Positions 1-55,805 of a DNA stretch of 55,805 nt are shown one piece after another. Both the position numbers and the translations under genes were made by a program. The number at the start of each line of letters is the position of its first letter. Within the stretch, counting starts at the first letter, position 1. A model generated the notes under the pieces. It ran no database searches. It was not told the origin of the DNA and was given only the letters and a program-made list of their open reading frames with translations. Origin of the DNA: Nitrospinaceae bacterium (GTDB taxonomy: Bacteria > Nitrospinota > Nitrospinia > Nitrospinales > VA-1); assembly GCA_029261695.1 (NCBI GenBank), contig JAJDAV010000039.1, positions 1-55,805 of the forward strand. Direction: 5' to 3'.

Positions 1-186
1 ATTGTGATTCGACATGGGTGTCGACAGGATATGCGGTTTTAAATTTGGGTGAGTGTATGGATAAGGCTCAACGGCTAAGTAATGCACTTCCCAGCCTTGG
101 TCAAGAAAGGCTTCAATTTTGAATCGTAACCGTCGGCAAAAACCTCCAGGCTTATGTTTATAGTAAACGGTCAGGACGCGAAGCAT
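1..186 (-). CDS. Glycosyltransferase-like protein, N-terminal part (cut by window edge)
   Basis: An open minus-strand frame starts at an ATG at 186 and runs off the left edge, giving about 62 residues that begin MLRVLTVYYKHKPGG. The start reads like the first beta strand and glycine-rich turn of a GT-B glycosyltransferase, followed by a stretch on an altered 'WEVHYLAVEP' strand. The ATG directly abuts the stop codon of the upstream glycosyltransferase gene, so the two are very probably co-translated and belong to a polysaccharide or glycan pathway. It is too short for the ORF track. Family assignment rests on the N-terminus and the neighbour only. Confidence 0.55.
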   Translation of the reverse strand, partial: MLRVLTVYYKHKPGGFCRRLRFKIEAFLDQGWEVHYLAVEPYPYTHPNLKPHILSTPMSNHN

Positions 187-1395
187 TTATTTCATAGTTG
201 AGGAATGAAGCTGTTGATAAATGGATAGCAGTTTTTCTGCCTGTATCTTCCAACTGCCAAATTCATTGCGTATTCTTTTTACTGCGTTTTTCCCAAGTTG
301 TTCCTGCTGGTCTTGATTTTGAATCAAAAAATTTAATTTTTCAGCCAATTCTTCTTTTGAATTGGATTCAAATAGAAGGCCTTCAATATTATCCTGAATA
401 AGTTCGGGAATTCCCCCAACGTTTGATGCTATCACGGGTAAGCCGCATCCCATAGCTTCTAATAGAGCATTTGGTGTACCTTCGCTTAAACTTGATAACA
501 CAAAAATATCGGCTGCATTCAACCATTGAGAAAGAGAATTATGTTCTTTGAATCCCAGTAAGAAAATTTTTTGCGCTAACCCTTTTTGTCTAATCTGTTT
601 GTCCAGGTTTTGTTTTTCCTCACCCTCTCCAATGATGTACAAATTCCAAGTTGGATTGGATTCAGACAATTTGCTAAAAGCATCGATGAGCAATGAATGG
701 TTTTTTGTTCTATTCAGGCTGCCTACAGAAAGAATAATCTTGTGATCTACATTTAACCCTAAGCTATTCTTGGCTTCAAGGGAGTCCTGAGGTTTGAAAA
801 GATTTAGATTCACTCCATTGCGTATCAAAAATGTTTTTTCGGGATTGAACCCTCGAGATATTAAATACGACTTTAAACTGATGTCCTCGCAAATGATGGC
901 ATCTGCTGTATTTAGAACAGATAAAATGATTTTTGATAATATGGGAACTCGTGCAATAAGTTTATCAGAACCCCACAGGGTGATGACTACAGGTCTGGGT
1001 TTAATTAATCGAACCATTAGAGCTATGATTCCCGAAGCTGACCAGAATGCATGTATTATCTGAGTTTTACGAGCAGACCTTAATGCAGCAAAGAAAAAAT
1101 TAATTAATAAAAATGGAAGTTGAAACCAAACTAACAATCGCGGTTGGGTGATTATTCCCGATCCATAAGCCAGTTTTTGCCAAGCCCTTGGATAGAAATA
1201 AGGAAATCGAACAGTATCAAACTTTTCAGGAAGCGGGCGAGAGACAGGATCATCTGGAGCGACGACTTCTAATTTAATCCCCAGATTGGTTAACTCCTGG
1301 GCATAGTGAAGTACAAAGTTGCCAGCGAAATCTCCCTCAAAACGAGGGAATGAAGTGCTCAGGAAGCTGATATTAACTGGACCACTTTGTTTCAT
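187..1395 (-). CDS. Family 4 glycosyltransferase (GT-B fold)
   Basis: This is a retaining GT4-type enzyme expected to transfer a sugar from a nucleotide donor to a glycan or lipid acceptor at the cytoplasmic face of the membrane. The N-terminal Rossmann domain (about residues 1-190) begins with an FLSTSFPRFEGDFAGN strand-loop. The C-terminal donor domain holds an IIGEGEE strand (about 255), ADIFVLSSLSEGTPNALLEA (about 295-320) with the E-x7-E motif, and GCGLPVIAS. Length of about 402 residues is normal. The ORF track opens at a TTG at 1401; an ATG two codons later (1395) seems more likely, although neither has a clear Shine-Dalgarno. It is followed without a gap by another glycosyltransferase-like gene. 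The acceptor and sugar cannot be told. Confidence 0.88.
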   Translation of the reverse strand: MKQSGPVNISFLSTSFPRFEGDFAGNFVLHYAQELTNLGIKLEVVAPDDPVSRPLPEKFDTVRFPYFYPRAWQKLAYGSGIITQPRLLVWFQLPFLLINFFFAALRSARKTQIIHAFWSASGIIALMVRLIKPRPVVITLWGSDKLIARVPILSKIILSVLNTADAIICEDISLKSYLISRGFNPEKTFLIRNGVNLNLFKPQDSLEAKNSLGLNVDHKIILSVGSLNRTKNHSLLIDAFSKLSESNPTWNLYIIGEGEEKQNLDKQIRQKGLAQKIFLLGFKEHNSLSQWLNAADIFVLSSLSEGTPNALLEAMGCGLPVIASNVGGIPELIQDNIEGLLFESNSKEELAEKLNFLIQNQDQQEQLGKNAVKRIRNEFGSWKIQAEKLLSIYQQLHSSTMK

Positions 1396-1433
1396 AGTCA
1401 AATCATACCAGTAATTCTGACTAATTTTTCTTC

Positions 1434-1613
1434 TTACAACTTTACTATTAAGGATTTCGCTAAAATAAGATGTTTCAAACGGCCCTTCTTTGTCGAAGTA
1501 TCAAGAGCATTCTTATTTTTTTGCAGCTCATCCTTATTGATTTTCCTATCGCCAAAGGCTTTTTTTAGATAGGACACAACCTCTTCTTTGCCATTCTCTG
1601 AGATATCAAACAT
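1434..1613 (-). CDS. Small hypothetical protein (59 aa)
   Basis: I do not recognise this protein. The ORF track begins at a TTG (1625), but an ATG at 1613 is preceded by TGAGGT at suitable distance and gives MFDISENGKEEVV..., 59 residues. It is charged and lysine-rich, has no signal or membrane segment, and looks helical. It lies 32-38 bp upstream of the glycosyltransferase gene on the same strand, so it may be the first gene of that unit. A perfect palindrome sits about 30 bp upstream of its start. An antisense ORF on the plus strand (1387-1572) has poorer features. Reality of the gene is likely but not certain. Confidence 0.5.
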   Translation of the reverse strand: MFDISENGKEEVVSYLKKAFGDRKINKDELQKNKNALDTSTKKGRLKHLILAKSLIVKL

Positions 1614-1643
1614 AATTGACCTCAATTTGGTTCAAAAATCCCC

Positions 1644-1670
1644 TTTTTCTCTCGAGAATCGAGAGAAAAA
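1644..1670. repeat. Perfect 12-3-12 palindrome (operator or hairpin)
   Basis: TTTTTCTCTCGA is followed by GAA and then by its exact reverse complement. Neither strand has a U tract after the stem (both end in A), so it does not read as an intrinsic terminator. It lies between the divergent 59-aa ORF (minus) and the 30-aa membrane peptide (plus). A regulator binding site or a leader hairpin are both possible. Confidence 0.6.
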
Positions 1671-1848
1671 CCCAGAACCCTTAATTTTTATTTTTGGAAA
1701 TATTTGTCTATTATCCACATATCTCCTTATTTGTCAATAAGTTAAATGGGGTGATAAGGCTGCTTTTGTTACTATTTGGTATTTAAGGCAATAAAAGGTA
1801 GAATTTAACCTTTGATTTTTAGATTTAATTTCAACTGGGAGATATGAA

Positions 1849-1941
1849 ATGAGTTTAAGTTTGGCAATATCAGTTGGGCTAGGCGGCGTGATTGCATTTA
1901 CTGTTATTTATTATTTTGTTACAGAGTGGAACGCTGATTAG
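1849..1941 (+). CDS. Single-span membrane micropeptide (30 aa)
   Basis: This gene is too short for the ORF track. An ATG at 1849 is preceded by GGGAG with a 7-nt spacer and encodes 30 residues ending in TAG. The sequence starts MSLSLAISVGLGGVIAF, continues with a hydrophobic IYYF segment and ends in the polar tail TEWNAD, which is the profile of one transmembrane helix with a short soluble C-terminus. It stands alone between two minus-strand genes with over 200 bp of upstream DNA, so it would have its own promoter. It may be a small subunit of a membrane complex, a regulator of a membrane enzyme or a toxin-like peptide; the sequence does not decide. The evidence is the start signal plus clean hydropathy. 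Confidence 0.5.
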   Translation: MSLSLAISVGLGGVIAFTVIYYFVTEWNAD

Positions 1942-1952
1942 AAAAAACGTAG

Positions 1953-2231
1953 TTAGTTTGTGGCAGGTTGAATTATTAGTGCGAATTCTTTATTTACAAG
2001 TGACTCTTTTTTCTTTTTAGGCCATTTTTTTATAGCAGCCTCGTTTTTTAATGCTTGTGATCGGCTACCGATCTTTTTATGGAATACCAATTTTAGAGGC
2101 CCCTTTCCTCTTAAAAATTTAGCAGACTTGGTTCCCCCTTCTTGGTGCTCCTTGAATCTTCTTTTAACATCTTGCGTTATACCTGTATAAAGAAATCCCT
2201 CTCTGGTTCTTATTAAATATAAGTACCACAT
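1953..2231 (-). CDS. GIY-YIG domain protein (UPF0213/YhbQ-like)
   Basis: A 92-residue protein that is essentially one GIY-YIG nuclease domain: the YLYLIRT strand, then [16 protein letters not shown] (the GIY-YIG core with its conserved Arg), and a late Glu in [17 protein letters not shown]. The family includes the small stand-alone YhbQ/YazA proteins, whose physiological substrate is poorly known; some are linked to DNA damage. It starts 5 bp after the msrAB stop codon on the same strand, so it is probably the second gene of that operon. The basic C-terminus suits nucleic acid binding. Confidence 0.85.
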
Positions 2232-2236
2232 ACTTT

Positions 2237-3382
2237 TTAGAGCTTATTGGGTTTAAACATCGGTAGGAAATCGGAGAGCCCTTCTTCTTCAAATTTTTCA
2301 ACGGGAACAAACCTTAGTGAAGCGGAATTAATGCAGTACCTTTTACCCGTGGGTTTGGGGCCATCGTTAAAAAGGTGACCTAAATGGGAATCCGCATTTA
2401 CCGATCTAACCTCGACTCGGGTCATGTTGTAAGAAGTGTCAGTGTGGTTGACTACATTTTCAGGAACCAGAGGCCTTGTAAAAGAGGGCCAACCTGTCCC
2501 TGATTTAAATTTATCCTTGGAACTGAACAAAGGTTCGCCGGAAACAATATCAACATAAATGCCGGCCCGTTTATTGTCCCAATATTTATTCTTATACGGT
2601 GGCTCTGTACCATTTTTCTGAGTAACGTAGTATTGCAGCTTGCTAAGCTTTTTTATGGACTGACTCTTATCTGCAACTCTAATAATTTGGGGCGATTCTA
2701 ATCTATCCCTATATGATATTTTGTATTCTTTATCATCTCCCCAAATTTTATTTATATATTCGTCACGGCCAGAACCTGCACGGTAAATTTTGTAGCGTAT
2801 ATAACTTTTCTTGAAAAAATCTTGGTGATACTCTTCAGCCCTGTAAAAAGGGGATGCGGCAGCTATTGGAGTGATGATTGTTTTTTTGAAACGACCACTT
2901 TTCACTAATTTGATTTTAGAGTCTTCAGCGATTTCTTTTTGCTCCTCGCTTGTGTAAAAAATCCCTGTTCGGTACTGCGCTCCGCGATCAACAAACTGAC
3001 CGCCATCGTCAGTGGGATTAATATTCCGCCAAAAAACTTCGAGAATGTCTGAGTAAGAAATTTTTTCAGGATCAAAATGTATTTCAACGGCTTCTAAATG
3101 CTGGGTCTGACCCGATGCCACTTTTTTGTAAACAGCATTTTTCTTTTCTCCTCCGGTGTAACCGGAAATCGCCTGTGAAACCCCCGGCAGATCTTCAAAC
3201 GGGTGTTCCATGCACCAGAAGCAACCCCCTGCAAGAATGGCTATTTCTTCATTTCCGTTCGTGCTTTTAGCATGGATGATTTCTGGCTGCTTATATGAAA
3301 CATTGTTTGTATTCTCAGGTAAAAACTTAGTGAGAAGAAAAACGCTGATAAATAATATAAATGCTGCGTATAGTTTATTCAT
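2237..3382 (-). CDS. msrAB: Peptide methionine sulfoxide reductase MsrA-MsrB fusion, membrane-anchored or exported
   Basis: Repairs both methionine-S- and methionine-R-sulfoxide in oxidised proteins. Residues 1-20 form a hydrophobic signal or anchor, so the enzyme should act in the periplasm or at the envelope. MsrA (about 45-205) carries [11 protein letters not shown], with the nucleophile Cys54 and a second Cys57. MsrB (about 245-370) carries [18 protein letters not shown] and the catalytic Cys in [11 protein letters not shown]. The two CxxC zinc sites of many MsrB proteins are absent ([16 protein letters not shown] has no Cys), so this is the zinc-free type. AAGGA precedes the ATG. A GIY-YIG gene follows 5 bp downstream. 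Confidence 0.95.
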
Positions 3383-3521
3383 TATTTTAGTCCTTTTTCA
3401 GATTGCCCCAGCAAAAATTTAAAGTACTTTGATGATAACAGAACTTTAATATGTCTGCATCTAAGTCGCACTGAGGGTTTAAGGCTTACAAAATAAATAG
3501 TGAGATTAGGGAGTTTTTAAA

Positions 3522-4217
3522 TTATTTGTTTTTGGGGCTATAGGAGGCGGCAGAGTTTAGGGCTTTATTTTTGGGTAATTGAGGTTGAATCTGCATAGCT
3601 GTTTGTAAAGGATGTATGGCTTTGTTGAACCGTCCCAATTTCATATAAATTTGCCCCAATGCATAATGCGCTTCTGCATTAGAAGGAGAAAGCCGAATGG
3701 TTTCTTGAATTGATACCAATGCTTCTTTGTAGCGATTAGTTAGAAAATACGATAAAGCTAGAAAATAGTGTGCTTCCTGATAATCGGGGTCGAGCTTGAT
3801 AGTCTTTTTATAATATTGGCTGGCTTCCTGATGTCTTTTGTTGGCGGCGTATGCAAGGGCAAGTTTGAAATTGGCTTCTGCCATATTCGGATCCAATCGA
3901 ACAGTTGCCTGCAACTGCTTTAACTTTTCCGGATGCCGTCCAACAGCACCATACGCAAGTGCTAAATGGAAATGGGTCTTTGAGTTGTTTTCTCTAAGCA
4001 TTAAAGATTTTTCAAGAGGATCAATAGCCTCCTGGTACAACTCTTTTTTCAAATACACTAATCCCAACTCAGAAAGTAATTCAGGGTCTGCTGGATTCTT
4101 TTCGAGAGCAAATTGTAATGCCGTTATCGATTTTTCTTCTTTGGAATCTTGAGAAAATGAAGAGGTAGCTACGAATAGAAGGGTCAGACTTGTGAGTAAA
4201 ATAATGGTTTTTTTCAC
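3522..4217 (-). CDS. Exported tetratricopeptide-repeat protein
   Basis: A 231-residue protein with a clear signal peptide (MKKTIILLTSLTLLFVATSSFS) and then about five to six TPR units from residue 32 to 210, each with the A/G-x3-P pattern (for example ...NPADPELLSELGLVYL and DPDYQEAHYFLALSYF). TPR arrays bind partner proteins, so this is probably a periplasmic scaffold; the partner is unknown. The start is GTG with an AGGA at good distance. Its neighbours give no further clue. The C-terminus is basic and ends with ASYSPKNK. Confidence 0.82.
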   Translation of the reverse strand: MKKTIILLTSLTLLFVATSSFSQDSKEEKSITALQFALEKNPADPELLSELGLVYLKKELYQEAIDPLEKSLMLRENNSKTHFHLALAYGAVGRHPEKLKQLQATVRLDPNMAEANFKLALAYAANKRHQEASQYYKKTIKLDPDYQEAHYFLALSYFLTNRYKEALVSIQETIRLSPSNAEAHYALGQIYMKLGRFNKAIHPLQTAMQIQPQLPKNKALNSAASYSPKNK

Positions 4218-4544
4218 AATGGTTATCCTAAAATTATGGAAGCCATTTCCCCGAAGAATGGATGAGAAATATATCCTTTTGAATTGTTACTGTAAAGCCG
4301 GAAAGTATAAAGCTAATTGATTCAATCTGATTGAAGGGAGGGTTTTTTGAGTGCCAAATTAAAAAATAACACTGGAGCTAGGGTAGCTGATAAATCAAAG
4401 TGTTAGCAAACCTATTAATAGAATCGCAAATTTTTTAAGACTTGTAATAGTAATATTTCTTTGTATTAACGCTATTTAATCGTTTGTTTAGATTCGTGAG
4501 GAATTGAACTCATGATTTCATGAAATGAACGAAGGCTTGGCAAT
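4218..4544. other. Intergenic region (327 bp) with possible 19-codon ORF
   Basis: There is no ordinary gene here. The right end of the upstream region of the TPR gene (about 4218-4300) should hold its promoter. A plus-strand AAGGGAGGG at about 4335 is followed by TTG at 4347 and 19 codons to TAG at 4406 (reading SAKLKNNTGARVADKSKC after the start). This could be a tiny gene, a decayed gene start or chance. I see a short TTCAATC/GATTGAA inverted repeat just before it. Confidence 0.3.
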
Positions 4545-5801
4545 TTATTTATCCTGGCTTTTGATAAAACTGAAAATGTCATCCACCATACTTTGGAATT
4601 CCGGATTGAAAGTTAACCGCCTGACGGGGTTTCCTTTATTCTTGTCAGATTTTTCTCCATATTTTACTTTTGAATTTATATTAATTTCTTGTTTACAGAT
4701 TTTTAACTTATCGGCGCTGGATGAATAGGCCAGGCAATTTTTATATTCTCCATTTTTGCCGTAATAACTATTGGATGGATCTATAGGTATGGATAAATGA
4801 GCGTAGTTTAAGACGCCAAGAAATTTATCATCAATTTTTTGATGTTTAATTTGTCCCCCTGTGCAGCTTTTAATATCGTTTTCATTAGTTGTTTCTACGC
4901 CGGTGTACCAAAGTAATTTGTTTTTATTATTTTTGGTGTGGTTGCAGAAAAAATCTTTTGCCAGGTATGGGTCTACTGTGGCATCTGCGGAACTGAGGGC
5001 CATATAAATAGGGATTGTGATGGGTGGATTATCGGTTGCAAGCTGGCGTAGCTCCTTGGCCAAATAGTGGAATTGGGCGCCGGCGTTAGCGGGAAAAGAT
5101 TCGTATTTAACCTTATCCTCGTCTGGTAATAAGTCCAACCAACCCGCTTTGGGAATAAGCTTGCCTATGCTCCCAATGAATCCCGCAACAAAGCCTAGGG
5201 AAGTATTTTCTTTAATACCTGGAGAAAGTAAAATCAGACCTTTTATGCTTTTCGGATTCTTTTTCCGTATCACATGGTGCAGGGCTAGTGAGGCACCCGT
5301 TGAAAAGCCTGCAATATATAGATTGTCGACTATTCCACTAAAGCTATCTATTCCAGAATCTATTGCTTCGATCCATTGAGTGTATTTAATGTTTAATAGG
5401 TCACCGGGGACAGTGCCGTGACCGGGTAAAAGGATTGATCTAACCCAAAAGCAGTTTTCTTGAAAATTTTTGCCAAGGTCCCGCATGAGAAATGGAGAAT
5501 CGGTCAATCCGTGGATTAATAAGACTCCTCTAGAAGAATTTGAATCACCACAATTTTCCTGATTGGGTTGGTATTCGAAGGGCAAGCGGGCATCAATCCA
5601 TTTTTGCTTAAGGTCTCCCTTCGTTGCTTTTTTAACAATTTTTTCAGTCTCAGCTATATAAGTAGAAAAATTTTTGTTTGGAATTGGGGTTTTAAATCCC
5701 GAGGGGATATGCCGTGTTTCCAAGCTTCCACTGCATCCGAATAAACCCAGCGCTAAGAACTGAATCAATATAAATTTGGAAAAACTAAATTGAATAGCCA
5801 T
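4545..5801 (-). CDS. Lipoprotein alpha/beta hydrolase (carboxylesterase/lipase-like)
   Basis: A 418-residue serine hydrolase. The N-terminus has a hydrophobic segment and a lipobox LFGC (Cys23), so it should be lipidated and anchored in the envelope. The fold landmarks are LLIHGLTDSP (oxyanion loop, about 95), LLPGHGT (about 125), the nucleophile elbow AGFSTGAS (Ser167), a downstream SSADATVDP acid region and NYAHLSIPID with the probable catalytic His. The order suits a monoacylglycerol-lipase or carboxylesterase type; the substrate is unknown. AAGGAAA precedes the ATG. The yejF stop lies 33 bp upstream, so it may be transcribed as the last gene of the yej operon. Confidence 0.83.
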   Translation of the reverse strand: MAIQFSFSKFILIQFLALGLFGCSGSLETRHIPSGFKTPIPNKNFSTYIAETEKIVKKATKGDLKQKWIDARLPFEYQPNQENCGDSNSSRGVLLIHGLTDSPFLMRDLGKNFQENCFWVRSILLPGHGTVPGDLLNIKYTQWIEAIDSGIDSFSGIVDNLYIAGFSTGASLALHHVIRKKNPKSIKGLILLSPGIKENTSLGFVAGFIGSIGKLIPKAGWLDLLPDEDKVKYESFPANAGAQFHYLAKELRQLATDNPPITIPIYMALSSADATVDPYLAKDFFCNHTKNNKNKLLWYTGVETTNENDIKSCTGGQIKHQKIDDKFLGVLNYAHLSIPIDPSNSYYGKNGEYKNCLAYSSSADKLKICKQEININSKVKYGEKSDKNKGNPVRRLTFNPEFQSMVDDIFSFIKSQDK

Positions 5802-5834
5802 TAATTTTCCTTGTATTTCTCTGCTTCGAAAATT

Positions 5835-7841
5835 TCATTGATGGGCGTGACAACGAACAAAACATTTTTTATCGCCCGATACTTCTGGATATTGTGTGGT
5901 ACATTTTTTTGCCAACGAAGACCCCGGTTCTTCATTAAGGTAAATAGGGCAACGCGGATGAAAATGACAAGCTGCTGGTGGGTTGAGAGGGGAGGGGACA
6001 TCACCTGTCAAAGGCTCAAAGGGTTTCTGTTCCCCTAAATCAGGTACGGACTTCAGTAGGGATCGAGTATATGGGTGTTTGGGGTTATTAAATACTTCCT
6101 CTACATCGCCTTGCTCTACAATTTTTCCAAGATACATTATTGCAATAATGTCAGCCAGGTATCTTACTACGCTTAAATTGTGGCTGATAAATAAATAGGT
6201 GAGATTTCGCTTTTCCTGCAATTCTTTGAGTAAATTTAGTACTTGTGCTTGTACCGATACATCCAAAGCGCTGGTAGGCTCGTCTAACACAAGAAACTCG
6301 GGTTCAAGAATCAGTGCTCTTGCTATGGCAATGCGCTGGCGTTGTCCTCCTGAAAACTCATGTGGGTAACGTTCCAATACCGAAGTGTTCAAACCCACTT
6401 CTTCCATGACGCGGGAAATTTTTTCCGTCCATTCCTCCTGTGATAAATCTGGCTGGTGGACTTCCAAGCCCTCAGAAATAATCCCTTCAAGGGTCATTCT
6501 AGGTTGCAAGGAACCAAATGGATCTTGAAACACCATTTGCATATGTTTACGAAAACTTTTGAGATCATTCCCGTTTAATTGCATTACATCTCGACCTGAA
6601 AAAATTACTTCTCCCTTTGCATGAGAGTTTAATTTTAAAATCGATTCTCCCAAGGTAGTTTTCCCGCAACCCGATTCGCCTACTAATGCAACCGTTGACC
6701 CTTTAGGTATTTCCAGATCAACATGATCTACGGCGCGGATGTGGGCAACCGTCCGTAAGAAAACGCCTTTTCGAACTGGGAAAAAGGTGCTCAGGTTTTT
6801 GATGGAAATTAGAGACTCATTGCCTATAGCGCGTTTGTTAATGGGTGTTTTTTGATTGTTTATATCCCATTTAGAATTGTTTTCTTTGTCCAACAAGTGA
6901 CAGGTTACTTTGTGACCTTCTGTTACAGTATGGGCAAGGCTTTCTTCAACGCATACATCCATCACAGCTGGGCAACGATCGGCAAAACGACACCCTTCTT
7001 TATATTCTGTGGCCGAGGGAACGATGCCGGGTATGGTGTCTAAAACGAAAGTGGGTTTTTCAAGTTTGGGGATAGAGCTGAAAAGAAGTTTTGTGTAGGG
7101 GTGGGACATGTTACTAAAAATCTCTTCACGTTTACCGTATTCGGCAACACGGCCTCCATACATAATGCAAATATCATCGGCCATCTGATTTACAATTCCC
7201 ATATCATGAGTGATGAGCAATATGGCCATGCCCGTTTGTTTTTGCAAATCACTCATCAGTCGCAATACCTGAGCTTGAATCGTTACGTCCAGCGCGGTGG
7301 TTGGTTCATCCGCAATCAGGAGTTTTGGCTCGCATGCAAGAGCCATTGCGATCATTACTCTCTGCTTCATGCCTCCTGATAATTGATGTGGGTAGTCATC
7401 GACTCGCTTATGCGGATCAGGAATTCCTACCCTGTCTAATAATTCAATGGCTCGGCTACGACAGTTCCCCTCTGCAATTTTTAGATGCTGCTTTAGAGGC
7501 TCTTGTAATTGGTCTCCAATTCGAAAAAGAGGATTGAGAGAAGTCATCGGCTCTTGAAAAATCATGGCAATGTCATTGCCACGAAGATTGCGCATTTCGT
7601 CATCATTTAAATTCGCAAGATCCTGTCCTTCGAAAAATATACTTCCTGAAGGATGATACCCATTTTCTGCAATCAACTTGATGATGGAAAAAGCCGTCTG
7701 TGTTTTTCCACAACCGGATTCCCCTACAAGTGCAAGGGTTTTTCCCTGCTGCAGATCAAATGAAACTCCATCAACAGCACGTGCAATTCTCCCAGGGCCT
7801 GCGTGAAAATGAGTCGCTAGATTCTTAACTGATAGAAGCAT
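5835..7841 (-). CDS. yejF: YejF-like duplicated ATP-binding protein of a peptide ABC importer
   Basis: A 668-residue protein with two ABC ATPase domains in one chain, the energy module of the Yej (microcin C/oligopeptide) importer. Domain 1 has [14 protein letters not shown], signature [12 protein letters not shown] and [12 protein letters not shown]. Domain 2 (from about 345) has [29 protein letters not shown] and [11 protein letters not shown]. Each half ends in an oligopeptide-transporter C-terminal region with clustered Cys ([18 protein letters not shown]). E. coli YejF is shorter (about 530 aa); the surplus is the linker and these tails. It follows yejE by 5 bp. Confidence 0.94.
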
Positions 7842-7846
7842 TATAT

Positions 7847-9052
7847 TTAAAGAGTCTTTCTTGGGTCAAAAGCGTTCCGCACACCTTCTCCTACAAATGT
7901 GAGTAGGGTGATCGTAAAACTCAGAGTTATAAATGTGGGGAGGAGTATCCATATTGCATGCAAATTATTTTTTCCTTGAGCAAGTAGCTCGCCCAGACTT
8001 GGGGCTGGGCTTGGAACTCCCAGGTTGAGAAAGTCCAGGCTAACCAGTGCTAAAATTCCTGCCGTAACCTCGAAGGGGAAAAAAGTGACTACGGGTGTCA
8101 GAGCATTGGGAAGAATATGTCGGCGCATAATTTTAAAATTAGAAACACCAAGACTTTTTGCAGCTTTCACAAACTCATAGTTTCGAATTTTTAAAAACTC
8201 AGCGCGTATATATGCGGCTATACTCATCCATGCCGTAAGATTTAATATTAGAAAAAGTAATAAGGCCGATGGTACAAGAAAAGAACTGAGTATGATTAAA
8301 ATATAAAGTCGTGGTATGGAACCCCAAATTTCAGTTAACCTCTGTCCCGACAAATCCACCCAGCCGCCAAAGAATCCCTGTGTTCCTCCAATCAGGCATC
8401 CTATTAAAGTTCCTGTTATAGCCAATGAAACTCCGAAGACCATAGATATTCTGAAACCATAAATTAACCGGGCTAATACATCACGCCCTCGATCATCGGT
8501 TCCTAAATAATGTCCATCAGCCCAGGAAGATTGATTTATCCCTTCACCATCGTGTGTTTTTGTCTCATAAGGGGCAGCCAGAACAACATTTCCTGTAATG
8601 GATTCGGTGGGGATATATTTGTAATCGTAACGAACCGGAGGCCAGAGCATCCAGTAATCTCGGGGAGAATTCTTAACGACATCGGGTATTGGTTCAACAC
8701 TTGGGGTTGGCTCTTCATCCTCATCTTCAAAGTCTCCCATATCTAATCCAAGCCCAGACCCTTCCGAGTCAATTGTGGTTGCGATGCCCCCTAACAAATC
8801 AGTAAAACCTCGAGATTTGTAATCAGGCTCACTGGGCAGACTGCCGCCAAAATCTTTTTCACTATAAGTGACAGCTATAGGGAAGTAGGGTTTGCCCTCT
8901 ACAACAATTACTAACGGTCGGACATTGCAAATCAATTCCGCGGGGAGGGATAAAACTAGAAGAGCAAACAGTATTAAAAAACTGAAATATGCTCTGCGGT
9001 CGTTTTTGAAAACACTTAGTTTTACTTTCCACTCTTTGTTCAGACGCAGCAT
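7847..9052 (-). CDS. yejE: YejE-like ABC transporter permease
   Basis: Inner-membrane permease of the Yej importer. It has an N-terminal span (YFSFLILFALLVLSLPAELI), a long periplasmic region, and a BPD-type permease core with EYVK-like loop LGVSNFKIMRRHILPNAL. The track start is at 9091, but ATG 9052 (MLRLNKEW) lies one base after the yejB stop, has AAGGG upstream and matches the usual YejE start; I use it. The periplasmic segment contains an acidic insert (DMGDFEDEDEEPTPS) between the family's typical 'sRGFTDLL' and 'DYWMLWPP' regions, which looks specific to this lineage. Confidence 0.92.
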   Translation of the reverse strand: MLRLNKEWKVKLSVFKNDRRAYFSFLILFALLVLSLPAELICNVRPLVIVVEGKPYFPIAVTYSEKDFGGSLPSEPDYKSRGFTDLLGGIATTIDSEGSGLGLDMGDFEDEDEEPTPSVEPIPDVVKNSPRDYWMLWPPVRYDYKYIPTESITGNVVLAAPYETKTHDGEGINQSSWADGHYLGTDDRGRDVLARLIYGFRISMVFGVSLAITGTLIGCLIGGTQGFFGGWVDLSGQRLTEIWGSIPRLYILIILSSFLVPSALLLFLILNLTAWMSIAAYIRAEFLKIRNYEFVKAAKSLGVSNFKIMRRHILPNALTPVVTFFPFEVTAGILALVSLDFLNLGVPSPAPSLGELLAQGKNNLHAIWILLPTFITLSFTITLLTFVGEGVRNAFDPRKTL

Positions 9053-9053
9053 A

Positions 9054-10193
9054 TTACCCTTGGGACTCATCAAAAGAAATTCTGGGATCAATCAATACAT
9101 AAGAAAGATCGGTTAGCAATTGACCAATCAAAGCCATGAGAGAAAAAATAAACAGGGTTCCCAGAACAATCGGGTAGTCGCGCTGAATCACCGCTTGGTA
9201 AGAAAGCAGGCCTAATCCATCTAATGTAAATATTTGTTCCAGCAGGAGAGAACCCGTGAAAAACATGGCCATAAATGCTATTGGGAATCCAGTAACCAGA
9301 GGGATGAGAGAGTTTTTCAATACATGCTTAAAGTAAACCGTTTTTTCTGGCAACCCTTTGGCTCTAGCAGTGAGTACATATTGTTTGCGCATTTCTTCTA
9401 AAAAAGCATTCTTGGTCAACAAGGTTAGAGTGGCGAATCCACCAAGAACGTAACAGAATAGGGGGGCAGCCAGATGATGTAAGTAATCGATCAACTTTTC
9501 CCATAGAGACCAACTTTCGTAGCCGGGAGTTCCCGCTGATGTTAAGCCAGCAATGGGTATGAGATGCGCCACCGCCCCATCGCCCGGACCTAAAAGTACA
9601 ATTAGGAAGATGGCCAAAACAAAACCAGGCACGCTGTAACCAATAAGCACGATCAAACTGGTCCAGGTGTCAAATCGACTGCCATTTTTAATGGCTTTGG
9701 CAATGCCGAGAAGGATGCAAATGGTATAGGTTAAAAAGAAACTAGTGACCCCCAGCGAAGCAGAAACCGGGAGTTTCTCTTTTATCAAAGATAAAACAGA
9801 TTTGTTCCTATAGAAAGAATTGCCGAATTTAAAAACCAGAAACCCTTCCCAATTGTCGTAATTGAAAAGGGAATCGAATAGAGGCTCATCTTTCTTTTGG
9901 GGGGAATACCAGAGAAAGGTTCTTAGATATCTTTCCCAGAGCGGTCTGTCTAGATGATAAATTTTCTTCAGTTCTTCATAATGCTTTGGGTCCAATTCCT
10001 GTTGCTTGCTGTTCGGACCAGACATTGCGCCACCACCCGCTTCTGTTAGCGTACTCCCATGACCACTTAATAGAGATTTCATCTGATCGATGGGGCCACC
10101 AGGAACGAATTGAGTCGCAATGAAAGTGATGGTAACAATCCCGATCAAAGTGGGGAACATCAGTAGCAGACGACGGATTATATAAGCAGTCAT
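9054..10193 (-). CDS. yejB: YejB-like ABC transporter permease
   Basis: First permease of the Yej importer, 379 residues. It starts with the typical MTAYIIRRLLLMFPTLIGI membrane segment and FVPGGP, has six predicted spans and a BPD permease EAA-like loop (YVLTARAKGLPEKTVYFKHVLKNSLIPL). A Gly/Ser-rich, polar stretch around residues 40-70 lies in the periplasmic loop. It forms a heterodimer with YejE. It starts 6 bp after the yejA stop and its own stop lies one base before the preferred yejE start, so translation is tightly coupled. Confidence 0.94.
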   Translation of the reverse strand: MTAYIIRRLLLMFPTLIGIVTITFIATQFVPGGPIDQMKSLLSGHGSTLTEAGGGAMSGPNSKQQELDPKHYEELKKIYHLDRPLWERYLRTFLWYSPQKKDEPLFDSLFNYDNWEGFLVFKFGNSFYRNKSVLSLIKEKLPVSASLGVTSFFLTYTICILLGIAKAIKNGSRFDTWTSLIVLIGYSVPGFVLAIFLIVLLGPGDGAVAHLIPIAGLTSAGTPGYESWSLWEKLIDYLHHLAAPLFCYVLGGFATLTLLTKNAFLEEMRKQYVLTARAKGLPEKTVYFKHVLKNSLIPLVTGFPIAFMAMFFTGSLLLEQIFTLDGLGLLSYQAVIQRDYPIVLGTLFIFSLMALIGQLLTDLSYVLIDPRISFDESQG

Positions 10194-10199
10194 AGATTT

Positions 10200-12062
10200 T
10201 TATTTCACTGGAGTTCCGGCAGCACGGGCTTTTTGACGCTTTTCTGCTTTTTCACTATCCCACCACCACCATTCTAAAAGATTATTGCTTACTGCGGCTT
10301 GTGAAGCATTTATTTTGGGCTTGCCAAACTTGTTCCAGTAAACCGCTCGGTCATATGCAATATACCAATGAGGCACAACGTAGTACTGGTGAGTGAGTAT
10401 TCGATCCAGGGCTTGAACATTTACAACCAGATCCTTGCGGTTTTTAGCTGAAACTATTTTGTCCACCAACTCATCGAGTGCGGGATTTTTTATTCCCATG
10501 TAATTTCGAGTTCCTGGTGTGTCTGCGGATTCACTTCCCCACATATAACGTTGTTCGTTACCGGGAGAACGACTTTGTGCAAAACCTGCTACTATCATTC
10601 CGAATTTAAAGTTTCTTAACCGTTCTTCGTATTCTGCTACTTGAATAACCTTGATGGTCATATTCACGCCAATTTTCTTCAAGTTATTTTTGTAAGGCTC
10701 GGCAATGCGTTGGAATCCAGGCCCTGCTAAAAGTAGTTCAAACTCCATTCTATGGTTGCCTTTGCTGCGAATTCCATCGCTTCCAATTTTCCAGCCGGCG
10801 GAGTCGAGAAGAGAGTTTGCCACTTTTAGGTTTCTCTCTATGGGTAACCCTTGTCCCGGAGCGCCTACGGGTTTCGTAAGAGTTGTTTTGGGAACATGCT
10901 TTTTATATTTTTTGCGTAAGGACTCGAGCAGAGTTTTTACTTCACCTGTGGGTATTCCTTGCGATTTTAGTTCAGGGTTATTGTCGAAGTAGCAATCGTT
11001 TCGTGTGTATTGTCCATAAAAGAGATTTTTATTACTCCATTCAAAATCAAATGCCATAGCGATAGCAGCCCGAACCTTACGCGATTTAAAAATTTCGTTG
11101 CGTGTGTTCATGGCGAATCCTTGCATTCCAGCGATCCTTGTATGAGGAAACTCTTCGCGTAAATAGTAGCCTTTTTTAACAAAGTCTCCTTTGTAATCCA
11201 GAGCCCAGTCGCGAGAACTGTTCACCAATTGCATGTCAAATTCACCACCTTTGAAGGCTTCGCGTTGCGCTACCGGGTCGAGATAAATTTTAAAAGTGAC
11301 GCGGTCAAAATTGTATCGGCCTTTGTTGACGGCTATATCTTTCCCCCACCAGTTTGGGTTGCGCTTGTAGGTGATGTATTTCCCATACTCATATTTTTCG
11401 ATGGTGTAGGGTCCACTGCCTACAGCCATATCGTCAAAATCTACACCAAAAGATTTTCCCTCCGCTCCATAAATATGTTTGGGGAAAATAAACATCTGCC
11501 CAGTTATTAACGGCAACTCTTGATTGTGGATTGCAAAATTATAACGAACCGTGTGGGCATCAATTTTTTCAATGGATTTTATATCTTTGAAGTACTCTTT
11601 AAAAATCGGGTGATATTGAGGGGCTTTGATCAGGTTGAAAGAAAATACAAAATCATCCGCTGTTAAGGGATGACCGTCGGAAAATTTAGCTTCTTTATAT
11701 AGGTAATAGGTCAGTGAGAGATGATCGTCTGCTACTTCAGCTTTTTCCACCAGATTACCGTATTGGGAAAAAGGTTCTTTGTCATCTGCTGAGCTATCCA
11801 TAGCATTCTGGAATACCAGTTGCGCGACTCCAGGAGCTGTGACCCCTTTTAATGAGGCCGGATTCAATTTTGTGAAAGCTCCAAAATCGGCCAATACCAG
11901 ATTTCCACCTTTTGGGGCGTTGGGGTTGGCGTGATCGTAAGGTTGACCGGGATTGTATTTCAGGTCCTGTGGACCATATAATGAAAGCCCATGTTTTGGA
12001 GTCGCTGTTACCGGTTGGGCAATGAGTAGTATTCCAAATAGCGCAATAAATATTTTTTTCAT
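10200..12062 (-). CDS. yejA: YejA-like periplasmic peptide-binding protein
   Basis: Extracellular solute-binding protein (family 5, SBP_bac_5) of the Yej importer, 620 residues. It has a signal peptide (MKKIFIALFGILLIAQPVTA), then the YejA hallmark GLSLYGPQDLKYNPGQPYDH, NPNAPKGGNL and NPASLKG. The mid-part AVGSGPYTIEKYEYGKYITYKRNPNWWG is the usual ligand-domain signature. It is the first gene of the minus-strand operon yejA-yejB-yejE-yejF and should deliver oligopeptides or peptide-nucleotide compounds to the permeases. The C-terminus is rich in Lys and Ala. Confidence 0.94.
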   Translation of the reverse strand: MKKIFIALFGILLIAQPVTATPKHGLSLYGPQDLKYNPGQPYDHANPNAPKGGNLVLADFGAFTKLNPASLKGVTAPGVAQLVFQNAMDSSADDKEPFSQYGNLVEKAEVADDHLSLTYYLYKEAKFSDGHPLTADDFVFSFNLIKAPQYHPIFKEYFKDIKSIEKIDAHTVRYNFAIHNQELPLITGQMFIFPKHIYGAEGKSFGVDFDDMAVGSGPYTIEKYEYGKYITYKRNPNWWGKDIAVNKGRYNFDRVTFKIYLDPVAQREAFKGGEFDMQLVNSSRDWALDYKGDFVKKGYYLREEFPHTRIAGMQGFAMNTRNEIFKSRKVRAAIAMAFDFEWSNKNLFYGQYTRNDCYFDNNPELKSQGIPTGEVKTLLESLRKKYKKHVPKTTLTKPVGAPGQGLPIERNLKVANSLLDSAGWKIGSDGIRSKGNHRMEFELLLAGPGFQRIAEPYKNNLKKIGVNMTIKVIQVAEYEERLRNFKFGMIVAGFAQSRSPGNEQRYMWGSESADTPGTRNYMGIKNPALDELVDKIVSAKNRKDLVVNVQALDRILTHQYYVVPHWYIAYDRAVYWNKFGKPKINASQAAVSNNLLEWWWWDSEKAEKRQKARAAGTPVK

Positions 12063-12107
12063 AATTGGTTCAGCTCGATCAGGTGAGTAGGTTCATTTTA
12101 CTTAAAT

Positions 12108-12138
12108 ATATTAACACTCCTGCTTGCTTGTGGGTCAA
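12108..12138 (-). promoter_or_regulatory. Possible promoter of the yej operon
   Basis: On the minus strand TTGACC is followed 19 bp later by TAATAT. The -35 is good and the spacer is longer than ideal. It lies 46 bp upstream of the yejA start, in the 110-bp divergent gap shared with the PflX-like gene. Confidence 0.3.
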
Positions 12139-12172
12139 CCGGTTTATAACAAATAAATTGAAGGTTTTTTAA

Positions 12173-13183
12173 ATGACTGCAGCCTATTTGGATTTGTCAG
12201 AAAAGGAACTGCATCAACGCGCTGACCAGGCGTATGAGATTTATCGTAGCTGCAAGGTTTGCCCGCATGCGTGCGAAGTTGACCGTACCAACGGTGAAAC
12301 AGGATTTTGTGGGCAAGAGGATACGTTGCACATCTCCTCAAGTGTTCAGCATTTTGGTGAAGAACCTCCGTTAGTGGGTAGCAATGGGGTGGGAAACCTT
12401 TTTGTAACGGCTTGCAATTTACGTTGTGATTACTGCCAGAACTATCAAATTTCTCAGGAGTGGTCGGAAAAAACGAAAGGGACAAAAAGTGAAACGGAGG
12501 AGTCCTATCAAAAAACAGCCTCGGCGATGCTTCGTTTGCAGGAAGATGGCGTCCATTTCATTGGCTGGGTTTCTCCCTCACATGTGGTTCCTGGGTTACT
12601 AAAAAGTCTTTCGCTAGCTCGGGAAAAGGGGCTTCGATTGCCCATCATCTACAACACTAATAGTTATGATGCCATTGAAACCTTGAAACTGCTTGAGGGC
12701 GTTGTTGACATCTATCTTCCTGACTTGAAATATGCAGATCATGAAATGGCCAGACAATTATCCCATATCAAATCTTACCCTGAGTTTTCCCGGCAGGCTG
12801 CACTCGAAATGTTTCGACAAGTGGGACCTCTATCAATAGATGATGATGGTTTGGCGAAAAAGGGAGTTCTCGTTCGCCATTTAGTGTTACCGGGGCAGCT
12901 TACAAGCACTTGGGAAACATTATGTTTTGTTGCGCTGGAAATGTCGGCAAGTGTGCCCTTGAGTTTGATGAGTCAATACCGTCCCGTGCATAAAGCTTCA
13001 TCTACTTTGGATAGAGCAATTACCCGCGACGAATATGATCAGGCCATTGCCTGGGCGAATGAGCTTGGATTTGAGTCCTTGTTCTTGCAATCCCTGGAAT
13101 CCAAGGTGCATAATTTGCCGGATTTCAGTAGCCCCAATAACCCCTTTCCGCTGGATAGCACTAGAAATTCTTTAAATGTTTGA
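12173..13183 (+). CDS. PflX-like radical SAM protein (COG1313 type)
   Basis: A 336-residue radical-SAM enzyme. The SAM/4Fe-4S motif is FVTACNLRCDYCQNY (Cys81, 85, 88; CxxxCxxC). Before it lies a second Cys cluster, CKVCPHACEVDRTNGETGFC (Cys27, 30, 34, 46), typical of the putative pyruvate-formate-lyase-activating PflX family. The family's substrate is not established in most bacteria; no pyruvate formate lyase gene is visible here. The ATG follows a GAAGG. The gene diverges from yejA and lies upstream of ispG with a 199-bp gap. The antisense ORF at 12144-12485 is a shadow. Confidence 0.87.
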   Translation: MTAAYLDLSEKELHQRADQAYEIYRSCKVCPHACEVDRTNGETGFCGQEDTLHISSSVQHFGEEPPLVGSNGVGNLFVTACNLRCDYCQNYQISQEWSEKTKGTKSETEESYQKTASAMLRLQEDGVHFIGWVSPSHVVPGLLKSLSLAREKGLRLPIIYNTNSYDAIETLKLLEGVVDIYLPDLKYADHEMARQLSHIKSYPEFSRQAALEMFRQVGPLSIDDDGLAKKGVLVRHLVLPGQLTSTWETLCFVALEMSASVPLSLMSQYRPVHKASSTLDRAITRDEYDQAIAWANELGFESLFLQSLESKVHNLPDFSSPNNPFPLDSTRNSLNV

Positions 13184-13260
13184 GAATAGGGCCACTCTCT
13201 GTCTTGTTATGCCATCTCTTATTTGGTAATCTTGTTGATCAATTTGTTCAGGTTAGCCGA

Positions 13261-13333
13261 CCCAGTTAAAAGCTGGGGCGAACCGGTCTGATTCAATTGA
13301 GCAGACTTGAGCTACCAGACATATTTCTGTAGC
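13261..13333 (+). other. Three consecutive hairpins upstream of ispG (candidate structured leader or small RNA)
   Basis: Read as plus-strand RNA: CCCAGTT/AGCTGGG (13261-13277, with one G-U pair, loop AAA), GTCTG/CAGAC (13286-13306), and GCTAC-AGA/TCT-GTAGC with one bulged C (13311-13333). The last arm ends 49 nt before the ispG start. No U tract follows, so they are not simple terminators. I do not recognise a known riboswitch. It could be the 5' leader of ispG or a separate RNA. Confidence 0.35.
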
Positions 13334-13382
13334 GGGTCAACATTTCTCCCAGACAACTATCCTAAAACAGGAACGATAAATA

Positions 13383-14531
13383 ATGCAGCCTAGAAAGACC
13401 CGAAAGATTCGTATTGGAAAAGTAGTGATAGGGGGAGATTCTCCCATCGCGGTTCAGAGTATGGCAGCGACACAAACAACAGATTTGACTGCGACTGCCA
13501 GGCAAATAGAAGTACTGGAAAAGGCCAACGCCGATGTTATTCGCATTGCGGTGGACAGCGAAAAAGATGTTGAAGCCTTGAAAGCTCTGCGGGAAAAATT
13601 TCCAGACAGCACATGGTCTGTGGACCTGCAAGAGAATTACAAGCTGGCTCCTCTGGTTGCTCCTTGGGTTAACAAAATTAGATATAATCCCGGCCACTTA
13701 TTTCACCTCGAAAAAGAAAAATCCATCCGCGAAAAAGTAGAATTTATCGTCAAGGCTGCAAAAGAAAACGATTGCGCCCTTCGAATCGGAGTTAATTGTG
13801 GCTCAGTGGATCCGGATTATAAAGAAAGATACAAAGACGATTCTACCGAGGCTATGGTGCGTTGTGCGGTAGACCATTGCCAGATGCTAGACGAGATGAA
13901 TTTCGAGAACTATTGCGTTTCGCTAAAGGATTCTGATTCTGCCAAAGTGATTGATGCCAATCGCAGGTTTTCCAAGGAAAGGCCTGATGTTCCTTTGCAT
14001 TTAGGTGTTACTGAGGCAGGGCTTCCTCCTGAAGGAATTATCAAAACTCGAATTGCGTTTGAACAATTGATTTCGGCAGGAATTGGCGATACGATCCGTG
14101 TTTCCCTGACTTTGCCAAATGATGACAAAGGCCAGGAAATTGATGTCGGACGAGAACTCCTAAAAGATATTTCAGAAGGGCGGTTTCGCTCAGTTCCAGA
14201 AAACTTTCTTGAGGGGTTAAATATCATTGCTTGCCCGAGTTGTTCTCGTGTCGAGAATGATAAGTTTGTCGATTTAGCTCAAGATGTCCGCAAAATGACA
14301 GAGTATGCTGAAAAATATAAATTAACGATTGCTGTAATGGGTTGCAGAGTAAACGGTCCCGGGGAAACTGATGATGCGGATCTAGGTATGTGGTGTGGCC
14401 CCTCACATGTCAATTTGAAAAAAGGCACCGAAACTCTCGGATCTTTTTCCTATGATGAAATTCTGGATCAATTAAAGAAAGAAGTTGACCAGATGATAAT
14501 TGAAAAATTTGGCGAGCTTGAACCAAGTTAA
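13383..14531 (+). CDS. ispG: 4-hydroxy-3-methylbut-2-en-1-yl diphosphate synthase
   Basis: Catalyses the penultimate step of the MEP isoprenoid pathway (MEcPP to HMBPP) with a 4Fe-4S cluster. The 382-residue protein has the IspG start [21 protein letters not shown], a TIM-barrel with [11 protein letters not shown] and [10 protein letters not shown], and the cluster ligands in IACPSCSRV and [12 protein letters not shown]. It is the short bacterial form, without the extra domain of plant enzymes. The start is ATG with an AGGA upstream. The gene precedes tig by 23 bp and is probably co-transcribed. Confidence 0.97.
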
Positions 14532-14554
14532 AGAAGACAACTTTTAAGGGCGAA

Positions 14555-15910
14555 ATGATGGAATACGATGTTGAAGAATTAGAGGAGCTTAAACGTAAAC
14601 TGAATATCACCATTCCTGAAGATGTGGTATCCAAACGTGTTAATGCCGCTTATAAGCAGTTGAACAAGGAAATGAAGATGCCTGGGTTTCGACCGGGAAA
14701 AATTCCGCAAAAGGTTCTTGAAAAGCAAGTCCCCATGCAATCGTTTGGGGATATGTTTCAAGAGTTGATGCAGGAATATTATGAAGAGGCATTGCATAAA
14801 ACCGGTCTGCGTCCTACGGGTCAGCCAGAAATTGATCATGCAGGATTGCAGGATATTAAGAAAGATGAGCCTCTAAAGTTTTCCGTTATTTTGGATGTTA
14901 AGCCTGAAATAAAAATTAAAAACTACAAAGGCTTGAAGTTCAAAAAGAAGGAAGCAGATATAACAGAAAAAGAAATTGATGAAACTATGGAGAAGGTTCT
15001 CACTCGACACGGCTCTTTAGAGGTTATGCCAGCTGATTATGTTGCGGCACAATGGGATATTTTGAAAATTGATTTTCAAGGTTTCATAGAAGATGAGCCA
15101 ATGGAAAACGAACGGGCTGAAGATTTTGAACTGCGCATTGGTGAGAAAAAGATGCTGGATGGATTTGAGGAACAACTGATTGGTCATAAGGCTGGAGAAG
15201 AATTTGAGATCAAGGTGATTCTTCCTCCAAATTGGAACCAGAAAACACGACGAATTAGTTTTCCAGTTCCGGGAGCAGGGGAAGAGCAGGAAGATGATCG
15301 AGCGACTTTTAAAATTAATCTTAAAGAAATTAAAAAACTGAGTCTCCCTGAATTGACGGATGAAATTGCCAGACGAGAGGGTTTTGACTCTGTTGATGAA
15401 CTGAAACGTGGCATCAAGGTTGACCTGCAAAGTCATAAAGACCAGCAAGAAGAGCTTAGAATAAAAGAAGATATTTTTAATATGCTGGTTAAAGAACTTG
15501 ATACGGACCCTCCAGAATCAATTATTGAGCGTGAGTTGAAATTTATGATTGAAGGGGTGAAGTTTCAGATCGCTCAATCGGGAACGAAAATTGAAGATTC
15601 TGGTTTTGAACCTGAAAAAGCCGTGGTGGAATGGCGAGAAAAGGCAATTTTCAACACCAAAGGGTATATGGCATTGGAAGCAGTTGCTCAGGCAGAAAAT
15701 ATTCACATAACTCAGCAGGATATGGAAGGTGAATATGAGCTTTTGGCCGAACAAACTAAACAGAAGGTTGAAGATATTCAAAAAAGAATTATGTCCAACC
15801 CGGATTCTCTGAACCAAACAACCACCAAGTTGTTAGGGCAAAAAACAATGAATTTTATTTATGCTAACTGTGAATTTGAGTTTTATAAAGAAGAGCCAGC
15901 AAAAGATTAG
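14555..15910 (+). CDS. tig: Trigger factor
   Basis: Ribosome-associated chaperone and peptidyl-prolyl isomerase that receives nascent chains at the exit tunnel. The N-terminal ribosome-binding domain carries the signature GFRPGKIPQKVLEK (about 46). The FKBP-like domain (about 155-265) has an insert, TRRISFPVPGAGEEQEDD, relative to E. coli. The helical C-terminal arms follow, to residue 451. Two adjacent ATGs are possible; the second (14558) has better spacing from AAGGG. The Rieske gene starts 12 bp downstream. Confidence 0.95.
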   Translation: MMEYDVEELEELKRKLNITIPEDVVSKRVNAAYKQLNKEMKMPGFRPGKIPQKVLEKQVPMQSFGDMFQELMQEYYEEALHKTGLRPTGQPEIDHAGLQDIKKDEPLKFSVILDVKPEIKIKNYKGLKFKKKEADITEKEIDETMEKVLTRHGSLEVMPADYVAAQWDILKIDFQGFIEDEPMENERAEDFELRIGEKKMLDGFEEQLIGHKAGEEFEIKVILPPNWNQKTRRISFPVPGAGEEQEDDRATFKINLKEIKKLSLPELTDEIARREGFDSVDELKRGIKVDLQSHKDQQEELRIKEDIFNMLVKELDTDPPESIIERELKFMIEGVKFQIAQSGTKIEDSGFEPEKAVVEWREKAIFNTKGYMALEAVAQAENIHITQQDMEGEYELLAEQTKQKVEDIQKRIMSNPDSLNQTTTKLLGQKTMNFIYANCEFEFYKEEPAKD

Positions 15911-15922
15911 CCAAAGGATGTC

Positions 15923-16339
15923 ATGAAATATGTAAAAGTAATGAAGGAAGAAGAGCTGCCTATTGGCAAGTCTGCGATTATTGCGGCTGGTGACAAGCAA
16001 ATTGCCCTTTTTAATTATAAAGGGAAATATTATGCGATTACGAATACTTGCCCACACAGAGGTTCGCCATTAGGTGAGGGGCGAATAGAAGAAGGCATCG
16101 TTATTTGCCCCAATCATGAGTGGCGGTTTCGGTTGATGGATGGCGCCAATATGCAGAATCCCGAGTTGTTTATTCCTACCTATCCGGTGAAAACCAAAAA
16201 TGAAAATATATATATTGGACTAGAACCTGACGAGGGAAATATTGCCTACGGTAAAAAGGCATCCAATTTACCATCCAGTATAAAATTTAGTGTCCCTACC
16301 ATTCAAAAACCCCGCAATCCTGACGAAGAACTCGATTGA
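15923..16339 (+). CDS. Rieske [2Fe-2S] protein (NirD/ferredoxin type)
   Basis: A 138-residue soluble Rieske domain. The cluster ligands are Cys43-x-His45 (NTCPHRGSPLGEG) and Cys62-xx-His65 (VICPNHEWRFR), as in small NirD-like or dioxygenase ferredoxins. There is no signal or membrane anchor. It would transfer electrons to a partner that cannot be identified here. A C-terminal tail of about 50 residues is polar and has no Rieske character. It begins 12 bp after tig with an AAAGGATG Shine-Dalgarno; functional relation to trigger factor is unknown. Confidence 0.9.
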   Translation: MKYVKVMKEEELPIGKSAIIAAGDKQIALFNYKGKYYAITNTCPHRGSPLGEGRIEEGIVICPNHEWRFRLMDGANMQNPELFIPTYPVKTKNENIYIGLEPDEGNIAYGKKASNLPSSIKFSVPTIQKPRNPDEELD

Positions 16340-16396
16340 TATTTTTCAATTAGAACTCTAATCTGGGCTTGAAAAACAATACTAAGAGAGAGGTAT

Positions 16397-16834
16397 TCAG
16401 CCTGTAGGGTTATCGTCTTCGATTTCTACCCATTTGGGGTCGCCATGCGCTTTGTAGTTTTCTGTGCCAGCAAATGTACCATCATGGTAGATGTTGACCT
16501 TGAATTTTCCGCCCCCATATTTGTCAGTGATGTAAGGAACCGGGTCTTCAATTTCGATGAGGTCAGGGGTTTGGTATTTCCCAATCAATTTAAATTCCAT
16601 CCCCATTCCCGAAGGGAGTAGAACATAAAACTTTAAATTGGTCGAAGCCAGAATTCTTTTGAAATCATCTTCGCAATTCTCGCGGGTATAATTAGGCCCA
16701 ACGTTCTGACGAGCTCTCCGCTTTAGATAGTCTTCCATAAGATTGTAGAACCACCAGTTTTTCTGCTTTCGGGTATCATGAAGAAAAGGGTATTCTACAA
16801 AACCATGTTTGTTAATGAATGGTTTTTTAGCCAT
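16397..16834 (-). CDS. Hypothetical protein (145 aa)
   Basis: I do not recognise the family. The protein is soluble, with no signal or membrane segment. It begins MAKKPFINKHGFVEYPFLHD, has an aromatic patch (NWWFYNLMEDYLKRR) and a beta-rich, Gly/Tyr-rich second half (GGGKFKVNIYHDGTFAGTENYK). It ends PKWVEIEDDNPTG. The ATG has a strong GGAG. The gene is alone on the minus strand between the convergent Rieske gene and the divergent methyltransferase gene, and should have its own promoter in 16835-16919. Confidence 0.75.
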   Translation of the reverse strand: MAKKPFINKHGFVEYPFLHDTRKQKNWWFYNLMEDYLKRRARQNVGPNYTRENCEDDFKRILASTNLKFYVLLPSGMGMEFKLIGKYQTPDLIEIEDPVPYITDKYGGGKFKVNIYHDGTFAGTENYKAHGDPKWVEIEDDNPTG

Positions 16835-16919
16835 CGGATGACTCCTGCTACTAAATGAAAATAAAATTGATTATATTCATTTATACGCTGGTAGACAAGG
16901 TGAAGGTTTTTTTATTTGA

Positions 16920-17663
16920 GTGGAAAATATGAGCGGATGGTATCAAGAAAATTATTGGAGAACAGGTTTTAAGTCGAGCTTGTATGAAATGTTGACACCT
17001 GAATCCTATTTTGAGTCTATGCGTCAAACGGTAAAGCTTTTACCCGATAAAGAGGGACTGAAAATTTGGGACGCAGGTTGTGGTTCGGGATTATTATTAG
17101 TTTTCTTGGGGAATATTTTTAAGCGTAGAATTAAATATTATGGATCAGATCTTTTGTCTGCCGGGCTTATGAATGTGCAGAAGCGTGCGCATGAGTTAAT
17201 GGTTTCGGATCAGGTGAGTTGTTTTAAAAATGACCTTGCTGCTCCCCCTTTTAAGGAAAACTCCCTAGATGTTGTAGTGGCGCATTTTTCAATTTATACA
17301 ATTAGAGAAAAGGTTAAGCGTGAGCAGGCTTTGAAAAATATGTGGCAAGTCTTGAGGCCTGGAGGATTACTTTTAATCAGTAATCCATCCAAGAATTACA
17401 ATTCCAGCCAAATTATTGAGGAAAGTCTCAAATTGGTTTTAGAGAAAAGAGGCTTTTGGCATGCGCTTATTAAACGTGTTATTTTTTATCCTTTCACTAA
17501 ATTTCTTGGATTAAACTTTATTCAAAAACAGCTAAAATCGGGACAATGGATTGATTACACAAAGGAGGGGCTAGCAGAAGAATTGCATCACGCGGGTTTT
17601 AAAGCTGGGGTTTCAGTAACCGTTTATGCTGGGAGTGCTTATTTGATGTGCGGTATAAAATAG
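16920..17663 (+). CDS. Class I SAM-dependent methyltransferase
   Basis: A 247-residue Rossmann methyltransferase. Motif I is KIWDAGCGSGLLLVFLGNIF (about 54-73), followed by a GSD acid strand (YYGSDLLSA) and post-motif VVVAHFSIYTI, then a typical MWQVLRPGGLLLISNP (motif III). The fold fits the UbiE/methyltransf-11 type; the substrate is unknown. The track start is GTG at 16920; an ATG at 16929 with GAGTGGA before it is an alternative. The N-terminal WYQENYWRTGFKSSLYE is unusual for the family and may form a cap. Confidence 0.85.
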   Translation: MENMSGWYQENYWRTGFKSSLYEMLTPESYFESMRQTVKLLPDKEGLKIWDAGCGSGLLLVFLGNIFKRRIKYYGSDLLSAGLMNVQKRAHELMVSDQVSCFKNDLAAPPFKENSLDVVVAHFSIYTIREKVKREQALKNMWQVLRPGGLLLISNPSKNYNSSQIIEESLKLVLEKRGFWHALIKRVIFYPFTKFLGLNFIQKQLKSGQWIDYTKEGLAEELHHAGFKAGVSVTVYAGSAYLMCGIK

Positions 17664-17775
17664 TCTGATTATATTGTTGGAACCCAAGTTTCTTTTCCTC
17701 TTTTCAGAATGTCTGTATGCAAAGAATTCCTCTTTATTGGTGGGTCGATAGAGCTAGAAGCATTTGATATTTAAA

Positions 17776-17830
17776 GTGTTTGCCTAAAAACGGAGTTTAT
17801 GCTAGTGTTTTTAGGTGTTACTGTAAACAC
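17776..17830. repeat. Nested inverted repeat upstream of the orphan receiver
   Basis: The inner arms are CCTAAAAAC and GTTTTTAGG (9 bp perfect, 15-nt gap). The outer arms are GTGTTT and AAACAC (6 bp perfect). The structure ends 27 bp before the receiver start. It may be a regulator site or an mRNA leader hairpin. Confidence 0.45.
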
Positions 17831-17857
17831 ATCCTTAAAAATCAATGCTAACCATAT

Positions 17858-18241
17858 ATGAATTTTGAAATAAATATTCTAATTGTTGAAGATCTTTTGA
17901 CTACGCGTTTGTTTTTGCGAAGAACCTTGAAAAAATTAGGTTACTTCAATGTGGTTCTTGCTGAAGATGGTCAAGCTGCCCTCGAGGAGTTGAAGCGGAA
18001 ATCTTTTGATTTGATTATTTCCGACTGGCATATGCCAAATATGGATGGCTTGGACCTTTTTAAGGAGCTAAATAAAGATCGTAAACTCAGGGATGTTCCT
18101 TTTTTGCTTATCACGGCTGAAAAAGAGCGAGAAAAAGTGGTAGAAGCAGTAGCCGCTGGTATTAAAGAATATATTGTAAAGCCGGTGAAACCGGAATCTT
18201 TAGGCAATAAAATTAAAGAAGTAGTCTTTGGTGGTGCTTGA
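17858..18241 (+). CDS. Orphan single-domain response regulator (CheY-like)
   Basis: A 127-residue receiver with no output domain. Acidic residues are VEDLL (Glu11-Asp12), the phospho-acceptor is Asp56 in LIISDWHMPNMDG, the switch Thr is in LLITAEKERE and the Lys is in YIVKPVKPE. The family acts by protein-protein contact, for example in motility or phosphorelays, but no chemotaxis gene or histidine kinase gene adjoins it. No good Shine-Dalgarno precedes the ATG. An inverted repeat lies upstream. The gene converges with metK. Confidence 0.92.
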   Translation: MNFEINILIVEDLLTTRLFLRRTLKKLGYFNVVLAEDGQAALEELKRKSFDLIISDWHMPNMDGLDLFKELNKDRKLRDVPFLLITAEKEREKVVEAVAAGIKEYIVKPVKPESLGNKIKEVVFGGA

Positions 18242-18283
18242 TAAGCACCCCAAAGTAGTACCTCAATTCCCATCCCCTCCTAA

Positions 18284-19444
18284 TTACAGACCCGCATCTT
18301 TCTTAATTGCTTTTGCTTTATCTGTTTTTTCCCAAGTAAACGTAGCTTCTTTTCTGCCAAAATGTCCATAAGCAGCTGAAGGCAGATAACGCGGTTTGAG
18401 AAGATCAAGAGTTTTTACTATTCCGGCTGGTTTCAAATCGAAATGCGAACGTACCAGATTTTCCAAAATTCCTGGGTCCACATTGTGAGTGCCAAACGTT
18501 TCAATACATACAGAAACAGGATCAGCAACACCTATTGCATAGGCTAATTGAACTTCACATCTTCCAGCTACGTTAGCGGCTACCAGGTTCTTTGCAATGT
18601 AACGAGCCATATATGCAGCGGAGCGATCTACCTTGGATGGGTCTTTTCCTGAAAATGCTCCTCCTCCATGCCGGGAAAAACCGCCATAGGTATCAACAAT
18701 AATTTTTCTTCCCGTTAGCCCACAGTCTCCATGAGGCCCGCCCACTACAAATCGACCCGTAGGGTTGACATGAATTTTCATTTTCTTATGCTGTAGACTT
18801 TTTGGAATGACTTTGTTTATCACCAATTCAGTAACATCCGCTTTTATCTGTTTGGTGGTAACACTAGGATCGTGCTGGGTAGATATAACAACTGTTTCAA
18901 TGCAAACAGGTTTATTATTTTCGTATCGTACGGATACTTGTGATTTGCTGTCTGGTCTTAGATAGGGAAGGGTTCCCTTTTTCCTTACATCAGCAAGTTT
19001 TTTCACTAGTTTATGTGAATACATTATAGGCATCGGCATAAGCTCTGGAGTTTCCTTGCTGGCATAACCGAACATCATTCCTTGATCGCCTGCTCCTTGC
19101 TCGTGTTTGTCGTCATTGACGCCCCGGGCAATATCTTTGGATTGCTCGTCAAGTGCAATTTGCACACCGCATGTTTCATAGTCGAAACCCATATCGGACT
19201 GAGTGTAGCCAATATTTTTAATCGTGTTTCGAATTATTCCTGGCATTTCCACATAGCAGTCTGTAGAAATCTCTCCGGCAATTACCACAAAACCCGTTGT
19301 GATCATGGTTTCGCAAGCCACACGTGCTGTTCGATCTTTGGCTAAAATTGCATCCAAAATAGAATCAGAAATCTGATCCGCCATTTTATCGGGATGACCT
19401 TCGGATACAGACTCTGAAGTGAACAAAAAATTTCCTGGGTTCAT
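18284..19444 (-). CDS. metK: S-adenosylmethionine synthetase
   Basis: Makes SAM from ATP and methionine. The 386-residue protein has [20 protein letters not shown] at the N-terminus, the ATP-binding [14 protein letters not shown], and the [19 protein letters not shown] motif, in the order of the usual MetK. AAGGAAAG precedes the ATG. It follows ptsI by 71 bp on the same strand and is the last gene of the long minus-strand run. No SAM riboswitch is visible in the gap. Confidence 0.98.
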
Positions 19445-19515
19445 AAAAACTTTCCTTCTTTTAATTTTATTTATTATTAAACCAGATTTACTTTCTATGA
19501 ATTCGGGGAATTAAA

Positions 19516-21285
19516 TCAGGCAGGTATTATTTTTTCCTGGAAGCTTAAATCTCGATCAAAATCATCTGGAAACCGGGTTCGCATTTCCTTAGCAATAAAT
19601 TGAGATATTTCTTCCACAGAACTCAAATTTAACACATGATCGGCCATTTGGCGAGCTTCTTCCAGGCGAATTAACCGAATTATTTTTTTTACTTTGGGGA
19701 TTGAATGGGGTTCCATACTAAGGTCGTGCAGATCTCCTAAACCGAGCAAGAGCATGGTTGCCATCGGGTCGCCCCCTAGCTCACCGCAAATAGAAACTTT
19801 TTTGTTGGCCTTTTTTGCTGCATCAAATATTTGCTTTAAGGCCCTTATTACTGCCGGATGAAAGGGTTGGTACAAGTGGGCCACATTTTCATTTACCCGA
19901 TCAATGGCTAGAAGGTATTGAATTAAATCATTGGTTCCTATGCTGATGAAATTGACATGTTCTAGAATATGGTCAATACATATTGTGGCTGCGGGAGTTT
20001 CAATCATTGCACCGATTTCGATATTTTCGTCAAAAGGGATTTGATCCTCTTTCAATAATTCTTTTGCTTTTTGCAATAGTTCATTGGCCTGGATTATCTC
20101 TGATACTGAAGAGATCATGGGATAAAGTACTTTTACGTTTCCATATAGACTTGCTCTAAGAATCCCTTTCAACTGACTCAAAAATAATTCCGGTTTGGCC
20201 AGGGATAATCGAATGCCTCTTAATCCCAACGCCGGATTGTCTTCATCATTTGTGGGAATACCGGCGAGTTGTTTATCCATGCCGATGTCTAAGGTACGGA
20301 TGACCACCGGTCTTTTACCCATTTCCTGGGCGACTGCTTTGAAATTTTCATATAATTCTCTTTCACCCGGAAGGTTACTGGCAGACATGTAAAGAAATTC
20401 AGTTCGGTAAAGTCCAACCCCTTCAGCACCAAACTTGCGCAGAGTCTTGGCTTCTTGATTGGATTCGATGTTTGCTAATAGATGAATTTGGTGGCCATCA
20501 AGAGTTTCTGCTGATTGATGGATGTTGGCTAATAATCGCTCTTCGTATCTTCGATAGTTTTCCTGCTTTTTTAGAAAATACTGTGAATTTTCCTCATTCG
20601 GGTGAACGATTACTTCTCCATCTATGCCATCTACGACAACGTTATCCCCAGTGTTGATTTGTGATGTTAGATTTTTTATTCCAGTGACAGCGGGAATTCC
20701 CAATGCTGCAGCAAATATCCCTACATGAGAGGTCTTACCACCGGTTTCCGTAGCTAATCCTTTTATAAAGTTTCTAGGCATACTTAATGTGTCGGATGGG
20801 CTTAAGGAATGGGTGACTATAATTACTGGTTCTTGAATGTCGGACAATGTTTCCTGAGAGTGACCGATTAAATTTCTAAGTATGGCCTGGACGAGGAGGT
20901 CGAGGTCATCTTTTTTCCCCTTTAAATAGTCATCGTTTATATTGTCAAAAAGATTGAGGAAGTTTTGCAGGGTTTGATTTAGTGTCCACTCGGCATTTGT
21001 ACGATTCTTTCTAATATTCTCAATCGTATCATTTACCAGAATATCGTCATCAAGCAGAAGGGTATATGTGTCCAGGATAACAGCGTATTTATCGGCAATT
21101 TTTTCTGCACGATTTTTAATGTCAACCATTTGCACTTTTGTTTTTGCAATTGCATCACGAAATCTCTGTATTTCATTTTCTACTTCGTGATCTTCAAGTT
21201 TTTGCTTGAGGATGCAGAATTTTGAACGGTCCAGCAAATATGCTTTTCCGATAGCTACCCCTTTGGATACTGCAATGCCTTTCAT
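19516..21285 (-). CDS. ptsI: Phosphoenolpyruvate-protein phosphotransferase (PTS enzyme I)
   Basis: Takes phosphate from phosphoenolpyruvate and passes it to HPr. The ORF track extends to 21411, but the first 42 residues overlap ptsN and have no PTS character; the true start is ATG at 21285 (MKGIAVSKGVAIGKAY). The active His is in ATETGGKTSHVGI (His187 by this numbering). The PEP-binding barrel has LYRTEFLYM and GTNDLIQYLLAIDR. It lacks the GAF domain of PtsP. It begins 10 bp after ptsN, so the two are probably co-translated. No HPr gene is in the window. Confidence 0.95.
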   Translation of the reverse strand: MKGIAVSKGVAIGKAYLLDRSKFCILKQKLEDHEVENEIQRFRDAIAKTKVQMVDIKNRAEKIADKYAVILDTYTLLLDDDILVNDTIENIRKNRTNAEWTLNQTLQNFLNLFDNINDDYLKGKKDDLDLLVQAILRNLIGHSQETLSDIQEPVIIVTHSLSPSDTLSMPRNFIKGLATETGGKTSHVGIFAAALGIPAVTGIKNLTSQINTGDNVVVDGIDGEVIVHPNEENSQYFLKKQENYRRYEERLLANIHQSAETLDGHQIHLLANIESNQEAKTLRKFGAEGVGLYRTEFLYMSASNLPGERELYENFKAVAQEMGKRPVVIRTLDIGMDKQLAGIPTNDEDNPALGLRGIRLSLAKPELFLSQLKGILRASLYGNVKVLYPMISSVSEIIQANELLQKAKELLKEDQIPFDENIEIGAMIETPAATICIDHILEHVNFISIGTNDLIQYLLAIDRVNENVAHLYQPFHPAVIRALKQIFDAAKKANKKVSICGELGGDPMATMLLLGLGDLHDLSMEPHSIPKVKKIIRLIRLEEARQMADHVLNLSSVEEISQFIAKEMRTRFPDDFDRDLSFQEKIIPA

Positions 21286-21295
21286 ATTATTTTTT

Positions 21296-21760
21296 TCAAA
21301 TGAATTTGGAGTCTTCTTCCAAAAGTATGGAATAAATAGCACTGGAATCCTGAGCTTTAAGAATTCCTTCGCGCAAACCTTGATTTTTGAAAAGTCGAGA
21401 AATTCGTGCAAGAGCCTTTAGATGTTGGCCGGTTGAGTGTGCAGGGGCAATAACCATGCAAACAAAGTGTACTGGTTTTTGATCTAGAGACTCAAAGTCC
21501 ACGCCATTTAATGATCTTGCAAATACGGTTATGATTTGAGTTAGCTCTTCAGATTTCCCATGGGGGATGGCAACATTTTCGCCAATCCCAGTGCTTCCCA
21601 GTTTTTCACGTTCCATAAGGGTTTCAAAAAGGGCTTGATCGTTTTGTATAATATTGTTCTTCTTAAGACATTCGGTCATTTCTTTTATGATTTCTAATTT
21701 ATTTTGACCGACCAAATCTGCAATGACAGATTCTTTTTTTAGTATTTCATCGATTTTCAT
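21296..21760 (-). CDS. ptsN: PTS EIIA-Ntr (nitrogen-regulatory phosphocarrier)
   Basis: A 154-residue EIIA of the fructose/Ntr type with the phospho-His in GENVAIPHGKSEE (His67). The protein regulates nitrogen, potassium or carbon functions rather than sugar uptake. It is encoded between hpf and ptsI, in the classical rpoN neighbourhood (rpoN-hpf-ptsN), although here the upstream order is lpt-rpoN-hpf-ptsN. The Shine-Dalgarno is weak. No sugar EIIBC is adjacent. Confidence 0.94.
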   Translation of the reverse strand: MKIDEILKKESVIADLVGQNKLEIIKEMTECLKKNNIIQNDQALFETLMEREKLGSTGIGENVAIPHGKSEELTQIITVFARSLNGVDFESLDQKPVHFVCMVIAPAHSTGQHLKALARISRLFKNQGLREGILKAQDSSAIYSILLEEDSKFI

Positions 21761-21789
21761 ATGTGTATTCTGTTTCCCCGATACTCAGA

Positions 21790-22119
21790 TTAGTCCAAAA
21801 TTTGATTTTTTGATTGATTCCCTTTTTTGTTTCGCAAATCTTTTGCTTTTTCTTTATGTTTGCGAATTTGCTTCTCCATTTTATCTAAGGATTTGTCCAT
21901 GGATGTATAGAGATCATTTGTTTCCTCTTGGCTATGGAGAGTGAACTCTTTGGTTTTTACTGTGATTTCTGCAAAATGTCGGTGTTTTTCTACAGCAAGC
22001 GCCACGTGAACATCAGCTTCTTCCCCAAGGTCATAAATAGTCTTGTCCATTTTACTGTTTAGGTGATCACGAATACCATCGGTTATCTCAATTTTTCTTC
22101 CTGTTACAGTCAATTTCAT
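21790..22119 (-). CDS. hpf: Ribosome hibernation promoting factor (short HPF/YfiA family)
   Basis: A 109-residue protein (MKLTVTGRKIEITDGIRDHLN start) that binds the 30S subunit and dimerises or silences ribosomes in stationary phase. It has the S30AE fold core (EEADVHVALAVEKHRHFAEITVK, hydrophobic strands) and a basic C-terminus rich in Lys. It lacks the long extra C-terminal domain, so it is the short form. AGGAGA gives a strong Shine-Dalgarno. It lies between rpoN and ptsN, as in many proteobacteria. Confidence 0.93.
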   Translation of the reverse strand: MKLTVTGRKIEITDGIRDHLNSKMDKTIYDLGEEADVHVALAVEKHRHFAEITVKTKEFTLHSQEETNDLYTSMDKSLDKMEKQIRKHKEKAKDLRNKKGNQSKNQILD

Positions 22120-22201
22120 ATGCGTCTCCTAAAAATGCAATCAATACCTACTATTTTAAACTTGAAATGATTCTGAGTAAATTAAAAGCGGATGGATTTG
22201 A

Positions 22202-23632
22202 TCAAAAAAACTTTTTCCTTTTGCTGGCCGGTGGGATATTAAGTTCTTTTCTATATTTGGTAATGGTTCGTCTGGCAATTTTGGCGTTTTTCCTCATTAG
22301 AACTTGAACCATTTGATCATCTGTGTAAGGGCTGTTGCCATCCTCATCAGCTATCACTTCCTTAATCATATTTTTCACTCTTATAGAGGATAGGCTGTTT
22401 CCCATATAAGATTTAATGCCACTATGAAAGAAGAATTTTAATTCAAAAATTCCCTGAGGGGTATCAATATACTTGTTAGTGGTGATGCGGCTTACCGTTG
22501 ATTCGTGCATTTCTATATCCTTTGCCACATCCTTTAAAACCATGGGTTGTAAGTAAGATAGCCCATTATCCAAAAAGCTTTTTTGCAATTTTACAATGCT
22601 CTTTCCGACCTTGTAAATGGTTTGTCGACGTTGATCAATACTTTTAATCAGCCACAATGCGGAGCGATATTTTTCATCAAGATACTCTTTTGTTTGGCCT
22701 TCCTTGGTTGTGTTTAGCAGATTTTGATAAAATGCATTGATCTTGATATTAGGTACGCCCTCATCGTTTAACGAAACATCATAACCTTCATCGGTTTTGA
22801 ATACGACAAGGTCGGGAGTTACGTAATCGACGGCTTCTGAGTTGAATGCGGTACCGGGCTTGGGATTAAACTCTCTTATGGTGCCCAGCGCATCTAGAAC
22901 ATTATTTATGTCTGTTTTTAGTTCGGCTGCCACTTTGGGTAAATATCTATCTTCAAGGCGATCCAGATATTTTTCAATTAATATATCAACCAGGGGATTT
23001 CTTTCAGGCAGGTCTTGAGCTTGGATCATAAGACATTCTTGAAGCGAGCGTGCTGCTACACCCAAGGGTTCAAACTTTTGAATAATTTTTAATACCCGTT
23101 CGACATTATTTTCATCCGTATGGCAGATTTCTGCTATTTCGGATAATTCGGCACCCAGGTAGCCGTCTTTTTGAATATTTCCAATGATGCCAGACCCGAT
23201 AAACTTGTCTGTGTCTGATTCAATAGTGAGGTTTAATTGCCAATATAAGTGATCGGATAATGAAGCTTCTTTTCTGTAGGTAGCTTCAATGGAGGGCTTT
23301 TCTGTAATACTTTCAGCAGACATTCCTTGGTCAATATTGTTTTGAAAGTAGCTTTCCCAATCCACTTCTTGTTCTTGAGAATCTTGTGAGGTCTCGGAAA
23401 AAGAATCGTAGTCTTCGTCCCCATCCTCTTTTATTTTTTCGTCAGGCGAATCAATGTCATCTTCTTCCAGCATCTCTTCCAGAACAGGGTTGTCGATGAT
23501 TTCTTGTCTAACCAACTGCGCTAATTCCAGTCGTGCAAGTGGTAGAAGTTTAATAGCCTGCTGGAGCATAGGTGTCATGACCAGCTTCTGGCTCATTTTC
23601 AAGTTCAAATTCATTTTCATTTCCATCGCCAT
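22202..23632 (-). CDS. rpoN: RNA polymerase sigma-54 factor
   Basis: A 476-residue sigma-54. Region I is a Leu/Gln-rich helix set (MSQKLVMTPMLQQAIKLL); region II is acidic (EEDDIDSPDEKIKEDGDEDYD). The core-binding part follows, then a HTH with MHESTVSRITTNKY and the RpoN box ARRTITKYRKELNI near the end. It directs transcription from -24/-12 promoters and needs an AAA+ activator; one such activator lies at 48261-49652. A GGAGA precedes the ATG. It follows lptB by 14 bp. Confidence 0.97.
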   Translation of the reverse strand: MAMEMKMNLNLKMSQKLVMTPMLQQAIKLLPLARLELAQLVRQEIIDNPVLEEMLEEDDIDSPDEKIKEDGDEDYDSFSETSQDSQEQEVDWESYFQNNIDQGMSAESITEKPSIEATYRKEASLSDHLYWQLNLTIESDTDKFIGSGIIGNIQKDGYLGAELSEIAEICHTDENNVERVLKIIQKFEPLGVAARSLQECLMIQAQDLPERNPLVDILIEKYLDRLEDRYLPKVAAELKTDINNVLDALGTIREFNPKPGTAFNSEAVDYVTPDLVVFKTDEGYDVSLNDEGVPNIKINAFYQNLLNTTKEGQTKEYLDEKYRSALWLIKSIDQRRQTIYKVGKSIVKLQKSFLDNGLSYLQPMVLKDVAKDIEMHESTVSRITTNKYIDTPQGIFELKFFFHSGIKSYMGNSLSSIRVKNMIKEVIADEDGNSPYTDDQMVQVLMRKNAKIARRTITKYRKELNIPPASKRKKFF

Positions 23633-23646
23633 AATTTTTTCTCCGG

Positions 23647-24369
23647 CTAAAATGAAAACTGGTCGCCAAGGTAAATTTGCTTTACCTTTTCATCCTGCGC
23701 GACCTGATGAGGTGAACCTGAACAGATAATTTCACCCTCGTTAATGATATAGGCGCGATCGGTTATGCTTAAGGTCTCGCGAACACTATGGTCAGTTATT
23801 AACACTCCAATTCCTTTGTTTTTTAGTTGCGAGATGATTGATTGAATATCCGCAACGGCTATCGGATCAATTCCCGCAAAAGGTTCGTCCAGTAACACAA
23901 ATACCGGAGAAGTTGCTAAGGCGCGGCTAATTTCTACTCGTCTTCTCTCACCACCCGAGAGAGCGTAGGCCATGGAATCTTTTATGTGAAGAATGTTTAG
24001 TTCTCTAAGTAAAGATCGAGCCTTTTTTTTTCTATCAAACTTAGAGAGTTTTTGTGATTCCAAAACAGCCATAACATTCTCTTCAACGGTTAGTTTTCTG
24101 AAAACCGAGGGTTCCTGAGGCAAATAGCTAACACCTTTTTTAGCTCGCTTATGCATAGGGTAGTTGGTGACGTCTTCATCATTTAATAGAACCTGCCCAC
24201 CATCCGGGTGGGTGAGGCCTACCACCATATAAAAAGTAGTGGTTTTTCCGGCCCCATTGGGACCCAGTAACCCCACAACTTCTCCTTGATTGATTTCCAG
24301 ACTTACCCTGTTAACCACCTTTCGCGACCGGAAAGATTTAACGAGGTTTTTGATTCTCAGACCAGCCAC
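23647..24369 (-). CDS. lptB: LPS export ABC transporter ATPase LptB
   Basis: Drives LPS extraction from the inner membrane with LptF/LptG (not in this window). The 240-residue protein has Walker A GPNGAGKTTT, signature LSGGERRRVEISRALA, Walker B VFVLLDEPFAGIDP and the LptB-type start GLRIKNLVKSFRSRKVV. The start is GTG and no good Shine-Dalgarno is visible, so it may depend on read-through from lptA. It sits between lptA and rpoN. Confidence 0.96.
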   Translation of the reverse strand: MAGLRIKNLVKSFRSRKVVNRVSLEINQGEVVGLLGPNGAGKTTTFYMVVGLTHPDGGQVLLNDEDVTNYPMHKRAKKGVSYLPQEPSVFRKLTVEENVMAVLESQKLSKFDRKKKARSLLRELNILHIKDSMAYALSGGERRRVEISRALATSPVFVLLDEPFAGIDPIAVADIQSIISQLKNKGIGVLITDHSVRETLSITDRAYIINEGEIICSGSPHQVAQDEKVKQIYLGDQFSF

Positions 24370-24408
24370 ATCAATTATTCTTTAAAAGGAGGTTTGATTA
24401 TATTTATT

Positions 24409-24921
24409 CTAGTTTGAAGGATTCTCTTTTCGTTCTTTTTTATCATCATCTTTTGGATAAATTTTCATGCGGACTCTGTTATTTGCAACAAAACGATCTT
24501 TGTCCAAAAGAAATATCATTTCGCGTCCTTCGATCATATTACTGTCTTCCCATGCTGTTGCTTTTGGGGTGCCAGTAAGGATGATTTTTTGCAATTTATC
24601 TAAATAAATTGCTTTATCGCCCTTGGCTCGCTTTTTTCCTCGTGTTATGAAAACATTACCGAGGGCTACAATTTCATCTGTTTCCTTTTTATCCTTGGTG
24701 TTGTAGACCTCGAGAATATCGGAGGTTATTTTCAAGTCACCCCAATAACCCACAACATTTCCTGAAAAAATAATTTTTAATCCACCATCTTCAGATCGCA
24801 TGCGGTCCGAAGTGATTTCAACCGGGTCTTTTTCCTTACTAATGAGTGGAGAAGGTATTTGTAAGGAAAACACCAAGGCAAGGGTGATTAAGAAAATAGA
24901 TTTTTTAATGTTTTTAGTCAT
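24409..24921 (-). CDS. lptA: LptA-like periplasmic LPS transport protein
   Basis: Periplasmic bridge of the LPS transport machine. After a signal sequence (KKSIFLITLALVFSLQIP) the mature part has OstA repeats, EITSDRMRSEDGGLKIIFSGNVVG and ITSDILEVYN, which build the beta-jelly-roll. The ORF track extends to 24999, but the ATG at 24921 lies 4 bp after the lptC stop and gives a proper signal peptide, so I use it. The C-terminus is very basic and acidic in turn (KDDDKKERKENP). Confidence 0.88.
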   Translation of the reverse strand: MTKNIKKSIFLITLALVFSLQIPSPLISKEKDPVEITSDRMRSEDGGLKIIFSGNVVGYWGDLKITSDILEVYNTKDKKETDEIVALGNVFITRGKKRAKGDKAIYLDKLQKIILTGTPKATAWEDSNMIEGREMIFLLDKDRFVANNRVRMKIYPKDDDKKERKENPSN

Positions 24922-24925
24922 ATTT

Positions 24926-25369
24926 TTATTTAGAAAGCTTTGTGTTTGCCGTTCCATCTTTTTCCGCCTGAAATCTTCCAGCCAATGATTGTGAGTCACC
25001 TCTTAACTTTACTTGGCCGACCAAATCAATGTCTTTTGAACTATTATTATAAGTGCCTGATTCTGCTGTAATCACATAAGGGTGCTTGTTCTCTTTGGGG
25101 AGAATCATTTCGACATCTTTTAAACGGGTTACATCCTCTTGATTATTGATTTGAGCCAACCCTGCTTTTAAAATCCATTCTTTTTTACCTTTAACTTCAT
25201 GGGTTACTTTGAAATTTTCGATTTCAACATCCACCCCTTTTTCCATTATTTTGACCTTTACGTTTCCCATTTCTACTTTATTGTCCTCAACCTTATAGAA
25301 ATAAAATCCGGCCAGACTAATAACTCCAAAAGCAATAATCAGTAAGATAACTCGGACGACATTGATCAT
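24926..25369 (-). CDS. lptC: LptC-like inner-membrane LPS transport protein
   Basis: A 147-residue protein with one N-terminal span (VILLIIAFGVISLAGFYFY) and a periplasmic jelly-roll containing ITAESGTYNNSSKDIDLVGQVKL, typical of the LptC/YrbK family. It links LptBFG to LptA. It begins the lptC-lptA-lptB cluster, with a 76-bp upstream gap containing a TTAACTAGTTAA palindrome and an ATGGCAT/ATGCCAT inverted repeat; a promoter may lie there. Confidence 0.88.
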   Translation of the reverse strand: MINVVRVILLIIAFGVISLAGFYFYKVEDNKVEMGNVKVKIMEKGVDVEIENFKVTHEVKGKKEWILKAGLAQINNQEDVTRLKDVEMILPKENKHPYVITAESGTYNNSSKDIDLVGQVKLRGDSQSLAGRFQAEKDGTANTKLSK

Positions 25370-25445
25370 TTAACTAGTTAATTTTTAAAGAATTATGCAC
25401 TTATGCAAATGGCATACCACGGGTTGATGATGCCATAGGGGTGGG

Positions 25446-25931
25446 TCAAAGTAAAGGGAAAAGGGGGGGTGTTCTGGGTGTTAGATGAAACGGTGAAAAG
25501 GTGAATTCGCGTGTGGTTTCATTCTCATTGCTAATATGAATTTCCAGGCGTTCATGAATCCCAAATTTAAACTCTTCTGGTTTTTTATCGGATTGTAATT
25601 TTTCCGACCATTCGATGATTGTAATTGCTTTGCTATAAATGATTTCTTCCAAGCCAAGATTGTTTATCTCATTTTCTGTTTCAAGTCGGTAAAGATCTAT
25701 GTGGAAGATAGGTGTTTTCCCTTGGTATTCATTAATCAGGGTGAATGTGGGGCTTCGAATGTAGGTTTTATTATCCAGTCCCGCTCCAAGGCAAATGCCT
25801 TGTGTTAGGCAGGTTTTACCTGCACCTAAATCGCCAAAAAGTAAAACCAGATCACCTTCAATCAACTTGGCGCCGAGCTTAATTCCTAGTTGCAAGGTTT
25901 CCTCCGGGTTTTTGGTAATTATTTTAGTCAT
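25446..25931 (-). CDS. tsaE: tRNA threonylcarbamoyladenosine biosynthesis ATPase TsaE
   Basis: Partner of TsaB/TsaD in making t6A at position 37 of ANN-decoding tRNAs. The 161-residue protein has Walker A LLFGDLGAGKTCLTQG, the SPTFTLINEY segment and HIDLYRLE, characteristic of TsaE. Its ATG overlaps the nnr stop by 4 bp (ATGA). The last 20 residues (TPRTPPLFPLL end) are proline-rich and not typical of the family. Confidence 0.93.
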   Translation of the reverse strand: MTKIITKNPEETLQLGIKLGAKLIEGDLVLLFGDLGAGKTCLTQGICLGAGLDNKTYIRSPTFTLINEYQGKTPIFHIDLYRLETENEINNLGLEEIIYSKAITIIEWSEKLQSDKKPEEFKFGIHERLEIHISNENETTREFTFSPFHLTPRTPPLFPLL

Positions 25932-27469
25932 GGTAGAACTCGTTTTAAGGCATCTGGCAGACTTCTTAGCAGGTCTCCTGCAATCAAGCTGCTTTGGGTT
26001 TCACCGCTTGCAAAGAGGTCTCCAGATTGACCATGGATATATGCCCCGGCTACTGCGGCATTCTGCAGGGAAATATTTTGTGCTGCTAATCCCGCGATGA
26101 TCCCTGTCAATACATCACCCGAGCCTCCTGTTGCCATACCTGGATTGCCCGAAGGATTGATGAAAACATCTCCATCTGGTGTTCCCACAAGGCTAGGAGC
26201 ACCTTTTAATAGCAAGATGACAGAATGTTTTTTCGCAAATTCAGAAGTGATTTTTATTCTGTCCTCTTGAATTTTTTGAGTTGATAAACCGGTGAGTCGG
26301 GACATTTCTTTAGGATGAGGAGTAAGGATTGCAGATTCCAATTTTCCCAGCCAGTCTTTATGGGTCTCAAATGCGTTGATCGCATCTGCATCCAAAATCA
26401 TGGGGCAATTGATTAGCGGCAGAAGCTCGCCGATTAAGTTCACCGTTTCGGGGTTTGTAGTCAGGCCAGGTCCTAACGCAACAGCTGTTTTACCATCTAG
26501 TAATTCTATAATCTGCTCTTTTGCTTTGAGGGAAAGAGTGCCCGCTTTTGTTTCCGCTAAGGGTACTGTCATCACTTCCATAGGGTGCAGTTCAAATGCT
26601 TTTTGGCAGCTTTCGGGTAAAGCCAGTGTGCATAAGCCACATCCTGATCTCAAGGCAGCAAGAGCCGCAAGTGCTGCTGCGCCACCTTTACCAGTAGATC
26701 CTGCCAATACCAAAACATGACCGTAATTACCTTTATGTGAATCAGGTGGACGCGCTGCAAAAATATCTTTTATATCTTCTTCTTCGACAAGTTGAATATG
26801 AATCTTCTGATTGTTCTGGTGGGGGATACCTATGTCTAACAACTCTACTTTTTTCATTACTCCAGCGGCAGGGTGCAACAAGTGGCTATTTTTGAATGAA
26901 GCTAGAGCGAAAGTGATGTCCGATTTAACATGAGGGCCTATTAATTGACCAGAGTCTGCATTTATTCCGGAATTAATATCTACGGAAGCGGTAAATTTTT
27001 TCGGTTGATTTATTTTATCAACAACGGTTTTCATGAAATCTGTTACTGGTTTAGATAGCCCTGTTCCGAATAGAGCATCGACAATAACATCTGCATGACG
27101 CAATTTGTGGTCAAAGGTATCGATGTTCTCAGGGCTTAATTCTTTTAAGGGGATTTTCATATTTCGCGTGATAATTGAATTTGTTTTGGCATCGCCTTTC
27201 AGGTCTATAAGCTTTCCCGCTAGTAAAACAGTAACGTTGGCTCCTAACTGCGTTAGATGCCTGGCAATAACGAATCCATCACCCCCATTATTTCCTTTAC
27301 CACAAAAAATAATAATTTTTTTTGAATGCAGGTTGGAAAGAATTTGTTGCAAACGTTCTACGATAGCCTTGCCAGCATTTTCCATAAGGACGATGCCAGG
27401 GATTCCTAATTCTTCTATGGCCCATCTGTCGATATCCCGCATTTGCTTGGCTGTAACTATTGGCAGCAA
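25928..27469 (-). CDS. nnr: Bifunctional NAD(P)H-hydrate epimerase / ADP-dependent NAD(P)H-hydrate dehydratase
   Basis: Repairs damaged hydrated nicotinamide cofactors. The 513-residue protein has an N-terminal YjeF_N epimerase (about 1-215; MRDIDRWAIEELGIPGIVLM, GKGNNGGDGFVIARHL) and a C-terminal ribokinase-like dehydratase (about 230-505; GHVLVLAGSTGKGGAA, LTPHPKEMSRL, ATGGSGDVLTGIIAGL). The start is TTG with AGGAGA at 8 bp, which decides it. It overlaps tsaE by 4 bp, an arrangement common in many bacteria. Confidence 0.95.
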   Translation of the reverse strand: MLPIVTAKQMRDIDRWAIEELGIPGIVLMENAGKAIVERLQQILSNLHSKKIIIFCGKGNNGGDGFVIARHLTQLGANVTVLLAGKLIDLKGDAKTNSIITRNMKIPLKELSPENIDTFDHKLRHADVIVDALFGTGLSKPVTDFMKTVVDKINQPKKFTASVDINSGINADSGQLIGPHVKSDITFALASFKNSHLLHPAAGVMKKVELLDIGIPHQNNQKIHIQLVEEEDIKDIFAARPPDSHKGNYGHVLVLAGSTGKGGAAALAALAALRSGCGLCTLALPESCQKAFELHPMEVMTVPLAETKAGTLSLKAKEQIIELLDGKTAVALGPGLTTNPETVNLIGELLPLINCPMILDADAINAFETHKDWLGKLESAILTPHPKEMSRLTGLSTQKIQEDRIKITSEFAKKHSVILLLKGAPSLVGTPDGDVFINPSGNPGMATGGSGDVLTGIIAGLAAQNISLQNAAVAGAYIHGQSGDLFASGETQSSLIAGDLLRSLPDALKRVLP

Positions 27470-27530
27470 CTCAATTCTCCTGATTGTTCGAGTCTATAGA
27501 AAGTGTGTCACAAATTTTACGCCATTTAAA

Positions 27531-28151
27531 TTAAACGTAAATAGAATAGGGGTAATCTTCAGATTCTTTAAGAGCCATTTCTTCGCGGGTGGGTATTAAT
27601 CCATTGATAGCCCCAAAGAGATTGAGGTCGTCATATCCCAGGAATTGTTTTTGCTCATGGGGTAGGGAATTGAAATGATCTTGATCTGTCATAAAATTTA
27701 ATTCAAAAAAATAATTGCTGAGAAAATTTTCAAAATGAATAGGGTGTGCCTCCAATTCAGGCAGGGAATTGATTCTTTCGCTATCATTGTCATGATTGTA
27801 ATTAAAGGTGAAGCGAGCTAAAACGTCATAGAGAAAAGAATAATGATAAGAGTTCATATACTGCCATTTGGAAGAATTTTCCAGGCCGTTTTCTAATATT
27901 TGACAGATTTGTTCCAGGTAATTAATAGAATTTGTTTTTCCTGAATAGGGGTAGAACTGCAATAAGTCTTCTCTCCAATACGGCCGTGGTTGTCGTAGTA
28001 TAAAAGACATTATCTCTTTGTCTTCGCTCAAGGCAACTTGGATAAAATGGTGTGGGTCGAATCGCTCGTTATAATCCGCATTGGGCGTGACAATAACATT
28101 CGATTTGTTCAAATTGAAGGGTTCGTAAATATTGTTTTTGAAAACAAGCAT
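27531..28151 (-). CDS. Hypothetical protein, paralogue A of the pair flanking GPx
   Basis: A 206-residue soluble protein of a family I do not recognise. It shares with the gene at 28825-29424 the start ML(V/I)FK(N/K)NIYEP, an NS..YH..LYD helix, a PEL motif, F..FL.NYFF and LFG.IN.L.P..EE. It is rich in aromatic and acidic residues and has no signal peptide. It lies downstream of a divergent gap shared with the glutathione peroxidase gene. Its function is unknown. It would be transcribed towards nnr. Confidence 0.72.
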   Translation of the reverse strand: MLVFKNNIYEPFNLNKSNVIVTPNADYNERFDPHHFIQVALSEDKEIMSFILRQPRPYWREDLLQFYPYSGKTNSINYLEQICQILENGLENSSKWQYMNSYHYSFLYDVLARFTFNYNHDNDSERINSLPELEAHPIHFENFLSNYFFELNFMTDQDHFNSLPHEQKQFLGYDDLNLFGAINGLIPTREEMALKESEDYPYSIYV

Positions 28152-28247
28152 GCTTGCTCTTTTGTATAATGGATCAAAAGTGATTTATTTTAATAACACT
28201 CAAAACCAGTTACAATAATTTGCAGTAAATTTGTCGGAGAGGATTTA

Positions 28248-28820
28248 TTGAAACAATCCATTTATAACATTAATGTTAAAACCATTTTTGGAGAAGAGCA
28301 AGCACTCTCGCGATTTGAGGGCAAAGTTTTACTAATTGTAAATGTTGCTTCTCAATGTGGGTTTACTCCGCAATATTCGGGTCTGCAAAAACTTTACGAA
28401 AAATATAAGGATAGAGGATTTCGTATTTTAGCCTTCCCTAGCAATGATTTTGGTCGTCAAGAGCCTGGAGAAAATAAAGACATCAAGACATTTTGCATAA
28501 AAAATTATGGGGTTTCCTTTAATCTTTTTAGCAAGGTCAAGGTTCTTGGCCCGAAACAGTCATCTCTCTATAAGTATCTGCATAAGTGTAGTTTGACTCC
28601 AGTAGGTAATACGGGGATTAAAAGTATTATAATGCGGTACGTAACGACATTTCTTCTGAAAATAAAAGGAGATACTACCCCAAAAGAGAATGAGGTGAGC
28701 TGGAATTTTCATAAATTCCTGGTCGATAAAAAGGGTTTTCCAGTGGCAAGGTTTTCAAGTGAAATTGAACCTGATTCACCCCTTTTGGTTAAACGACTGG
28801 AGGAGGAACTGGATAAGTAA
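28248..28820 (+). CDS. Glutathione peroxidase-family thiol peroxidase
   Basis: Reduces peroxides using a Cys (here, not selenocysteine) as the peroxidatic residue: NVASQCGFTPQY (Cys37). FPSNDFGRQEPG and SWNFHKFLVD (Trp and Asn of the catalytic tetrad) are present. Length of 190 residues is usual. Most bacterial members use thioredoxin as the reductant. The start is TTG with a strong GGAGAGGA. It is the only plus-strand gene between two minus-strand paralogues of unknown family, sharing divergent promoters with both sides only on its left. Confidence 0.92.
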   Translation: MKQSIYNINVKTIFGEEQALSRFEGKVLLIVNVASQCGFTPQYSGLQKLYEKYKDRGFRILAFPSNDFGRQEPGENKDIKTFCIKNYGVSFNLFSKVKVLGPKQSSLYKYLHKCSLTPVGNTGIKSIIMRYVTTFLLKIKGDTTPKENEVSWNFHKFLVDKKGFPVARFSSEIEPDSPLLVKRLEEELDK

Positions 28821-28824
28821 AAGA

Positions 28825-29424
28825 TTATTTACTTATATAAGGGATTTCAGTTGTTGTTTCTAGTCGAGACTCTTCTTCTGCGGGTGCTAATTGATTGATT
28901 ACTCCAAATAAGCATGGGTCGGTAAGTTTCAAGCTCTTTTTCTCCTCGGGATCCATATTGTTAAACCTTTCGGCATCCATCAAAAAAGCGGTGCCAAAAA
29001 AATAATTATCAAGAAACGCATCAAAGTCTATCGCGCTACCATTGAGTTCAGGAAATATCTCCAACCGCTGTTGAGGCTCTGAATAGCTATAATCCTCATA
29101 GGTTCCCTGTAAACTGTCGAATAGATAGGTTAGGTGGTAGGCATTTAGAGGATGCCACACGCTTTTGTTTATCAGGCCTTCGAATAAACTTCGGGAAAAA
29201 TTATTTAGCTGAGAAATGTTACTGAATTGAGAAGCATGAGGAAATAATGTTTTAAATCTTTCGAACCCTTCACTATCAGGTAATTGATTGAGGCCGAAAA
29301 ATATTTCTCGATCTGTCATTAAAGAGTGGAATATAAAATTATAAGCATCTAAGTCTTGGTTGACTAGGTTTTCTGGGTGCGGGGTTGCAGAAGGTTCGTA
29401 TATATTTTTTTTGAAAATCAACAT
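28825..29424 (-). CDS. Hypothetical protein, paralogue B of the pair flanking GPx
   Basis: A paralogue of the 27531-28151 protein. The track starts at 29484, but aligning the conserved MLIFKKNIYEP start puts the true ATG at 29424, preceded by AAGAGA. That gives about 199 residues with the same NAYHLTYLFD, PELNGSAIDFDAFLDNYFF and DPCLFGVINQLAP motifs. It has no signal peptide or membrane span. It converges with the glutathione peroxidase gene (4-bp gap between stops) and diverges from the UDP-glucose pyrophosphorylase gene. I do not recognise the family. Confidence 0.72.
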   Translation of the reverse strand: MLIFKKNIYEPSATPHPENLVNQDLDAYNFIFHSLMTDREIFFGLNQLPDSEGFERFKTLFPHASQFSNISQLNNFSRSLFEGLINKSVWHPLNAYHLTYLFDSLQGTYEDYSYSEPQQRLEIFPELNGSAIDFDAFLDNYFFGTAFLMDAERFNNMDPEEKKSLKLTDPCLFGVINQLAPAEEESRLETTTEIPYISK

Positions 29425-29501
29425 GTTAAAATTTCTCTTAGGTTTTGTTTCAGACCATTCAGTAAAATTAATTTTATCATACAAAGCTTAGATGGAGATT
29501 T

Positions 29502-30860
29502 GTGATATTGCAAAATGATCAGGAAATAGAAAATATTTTAAGTCGCATACTTCCTAGTCCACAGCGAGAGCAATTTGGGAGGATGTTGAGCCAATTGCAA
29601 AAAGGGGACGGGAAATCTTTGGATTGGGCATCCATCCACTCTCCGAATGATTCGATGCAGGTGGATTATCATTCGCTGGATGAAGCCTCGAATTGCACTG
29701 AAAATTTTTCCCGACTTGTCGTAGGGAAATTGAATGGCGGTCTAGGCACAAGTATGGGGTGTTTAGGCCCCAAATCTCTTATTCAAGTAAAAGAAGGTAA
29801 AACCTTTTTAGATTTGATTGTTGAGCAAGTCAGCATATTAAATAATAAGTGGGGGGGGGATATTCCTCTACTGTTGATGAATAGTTTCTATACCCATGAG
29901 GAAACCAGTGCGTTTGTTGATTCCTGCTCTCTTCCCATCATTACTTTCAAGCAAAACATATTCCCGCGATTAAATGCGAAAACTTTTAAGCCTGTAAGCC
30001 CAGATGAGTGGGGTGAAAATGCTTGGTACCCTCCTGGTCATGGAGATTTTTACAATTGTATTCAACAGCAGGGAATACTAAAGCAACTAATTGAAAGCGG
30101 TAAGGACATTCTATTCATTTCAAATGCCGATAACCTGGGCGCTGTTGCAGACCCTAAAATTCTTTCTTACATGATAGAGAAAGAAATTCCATTTTTAATT
30201 GAGGTCACTCCAAAAACTCCCTCAGATGTAAAAGGTGGAACGCTGTATGAACAGAATGGAAAACTGAAATTGCTTGAAATTGCTCAAGTGCCGAAGGAAC
30301 ATATTGAAGAGTTTTGCAGTCAGGAAAAATTCTCGGTTTTTAATACGAATAATATTTGGATGAATTTGGCTGTTATTGAGGAGCGATTAAAAAAAGGACC
30401 ATTGGATCTGAATGTGATCGTTAATCATAAAACTATAGACGGCCAACCTGTTGTGCAACTGGAGACCGCTATTGGTTCCGCAATTGATTGTATTGATAAT
30501 GCGGTAGGATTGTGTGTTTCCAGAGATAGATTTATGCCCGTAAAAAAAACTGAAGACCTTCTTTTGGTGCAATCAAATATCTTTAATTTGGAAGAGGGAC
30601 GACTGGTTAGAAATGTAAAAAGAAATAATCCACACTTGCCTGAAATAAAATTTGGACAGCCTCTTGATCAATTGGATGCGTTTAATAAATGCTTTACCAC
30701 GATTCCCGATTTATTGAATTTAGAATCGCTCGAAGCTTCCGGGCAAATTTGTTTTAAGGGGGCAACGTCTTTAAAGGGAGAGATAAAGTTAAATGGAAAA
30801 AATAAATCTATTCACATAGAAAATGGACGATTGTTAAATGATGAAAGTATTGAAGGTTGA
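29502..30860 (+). CDS. UTP-glucose-1-phosphate uridylyltransferase, eukaryotic (UDPGP) type
   Basis: Makes UDP-glucose from UTP and glucose-1-phosphate for glycan synthesis. The 452-residue protein belongs to the PF01704 family, not the bacterial GalU family: the nucleotide-binding loop KLNGGLGTSMGCLGPKSLI, the MNSFYTHEETSAF segment, PGHGDFYNC and SNADNLGA are all present. A left-handed beta-helix-like C-terminus follows. The track start is GTG at 29502 (3 bp after GGAGA); a TTG at 29508 has better spacing. Such genes occur in scattered bacterial phyla. Confidence 0.93.
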   Translation: MILQNDQEIENILSRILPSPQREQFGRMLSQLQKGDGKSLDWASIHSPNDSMQVDYHSLDEASNCTENFSRLVVGKLNGGLGTSMGCLGPKSLIQVKEGKTFLDLIVEQVSILNNKWGGDIPLLLMNSFYTHEETSAFVDSCSLPIITFKQNIFPRLNAKTFKPVSPDEWGENAWYPPGHGDFYNCIQQQGILKQLIESGKDILFISNADNLGAVADPKILSYMIEKEIPFLIEVTPKTPSDVKGGTLYEQNGKLKLLEIAQVPKEHIEEFCSQEKFSVFNTNNIWMNLAVIEERLKKGPLDLNVIVNHKTIDGQPVVQLETAIGSAIDCIDNAVGLCVSRDRFMPVKKTEDLLLVQSNIFNLEEGRLVRNVKRNNPHLPEIKFGQPLDQLDAFNKCFTTIPDLLNLESLEASGQICFKGATSLKGEIKLNGKNKSIHIENGRLLNDESIEG

Positions 30861-31049
30861 TTCCAAAACATCTAGAAATTTGCGGCTTCTTAATCGTCTG
30901 GTTTTAGGAGGGGGATTAAGCTCTTATTATTGTAGTCTCTGGTCCTAATAATTTATAGGGTATATTGACTTATATCGCAGATTTGTTGTCTTAATAATCA
31001 ATTTTTTCATTTAAAACCAATGCTTTATAGCGTAATACGCAAATAAACG
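30861..31049. other. Intergenic region upstream of the secreted-protein unit
   Basis: No gene is visible. CTTAATC (30889) and GATTAAG (30914) form a 7-bp inverted repeat near the end of the UDP-glucose pyrophosphorylase gene, but no U tract follows. The rest is AT-rich and carries no recognisable ORF. Confidence 0.4.
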
Positions 31050-31077
31050 TTGACATGTATTTATTCCTAAGTATACT
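31050..31077 (+). promoter_or_regulatory. Strong sigma-70-type promoter
   Basis: TTGACA (31050-31055), a 16-bp spacer and TATACT (31072-31077) are a near-consensus -35/-10 pair. Transcription should start near 31084, about 208 nt before the secreted-protein start at 31292. Confidence 0.65.
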
Positions 31078-31090
31078 TTGCTAATGTGCA

Positions 31091-31128
31091 GCCTAGGACC
31101 TATATTAAGCATAGGATAATTCCTAGGC
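31091..31128 (+). promoter_or_regulatory. 5'-leader hairpin (possible mRNA stabiliser)
   Basis: GCCTAGGA (31091-31098) pairs with TCCTAGGC (31121-31128), and inside it CCTAT (31099-31103) pairs with ATAGG (31111-31115), with a 5-nt bulge on the 3' side and a 7-nt apical loop. It would lie almost at the 5' end of the predicted transcript. Downstream, two Shine-Dalgarno-like tracts (GGGAGG at 31167, before an ATG-GAT-CTT-TGA mini-ORF at 31182; and GGGAGAAGG near 31208) lie before the true SD. Confidence 0.5.
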
Positions 31129-31291
31129 CCATTTGGTTTTGTTTTAGAGTAAAACCTTCAGTCGCTGGGAGGTAAAAGCAAATGGATCTTTGAAATGTTC
31201 ACTAAAAGGGAGAAGGTAAAGCTTTTGAATTTGCCTTATTTAGAATATTTGTAGGTGAACTTTTGTTAACTAGGGTAAGGGAGGATTTACA

Positions 31292-31723
31292 ATGAAAAAA
31301 CTCGCTATTGTTTTACTCGTTACCATCGCTTCATTTTGTCTCGCAGCTTCAGCATTTGCTGGTAGCGTAGCTCCGGGTGGAATGGCCAAATGTAACAACG
31401 CAGGTTCAATTACCATTGCAACTGCTAGTGGTGGCGATGCTGAAGATCGTGGCAATGCCAATGGCTACATCTGGAAGTCATCCAATTTCACGACTGTTCA
31501 ATTTACATTAGGGCCGAACGACCATCAGGGCTTTTCTGGTAATGGTGGAGGAGCAGCAGGTAATGATCAAGTGAAAATGCCGAGCAAGCACTCCATGGGT
31601 CACAATTCTATTACCTTTAAAGGTCAAAACAATTTCAGCCGCGGCGACTCCATTGGTGATATCAGTGGCGAAGTTCGCATTCACAACACTGGAACGGTTC
31701 CAGTAACTGTATCTTGTGGCTAA
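31292..31723 (+). CDS. Secreted Gly/Asn/Ser-rich hypothetical protein
   Basis: A 143-residue protein with a textbook signal peptide (KKLAIVLLVTIASFCLAASAFA, cleavage expected after residue 23). The mature part is Gly-, Asn- and Ser-rich (GGGAAGNDQ), beta-prone, and has just two Cys: Cys34 in AKCNN and Cys142 in VTVSCG, placed to make a disulfide joining the two ends. I do not recognise the family. The 5' signals (strong promoter, hairpin leader, GGGAGGA at 7 bp) and the strong terminator indicate a highly expressed monocistronic envelope or extracellular protein. Confidence 0.82.
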   Translation: MKKLAIVLLVTIASFCLAASAFAGSVAPGGMAKCNNAGSITIATASGGDAEDRGNANGYIWKSSNFTTVQFTLGPNDHQGFSGNGGGAAGNDQVKMPSKHSMGHNSITFKGQNNFSRGDSIGDISGEVRIHNTGTVPVTVSCG

Positions 31724-31740
31724 GATTTAAAAAGTAGGTC

Positions 31741-31774
31741 AAACCGCCCTGATTTTCATCAGGGCGGTTTTTTT
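31741..31774 (+). terminator. Intrinsic terminator
   Basis: AAACCGCCCTGA and TCAGGGCGGTTT form a perfect 12-bp stem with a 6-nt loop (TTTTCA), followed by a run of T to 31774. It begins 17 bp after the secreted-protein stop codon. The converging uppP gene ends 11 bp further on; on that strand only three T follow the stem. Confidence 0.9.
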
Positions 31775-31784
31775 ATGCCTGTTT

Positions 31785-32591
31785 TTAGCCGATATAATAA
31801 AACAGAATAGCCGCTGCAAGGATAACCCTATATAGAATGAAGGGTAGCAACCCCACTTTTTCCACCACTTTTAATAGTAGCTTTATTGCCAGCAACCCCA
31901 CCAAAAAGCTGGTGCCTAGTCCAACCATCAGGTGCTGATAGGTGTAGTCTTGAATAGCGCTGGGTTGATCAATGAAGGCGATGAGTTTGTGCATACCTGC
32001 TGCAAAAATGATGGGGGCTCCAAGGAGAAATGAAAACCGAGTCGCTGAAACATGATTAAGATTGCTGAATAATCCCGCAGCGATTGTTATTCCAGAGCGC
32101 GAAGTTCCTGGTAGCAAGGCGATAGCCTGTGCACACCCAATAAAAAATATTTGAGAAAATTTGAGATCTTTTAGGTCACATTCGGGTTTGTCTCTATGTT
32201 TAGCTGAGCGGTCTGCCAGGTAAAAGACCGCGGACCATATCAAAAGATTAGTGGCTACAAAAACGGGACTACGCAAACCAGTTTCAATCAAATCTGCGAA
32301 AAACAAGCCTATTAATCCGGCGGGGAGGGATGCAGCAACAATACACCAGGCTAGCTTATGGGTGGTTAACCCACGGTCAAATAATCCTCTGAATATTTCC
32401 CAAAGATCTTTTTTGAAAAATATTAAAATAGCCATAAGGGTACCCAGATGCAGAATTGCATCTAGAGCCAACCCTTGATCTTTAAAATTAAGAACTAAAG
32501 GGGTGAGGATAAGGTGGCCAGAGCTTGATACAGGTAAAAACTCTGTCAAACCCTGAATTATCCCTAACAATATTATTTGAAACAGTTCCAT
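31785..32591 (-). CDS. uppP: Undecaprenyl-diphosphatase
   Basis: Recycles undecaprenyl diphosphate to the monophosphate carrier used for peptidoglycan and O-antigen. The track starts at 32660, but MELFQIILLGIIQGLTEFLP at 32591 is the conserved UppP start, giving 268 residues. Motifs are TEFLPVSSSGHLIL and PGTSRSGITIAAGL, with about eight membrane spans. It converges with the secreted-protein gene. It provides lipid carrier for the PBP1A and glycosyltransferase genes elsewhere in the window. Confidence 0.95.
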   Translation of the reverse strand: MELFQIILLGIIQGLTEFLPVSSSGHLILTPLVLNFKDQGLALDAILHLGTLMAILIFFKKDLWEIFRGLFDRGLTTHKLAWCIVAASLPAGLIGLFFADLIETGLRSPVFVATNLLIWSAVFYLADRSAKHRDKPECDLKDLKFSQIFFIGCAQAIALLPGTSRSGITIAAGLFSNLNHVSATRFSFLLGAPIIFAAGMHKLIAFIDQPSAIQDYTYQHLMVGLGTSFLVGLLAIKLLLKVVEKVGLLPFILYRVILAAAILFYYIG

Positions 32592-32990
32592 GCGTTTGAT
32601 GAATCCAAAATTGGAGGCGGAAAATCTGGAGCGGTCAGAAATATTGAAAGTGTAGCCCATTGGCTACGTCCAAGAATGGCTATTTTATAACTCTATTCAA
32701 TTTCTCTGGTTCAGTCTGGAAAGATACCATGAAACCCAAATGATACAAGTTGGGTATCGGCAAATACTACTCCTTGCAAAAGGTTTGAATCAAGGAAAAA
32801 GGAACTGCCAAAGGCATTATTTTTTAACGTGGTTTGGATTTGCCGGGGTATTTAAATTGTGATATCTTACGCTTGCTGTTGTCAGATTCCATTGGAAATT
32901 AGAAGGTTGCCTCCGCACAACCCTGAGTCACATCCTTTCGGTTTGGCCTATCCTGATTAGATGTAAAAACTTTAGAAATACTGCTTTGAA
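32592..32990. other. Divergent intergenic region upstream of uppP and alaC
   Basis: No gene is supported. The 69-bp ORF extension of uppP (32592-32660) is not considered coding. On the plus strand TTGCCG (32840) and TATCTT (32863) with a 17-bp spacer may be the alaC-hom-thrC promoter, leaving about 115 nt of leader. An ACCCAA/TTGGGT inverted repeat lies near 32730. No attenuator peptide with Thr codons is evident by eye. Confidence 0.35.
32840..32868 (+). promoter_or_regulatory. Candidate promoter of alaC-hom-thrC
   Basis: TTGCCG, 17 bp, TATCTT. Two deviations in each hexamer make this a candidate only. It is the best -35/-10 pair I saw in this gap. Confidence 0.35.
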
Positions 32991-34157
32991 ATGAGAGAAT
33001 TTTCACGCATAAAACGTCTTCCCCCGTATGTACTCGGAATCGTTAACGATCTCAAGTATGAGGCACGTAGAAGAGGTGACGATATCATTGACTTCGGATT
33101 GGGAAACCCGGATATGCCAACTCCTCCTCATATTGTCGACAAGCTGATCGAAGCCGCCCAAAAAGAGGCGAATCATCGATACTCGCTTTCTAAAGGCATT
33201 TATAAGCTGAGACTGGCCATATGTGATTGGTATAAACGAAATTACGATGTTGATCTTGATCCTAATTCGGAAGCGATAGCTACGATTGGTTCTAAAGAAG
33301 GGATTGCTCATCTTGCTTTGGCTATTACAACACCTGGAGACTCCGTATTAGTCCCAACTCCAACCTACCCGATTCATACTTATGCTTTTATCCTGGCGAA
33401 TGGAGATGTTATCCATGTTCCTTTGGGGCCTGATTCAGATTTCTTTGAGGGATTGTTAGATGCATTTAAGCGGAATTGGCCTCGCCCCAAAGCAATGGTC
33501 ATTAATTTCCCACATAATCCCACAACGCAGGTGGTTGATATTGACTTTTTTGAAAAAGTTGTGGAATTTGCAAAGGAACATGATTTGATCGTTATTCATG
33601 ATTTTGCATATGGAGATATCGTTTTTGATGGATATAAAGCTCCAAGCTTTTTGCAGGTTCCCGGTGCTAAAGACGTAGGAATAGAGTTTTTTACTTTATC
33701 AAAAAGTTATAATATGCCGGGTTGGCGAGTGGGTTTCGCAGTGGGGAACAGTGAGATCATCAATGCGTTGGCGAGAATAAAAAGTTATCAAGACTACGGT
33801 ATGTTCCAGCCAATTCAAATTGCAGCCACTGTTGCATTGAATGGACCGAGAGATTGTGTTGAAGAAATCACAGAAACTTATCGCGGTCGGCGAAACGTTT
33901 TATGTGAATCATTGAACCGGATGGGTTGGAAAGTAACACCTCCTAAAGCCACAATGATGGTATGGGCTGAAATTCCTGATGAGTTTAAAAAAATGGGCTC
34001 TTTAGAATTTTCAAAAATGCTTTTGGAAAGAGCCAAGGTTGCGGTAGCTCCGGGAATTGGATTTGGTGAAGGGGGCGACCACTTTGTTCGCTTTTCACTG
34101 GTCGAAAATGAACATCGAATTCGTCAAGCAGTGAGAGGAATTCGTGAGGCTTTATAA
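32991..34157 (+). CDS. alaC: AlaC-like PLP aminotransferase (probable alanine transaminase)
   Basis: A class I aminotransferase of 388 residues. The PLP lysine is in [20 protein letters not shown] (Lys238); NFPHNPTTQ and the HDFAYGDI segment (cofactor contacts) are present. The start [22 protein letters not shown] is closely like E. coli AlaC and LL-DAP aminotransferase relatives. It probably interconverts alanine and pyruvate, but an aspartate-family substrate cannot be excluded because hom and thrC follow in the operon. The start has no good Shine-Dalgarno. The stop lies 45 bp before hom. Confidence 0.88.
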
Positions 34158-34202
34158 TGCTGCTTTTTTAGTGGCTGGGTTGTTTATTAGAACGGATAAA
34201 AA

Positions 34203-35507
34203 ATGAAAACGATTAATGTAGGATTGATTGGTTTTGGCACGATTGGAGCCGGGGTGGCAAAAATTCTCTCCGAAAACCAAGAGATAATCCAAAAAAGATT
34301 AGGTGCCACACTACGCCTCGCCAAAATTGTCGATCTCGATATTGAAACAGATCGAGGCGTTCAGGTTGATGACGGGGTGTTGAGCACATCGGTTGATGAT
34401 ATCCTTGAAAATCCAGAAATTGATATTGTTATTGAGTTGATGGGAGGGTATGAACCAGCAAGAACCTTTATGCTTAAAGCTCTTGCTAACAATAAACATG
34501 TTGTGACAGCAAACAAGGCGTTGCTGGCTTTGCATGGCGATGAGCTTTTTGGAGTGGTGGAAGAAAAGAAACTTTCGATTGGTTTCGAAGCATCAATTGG
34601 TGGAGCAATACCCATTATTCGGTCTATTCGGGAAGCTTTTGTTGGTAACCGGATTCATACCATTGAAGGAATCGTAAATGGTACAGCCAATTATATTCTC
34701 AGTAAAATGTCGGATGAAAATTGTGAGTTCGATGTTGCATTAAAAGAAGCTCAAGAGAAAGGATTTGCTGAAGCCGATCCTACATTTGATATAGAAGGTA
34801 TTGATTCCGCCCATAAAATTGCTGTGTTGACTCGTATCGCTTATGGGACGCCTGTTAACTTTGATGATATCAATGTTTCGGGGATTACCAATATCAGTTC
34901 TGATGATATTGAATGTGCCAGAGAGTTTGGATATAGAATAAAATTGCTGGCGATATCGAAGTTTGACGGTGAAGCAATTGATATTCGAGTTCACCCGGCA
35001 ATGATTCCCATTAGTCACCCGATGGCAAGTGTAAATGGTGTGTTGAATGCCATCCGTATTTGTGACGATATGATGGATGAAAATATTTTAGCAGGACATG
35101 GCGCAGGGGCCTTGCCTACAGGTAGTGCCGTGGTGGGTGATGTTGTAGAGATAGCGCGTAATATATTATCAAATGCCAGCGATAGAGTCCCTGCCTCTTC
35201 TTTCCTAAACTCTGAAATCAAGCCGATTCCGCTTAAAGATATGAGTGCTATTGAATCAGAATATTTTTTGCGTTTCAATGTTTTGGATAAACCCGGTGTG
35301 CTTTCGAAAATCTCGGGGATTCTGGGTAATCATTGCATTAGTATAGAGTCGATGATTCAAAAAGGCCGGGGCGAAGAAGGTAAGGCTGTTTCTCTTGTTA
35401 TGATGTGCCATCGATCCAGCGAAAAAAACATTCAAAACGCCTTGAAAGAAATTGAGAAACTTGATGTGGTTTGCGGAAAATCTAACCTTATCCGTGTGGA
35501 AAAATAA
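34203..35507 (+). CDS. hom: Homoserine dehydrogenase
   Basis: Reduces aspartate-semialdehyde to homoserine, on the route to Thr and Met. The 434-residue protein has the dinucleotide motif VGLIGFGTIGAGVAKIL, EGIVNGTANYILSKM and an ADPTFDIEGIDSAHK segment. A C-terminal ACT domain (about 355-430; FNVLDKPGVLSKISGIL) should give feedback regulation by threonine. It lies between alaC and thrC and is separated from thrC by 2 bp, so the two are translationally coupled. Confidence 0.96.
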   Translation: MKTINVGLIGFGTIGAGVAKILSENQEIIQKRLGATLRLAKIVDLDIETDRGVQVDDGVLSTSVDDILENPEIDIVIELMGGYEPARTFMLKALANNKHVVTANKALLALHGDELFGVVEEKKLSIGFEASIGGAIPIIRSIREAFVGNRIHTIEGIVNGTANYILSKMSDENCEFDVALKEAQEKGFAEADPTFDIEGIDSAHKIAVLTRIAYGTPVNFDDINVSGITNISSDDIECAREFGYRIKLLAISKFDGEAIDIRVHPAMIPISHPMASVNGVLNAIRICDDMMDENILAGHGAGALPTGSAVVGDVVEIARNILSNASDRVPASSFLNSEIKPIPLKDMSAIESEYFLRFNVLDKPGVLSKISGILGNHCISIESMIQKGRGEEGKAVSLVMMCHRSSEKNIQNALKEIEKLDVVCGKSNLIRVEK

Positions 35508-35509
35508 AA

Positions 35510-36841
35510 ATGGAATTTAAAGCCTGGTTTCAATGTATCAATCCAGATTGTGGTACTCGTTATGAACTGACGGATATAATTTACCGTTGTAAGGATTGCG
35601 ACGAGTTACTTGAAGTCACGCATGATATGGAGCAACTCAAGAAAAGATCATCCAAGGATTGGAAAGAGCTGTTTGAAAGCCGCTACCGTAAAAATGAATG
35701 GCCTTATGGAAGCTCTGTTTGGGGGAAAAAGGAATTGGTTTGCCCCAATGTCCAAAACGAAAACATTGTTTCAACCTACGAGGGAGGGACAAACCTTTTC
35801 TGGGCGGATAGATTGGGGCAACAGTTAGGTCTTGATGATTTTTGGGTCAAACAATGCGGAATGGCTCACACAGGTTCGTTTAAAGATCTTGGTATGACCA
35901 TTCTGGTTTCAATGGTCAAACAAATGATGTCGCAGGGGAAAAATATCAAGGCCGTGGCCTGTGCCTCGACAGGGGATACTTCGGCTTCTCTTGCCGCCTA
36001 TTGCGCCGTTGCAGGAATTCCTGCAATTGTTTTTCTTCCTAAAGATAAAGTTTCACTGACTCAATTAATCCAACCCATCACGCATGGTGTTTTAACACTT
36101 TCGCTTGATACCGATTTCGATGGATGCATGAAGTTAGTGAGAGAGGTTTGCCAGAATGATGATATTTATCTGGCGAATTCTATGAACTCTCTCAGAATTG
36201 AAGGTCAAAAAACTATCAGCTTTGAGTTGGTGCAACAGTTTAATTGGGAGGTTCCAGATTTTGTTATCGTACCGGGAGGGAACCTGGGAAATGTTAGTGC
36301 TATAGGCAAAGGTTTTAAAATGTTTCATGACCTTGGGTTGATTGATAAGTTGCCCCGATTGGTTTGTGCTCAGGCAGAGCGTGCCAATCCTCTATATAGA
36401 AGTTTTAAACAAAATTTTAAATCTTTTGAGCCGATGCAGGCCCAAAAAACTCTGGCCAGTGCCATTCAAATTGGTGACCCGGTGAGTATTAAAAAAGCCA
36501 TCCGTACTTTAAAAGCTTTTGACGGAATTGTTGAAGAAGCGACCGAAGGCGAACTTGCAAATGCAGCAAGCAAAGCAAACCGTACAGGTTTATTGTGCTG
36601 TCCTCATACGGGGGTTGCGCTGGCTGTGTTGGAAAAACTGGTTGGACGGGGCGTTATCAAAAAGAAAGATAAAGTGGTAGTTATTTCAACTGCAAATGGT
36701 TTGAAATTCACTGATTTTTTATTCAAATGTCACACAGGCAAGGTGCCGGGGGTCCAGTCGGATTACGCTTTTGAGGCTGTTGAACTTCCTGCTAAATATG
36801 AAGATGTTAGGAATGCAATTCGGGAAAAAATTGAAGTCTGA
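35510..36841 (+). CDS. thrC: Threonine synthase
   Basis: Converts O-phosphohomoserine to threonine with PLP. The 443-residue protein begins with a zinc-ribbon-like segment (Cys9, Cys14, Cys27, Cys30; CINPDCG and YRCKDCDELL) and then has the fold-type II PLP site HTGSFKDLGMT (Lys125), SCASTGDTSASLAAYC and the GGNLGNVSA phosphate loop. The zinc ribbon is common in this class of ThrC. It starts 2 bp after the hom stop and is followed by a formylglycine-enzyme-like gene after 2 bp. Confidence 0.96.
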   Translation: MEFKAWFQCINPDCGTRYELTDIIYRCKDCDELLEVTHDMEQLKKRSSKDWKELFESRYRKNEWPYGSSVWGKKELVCPNVQNENIVSTYEGGTNLFWADRLGQQLGLDDFWVKQCGMAHTGSFKDLGMTILVSMVKQMMSQGKNIKAVACASTGDTSASLAAYCAVAGIPAIVFLPKDKVSLTQLIQPITHGVLTLSLDTDFDGCMKLVREVCQNDDIYLANSMNSLRIEGQKTISFELVQQFNWEVPDFVIVPGGNLGNVSAIGKGFKMFHDLGLIDKLPRLVCAQAERANPLYRSFKQNFKSFEPMQAQKTLASAIQIGDPVSIKKAIRTLKAFDGIVEEATEGELANAASKANRTGLLCCPHTGVALAVLEKLVGRGVIKKKDKVVVISTANGLKFTDFLFKCHTGKVPGVQSDYAFEAVELPAKYEDVRNAIREKIEV

Positions 36842-36843
36842 AT

Positions 36844-37584
36844 ATGAATAAGAAAAACTTTTTTGGGCTTATCCCCATTTATTCGATCTTATTATTGGTT
36901 TTTGTTTCTTCTCCTGTATATGCCAGAGAACAAGTATTGGTTAAGGGGGGAGTCTTCGAGATGGGCAGTCATTATTGTGAAGAGGAACAAAACAGCTCTG
37001 ACTGGTGCAATGATGAGCTTATTCACAAAGTGGAGGTGGACTCTTTCTGGATCGATAAGTTTGAAGTAACCAATTCCGATTATCGCAAATGCTTTGTGGC
37101 AGGAGTATGCGAGCCAGAATTTTTACATGATAATAGACCTGCAGATTTTAATAAGAAAAATCAACCCGTTGTGTTTACAACTTGGAATGAAGCGGTAACC
37201 TACTGTAAATGGCGGGATGGAAGATTGCCCACAGAAGCAGAGTGGGAATATGCGGCGAAAGTTGAAAGACTAGGCGGCGCGCATTGGAACCAGCCCTATG
37301 CGGTTGGGTCTCCAACTGCCGTGGGAAGTTTGGAACCAAACTCCCGAGGCCTTTATGATTTGATGGGGAATGTTTATGAGTGGACGATGGATTGGTACGG
37401 TCCCTACAATACTTCGGGAACGCAAAAAAATCCATTAGGTCCGGAAAAAGGTGAGGATAAGGTGGTGCGAGGCGGATCTTGGGATTCCTTGAGCCATTTT
37501 CTGAGAACTTCTGATCGGGTTGGAAAAGACCCCGATTTAAGATACAGCGGTGTAGGGTTTCGTTGTGTCAAGCCGAATTTATAG
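36844..37584 (+). CDS. Exported formylglycine-generating enzyme (SUMF1/FGE)-like protein
   Basis: A 246-residue protein with a signal peptide (residues 1-27, ending SPVYA) and a FGE-sulfatase domain: VKGGVFEMGSHYC, VTNSDYRKCF, GRLPTEAEWEYAA, GLYDLMGNVYEWTMDWYG and KVVRGGSWDS. In true FGE a Cys pair near the C-terminus is catalytic; here FRCVKPNL has just one Cys in that region, and other Cys lie in HYCEEEQ and WCNDE, so an FGE activity is doubtful. It is more likely a binding or scaffold member of the C-type-lectin-like fold. No sulfatase gene is near. Confidence 0.88.
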   Translation: MNKKNFFGLIPIYSILLLVFVSSPVYAREQVLVKGGVFEMGSHYCEEEQNSSDWCNDELIHKVEVDSFWIDKFEVTNSDYRKCFVAGVCEPEFLHDNRPADFNKKNQPVVFTTWNEAVTYCKWRDGRLPTEAEWEYAAKVERLGGAHWNQPYAVGSPTAVGSLEPNSRGLYDLMGNVYEWTMDWYGPYNTSGTQKNPLGPEKGEDKVVRGGSWDSLSHFLRTSDRVGKDPDLRYSGVGFRCVKPNL

Positions 37585-37595
37585 AAAGGTTAGTC

Positions 37596-38549
37596 ATGAG
37601 TGATGTGAAGAACGTTGTTATTGTCGGCTCAGGGCCAGCAGGTCATACGGCTGCTATTTATGCTGCCAGAGCGAACTTAGAACCCTTTATGTTTGAAGGA
37701 TACATGTTGGGTGGGTCGGCAGGAGGACAACTGACAACAACAACAGAAGTTGAAAATTATCCAGGGTTTCCCGAGGGGGTTGAAGGTCCCGAGTTGATGC
37801 AGCTTTTCCGAAAACAGTCGGAACGATTTGGAACAGAAATGGTTCAAGAAGATGTCATCGAAGCTGACTTGAGTAAATCACCTTTTACTCTTAAAACAGA
37901 AAACCGGGAAGTAAAAGCTCATTCGGTAATTATTTCTACTGGAGCAACCGCCAAGCGCATGGGTGTTCCCAATGAAGAGAAAATGTGGAACAACGGTATG
38001 TCAGCTTGCGCAGTTTGTGATGGTGCATTGCCTATGTTTCGTAATCAACCTTTGATGGTAATTGGCGGTGGCGACACAGCGGTGGAAGAGGCGAGCTACC
38101 TCACTAAATTTGGTTCCGTGGTTTATATGGTACATCGGAGAGATGTACTTCGAGCTTCAAAAATTATGCAGGAACGCGCATTGAAAAATCCAAAACTTGA
38201 AATCTTATGGGATTCGGTATTGGATGATGCTATTGGAGCAGATTATGTTACAGGCGCAAAAATAACCAATATAAAAACCAATGAAACGCGTGAAATAGAT
38301 GTGACAGGAATTTTTTATGCCATTGGCCATACTCCTAATACCAGTATCTTTAACGGCCAGCTGGATCTGGACGATGCAGGTTATATAAAAATCAAGCCAG
38401 GCACTCAGGAAACCAGTGTTGAAGGGGTTTTTGCTGCGGGTGACGTGCACGACCACAAGTACCGTCAGGCCATTACTGCTGCCGGGACAGGTTGTGCCGC
38501 AGCTCTTGAAGTTGAAAGATGGTTAGCTGAAAAGGGATTAGGTGAATAA
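37596..38549 (+). CDS. trxB: Thioredoxin reductase
   Basis: Regenerates reduced thioredoxin with NADPH. The start is ATG 37596 (MSDVKNVVIVGSGPAG; GAAAGG upstream), not the track's 37563. The redox centre is SACAVCDG (Cys138 and Cys141), the second nucleotide motif is VIGGGDTAVEEA, and the C-terminal FAD motif is GVFAAGDVHD. The length of 317 residues is usual. Its last 8 bp overlap the start of the histidine kinase gene. Thioredoxin would serve MsrAB and the peroxidase elsewhere in the window. Confidence 0.97.
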   Translation: MSDVKNVVIVGSGPAGHTAAIYAARANLEPFMFEGYMLGGSAGGQLTTTTEVENYPGFPEGVEGPELMQLFRKQSERFGTEMVQEDVIEADLSKSPFTLKTENREVKAHSVIISTGATAKRMGVPNEEKMWNNGMSACAVCDGALPMFRNQPLMVIGGGDTAVEEASYLTKFGSVVYMVHRRDVLRASKIMQERALKNPKLEILWDSVLDDAIGADYVTGAKITNIKTNETREIDVTGIFYAIGHTPNTSIFNGQLDLDDAGYIKIKPGTQETSVEGVFAAGDVHDHKYRQAITAAGTGCAAALEVERWLAEKGLGE

Positions 38550-39591
38550 AGATTCTTTTTCAGAACTGGAACTATTAATAAAAAACCTGCGACAAACCCA
38601 GGAACAGGGAAACTTCTCATCCCAATTGGAAAAGACAGGGGACGATAGTGTCGATCCGCTGATTGAAGTGCTCAATTCTCTTTTTCAGGAAATTAATAAA
38701 AGGGATGAAAAAATTGCGCTTCAAAAAAAATCCCTTAAATCACAGATAGAAATTCATACCGCTGAGCTAGAAGATAGCAATAAGAAATTGGCCCTTGATA
38801 AACGTGAAGCTGAAACTTCCAGCCTCAGCAAATCGGTCTTTCTTGCCAATCTTAGCCATGAGCTAAGAACCCCCATCAATCATATTATCGGTTATAGCGA
38901 AATGCTTCAGGAAGAAATGCAAGACGAAGGTCTTGAGGATTTTCTTCTCGATATTGAAAAAATTCGTGCCTCAAGTCGTAGTCTAATGAAATGGGTTGAG
39001 GAAATAATTGATCTTTCAAAAATTGAATCTGGACGGTCTGAATTGCAGCATCAGGAATTTTTGGTAGAGGATTTGGTTAAAGACCTTACCCAGAAAACCC
39101 AAGAAGATTTAAATCAAACCGGAAACGAGCTTCATACTCACTGCCCCGATGGTATGGGGGGAATAAATGGAGACAAAGAAAGAATTTCTCGGGCATTGTT
39201 TAATTTAATTGTTAATGCTTGCCATACTACCAAACAAGGTGAAATTCACTTAAATGTAAGCAGTGAACAGGTCGATGGAATAGGCTGGATTTCTTTTGAG
39301 GTCAGGGACACCGGTGCGGGAATAAATCCCAAGATTCTTGAAAACCTTTTTAAAAGTTACACCCAAGCAGATGAAAATTTGTCGAGTGGGTTCGGCGGCG
39401 AGGCATTGATGTTGGCTATTTGCCATCGATTAAGCTTGGTGATGGGTGGGAATATATTGGCCGAAAGTGAATTGGGTGTGGGTTCTAAATTTACTCTTCG
39501 CTTGCCTATGGATATGAAATTGCATCTTTCCAAACCACATGTAGTACGCGCGACCAACCTTTTCATCCAAGATATCCTTAAAATGAAATAG
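38542..39591 (+). CDS. Soluble histidine kinase with degenerate G2 box
   Basis: A 349-residue kinase with no membrane span. An N-terminal helical region contains a coiled-coil-like part (about 50-95). The H box is FLANLSHELRTPINHII (His106). The N box is ALFNLIVNACHTT, the G1 box is VRDTGAGI, but the G2/ATP-lid region reads GFGGEALMLAICHR instead of the usual GGTGLGL-type. The start is GTG, overlapping trxB by 8 bp, so translation is coupled. No cognate regulator is adjacent. Kinase activity might be weak or altered. Confidence 0.88.
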   Translation: MNKDSFSELELLIKNLRQTQEQGNFSSQLEKTGDDSVDPLIEVLNSLFQEINKRDEKIALQKKSLKSQIEIHTAELEDSNKKLALDKREAETSSLSKSVFLANLSHELRTPINHIIGYSEMLQEEMQDEGLEDFLLDIEKIRASSRSLMKWVEEIIDLSKIESGRSELQHQEFLVEDLVKDLTQKTQEDLNQTGNELHTHCPDGMGGINGDKERISRALFNLIVNACHTTKQGEIHLNVSSEQVDGIGWISFEVRDTGAGINPKILENLFKSYTQADENLSSGFGGEALMLAICHRLSLVMGGNILAESELGVGSKFTLRLPMDMKLHLSKPHVVRATNLFIQDILKMK

Positions 39592-39640
39592 CTCACAAGC
39601 TTGAATGGTTTTTTAGTTTCCCTCCTTTGTTTGTTCAACC

Positions 39641-39669
39641 TTGACAATATTAATTCCCGATTTTATCTA
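39641..39669 (+). promoter_or_regulatory. Candidate clpB promoter
   Basis: TTGACA, 17 bp, TATCTA. The spacing and hexamers fit sigma-70. A sigma-32-type reading (CTTGAC..CCCGAT) has too short a spacer. It lies 38 bp upstream of the ATG. Confidence 0.55.
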
Positions 39670-39706
39670 GTTATAGAAGGAAAAAATTTCTAGTTGAGGT
39701 GATGTT

Positions 39707-42334
39707 ATGCGCTTTGAACAAATGACCATTAAATTACAGGAAGCTTTCTCAAATGCCCAGAGTTTCTGTGCCCGGGAAGGACATCAGGCTATAGAGGCAG
39801 AACATTTAGTGCTGTCGCTTATCGGAGATGCAGATGGCATAACTCATGCCTTGATCAAGAAAATCGGCGTTGACCCAAATGCTGTTGCACTCAAGGTAGA
39901 AGAGGCGGTAAAAAAATATCCCCGAGTATCTGGAGGTGGAAAAGTTTATGTTTCAGATACTCTTTCAGAAGTAGGAGTGAAAGCTGAAGAAGAAGCTCAA
40001 AACATGCAGGATGAGTTTTTAAGTGCAGAACATTTTTTGCTCGCGTTATCCAATCATAAAAAGACACGTGATTTTTTTAAATCTTTTGGGGTTACCCACG
40101 ATGCTTTGTTGAAAGGACTACAGTCTCTCCGGGGCAGTCAAAGGGTTACAGACCAAGATCCAGAAAGTAAATTTCAAGTTCTTGACAAGTATTGCGTGGA
40201 TCTTACAAAAGCGGCTCGCTCTGGAAAACTTGATCCAGTTATTGGAAGAGACGGAGAAATTCGCAGGGTCATTCAAGTTTTATCCCGACGAACAAAGAAT
40301 AATCCCGTTTTAATTGGAGAGCCTGGGGTGGGTAAAACTGCCATCATTGAAGGGTTGGCCCAGCGAGTTACACATAAAGATGTTCCAGAAAGCTTATTGG
40401 ATAAGAGAATATTGTCTTTGGACTTGGCCCAACTGGTAGCTGGCGCTAAATACCGGGGTGAATTTGAAGATAGACTGAAGTCAGTGCTTAAGGAAATAAC
40501 CGCAGCGGCAGGCGAGATAATACTCTTTATAGATGAGTTGCATACCTTGGTGGGAGCGGGAGCCTCTGAAGGTTCTATGGATGCCTCGAACATGTTGAAG
40601 CCTGCTTTGGCAAGGGGAGAGTTGCATTGCGTGGGTGCTACCACTTTGAATGAATATCGAAAGTACATAGAAAAAGATGCTGCATTAGAGCGTCGTTTTC
40701 AACCTGTACCAATTGGTGAACCTAGTGTTGCAGATACTGTTTCAATATTGCGGGGTCTTAAGGGGAAATACGAAGTGCATCATGGTGTACGTATTCAAGA
40801 CGCTGCGATTTTGGCCGCTGCCAAACTTTCACAGCGCTATATATCTGATAGGTTTCTTCCAGATAAGGCCATTGATCTGATAGACGAGGCAGCTTCATGC
40901 TTAAAGATGCAAATTGATTCAATGCCTGCTGAAATCGATGAGTACCAAAGGAAAATCACACAATTAGAAATTGAACGTGAAGCATTGAAAAAAGAAAAGG
41001 ACAAAGAATCTGTTGCCAGGTTAGAAGTTTTGGAAAAAGAGATTTTGGAAGTAAATGAAAAATGTTCTTTTTTGAAAGAGCAATGGAAACATGAGAAAAA
41101 AATAATTGAAGAAAAGCGGTCATTAAAGGAAAAACTACAAAAGGCCACAGAAGATAATGAAAATGCTGAAAGAGAAGGCCGGCTCGAAGAAGCTGCTGAA
41201 CTTAAATATGGAACTCTTCCTCGCTTGACGCGTGAGTTGCAAGGACTTGAAGAAGCTCTAGAAAAAGCTGATCATGGCGAGAAACTTTTAAATGAGGAAG
41301 TAGGGGAAGAAGATATTTCAAGAATAGTGTCTCGTTGGACCGGCATTCCCGTTGAAAGAATGTTGCAGTCCGAGAAACAAAGATTGCTTGATATGGAAAG
41401 TGTTCTGCATAAACAAGTCATTGGACAGGATGATGCTGTAAGGTTGGTTTCAAATTCCATTCGGCGTGCCAGGGCAGGTCTTCAGGATCCCAATCGACCG
41501 ATTGGCAGCTTTATGTTTCTTGGGCCTACTGGAGTAGGGAAGACTCAACTAGCTCGTTCCTTGGCTGAATTTCTTTTTCAAGATGAACAGGCAATGGTAC
41601 GTGTCGATATGTCGGAATATATGGAAAAACACTCTATATCTCGTCTCATTGGTGCTCCTCCAGGTTATGTGGGACACGAGGAAGGAGGCTTTTTGACAGA
41701 GCATGTTCGGCGTCGGCCTTATACTGTGGTGCTGTTGGATGAAATTGAAAAAGCACATCCAGATGTTTTTAATTTGTTTTTACAAATTTTGGATGAGGGA
41801 CGTTTGACAGATGGCCAGGGAAAGACTGTGGACTTTAAAAATACGGTAATTCTCATGACTTCGAATCTTGGCAGCAAATTTATTGAGCAATCTGGATTAG
41901 AGGCTGCAGAGAGAGAAACTGCAGGAGAAGCCAAGGACGTTTGGGAACGAGAATATGAAAAGGTTCAAGATGCAGTGAGGCAGGAGCTACGGAATCATTT
42001 TCGTCCTGAGTTTTTAAACCGGATAGATGATATTGTTTTGTTTAAAAACCTGACTCGTGATCAGATTCAGGACATTGTTGAAGTCCAATTAAAAGACTTA
42101 AAGAAACGTCTTGCGGACAGGAATATTTCCCTTGAACTTAGCGATAAAGTGAAAGAGATGCTTGCTGAAAAAGGGTATGATCCCATTTTTGGTGCTCGAC
42201 CTCTGAAAAGGGCAATACAAAAATATTTACAAGACCCTCTTTCTATGAAAATTCTACAAGAAGATTTTCAAGATGGTGATGTAATAAGTGTAGACACAGA
42301 CAATGATACTCTGGTCTTTAAAAATGGGTTTTAG
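39707..42334 (+). CDS. clpB: ATP-dependent disaggregase ClpB
   Basis: Hexameric AAA+ chaperone that rescues aggregated proteins with DnaK. The 875-residue protein has the N domain with two repeats ([16 protein letters not shown]), NBD1 ([30 protein letters not shown]), the middle coiled-coil wing (about 405-530) that distinguishes ClpB, and NBD2 ([32 protein letters not shown]). The start has a GAGGTGATGTT leader. Antisense ORFs over it are shadows. Confidence 0.98.
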
Positions 42335-42356
42335 TATGTAATTATTTATGAATTAC

Positions 42357-42566
42357 TTAGTACGTATCATCCCCCACATTTTCTAGGGAGGGGCTGGTTT
42401 TTTTAATACTCTTCCTTGAATTTCCTTTTCTAGATGTTCTTGAAAAGGAATTGCAGTTTTCCTCTAGAATTTTAAAATTTTCCCAATGTCTACGCTTTAA
42501 TTCGTTACCGGAAATTATTTTTTTAAGATTTCCTAAAGCATCCAAAACTTTGGTTTCATGGAACAT
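42357..42566 (-). CDS. Small hypothetical protein (69 aa)
   Basis: An ORF on the minus strand between clpB and the SYLF gene, with TATGGAGAAATAAT before its ATG (GGAG at 8-9 bp), which supports a real gene. It encodes MFHETKVLDALGNLKKIISG followed by a basic, Ser-rich stretch (SRTSRKGNSRKSIKK) and an acidic end. It has no signal or membrane segment. Unlike shadows of genes, the opposite strand carries no gene here. Its function is unknown; the convergence with clpB is unexplained. The rest of 42335-42780 shows an AT-rich leader of the SYLF gene. Confidence 0.5.
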   Translation of the reverse strand: MFHETKVLDALGNLKKIISGNELKRRHWENFKILEENCNSFSRTSRKGNSRKSIKKTSPSLENVGDDTY

Positions 42567-42780
42567 ATTATTTCTCCATAGTTATTGGTATTTGAATTTA
42601 TTACGTTTGAGGTTTATTTATATTAACAGCAAATGTTAGTTTGTAAAGGGTTATTATCCATTAAACCTTGAAATAATGAGGGTTCCTGAAGAAGTTAATT
42701 TCCAAGGAAAAAAACTCAATTTTTAGGGATAGAAAGGGTATATTTATGTTCAAGTAAGATTAAAAATAAAGGAGTTAATT

Positions 42781-43341
42781 TTGAAAAACAGAACTCAAGT
42801 TGTAAAAATTAGAAGAGTATTATTTTTCATATTTGTAACCCTTTTTTTGGCGCAAAACGCATTTGCAGCTACTGCGAGAGAAATAGATGTCAGCGTAGAT
42901 GTCGCACTTGAGAGATTTTATAAAGAAGTTCCTGGAAGCAAAAGTTTTGCAAAAAAGGCAAATGCTATTTTGGTTTTCCCTTCTGTTATAAAAGCAGGAA
43001 TAGGGATAGGTGGAGAATATGGTGAAGGTGCATTAAGAATAGGTGGGAAAACAGTAGATTATTACAACACTATAGCAGCCTCAATTGGATTTCAATTAGG
43101 AGCGCAAGCCAAGAGTATTGTATTGCTATTCATGAGCAGTGATGCCTTGAAAGAATTTCGAAATAGCGAGGGTTGGAAAGCCGGGGTCGATGGTTCGGTA
43201 GCATTAATAGAACTAGGAATGGGTGATTCTTTGGACACTACCAATTTTAAAGATCCGATAATCGCTTTTGTGTTCGGTCAAAAAGGTTTAATGTACAATC
43301 TCACCCTTGAAGGTTCAAAGTTTAATAAATTAAAGAAATAA
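42781..43341 (+). CDS. Exported lipid-binding SYLF (YSC84) domain protein
   Basis: A 186-residue protein with a signal peptide (residues 1-30, LFLAQNAFA). The mature part reads as the SYLF domain: VDVALERFYKEVPGSKSFAKKAN, AILVFPSVIKAGIGIGGEYGEG, YYNTIAASIGFQLGAQ, and the conserved KAGVDGSVALIE and FVFGQKGLMYNLTLEG. Proteins of this type bind lipids in eukaryotes; bacterial function is unclear. The start is TTG with AAAGGAG at good distance. It lies just before pgi (24-bp gap) but is unlikely to be functionally linked. Confidence 0.9.
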   Translation: MKNRTQVVKIRRVLFFIFVTLFLAQNAFAATAREIDVSVDVALERFYKEVPGSKSFAKKANAILVFPSVIKAGIGIGGEYGEGALRIGGKTVDYYNTIAASIGFQLGAQAKSIVLLFMSSDALKEFRNSEGWKAGVDGSVALIELGMGDSLDTTNFKDPIIAFVFGQKGLMYNLTLEGSKFNKLKK

Positions 43342-43365
43342 TTTCTATTTTCCCTCCGGAACTCT

Positions 43366-44667
43366 ATGTCGCGCCTATCTCTCGATTTTTCAAATCTAAA
43401 AAGTTTCGTTTCCGAAAAAGATCTGGAATCTATCTTAGCTAATATTGGGTCTTGCCATGAAATGCTGGAAAAAGGGCATGGTCCGGGATCTGACTTTCTT
43501 GGATGGAGAAAACCAGGTATTTCAGAGTCAGTCCGTGCCGAAATCGAAGAGGTAGCACGCTCTCTCCGCAAGCAATGTGAAATTTTTATAGTGGTAGGAA
43601 TAGGGGGTTCCTACATTGGAGCTCAAGCGGGGCGGACATTTTTAAAATCCTCTTTCCCAAATAATATTGGAAAAGAGGGTAGTCCAGAAATCTATTTTTC
43701 CGGGCATAATATTAGCTCAGATTATCATGCCGATTTACTCCAGTTAATCGAAGGGCGCGATATCTGTGTGAATGTAATTTCTAAATCAGGAACAACCACA
43801 GAACCTGCCATTGCATTTCGTCTCTTAAAAGAACAGATAGAAAAAAAATATGGTTCTAAACAAGCCAAGGAAAGAATCGTTGTTACCACGGACTCTAGTA
43901 AGGGAGCTCTAAATCAACTAGCCAATGAGTATGGCTATCGCAAATTTGTGATTCCAGATGATATGGGTGGAAGATTCTCGGTTTTGTCACCTGTTGGGCT
44001 TTTACCAATGGCAGTTTCAGGTGTTGATATTGGTGAAGTAATGGCAGGGGCTGTGAGAGGAGAGGAGCTTTATTCAAGACCCTCAGTGATGGATAATGAG
44101 GCCTATCGTTATGCGGGGTTTCGTCACTTACTCTACCAAAAGGGATGGACTACTGAGATTCTAGCTACATTTCAACCTGCGTTACATCATTTTGCAGAAT
44201 GGTGGAAACAGTTGGCCGGAGAAAGCGAAGGCAAAGATCTGAAGGGCATTTTCCCTGCATCCGTAGAGTTTACGACCGATCTCCATTCTATGGGGCAATG
44301 GATTCAAGATGGAAGGCGAACCATTTTTGAAACATTTTTGCTTGTCGAAAAATCTATGAGAAATTTGAAAATACCTGCTTCCCAAAATGATGCGGACGGT
44401 TTAAACTACCTCGCTGGAAAAACCTTAGATCACGTTAACAATAAGGCCTATGAAGGTACTGCTCTGGCGCACACAGAAGGCGGAGTGCCAAATCTATCTA
44501 TAACCATTAAAGATCGTTCGCCTGAGTCATTGGGGCAATTGTTTTATTTTTTTGAGAGAGCTGTCGCAATGACCGGTTATTTAAATGGAGTTAATCCGTT
44601 TGACCAGCCAGGTGTTGAATTTTATAAAAGTAATATGTTCAAGCTTTTGAATAAACCCGGATATTAG
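43366..44667 (+). CDS. pgi: Glucose-6-phosphate isomerase
   Basis: Interconverts glucose-6-phosphate and fructose-6-phosphate. The 433-residue protein has the SIS fold: VVGIGGSYIGAQAGRTFL, VISKSGTTTEPAIAFR, DDMGGRFSVLSPVGLLP and, near the end, GVPNLSITIKDRS. It is the short bacterial Pgi type (about 430-450 aa). It is first of pgi-transaldolase-glk, spaced 13 and 17 bp, which together connect glucose, glycolysis and the pentose phosphate pathway. No strong Shine-Dalgarno precedes it. Confidence 0.96.
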   Translation: MSRLSLDFSNLKSFVSEKDLESILANIGSCHEMLEKGHGPGSDFLGWRKPGISESVRAEIEEVARSLRKQCEIFIVVGIGGSYIGAQAGRTFLKSSFPNNIGKEGSPEIYFSGHNISSDYHADLLQLIEGRDICVNVISKSGTTTEPAIAFRLLKEQIEKKYGSKQAKERIVVTTDSSKGALNQLANEYGYRKFVIPDDMGGRFSVLSPVGLLPMAVSGVDIGEVMAGAVRGEELYSRPSVMDNEAYRYAGFRHLLYQKGWTTEILATFQPALHHFAEWWKQLAGESEGKDLKGIFPASVEFTTDLHSMGQWIQDGRRTIFETFLLVEKSMRNLKIPASQNDADGLNYLAGKTLDHVNNKAYEGTALAHTEGGVPNLSITIKDRSPESLGQLFYFFERAVAMTGYLNGVNPFDQPGVEFYKSNMFKLLNKPGY

Positions 44668-44680
44668 AAAGGATTGAATC

Positions 44681-45925
44681 ATGGAAACTGTTAGTCAAAA
44701 GCTGGATGAGGTATTGCATGCTTTGGCTTATGAGAAGATCGAAGGCGATGCCCCCCAAGTGAACTCAGATCCTTTACTGGCGAGATTAACTTCATTGGGA
44801 AGTGAAGTTTGGGTGGATACTGGCGAACTAGAAAAAGCTCAAGATATCTGGAAACAGGAAATGACAGCTCTGACGACCAACAACACTCTGGCTAATCAGG
44901 TTGTTCAAAGTGGCATCATGGATGAAGTCATTGAAGATACTATCCAAAAAATACGAAACGAAGGACTCGAACTTTCTGAAGAAGAACTCATTCTCGAAGT
45001 TGGCTTTGTTATTAACTGTAAAATTGCATTGCGATTGGTGCAAGCCTTTAAGGTGAAAGTCAGCGTAGAATTACATCCGGCAATCTCAAGGAATATTGAA
45101 CGTACCTTGCATTACGGCAGAAGATATTTCAAAGTATGCCCAGAATTTTTTATAGTTAAGGTTCCCCTTACCCCAGAAGGATATCTTGCGGTTAGGAAAT
45201 TAACACAGGAAAATATTCCGATAAACTTCACTCTCGGTTTTTCAGCCCGACAAAATTATCTTGCAGCCCGATTATCTAATCCAGACTTTGTGAATGTTTT
45301 TTTGGGTAGGTTAAACCAAGTGGTGATAGGCCACAAAGCGGGTTCTGGAGATCAAGTGGGCGAAAAGGTCACACTGGCAACTCAAAATGCCCTTATTAAT
45401 GCAAGAGAGAAGTACAAAGAGGTGCGATCTCGATTAATTGGGGCAAGTGTCAGAAGTGGCGAGCAGGTAGCGTTTCTTGCAGGAATGGATGTGTTGACCA
45501 TTCCACCAAAGGCGATCAAAGAATATCAGGAGTCAGGGAAGTCCCCCGATCAGGTGACATCGCATTTGAATGAAGACATCGTTCCGGGTATAGATTCCAG
45601 TCATCCATTGGCTAAGCGATTTCCATGTTTATGGGAAATGCCTGAGAAGTTTATTTCTTTTGTTGATGCTTTAATGAAGTTAGATGGACTAGACAACATG
45701 CAGGGAAAGGAATTGGTAGAGTTTTGTCGCAAGCATGACATGAATTTATTTCACGATTTTAGTGATGCGGAGTTTAAGCAAATATATGATTATGGGAAGA
45801 TACCATGTTTGGATAATTGGTCAGAATCTATTGCTCTAGATGATTTGATGACCCAATCAGCCTTGCAATCGTTTACTAAAGATCAAAACTCACTGGATGA
45901 TCGTATTCGATCGTTTTTAAAGTAA
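44681..45925 (+). CDS. Transaldolase-family protein
   Basis: A 414-residue protein of the transaldolase fold, adjoining pgi and glk. Catalytic positions are recognisable: Asp in EVWVDTGELEK, Asn in LTTNNTLAN (the family reads TTNPT), Glu in VSVELHP, Schiff-base Lys in FFIVKVPLTPEG, and Thr-Ser in INFTLGFSARQ. It is longer than E. coli TalB (about 317 aa), with an extra C-terminus of about 130 residues (from about residue 280). Fusions of transaldolase with Pgi are known elsewhere; here the two are separate. The start has AAAGGATTG. Confidence 0.88.
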   Translation: METVSQKLDEVLHALAYEKIEGDAPQVNSDPLLARLTSLGSEVWVDTGELEKAQDIWKQEMTALTTNNTLANQVVQSGIMDEVIEDTIQKIRNEGLELSEEELILEVGFVINCKIALRLVQAFKVKVSVELHPAISRNIERTLHYGRRYFKVCPEFFIVKVPLTPEGYLAVRKLTQENIPINFTLGFSARQNYLAARLSNPDFVNVFLGRLNQVVIGHKAGSGDQVGEKVTLATQNALINAREKYKEVRSRLIGASVRSGEQVAFLAGMDVLTIPPKAIKEYQESGKSPDQVTSHLNEDIVPGIDSSHPLAKRFPCLWEMPEKFISFVDALMKLDGLDNMQGKELVEFCRKHDMNLFHDFSDAEFKQIYDYGKIPCLDNWSESIALDDLMTQSALQSFTKDQNSLDDRIRSFLK

Positions 45926-45942
45926 ATGATGATTGTTAGCAT

Positions 45943-46926
45943 ATGATACTTGCCGGAGATATCGGGGGAACCAAAACCTATTTAGCTTTGTATGATGAAA
46001 ATGTAAATTGGTTGGAGAATATAGTTCGATTTGAAAACCGAAATTACCCCGACTTTGATTCCATCCTTGAAGAATTTTTTCAAGGTAATCGCAAAAGACC
46101 CGAAAAAGTTTGCTTGGGAGTAGCAGGGCCAATAGTGAATGGCAGTTCTGACCTGACAAATATTGACTGGAGAATTGATGCGGGCCGCTTGGAAAAAGAA
46201 TTTGATACGGTCTTTTTGATTAATGATTTGGTTGCCACGGCCTGCGCGGTTCCATTTCTTGAAGATGAAGATATTGCAATATTGCAAACAGGAAAAACCT
46301 CGAGCAAGGGTCGCATATCGGTAGTCGCTGCTGGTACAGGTCTTGGTGAAGCTTTTTTAATTCCAGCAGGGGAGGACAAATATTACGTTTTGGACTCCGA
46401 AGGCGGACATGCTGATTTTTCTCCAAGAAATAAACTTGAGACGGAGTTGTTACTATTTCTCAAAAGAAAATTCTCGAGGATTAGTATTGAGCAAGTCGTG
46501 TCGGGTCCCGGTTTGATTCACATATTCGAATTTGTTAAGGAAAAATTTTCGATTAATGAATCGGTGGATTGGGAGAATGGGTTGCCAGAAGAGAAGCTGG
46601 CCTCTGAAATTATTAATCGAGCAGTACATAACCAGTCGCAAGTATGTGAAAAAACACTTCTCCTGTTTGCAGAACTGTATGGTGCCCTTGCAGGTAACCT
46701 GGCATTGCAGTTTTTAGCAAAGGGTGGAGTATATTTGGGGGGAGGGATTGCCCCAAAAATTTTACCGTTTTTGACCAACGGGAAATTTATTGAAGGATTT
46801 TTGTCTAAAAATAAATTTGAGAATTTGTTGGCTGATATTCCTGTGAAGGTGATTTTAAATGAAAAAGCCGCGCTGCTTGGTGCGGCACGATATGCTTTAG
46901 GTGAACGATTCAAAATCATTAACTAA
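45943..46926 (+). CDS. glk: Glucokinase
   Basis: Phosphorylates glucose to glucose-6-phosphate. The 327-residue protein has the ATP motif LAGDIGGTKTYLALYDEN and the substrate part CLGVAGPIVNGSS, FLINDLVATACAVP (Asp-Lys-like catalytic Asp in NDLVA) and AAGTGLGEAFLI, plus GGVYLGGGIAPKIL. It is a ROK-independent, Glk-type enzyme. It starts 17 bp after the transaldolase gene and has no evident Shine-Dalgarno, so it may depend on coupling. Confidence 0.95.
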   Translation: MILAGDIGGTKTYLALYDENVNWLENIVRFENRNYPDFDSILEEFFQGNRKRPEKVCLGVAGPIVNGSSDLTNIDWRIDAGRLEKEFDTVFLINDLVATACAVPFLEDEDIAILQTGKTSSKGRISVVAAGTGLGEAFLIPAGEDKYYVLDSEGGHADFSPRNKLETELLLFLKRKFSRISIEQVVSGPGLIHIFEFVKEKFSINESVDWENGLPEEKLASEIINRAVHNQSQVCEKTLLLFAELYGALAGNLALQFLAKGGVYLGGGIAPKILPFLTNGKFIEGFLSKNKFENLLADIPVKVILNEKAALLGAARYALGERFKIIN

Positions 46927-46971
46927 TTTGATCTCTATATATTTAGAGGCCCTTTAACTTAGAAGATAACT

Positions 46972-48177
46972 ATGGGAAACACGATTAAAAAAATTGTATT
47001 GGCTTACTCTGGAGGTTTGGATACCTCTGTCATAATTAAATGGCTGAAGGAAAAATATAATTGCGAGATTATTGCCTTTGCTGCAGATGTGGGACAAGGA
47101 CAGGAATTAGACCCTGTTAGAGAAAAAGCTTTGGCAACGGGTGCAAGTAAAGTTTATATCGAGGACTTGCGCGAAGAATTTGCCTCCGACTTTGTTTTTC
47201 CAATGTTGAGAGCCAATGCATTTTATGAGCATAATTATCTACTCGGAACTTCTATTGCAAGGCCCCTGATTGCTAAAGAACAAATCCGAATTGCAAAATT
47301 AGAAAATGCTGATGGCGTTTCCCATGGTTCCACAGGAAAAGGAAACGACCAAGTCAGATTCGAGTTGGCCTATCATACTTTGAACCCAGAAATTGTTATT
47401 GTAGCTCCATGGAGAGAGTGGGACTTGAATTCCCGGACGGCTTTAATTGACTATGCCGTTACTCATGGAATCCCTGTTCCAGTAACAAAATCCAAACCCT
47501 ACAGTATGGATAGGAATCTGTTTCACATTAGCTACGAAGGTGGCGTTTTGGAAGACCCTTGGGTAGGTCCGGACGACGATATGTTTCTATTGTCTGTTTC
47601 TCCAGAAAATGCTCCAGATAGCCCAACAGAAATTGAAATTCAATATGAGGCAGGCAATCCAGTAGCGGTGAATGGAGAGAAATTGAGTCCAGCCAAGCTA
47701 TTGGAAAAGCTTAATGAATTTGGTGGCCAGAATGGAATTGGGCGGATTGATATTGTTGAAAACCGATTCGTGGGCATGAAGTCACGCGGTATTTATGAAA
47801 CTCCCGGAGGCACTATTTTACATCAGGCACATCGTGCTATGGAGTCTATTACCCTGGATCGTGAAGTGACTTTCTTACGTGATTCATTGATCCCTGCTTA
47901 TGCACGCATGATCTATAACGGATTCTGGTTTTCACCTGAAAGGGAGCTTTTACAGCAAACGATTGATCAGTCGCAGATTCATGTTACCGGAGAGGTTCGC
48001 CTGAAACTGTATAAGGGGAACTGTATTGTTCTGGGCAGGAAAGCTGAGAAATCTTTATATAACGAAAATATAGCTAGTTTTGAGGCAAACCATGGATATA
48101 GCCAGAATGATGCAGATGGTTTTATTAAACTAAATGCATTACGATTAAAGCTTTATGCAGAAACTTTTGGTCGTTGA
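46972..48177 (+). CDS. argG: Argininosuccinate synthase
   Basis: Joins citrulline and aspartate with ATP in arginine synthesis. The 401-residue protein has the PP-loop [38 protein letters not shown] and [16 protein letters not shown], all typical of ArgG. It begins 45 bp after glk with a weak SD (AGAAGAT). No other arg gene is in the window. Confidence 0.98.
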
Positions 48178-48260
48178 AAGTTGATCCTTCTTTAAATTAG
48201 TTCTATAAAAATTTAATCCCCTTATTGCTTTATGGGGAAGAGTGGAGATAGAATTATAGT

Positions 48261-49652
48261 ATGAGCTCCATTCTGGTAGTTGATGATGAAAAGAGCCTTA
48301 GAGATTTCCTCGCTATTATGCTTGAGGAAGTAGGCTATAAAGTATTTACGGCCCACAATGCAGAAAGTGCTGTAAAACTAATTAAAGAGAATATTTTTGA
48401 CTTGATCCTTACTGATATTCGGATGGGCAAGTCAAGTGGGATAAGTGTTCTTGAAAACGCTCAAAAAATCCTTCCCGATACACCCGTAGTTATGATGACT
48501 GCATATGCCAGCGCTGAAACAGCTGTTGATGCTATGAAGAAGGGTGCCTACGACTATATATCAAAGCCTTTTAAAATTGAAGATGTCCAACTAATAGTCA
48601 AAAACGCGATTGAGAAAAGAAAGCTTGCAGAGGAAAATAGATTCCTGAAAACGGCATTGAACGATCGCTTTAAAATTTCCAATATTGTTGGGAAATCTCC
48701 CACATTTCAGAAAATTTTTGATTTGATTGAAAAAGTTTCGCGGAGCAACGCCACTGTCTTGATACATGGTGAAAGTGGGACGGGAAAAGAAATCATAGCA
48801 AAGGCCATTCATTTTAATGGGAATAGAAAAAATTATCCCTTCGTGTCAGTTAATTGCGGTGCATTGCCGGAAAATCTGCTTGAAAGTGAATTGTTCGGTC
48901 ACGAAAAGGGATCGTTTACTAGTGCTGATTCGCTAAAGCTGGGTTTGATGGAGTCCGCAAATAAGGGTACGTTTTTTCTTGATGAAATTGGGGAAGCTCC
49001 TCTTTCTATTCAGGTAAAATTACTCAGGGTATTGCAGGAAAATGAGATATTAAGACTTGGGGGAACAGAAACAATTCCGGTAGATTTGAGAATCATTGCT
49101 GCATCAAATCGTAACCTGAGCAGTTTGGTCGCCGATAAAGATTTTAGAGAAGATCTCTATTATAGATTAAATGTAATACCAATATTCTTACCGCCATTAC
49201 GAGAGCGTAAAGAGGATATACCTGAGTTAGTTGATTTCTTTATAAAAAAATACAACTCCAAACACGGTAAAACCATTATTAAAGGAGTTGAGCCAGAGGC
49301 TATGCGGTTGTTTGAAAATTATTCATGGCCTGGAAACGTCAGGGAATTAGAGAATGTTATAGAAAGAGCCGTAGTTTTAGAAACGGGTGAAACTATTCAA
49401 AAGTCCAGCATCCCAGAAGAAATAATTGGCAGAATGCCAGCGGGACAAATTCAAGTTCCAAACTTGGATGCGGAAAAGATTGACCTCGAAAGAACTCTTG
49501 AACAAATTGAAAAGACAATGCTATCCAACGCTCTGGTTCAATCGGACGGCATAATAAATAAAGCGGCAAAACAATTGAACCTTAGCTTTAGATCAATGCG
49601 GTATCGAATTCAAAAGCATCAATTAAAGGGAAAGTCCAAAGATAACGAATAA
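48261..49652 (+). CDS. PilR/NtrC-type sigma-54-dependent response regulator
   Basis: A 463-residue regulator with receiver (1-120; Asp52 in LILTDIRMGKSSG, where the usual P is missing), AAA+ domain (about 145-370; GESGTGKEIIAKAIHF, GTFFLDEIGEAP, RLNVIPIFLPPLRERKEDIPEL) and a C-terminal Fis-type HTH (AAKQLNLSFRSMRYRIQKH, PilR-like). The sigma-54-contacting loop reads GSFTSAD instead of GAFTGA. It acts with the rpoN gene at 22202. It overlaps the LpoA-like gene (TAATG). The cognate histidine kinase is not adjacent. Confidence 0.94.
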   Translation: MSSILVVDDEKSLRDFLAIMLEEVGYKVFTAHNAESAVKLIKENIFDLILTDIRMGKSSGISVLENAQKILPDTPVVMMTAYASAETAVDAMKKGAYDYISKPFKIEDVQLIVKNAIEKRKLAEENRFLKTALNDRFKISNIVGKSPTFQKIFDLIEKVSRSNATVLIHGESGTGKEIIAKAIHFNGNRKNYPFVSVNCGALPENLLESELFGHEKGSFTSADSLKLGLMESANKGTFFLDEIGEAPLSIQVKLLRVLQENEILRLGGTETIPVDLRIIAASNRNLSSLVADKDFREDLYYRLNVIPIFLPPLRERKEDIPELVDFFIKKYNSKHGKTIIKGVEPEAMRLFENYSWPGNVRELENVIERAVVLETGETIQKSSIPEEIIGRMPAGQIQVPNLDAEKIDLERTLEQIEKTMLSNALVQSDGIINKAAKQLNLSFRSMRYRIQKHQLKGKSKDNE

Positions 49653-51706
49653 TGTTTACTTTCAAATTTAAAAATCAAGATCACTGGTTAAGGCTTGCCA
49701 TAAAAAACGGAGTAGTAATTTTCATACTATTAATAAATTTAATAGTGACGCCAAGGACCTGGGCAGAATCTGATAATTATGATACCACTCAAGAAAAAAA
49801 ATATGAAAACTCCAAAGAGGTTTATGGCGATCCTTTTATGCAGGCCGAACACTTGTATCATTCAGGGCAGTTTTTAAAGGCCAAGCCTTTTTATCATGAA
49901 TACTTAGAAAAAAATCAAAAAGGTTTAAGGAAACACAATGCGCTTTTTCGCCTTGGATTAATTGATCAGAGCGCAAAATCGTTTTCTACTGCATTGCGTT
50001 TTTATAAAATTATTTTAAATTCCCATCCAAACACCGCACTCACCTACGATATAAAGTTTAATATGGCCGTCTGCAATTATGAGCTTGGAAACATAGATGC
50101 GTCTGAACAACTATTTAAAGGTGTTATCCGCCAATCCCCTGAAAAAAAGAAAAAGTGGAGAGCTTTATATTATCTTTCAAAATTGGATGAGCGGAGGTTG
50201 AGTTTTGAAGATGCGATTCAAAAGTTAAAAAAAGTTTATACGCAGGGTGATGATAAGGAGATGAGTATGCGAGCTTTAAAGCTCGCTGAAATAATGATAA
50301 ATGAGAAATTGGATGAGATGGCTCTTATTTCATTAATTCAAAAATACCGAAATGGTTTTCCTGTCGATCTTCTTTTGTTGAAGAAGCTTTCTGTATACAG
50401 AGAACGAGGTGAGATTGAACGCTACAAAGCAACGCTGAAAGAATTTTTGTATGTTTTTCCTAAACATGCAAAGGCAGAAAATTTAAGGAAGGATCTTGAA
50501 AGTATTAGCAAAGGTAGCGAAACCAGAGTTGAAGTTGGTGTGGTTTTGCCATTGACCGGAAAACTTGCTGCAACCGGCCAAAAAGTTTTACAGGGAATTC
50601 AACTTGCCTACAGCCAACTTCCAGAATCTTCGAGGAAGATGATCTTTATAAATGTAAAAGACTCATCAGGGACAAATGATATCGCAGATATTATTAGTTC
50701 TTTAGGGAGAAACCCAAAAACAGTTGCTGTTATTGGGCCTTTGTTAACCGAAGAAGTTAAACGTTCAGGCGAAGCTGCTAGTAAATTTAAGATTCCTATT
50801 TTTTCTCCCACTGCATCCTCAGCTGGATTGGTGGAAGAGAATCCTTATATATTTCGAAATGCATTAACCCGAAAAATACAAGCCAGGTTTTTAGCCGAAT
50901 ATTCTATAAATACTCTTAAGTTGAAAAGGTTTGTGATTTTATACCCAAGGGAGCCTTTTGGTGAAGAGCTTAAAGAAGAGTTTTTAACCGCTGTTGAAGG
51001 CTTTGGTGGGGAGGTCGTTGGAATATCTAGTTACGATCGATCGCAAACGGATTTCAAAAAACAGATTCTTGAATTGGGTGGTATTGCAGATGATGATCTT
51101 GACAGTATTACAAGAAAACAAATGCTAGATAGTGAAAAGGAAATGGATTTTAGTGACTCAACAGTATTATCAAGACCGAAGGTTGATATGGAGCACTGGT
51201 CTGAAGATGAAATTGAAAACCTTAAGGTCTCACTTGAATTGGGATACGATGCAATATTCATCCCGGGTGTGTATGACAAGGTGGGATTAATTATTCCGCA
51301 ATTGGCTTTTTACAATATTGAAAATATTGCTCTGTTGGGTACGAATGGATGGAATTCCCCCGAGCTAATAAAAATGGGAGGCAAATTTTTAAAATCTATT
51401 TATTTTGTTGATGGGTTTTATTCTGATTCTCGTCAGATGAAAGTTAAAGAATTTGTAAAGCAATTTCAGAATAATTATGGAGAGCTTCCCTCTCAACTTT
51501 CTGGTCAAGCATTTGATGCTGCTGGAATAATTTTTGAAAGTATTGTTTCTGGGGCAAATAACCGATTGAGGCTGAGAGATAGTCTGATCAAAGTGAAAAA
51601 CTATCCGGGAGTAACGGGGAAGACAAATATTATGGCATCCGGGGATTCAGAAAAACGTATCTTTGCCTTGACTGTAAAGAAAAAGAAGATTGTTGAAGAA
51701 AACTAA
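49652..51706 (+). CDS. LpoA-like protein: TPR plus periplasmic type I binding domain
   Basis: A 684-residue exported protein with a signal segment (residues about 15-40), a TPR-like helical region (about 55-285) and a C-terminal domain of the periplasmic-binding type I family (about 297-680; VGVVLPLTGKLAATGQKVLQGIQLA, IGPLLTEEV, DGFYSDSRQ). This TPR-plus-binding architecture is that of LpoA, the activator of PBP1A in gammaproteobacteria. No lipobox Cys is visible. It overlaps the PilR-type gene by 1 bp and converges with pbp1A, sharing a 4-bp stop overlap. A branched-chain amino-acid-binding role is the alternative. Confidence 0.82.
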   Translation: MFTFKFKNQDHWLRLAIKNGVVIFILLINLIVTPRTWAESDNYDTTQEKKYENSKEVYGDPFMQAEHLYHSGQFLKAKPFYHEYLEKNQKGLRKHNALFRLGLIDQSAKSFSTALRFYKIILNSHPNTALTYDIKFNMAVCNYELGNIDASEQLFKGVIRQSPEKKKKWRALYYLSKLDERRLSFEDAIQKLKKVYTQGDDKEMSMRALKLAEIMINEKLDEMALISLIQKYRNGFPVDLLLLKKLSVYRERGEIERYKATLKEFLYVFPKHAKAENLRKDLESISKGSETRVEVGVVLPLTGKLAATGQKVLQGIQLAYSQLPESSRKMIFINVKDSSGTNDIADIISSLGRNPKTVAVIGPLLTEEVKRSGEAASKFKIPIFSPTASSAGLVEENPYIFRNALTRKIQARFLAEYSINTLKLKRFVILYPREPFGEELKEEFLTAVEGFGGEVVGISSYDRSQTDFKKQILELGGIADDDLDSITRKQMLDSEKEMDFSDSTVLSRPKVDMEHWSEDEIENLKVSLELGYDAIFIPGVYDKVGLIIPQLAFYNIENIALLGTNGWNSPELIKMGGKFLKSIYFVDGFYSDSRQMKVKEFVKQFQNNYGELPSQLSGQAFDAAGIIFESIVSGANNRLRLRDSLIKVKNYPGVTGKTNIMASGDSEKRIFALTVKKKKIVEEN

Positions 51707-54108
51707 TTTTGAAACTCTTCATCCAGAACTTGTGATAAAAAAGGTTGCTCCTTTTCGGGTAAATAATCTTGCAGAAAAATTTCAAAAGTTGACTCTGTAT
51801 CCCCGAACTTAGCCGGTTCTCCAGAGTCAGGTAATACTTTAAGAAATTGGATGTCACTAGGAACAGGAAAGTTTATTATTGGTTTGTTTGCTAAAGCCTC
51901 TTGCATGAATTGTAACCAAATCGGAATCGCAGCCCGTGAACCAGTTTCGTTTCTTCCTAATGGCTCATCCTTGTCTTTCCCCACCCAGACCCCGGTGACC
52001 AATTCCGGTGTGTAACCCATAAACCAAGCATCCACATAATTATTTGTGGTTCCTGTTTTTCCAGCAACGGGTCTTTTCAGGGCTTTTACTTTTGTGGCGG
52101 TCCCATTTTGAATGACGCTTTCCATAAGGCTGGTGACAATATGTGCTGTTCCTGGTGAAATGGGCTGAGTTATTTCTGGTACTGATGTGAACACTACTTC
52201 CCCGCTTCGATTTTTAATATTTCGAATAGCGGTGGGTTTAATCAGTCTTCCCATATTGGCAAAAGCGGAATAGGCAGAGGTCAATTCGTAAAGAGTTGTA
52301 CCCGACGATCCTAATGAAATTGATAAATTCTCTTCTAAGTTTGAAGTGATTCCCAAACTTCTAGCTAGACTTATTGAACTTTTAATTCCAATTTTTTGCA
52401 TTAGTTTGACGGTTACAACATTTCTGGAATGAGCTAAGGCTTCTCTTAATGAAGTGGGGCCATAAAATTTTTGTTCAAAATTCACAGGTTTCCATTTATC
52501 GAAAGCATCTTCTTTTTCTTTGAAAATTATTGGGGAATCAATAATTATACTTGATGGCGAGAAACCCTCGTTTATTGCAGCAGCGTAAATAATGGGTTTG
52601 AATGCCGAGCCTGGTTGGCGGATTGCTTGAACAGATCTGTTGAATTGGCTTTTATTAAAGTCATAACCGCCGATCATAGCTTTGACATGTCCGGTTAATG
52701 GGCCGAGACTAATGAGTGCTGCTTCAACTTCAGGCTCTTGCTCCAGGGCAAGTGACCAGCCGGAGCCATTTTGTTTTCTGCCAAGTACTTTAACCATGAT
52801 CAGGTCGCCAGCAGCAATGGCATTGCCAGGCTTTCTAATTTTTGCCCATCGCCCATCAATATTTGGATTGGGTTCTCTGGCCCAATTCATATCTTTGATG
52901 TCTAGATAACCATCCTCAGCACCCAAAATAATCCATGCCTGAGTTTCCCCTACAGACATAACAGTTCCGCTAATGACGCTACCAACTTTTATTTCTTCAT
53001 TCTCAGTAAAACCATTTTGTCTAATCATTGCATTTTGAACAGCTATTTCGCCTCTTGATGTGTCCACTGTCCCAAGGGAACCACGATAGCCATATCTTTT
53101 GTCGGCAATAAGTAAATTCTTTTTTATTGCACGTTGTGCTGACTCCTGCATATCCATATCTAGAGTTGTGTAAACTTTTAGGCCTGCTCGATAAAGTTTG
53201 CTACTTCCAAATTTTTCTTCGAGAATCCGCCTGACATGTTCAACAAAATAGGGTGCTTTATTGAGCATTTTCTCAACTTCCCCAAGGTGGAAGTCTTCTT
53301 CAATAGCTAGCTTGGCTTGTTCCCGATTTATAAACGAGACATCCGCCATTCGTCTAATTACATGGTTCCTTCTTTTTCGTGCTTTCTTGGGATTTCTATA
53401 GGGAGAATAATTATTAGGAGCTTTCGGTAGGCTGGCAATCATGGCACATTCTGCAATGGTAAGATCTTTGACGCTCTTTCCAAAATAGTTTCGGGAGGCT
53501 GCTTCTACTCCATATGTACCATGGCCGTAATAAATTTGATTGAGATACAATTCAAGAATTTCATCTTTTGAGAAAACTAGTTCCAAACGCACTGCCAAAA
53601 TTGCTTCCTTAATTTTTCTTGGTAGAGTCTTTTCTCTGGACAGGAACATTGTTTTGGTCAATTGCTGAGTTATTGTGCTTCCTCCTTCGACCACATGTCC
53701 TGCTTTCATATTGGTTATAAATGCCCTGAAAATTGCTTTAGGATCAATTCCAAAATGGTAGTAAAAATTTGAATCTTCAACAGCAAGCGTGGCTTGTTTT
53801 AAGGCGAGTGGAATATCTTCCAAGTCCATAACGATTCTTTTTTCGATATAGAATTCTGCGATTTTCTCATCATTGTGTGAGTAAACCTGAGTGATCGTAC
53901 TGGGTTGATGATTTTTTAACGTACGAACATCGGGTAGGTCTTTCGAAAAATGGAAATAAATAAACCCTGCGCCTATAAACCCTGCTGTCACACATATGAG
54001 AAAAATAGTTAAAAAAGAAGCCAATAATATTTTTTTAAATTTTGACTTCTCTTTAGTTTTCTTTTTGCGGGTTTTTCCTGGGTTCTTTTTTTTGGGTGTG
54101 TCTTGCAT
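51703..54108 (-). CDS. Class A penicillin-binding protein 1A
   Basis: Bifunctional peptidoglycan synthase of 801 residues. A basic N-terminus and one membrane span (about 28-52) precede the GT51 glycosyltransferase domain (EDSNFYYHFGIDPKAIFRAF, GGSTITQQLTKTMFL, YLNQIYYGHGTYGVE). The transpeptidase domain has the nucleophile in RQPGSAFKPI, the SRNVV (SxN) motif and AGKTGTTNNYVDAWF (KTG). An OB-like insert lies between (about 330-450). Its gene ends in the 4-bp overlap with the LpoA-like gene and starts after the LRR-DUF5069 pair. Confidence 0.96.
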   Translation of the reverse strand: MQDTPKKKNPGKTRKKKTKEKSKFKKILLASFLTIFLICVTAGFIGAGFIYFHFSKDLPDVRTLKNHQPSTITQVYSHNDEKIAEFYIEKRIVMDLEDIPLALKQATLAVEDSNFYYHFGIDPKAIFRAFITNMKAGHVVEGGSTITQQLTKTMFLSREKTLPRKIKEAILAVRLELVFSKDEILELYLNQIYYGHGTYGVEAASRNYFGKSVKDLTIAECAMIASLPKAPNNYSPYRNPKKARKRRNHVIRRMADVSFINREQAKLAIEEDFHLGEVEKMLNKAPYFVEHVRRILEEKFGSSKLYRAGLKVYTTLDMDMQESAQRAIKKNLLIADKRYGYRGSLGTVDTSRGEIAVQNAMIRQNGFTENEEIKVGSVISGTVMSVGETQAWIILGAEDGYLDIKDMNWAREPNPNIDGRWAKIRKPGNAIAAGDLIMVKVLGRKQNGSGWSLALEQEPEVEAALISLGPLTGHVKAMIGGYDFNKSQFNRSVQAIRQPGSAFKPIIYAAAINEGFSPSSIIIDSPIIFKEKEDAFDKWKPVNFEQKFYGPTSLREALAHSRNVVTVKLMQKIGIKSSISLARSLGITSNLEENLSISLGSSGTTLYELTSAYSAFANMGRLIKPTAIRNIKNRSGEVVFTSVPEITQPISPGTAHIVTSLMESVIQNGTATKVKALKRPVAGKTGTTNNYVDAWFMGYTPELVTGVWVGKDKDEPLGRNETGSRAAIPIWLQFMQEALANKPIINFPVPSDIQFLKVLPDSGEPAKFGDTESTFEIFLQDYLPEKEQPFLSQVLDEEFQN

Positions 54109-54149
54109 TTAAAGAGAGTTTACCTTTGGCAGGAACAGGCTAAATTAAA

Positions 54150-54578
54150 CTAAGAGTTTTTAGGGGGAAGACGGCCTTCTTCAAGATCGAGAAGGTCCAC
54201 CCAAGTGGTTACATCTGCACGCGAAGGATCGATTCTATCTCTAATTTCCTTAAAATATTGTAGACGGTCTTCTGAATCTGGTTTTCTTTGCAGTATTTGC
54301 TCATTGATAAAACTAATTTCGCTGGGTGACTTGGATTTTGTAATATTTTCTGCCCAACTGGTTATTTCATCATCACTTTTTTCTTTGACCATGTTTGCAA
54401 AAATACCTGCCTCAATCCGTAAAAAGTTCAGGATGATTTTATCGAGGGGGCAGGGGTAAATATAATCAGCAAGATTATTAGTATTGTATGCTCGTCCTTT
54501 GTCAATCATTCGTCCAAGTTGAACCAAACCTGCTATTTTATTCTTTGGACTGCGTGGAAATGCTCTTGATAGATCCAT
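54150..54578 (-). CDS. DUF5069 domain protein
   Basis: A 142-residue protein that reads as the DUF5069 family: MDLSRAFPRSPKNKIAGLVQLGRMIDKGRAY and NLADYIYPCPLD are conserved-type segments. It has no signal or membrane segment. The function of the family is not known to me. It starts 3 bp after the LRR gene and ends 41 bp before pbp1A on the same strand, so LRR-DUF5069-PBP1A may be one transcript; whether that reflects function is unknown. Confidence 0.85.
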   Translation of the reverse strand: MDLSRAFPRSPKNKIAGLVQLGRMIDKGRAYNTNNLADYIYPCPLDKIILNFLRIEAGIFANMVKEKSDDEITSWAENITKSKSPSEISFINEQILQRKPDSEDRLQYFKEIRDRIDPSRADVTTWVDLLDLEEGRLPPKNS

Positions 54579-54581
54579 AAA

Positions 54582-55076
54582 TTAGTCAAGCCGCATGCGG
54601 CTTACACCTCGGAAGTTTTTGGATTTTTTAATGGCCTTGGTTCCCACATCTCCAATTCTATTTCGAAAAAGGTCGAGAGTGGTCAAATTTGTCAATGTTT
54701 CAGATTCAGCCAAATATGTAGCTCCTATTTCGCCGATTCGATTAAATTTAAGTATTAAATGCTCTAGCTTGGCGATTTTTGGTGAATCTGCCAAATATTT
54801 TGCGCCGACCTCTGTAATGTTGTTGGATTTTAAGTTTAAGGTCTTTAAATTATCAATATATGGGGAATTACATAATATATTTACTCCCGCATCACTAATA
54901 CCATTTTCGCCCAAGTCCAGGCAAATGACCTCAGATAATATTTCCATATTGGCTAATTTGGTGACTCCTTCGTCACCAAGTTTGCGGTTTTCTAGGAAAA
55001 GACTGGATCCAGCCACGCCTTTTTCAATTTTATCAGATACCAGTTTTTCAATATCTATGGATAAACTTTCTGCCAT
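54582..55076 (-). CDS. Leucine-rich repeat protein
   Basis: A 164-residue protein made of about four to five LRR units with the RI-like consensus (LxxLxLxxNxIxxxGAxxLA), for example KTLNLKSNNITEVGAKYLADS and TTLDLFRNRIGDVGTKAI. The N-terminal 30 residues are helical (MAESLSIDIEKLVSDKI). No signal peptide is present, so a cytoplasmic protein-binding role is suggested. The plus-strand ORF at 54595-55137 is a shadow. The upstream gap to tatA holds no identified element. Confidence 0.87.
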   Translation of the reverse strand: MAESLSIDIEKLVSDKIEKGVAGSSLFLENRKLGDEGVTKLANMEILSEVICLDLGENGISDAGVNILCNSPYIDNLKTLNLKSNNITEVGAKYLADSPKIAKLEHLILKFNRIGEIGATYLAESETLTNLTTLDLFRNRIGDVGTKAIKKSKNFRGVSRMRLD

Positions 55077-55287
55077 AAATTACTATTCGCTTTCAAAAGT
55101 TCATAGTTTACAAAGTGTTTATAGATTAACAATATAGACTGAATAGGTTTCGGGGTCAAACTTTACCTTGGTCAGGTTTGAAAGCTCAAAATTTAGTTTG
55201 GCTTAAGCAGGTGGCTTTAAACCCCTGTCAATTCGGTGTTTATTTTGTTAGACTTACTGGATAATACAGCATTTAGGAGATAGGCTT

Positions 55288-55698
55288 ATGATGGGAATTG
55301 GTTTTCCAGAATTGATGGTTATTTTGATCATTATTATGATTATTTTTGGTGCCGGAAAACTTCCGGAAATTGGATCTGCATTTGGACGAAGCATTAAAAA
55401 TTTCAAGGGTTCTATGAAAGAGGCCGAAGCTGAAGACCTTCCCATAGAAGGTAGCTCAGATACCCCGGAGACTGAAGTCAAAAGTGAAAATACTGCAGAA
55501 ACCAAAAAAAGCGATGCTGCCAAGAAAGAAGAAGAGCTGATTGATGAAGCTGCAAATGAAATTAAGGAAAATAGAATTGGCACCATCCGAACCGCTCACG
55601 ATGGATTAGTGCAGCAAGGGGATGTGTTTACAAGTTCGCTTGGCCGAACTCCTGGAGGTCGTGGTCGAGACCGTGGAGTTTCGAGAGATAATTTTTAA
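55288..55698 (+). CDS. tatA: TatA/E-family twin-arginine translocase subunit with Arg/Gly-rich tail
   Basis: Pore-forming subunit of the Tat export system. It starts MGIGFPELMVILIIIMIIFGAGKLPEIGSAFG, with one N-terminal membrane helix, the hinge FGAGKLPEIG and an amphipathic helix with IKNFKGSMKEA. An acidic linker follows. Then comes a C-terminus ending TPGGRGRDRGVSRDNF, rich in Arg and Gly, not usual in TatA. Total 136 residues against about 60-90 for typical members. ATG 55288 or 55291 both follow GGAGA. No tatC is visible. Confidence 0.93.
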   Translation: MMGIGFPELMVILIIIMIIFGAGKLPEIGSAFGRSIKNFKGSMKEAEAEDLPIEGSSDTPETEVKSENTAETKKSDAAKKEEELIDEAANEIKENRIGTIRTAHDGLVQQGDVFTSSLGRTPGGRGRDRGVSRDNF

Positions 55699-55715
55699 CA
55701 GGAATCTCTCTTTTT

Positions 55716-55805
55716 TCACTCCAATATTTCGTTGGATTTAATATTTGCCGTTTTAAATGACATAATCGATCCAAGGATTAACCCAACGGCCACCCAGGTC
55801 AATTG
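55716..55805 (-). CDS. C-terminal fragment of a membrane protein (cut by window edge)
   Basis: A minus-strand frame enters from the right edge and stops with TGA at 55716-55718, reading QLTWVAVGLILGSIMSF, a hydrophobic segment, then KTANIKSNEILE. It would be the last membrane helix and tail of an unidentified protein convergent with tatA. It is short and may be a chance frame, though the hydropathy is coherent. Confidence 0.35.
   Translation of the reverse strand, partial: QLTWVAVGLILGSIMSFKTANIKSNEILE

Follow-up and report, generated by a model that had tools for sequence, protein, structure and literature searches.

A Nitrospinales-specific family of exported proteins and the conserved leader of its probable high-output gene

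What kind of unit is formed by a near-consensus promoter, a long leader, and a strong terminator around one small gene, and what is the exported protein that it encodes? We investigated this question in a 55,805-nt contig of a Nitrospinaceae bacterium (the window, meaning the whole stretch analyzed), in which a first-pass annotation had read positions 31050–31774 as a compact high-expression unit. Nitrospinota are the ocean's main nitrite oxidizers, and to our knowledge their envelope proteins have been little described. We consider it rather probable that the locus serves one gene only, as a high-output unit whose product is an exported envelope or extracellular protein specific to Nitrospinales, with a cis-acting, productive leader. 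The gene and its product comprise the following features.

31292–31723, plus strand: gene encoding an exported protein of 143 aa, rich in Gly, Ser, and Asn and with two Cys (open reading frame and family comparison)
31292–31360, plus strand: predicted Sec signal peptide, residues 1–23, MKKLAIVLLVTIASFCLAASAFA, with an invariant Ala23 (predicted from the sequence)
31391–31393, plus strand: Cys34, invariant (family alignment; even mature Cys number in complete members)
31715–31717, plus strand: Cys142, invariant, adjoining the C-terminus (same basis as Cys34)

As the first-pass annotation had described, a signal peptide is followed by exactly two cysteines, Cys34 and Cys142, past the likely cleavage site. 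Its failure to recognize the protein family was also borne out: for the 143-aa protein, nothing in Pfam or NCBIfam came close to the cut-off, the best E-value in PHROGs (0.004) was not near it, a PDB sequence search gave no match, and curated profiles gave no match to a surface, pilus, or S-layer family. Phages, plasmids, and viral contigs were all without a match, which speaks against a mobile origin of the gene. In a profile search, a family member was found in 58 of the 64 genomes of the window's Nitrospinota order and in none of 13 genomes from other orders of the same class; orthologs among relatives are 84 to about 50% identical to the window protein, and the named loci with a member are those of Nitrospina, Nitrospinaceae, and Nitrospinota MAGs. 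The C-terminal half is near-invariant across the family (FSRGDSxxDIxG.V), and the stretch NFSRGDSIGDISGEVR is among the peptides of the family. The protein represents a new, uncharacterized, lineage-specific family, in a locus assembled from parts of known kinds. The literature searched, supplementary files aside, contained no proteomic or transcript record of the protein.

The number of cysteines in the mature protein is even (two or four) in all 66 complete members, drawn from two subfamilies. At loci L049, L050–L053, L072, and L073, where both subfamilies are represented, an inserted segment (KCKDTTQCVPGA or similar) brings a further Cys pair; because the extra pair arrives together with the insert, disulfides are favored, and a Cys34–Cys142 disulfide would close the mature domain. 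The mature protein was modeled with β-strands only in two AlphaFold runs, at a low-confidence pLDDT of 61–62 that is too weak for a fold claim, and Foldseek searches with these models gave no match at E ≤ 0.001. The product could plausibly be a structural protein, present in abundance in the periplasm, at the surface, or outside the cell.

The second subfamily, present as one or two genes that are often in tandem, is separated as a clade containing 22 of 22 members (support 0.999). Its full-length members are about 43–59% identical to the window protein and share with it the invariant C-terminal half and the Cys pair, whereas their genes lack both the consensus promoter and the leader. A NarL-type response regulator adjoins this subfamily in both loci read, one from the window's own genome (G000) and one from G010. 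In the former (L042; G000:C163:3500-7200), a tandem pair of paralogs of the window gene has as its neighbors a gene for a NarL/FixJ-type response regulator and a fragment resembling a kinase; in the latter (L045), a further small exported-looking protein of unknown family is encoded at 1525–1980, between the response regulator and the paralog. Separately, genomes G055 and G059 (family f5, genus g17) contain matches of NxrA length to molybdopterin oxidoreductases, and the secreted family is absent from them. An obligate tie to nitrite oxidoreductase was rejected on these grounds, although the NxrA search relied on a loosely defined family and does not amount to testing for NXR.

The gene is bounded by a promoter and a terminator.

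31050–31077, plus strand: sigma-70-type promoter TTGACA-N16-TATACT (best match 11–12 of 12 in 26 of 29 ortholog leaders)
31084, plus strand: predicted transcription start, 7 nt past the -10 element (placed from the -10 position alone)
31741–31774, plus strand: intrinsic terminator, a 13-pair stem (31741–31770) with a T tail (kept in orthologs)

The near-consensus promoter reported earlier is present, and its 16-nt spacer recurs in 27 of the 29 ortholog leaders. Such promoters are rare: the pattern TTGACA-N16-18-TATA(A/C)T, the window promoter included, has 14 sites in the 3.07-Mb genome versus none for the reversed pattern, and 14 versus two in G002. Two of the genome's 14 sites precede tRNA operons, and by our reading of the open reading frames others precede nuoA-like and nuoE-like (complex I) genes as well as genes for exported proteins. 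This rarity and class of promoter provide the best evidence that output would be high. Codon usage also places the gene near the top among the window's genes and is mildly ribosomal protein-like; because ribosomal protein genes barely separate from the rest in this weakly biased genome, codon bias is weak as a proof of abundance and was not adopted as one.

At the other end of the unit, the terminator described as textbook was recovered, and a GC-rich terminator lies 3′ of the gene in every ortholog whose contig extends far enough. The strong start signal was likewise found, as GGGAGG followed by the ATG at 31292. Most loci keep the same neighbors, with UDPGP upstream and a convergent UppP downstream. 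Elsewhere in the window, two small proteins encoded on the minus strand at 27531–28151 and 28825–29484 share 34% identity (E 5e-35) and have no Pfam match; they flank a glutathione peroxidase-like gene at 28248–28820.

Between promoter and gene lies the leader, about 208 nt long if transcription starts near 31084, as had been proposed. Its elements are listed below.

31091–31128, plus strand: 5′ hairpin in the predicted fold, with the inner dyad TAGGA-N4-TCCTA at 31112–31125 (fold prediction)
31182–31193, plus strand: mini-ORF M-D-L-stop (ATG-GAT-CTT-TGA) of the first-pass annotation, probably non-functional, overlapping the boxA-like motif
31185–31195, plus strand: boxA-like motif GATCTTTGAAA, differing from G[C/T]TCTTTGA[A/C]A at one position (matches the rRNA boxA of relatives)
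31213–31237, plus strand: conserved leader hairpin H3, with GGGAG at 31208–31212 just before it (covariation, 22 leaders)
31268–31285, plus strand: near-invariant block with the Shine-Dalgarno sequence, AACTAGGGTAAGGGAGGA (ortholog leader alignments)

The first-pass annotation had staked its reading beforehand on conservation of the leader in relatives, and the leader is indeed conserved, the aligned sequences of the two nearest genera showing conserved islands on a variable background. It missed two of the conserved elements, the boxA-like motif and H3. Neither the ATG nor the reading frame of the mini-ORF is conserved among orthologs, and control by a leader peptide was discarded for this reason. 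The global fold of the leader is no better than that of shuffled sequences (z -0.58).

H3 shows double changes in nine of its 13 pairs, compared with a mean of 2.9 in shuffled alignments and with no value as high in 500 shuffles (22 leaders), and the pairing is destroyed by sliding the partners. The 22-leader alignment came from a covariance model and is therefore biased toward the modeled structure, and aligning only the hairpin with MAFFT gave a poor result. Since covariation within the 13 model-building sequences alone was not significant, the support for H3 is due to the more distant leaders. The 5′ hairpin emphasized earlier does appear as a stem in the predicted fold, but a covariation check found no compensatory changes: the dyad GTAGGA-N4-TCCTAC is paired in 87% of cells, is kept in sequence in genera g1 and g8, and shows zero two-sided changes, so that an RNA hairpin is not supported there. 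H3 and the invariant block around the Shine-Dalgarno sequence, rather than the 5′ hairpin, are the best-supported structure of the leader. The earlier interpretation accordingly stands in its outline, a compact strong unit for an exported two-Cys protein, now with order-wide conservation, and not in its choice of the 5′ hairpin and mini-ORF as the leader's key elements.

The core of the boxA-like motif, GTTCTTTGAAA, recurs as the presumed boxA of relatives, both in their 16S leaders and in their 16S-23S spacers; the reference sequences were those of relatives (G002, of the same genus, and others), as G000 has no 16S contig. Of 47 leaders, 11 contain the motif exactly and 18 contain it with no more than one mismatch, compared with dinucleotide-shuffle means of 0.065 (maximum 1) and 1.75 (maximum 8), respectively, a comparison that overstates significance because the leaders are related and not independent. 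The motif is found with at most one mismatch in 15 of 18 leaders of g1 and g8 (alignment A6), 99–121 nt from the start codon, and in some g7 leaders; none is clear in families f2–f4. Its absence from f2–f4 and from three of the 18 close orthologs means that a boxA role cannot account for the leader in general. In the window's own branch, the leader probably carries an rRNA-type boxA signal, with a putative boxA function.

These elements admit several explanations. That the 5′ dyad is kept without compensatory changes would suit a repressor-binding operator in the DNA, immediately past the promoter, in place of an RNA hairpin. With only 1–3 copies per genome, not above a control pattern, the dyad has no regulon and was rejected as a repeated operator, and an operator of any kind at this site seems to us very improbable. 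A regulatory switch (riboswitch, attenuator, protein-binding element, or sRNA target) would account for a leader that is long, conserved, and provided with a covarying hairpin, and RNAalifold proposes that the TCCT of the 5′ dyad pairs with the Shine-Dalgarno AGGA. This pairing is, however, short and without double changes. An Rfam search of the window gave no match at the gathering score, which argues against a riboswitch or a known RNA, and the leader has no internal intrinsic terminator (the sole plus-strand terminator follows the gene), which argues against an attenuator. Moreover, a covariance model spanning H3 to the ATG (R1) located the ortholog leader once per genome, at this gene only, with no convincing second copy; the leader is thus gene-specific, and a regulon of repeated leaders was rejected. 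Without an Rfam family, a leader terminator, or a second copy, no evidence favors a switch over a stabilizer or an antiterminator. We regard a switch as unlikely, and leader-based control in the broad sense as possible.

The boxA-like motif divides the remaining explanations. It may be due to chance or be otherwise constrained, with the leader acting as a plain mRNA-stabilizing long 5′ UTR like that of ompA. This has a substantial chance of being correct, albeit short of an even one: families f2–f4 lose boxA yet keep the long leader and promoter, and mRNA-stabilizing stem-loops in 5′ UTRs are known in bacteria (PMC7509114). It is opposed by the excess of matches within one mismatch over shuffles (again inflated by the kinship of the leaders) and by the steady position of the motif among close relatives. 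Alternatively, the motif may serve Nus-factor repression, as at E. coli suhB, which would tie synthesis of the protein to that of ribosomes. The boxA match is consistent with this, and boxA-mediated repression is documented for suhB and other mRNA targets (PMC5725501). The surveyed suhB-type sites, though, lie at most about 50 nt from the gene start, in contrast to 99–121 nt here with a hairpin between, and the strong promoter and Shine-Dalgarno sequence speak for high output; we find repression distinctly unlikely.

The reading that we prefer remains the dedicated high-output unit, and it could operate as follows. A constitutive, near-consensus sigma-70 promoter, belonging to the class that serves tRNA operons and respiratory genes, would produce an untranslated leader of ~208 nt, which in cis would sustain productive transcription and a productive message. 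The boxA-like site of this branch would probably load NusB/S10 and could shield the untranslated stretch from Rho, whereas H3, about 55–80 nt before the start, together with the invariant Shine-Dalgarno block, may hold the ribosome site open or delay decay. The strong terminator would close the unit, and signal peptidase would cleave the product to give a small, β-rich domain with a Cys34–Cys142 disulfide, which may serve as an abundant structural protein. We also entertain, as a tentative and somewhat doubtful extension, rRNA-style transcription of this lineage-specific envelope protein, in which a tRNA-class promoter and a Nus-loading boxA would couple output to ribosome synthesis.

A protein found almost order-wide, behind one of the genome's strongest-looking promoters, is a candidate major cell component and a candidate metaproteomic marker. 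Nus-factor control of mRNAs has been documented mainly in gammaproteobacteria, and boxA in this leader, if true, would bring a further phylum, and the gene of an exported protein, under such control.

Comparisons with known systems place the locus as follows. For the product, β-sandwich folds (the nucleoplasmin core and carbohydrate-binding modules) rank first in Foldseek with the low-confidence β-only model, at best E-values of 0.035 and 0.19 and with no sequence match, which is not evidence of membership. For the leader, bacterial mRNAs can be stabilized by stem-loops in their 5′ UTRs (PMC7509114), and the locus resembles the stabilizers of ompA, vacA, and recA in its long untranslated leader, stem-loops, strong Shine-Dalgarno sequence, and, further, in its exported-protein gene; in contrast to these, its covarying hairpin is internal and not 5′-terminal. 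Nus factors are also able to repress, as at E. coli suhB (PMC5725501). Relative to the boxA of rRNA and suhB, the NusB-NusE/S10 site, the candidate site in the window (i) precedes a gene for an exported protein, 99–121 nt upstream of the start, and (ii) as an mRNA-leader motif is confined to some members of a single family within the order, while sharing with that boxA its position in an untranslated leader and a core identical in form to the rRNA boxA of its own lineage.
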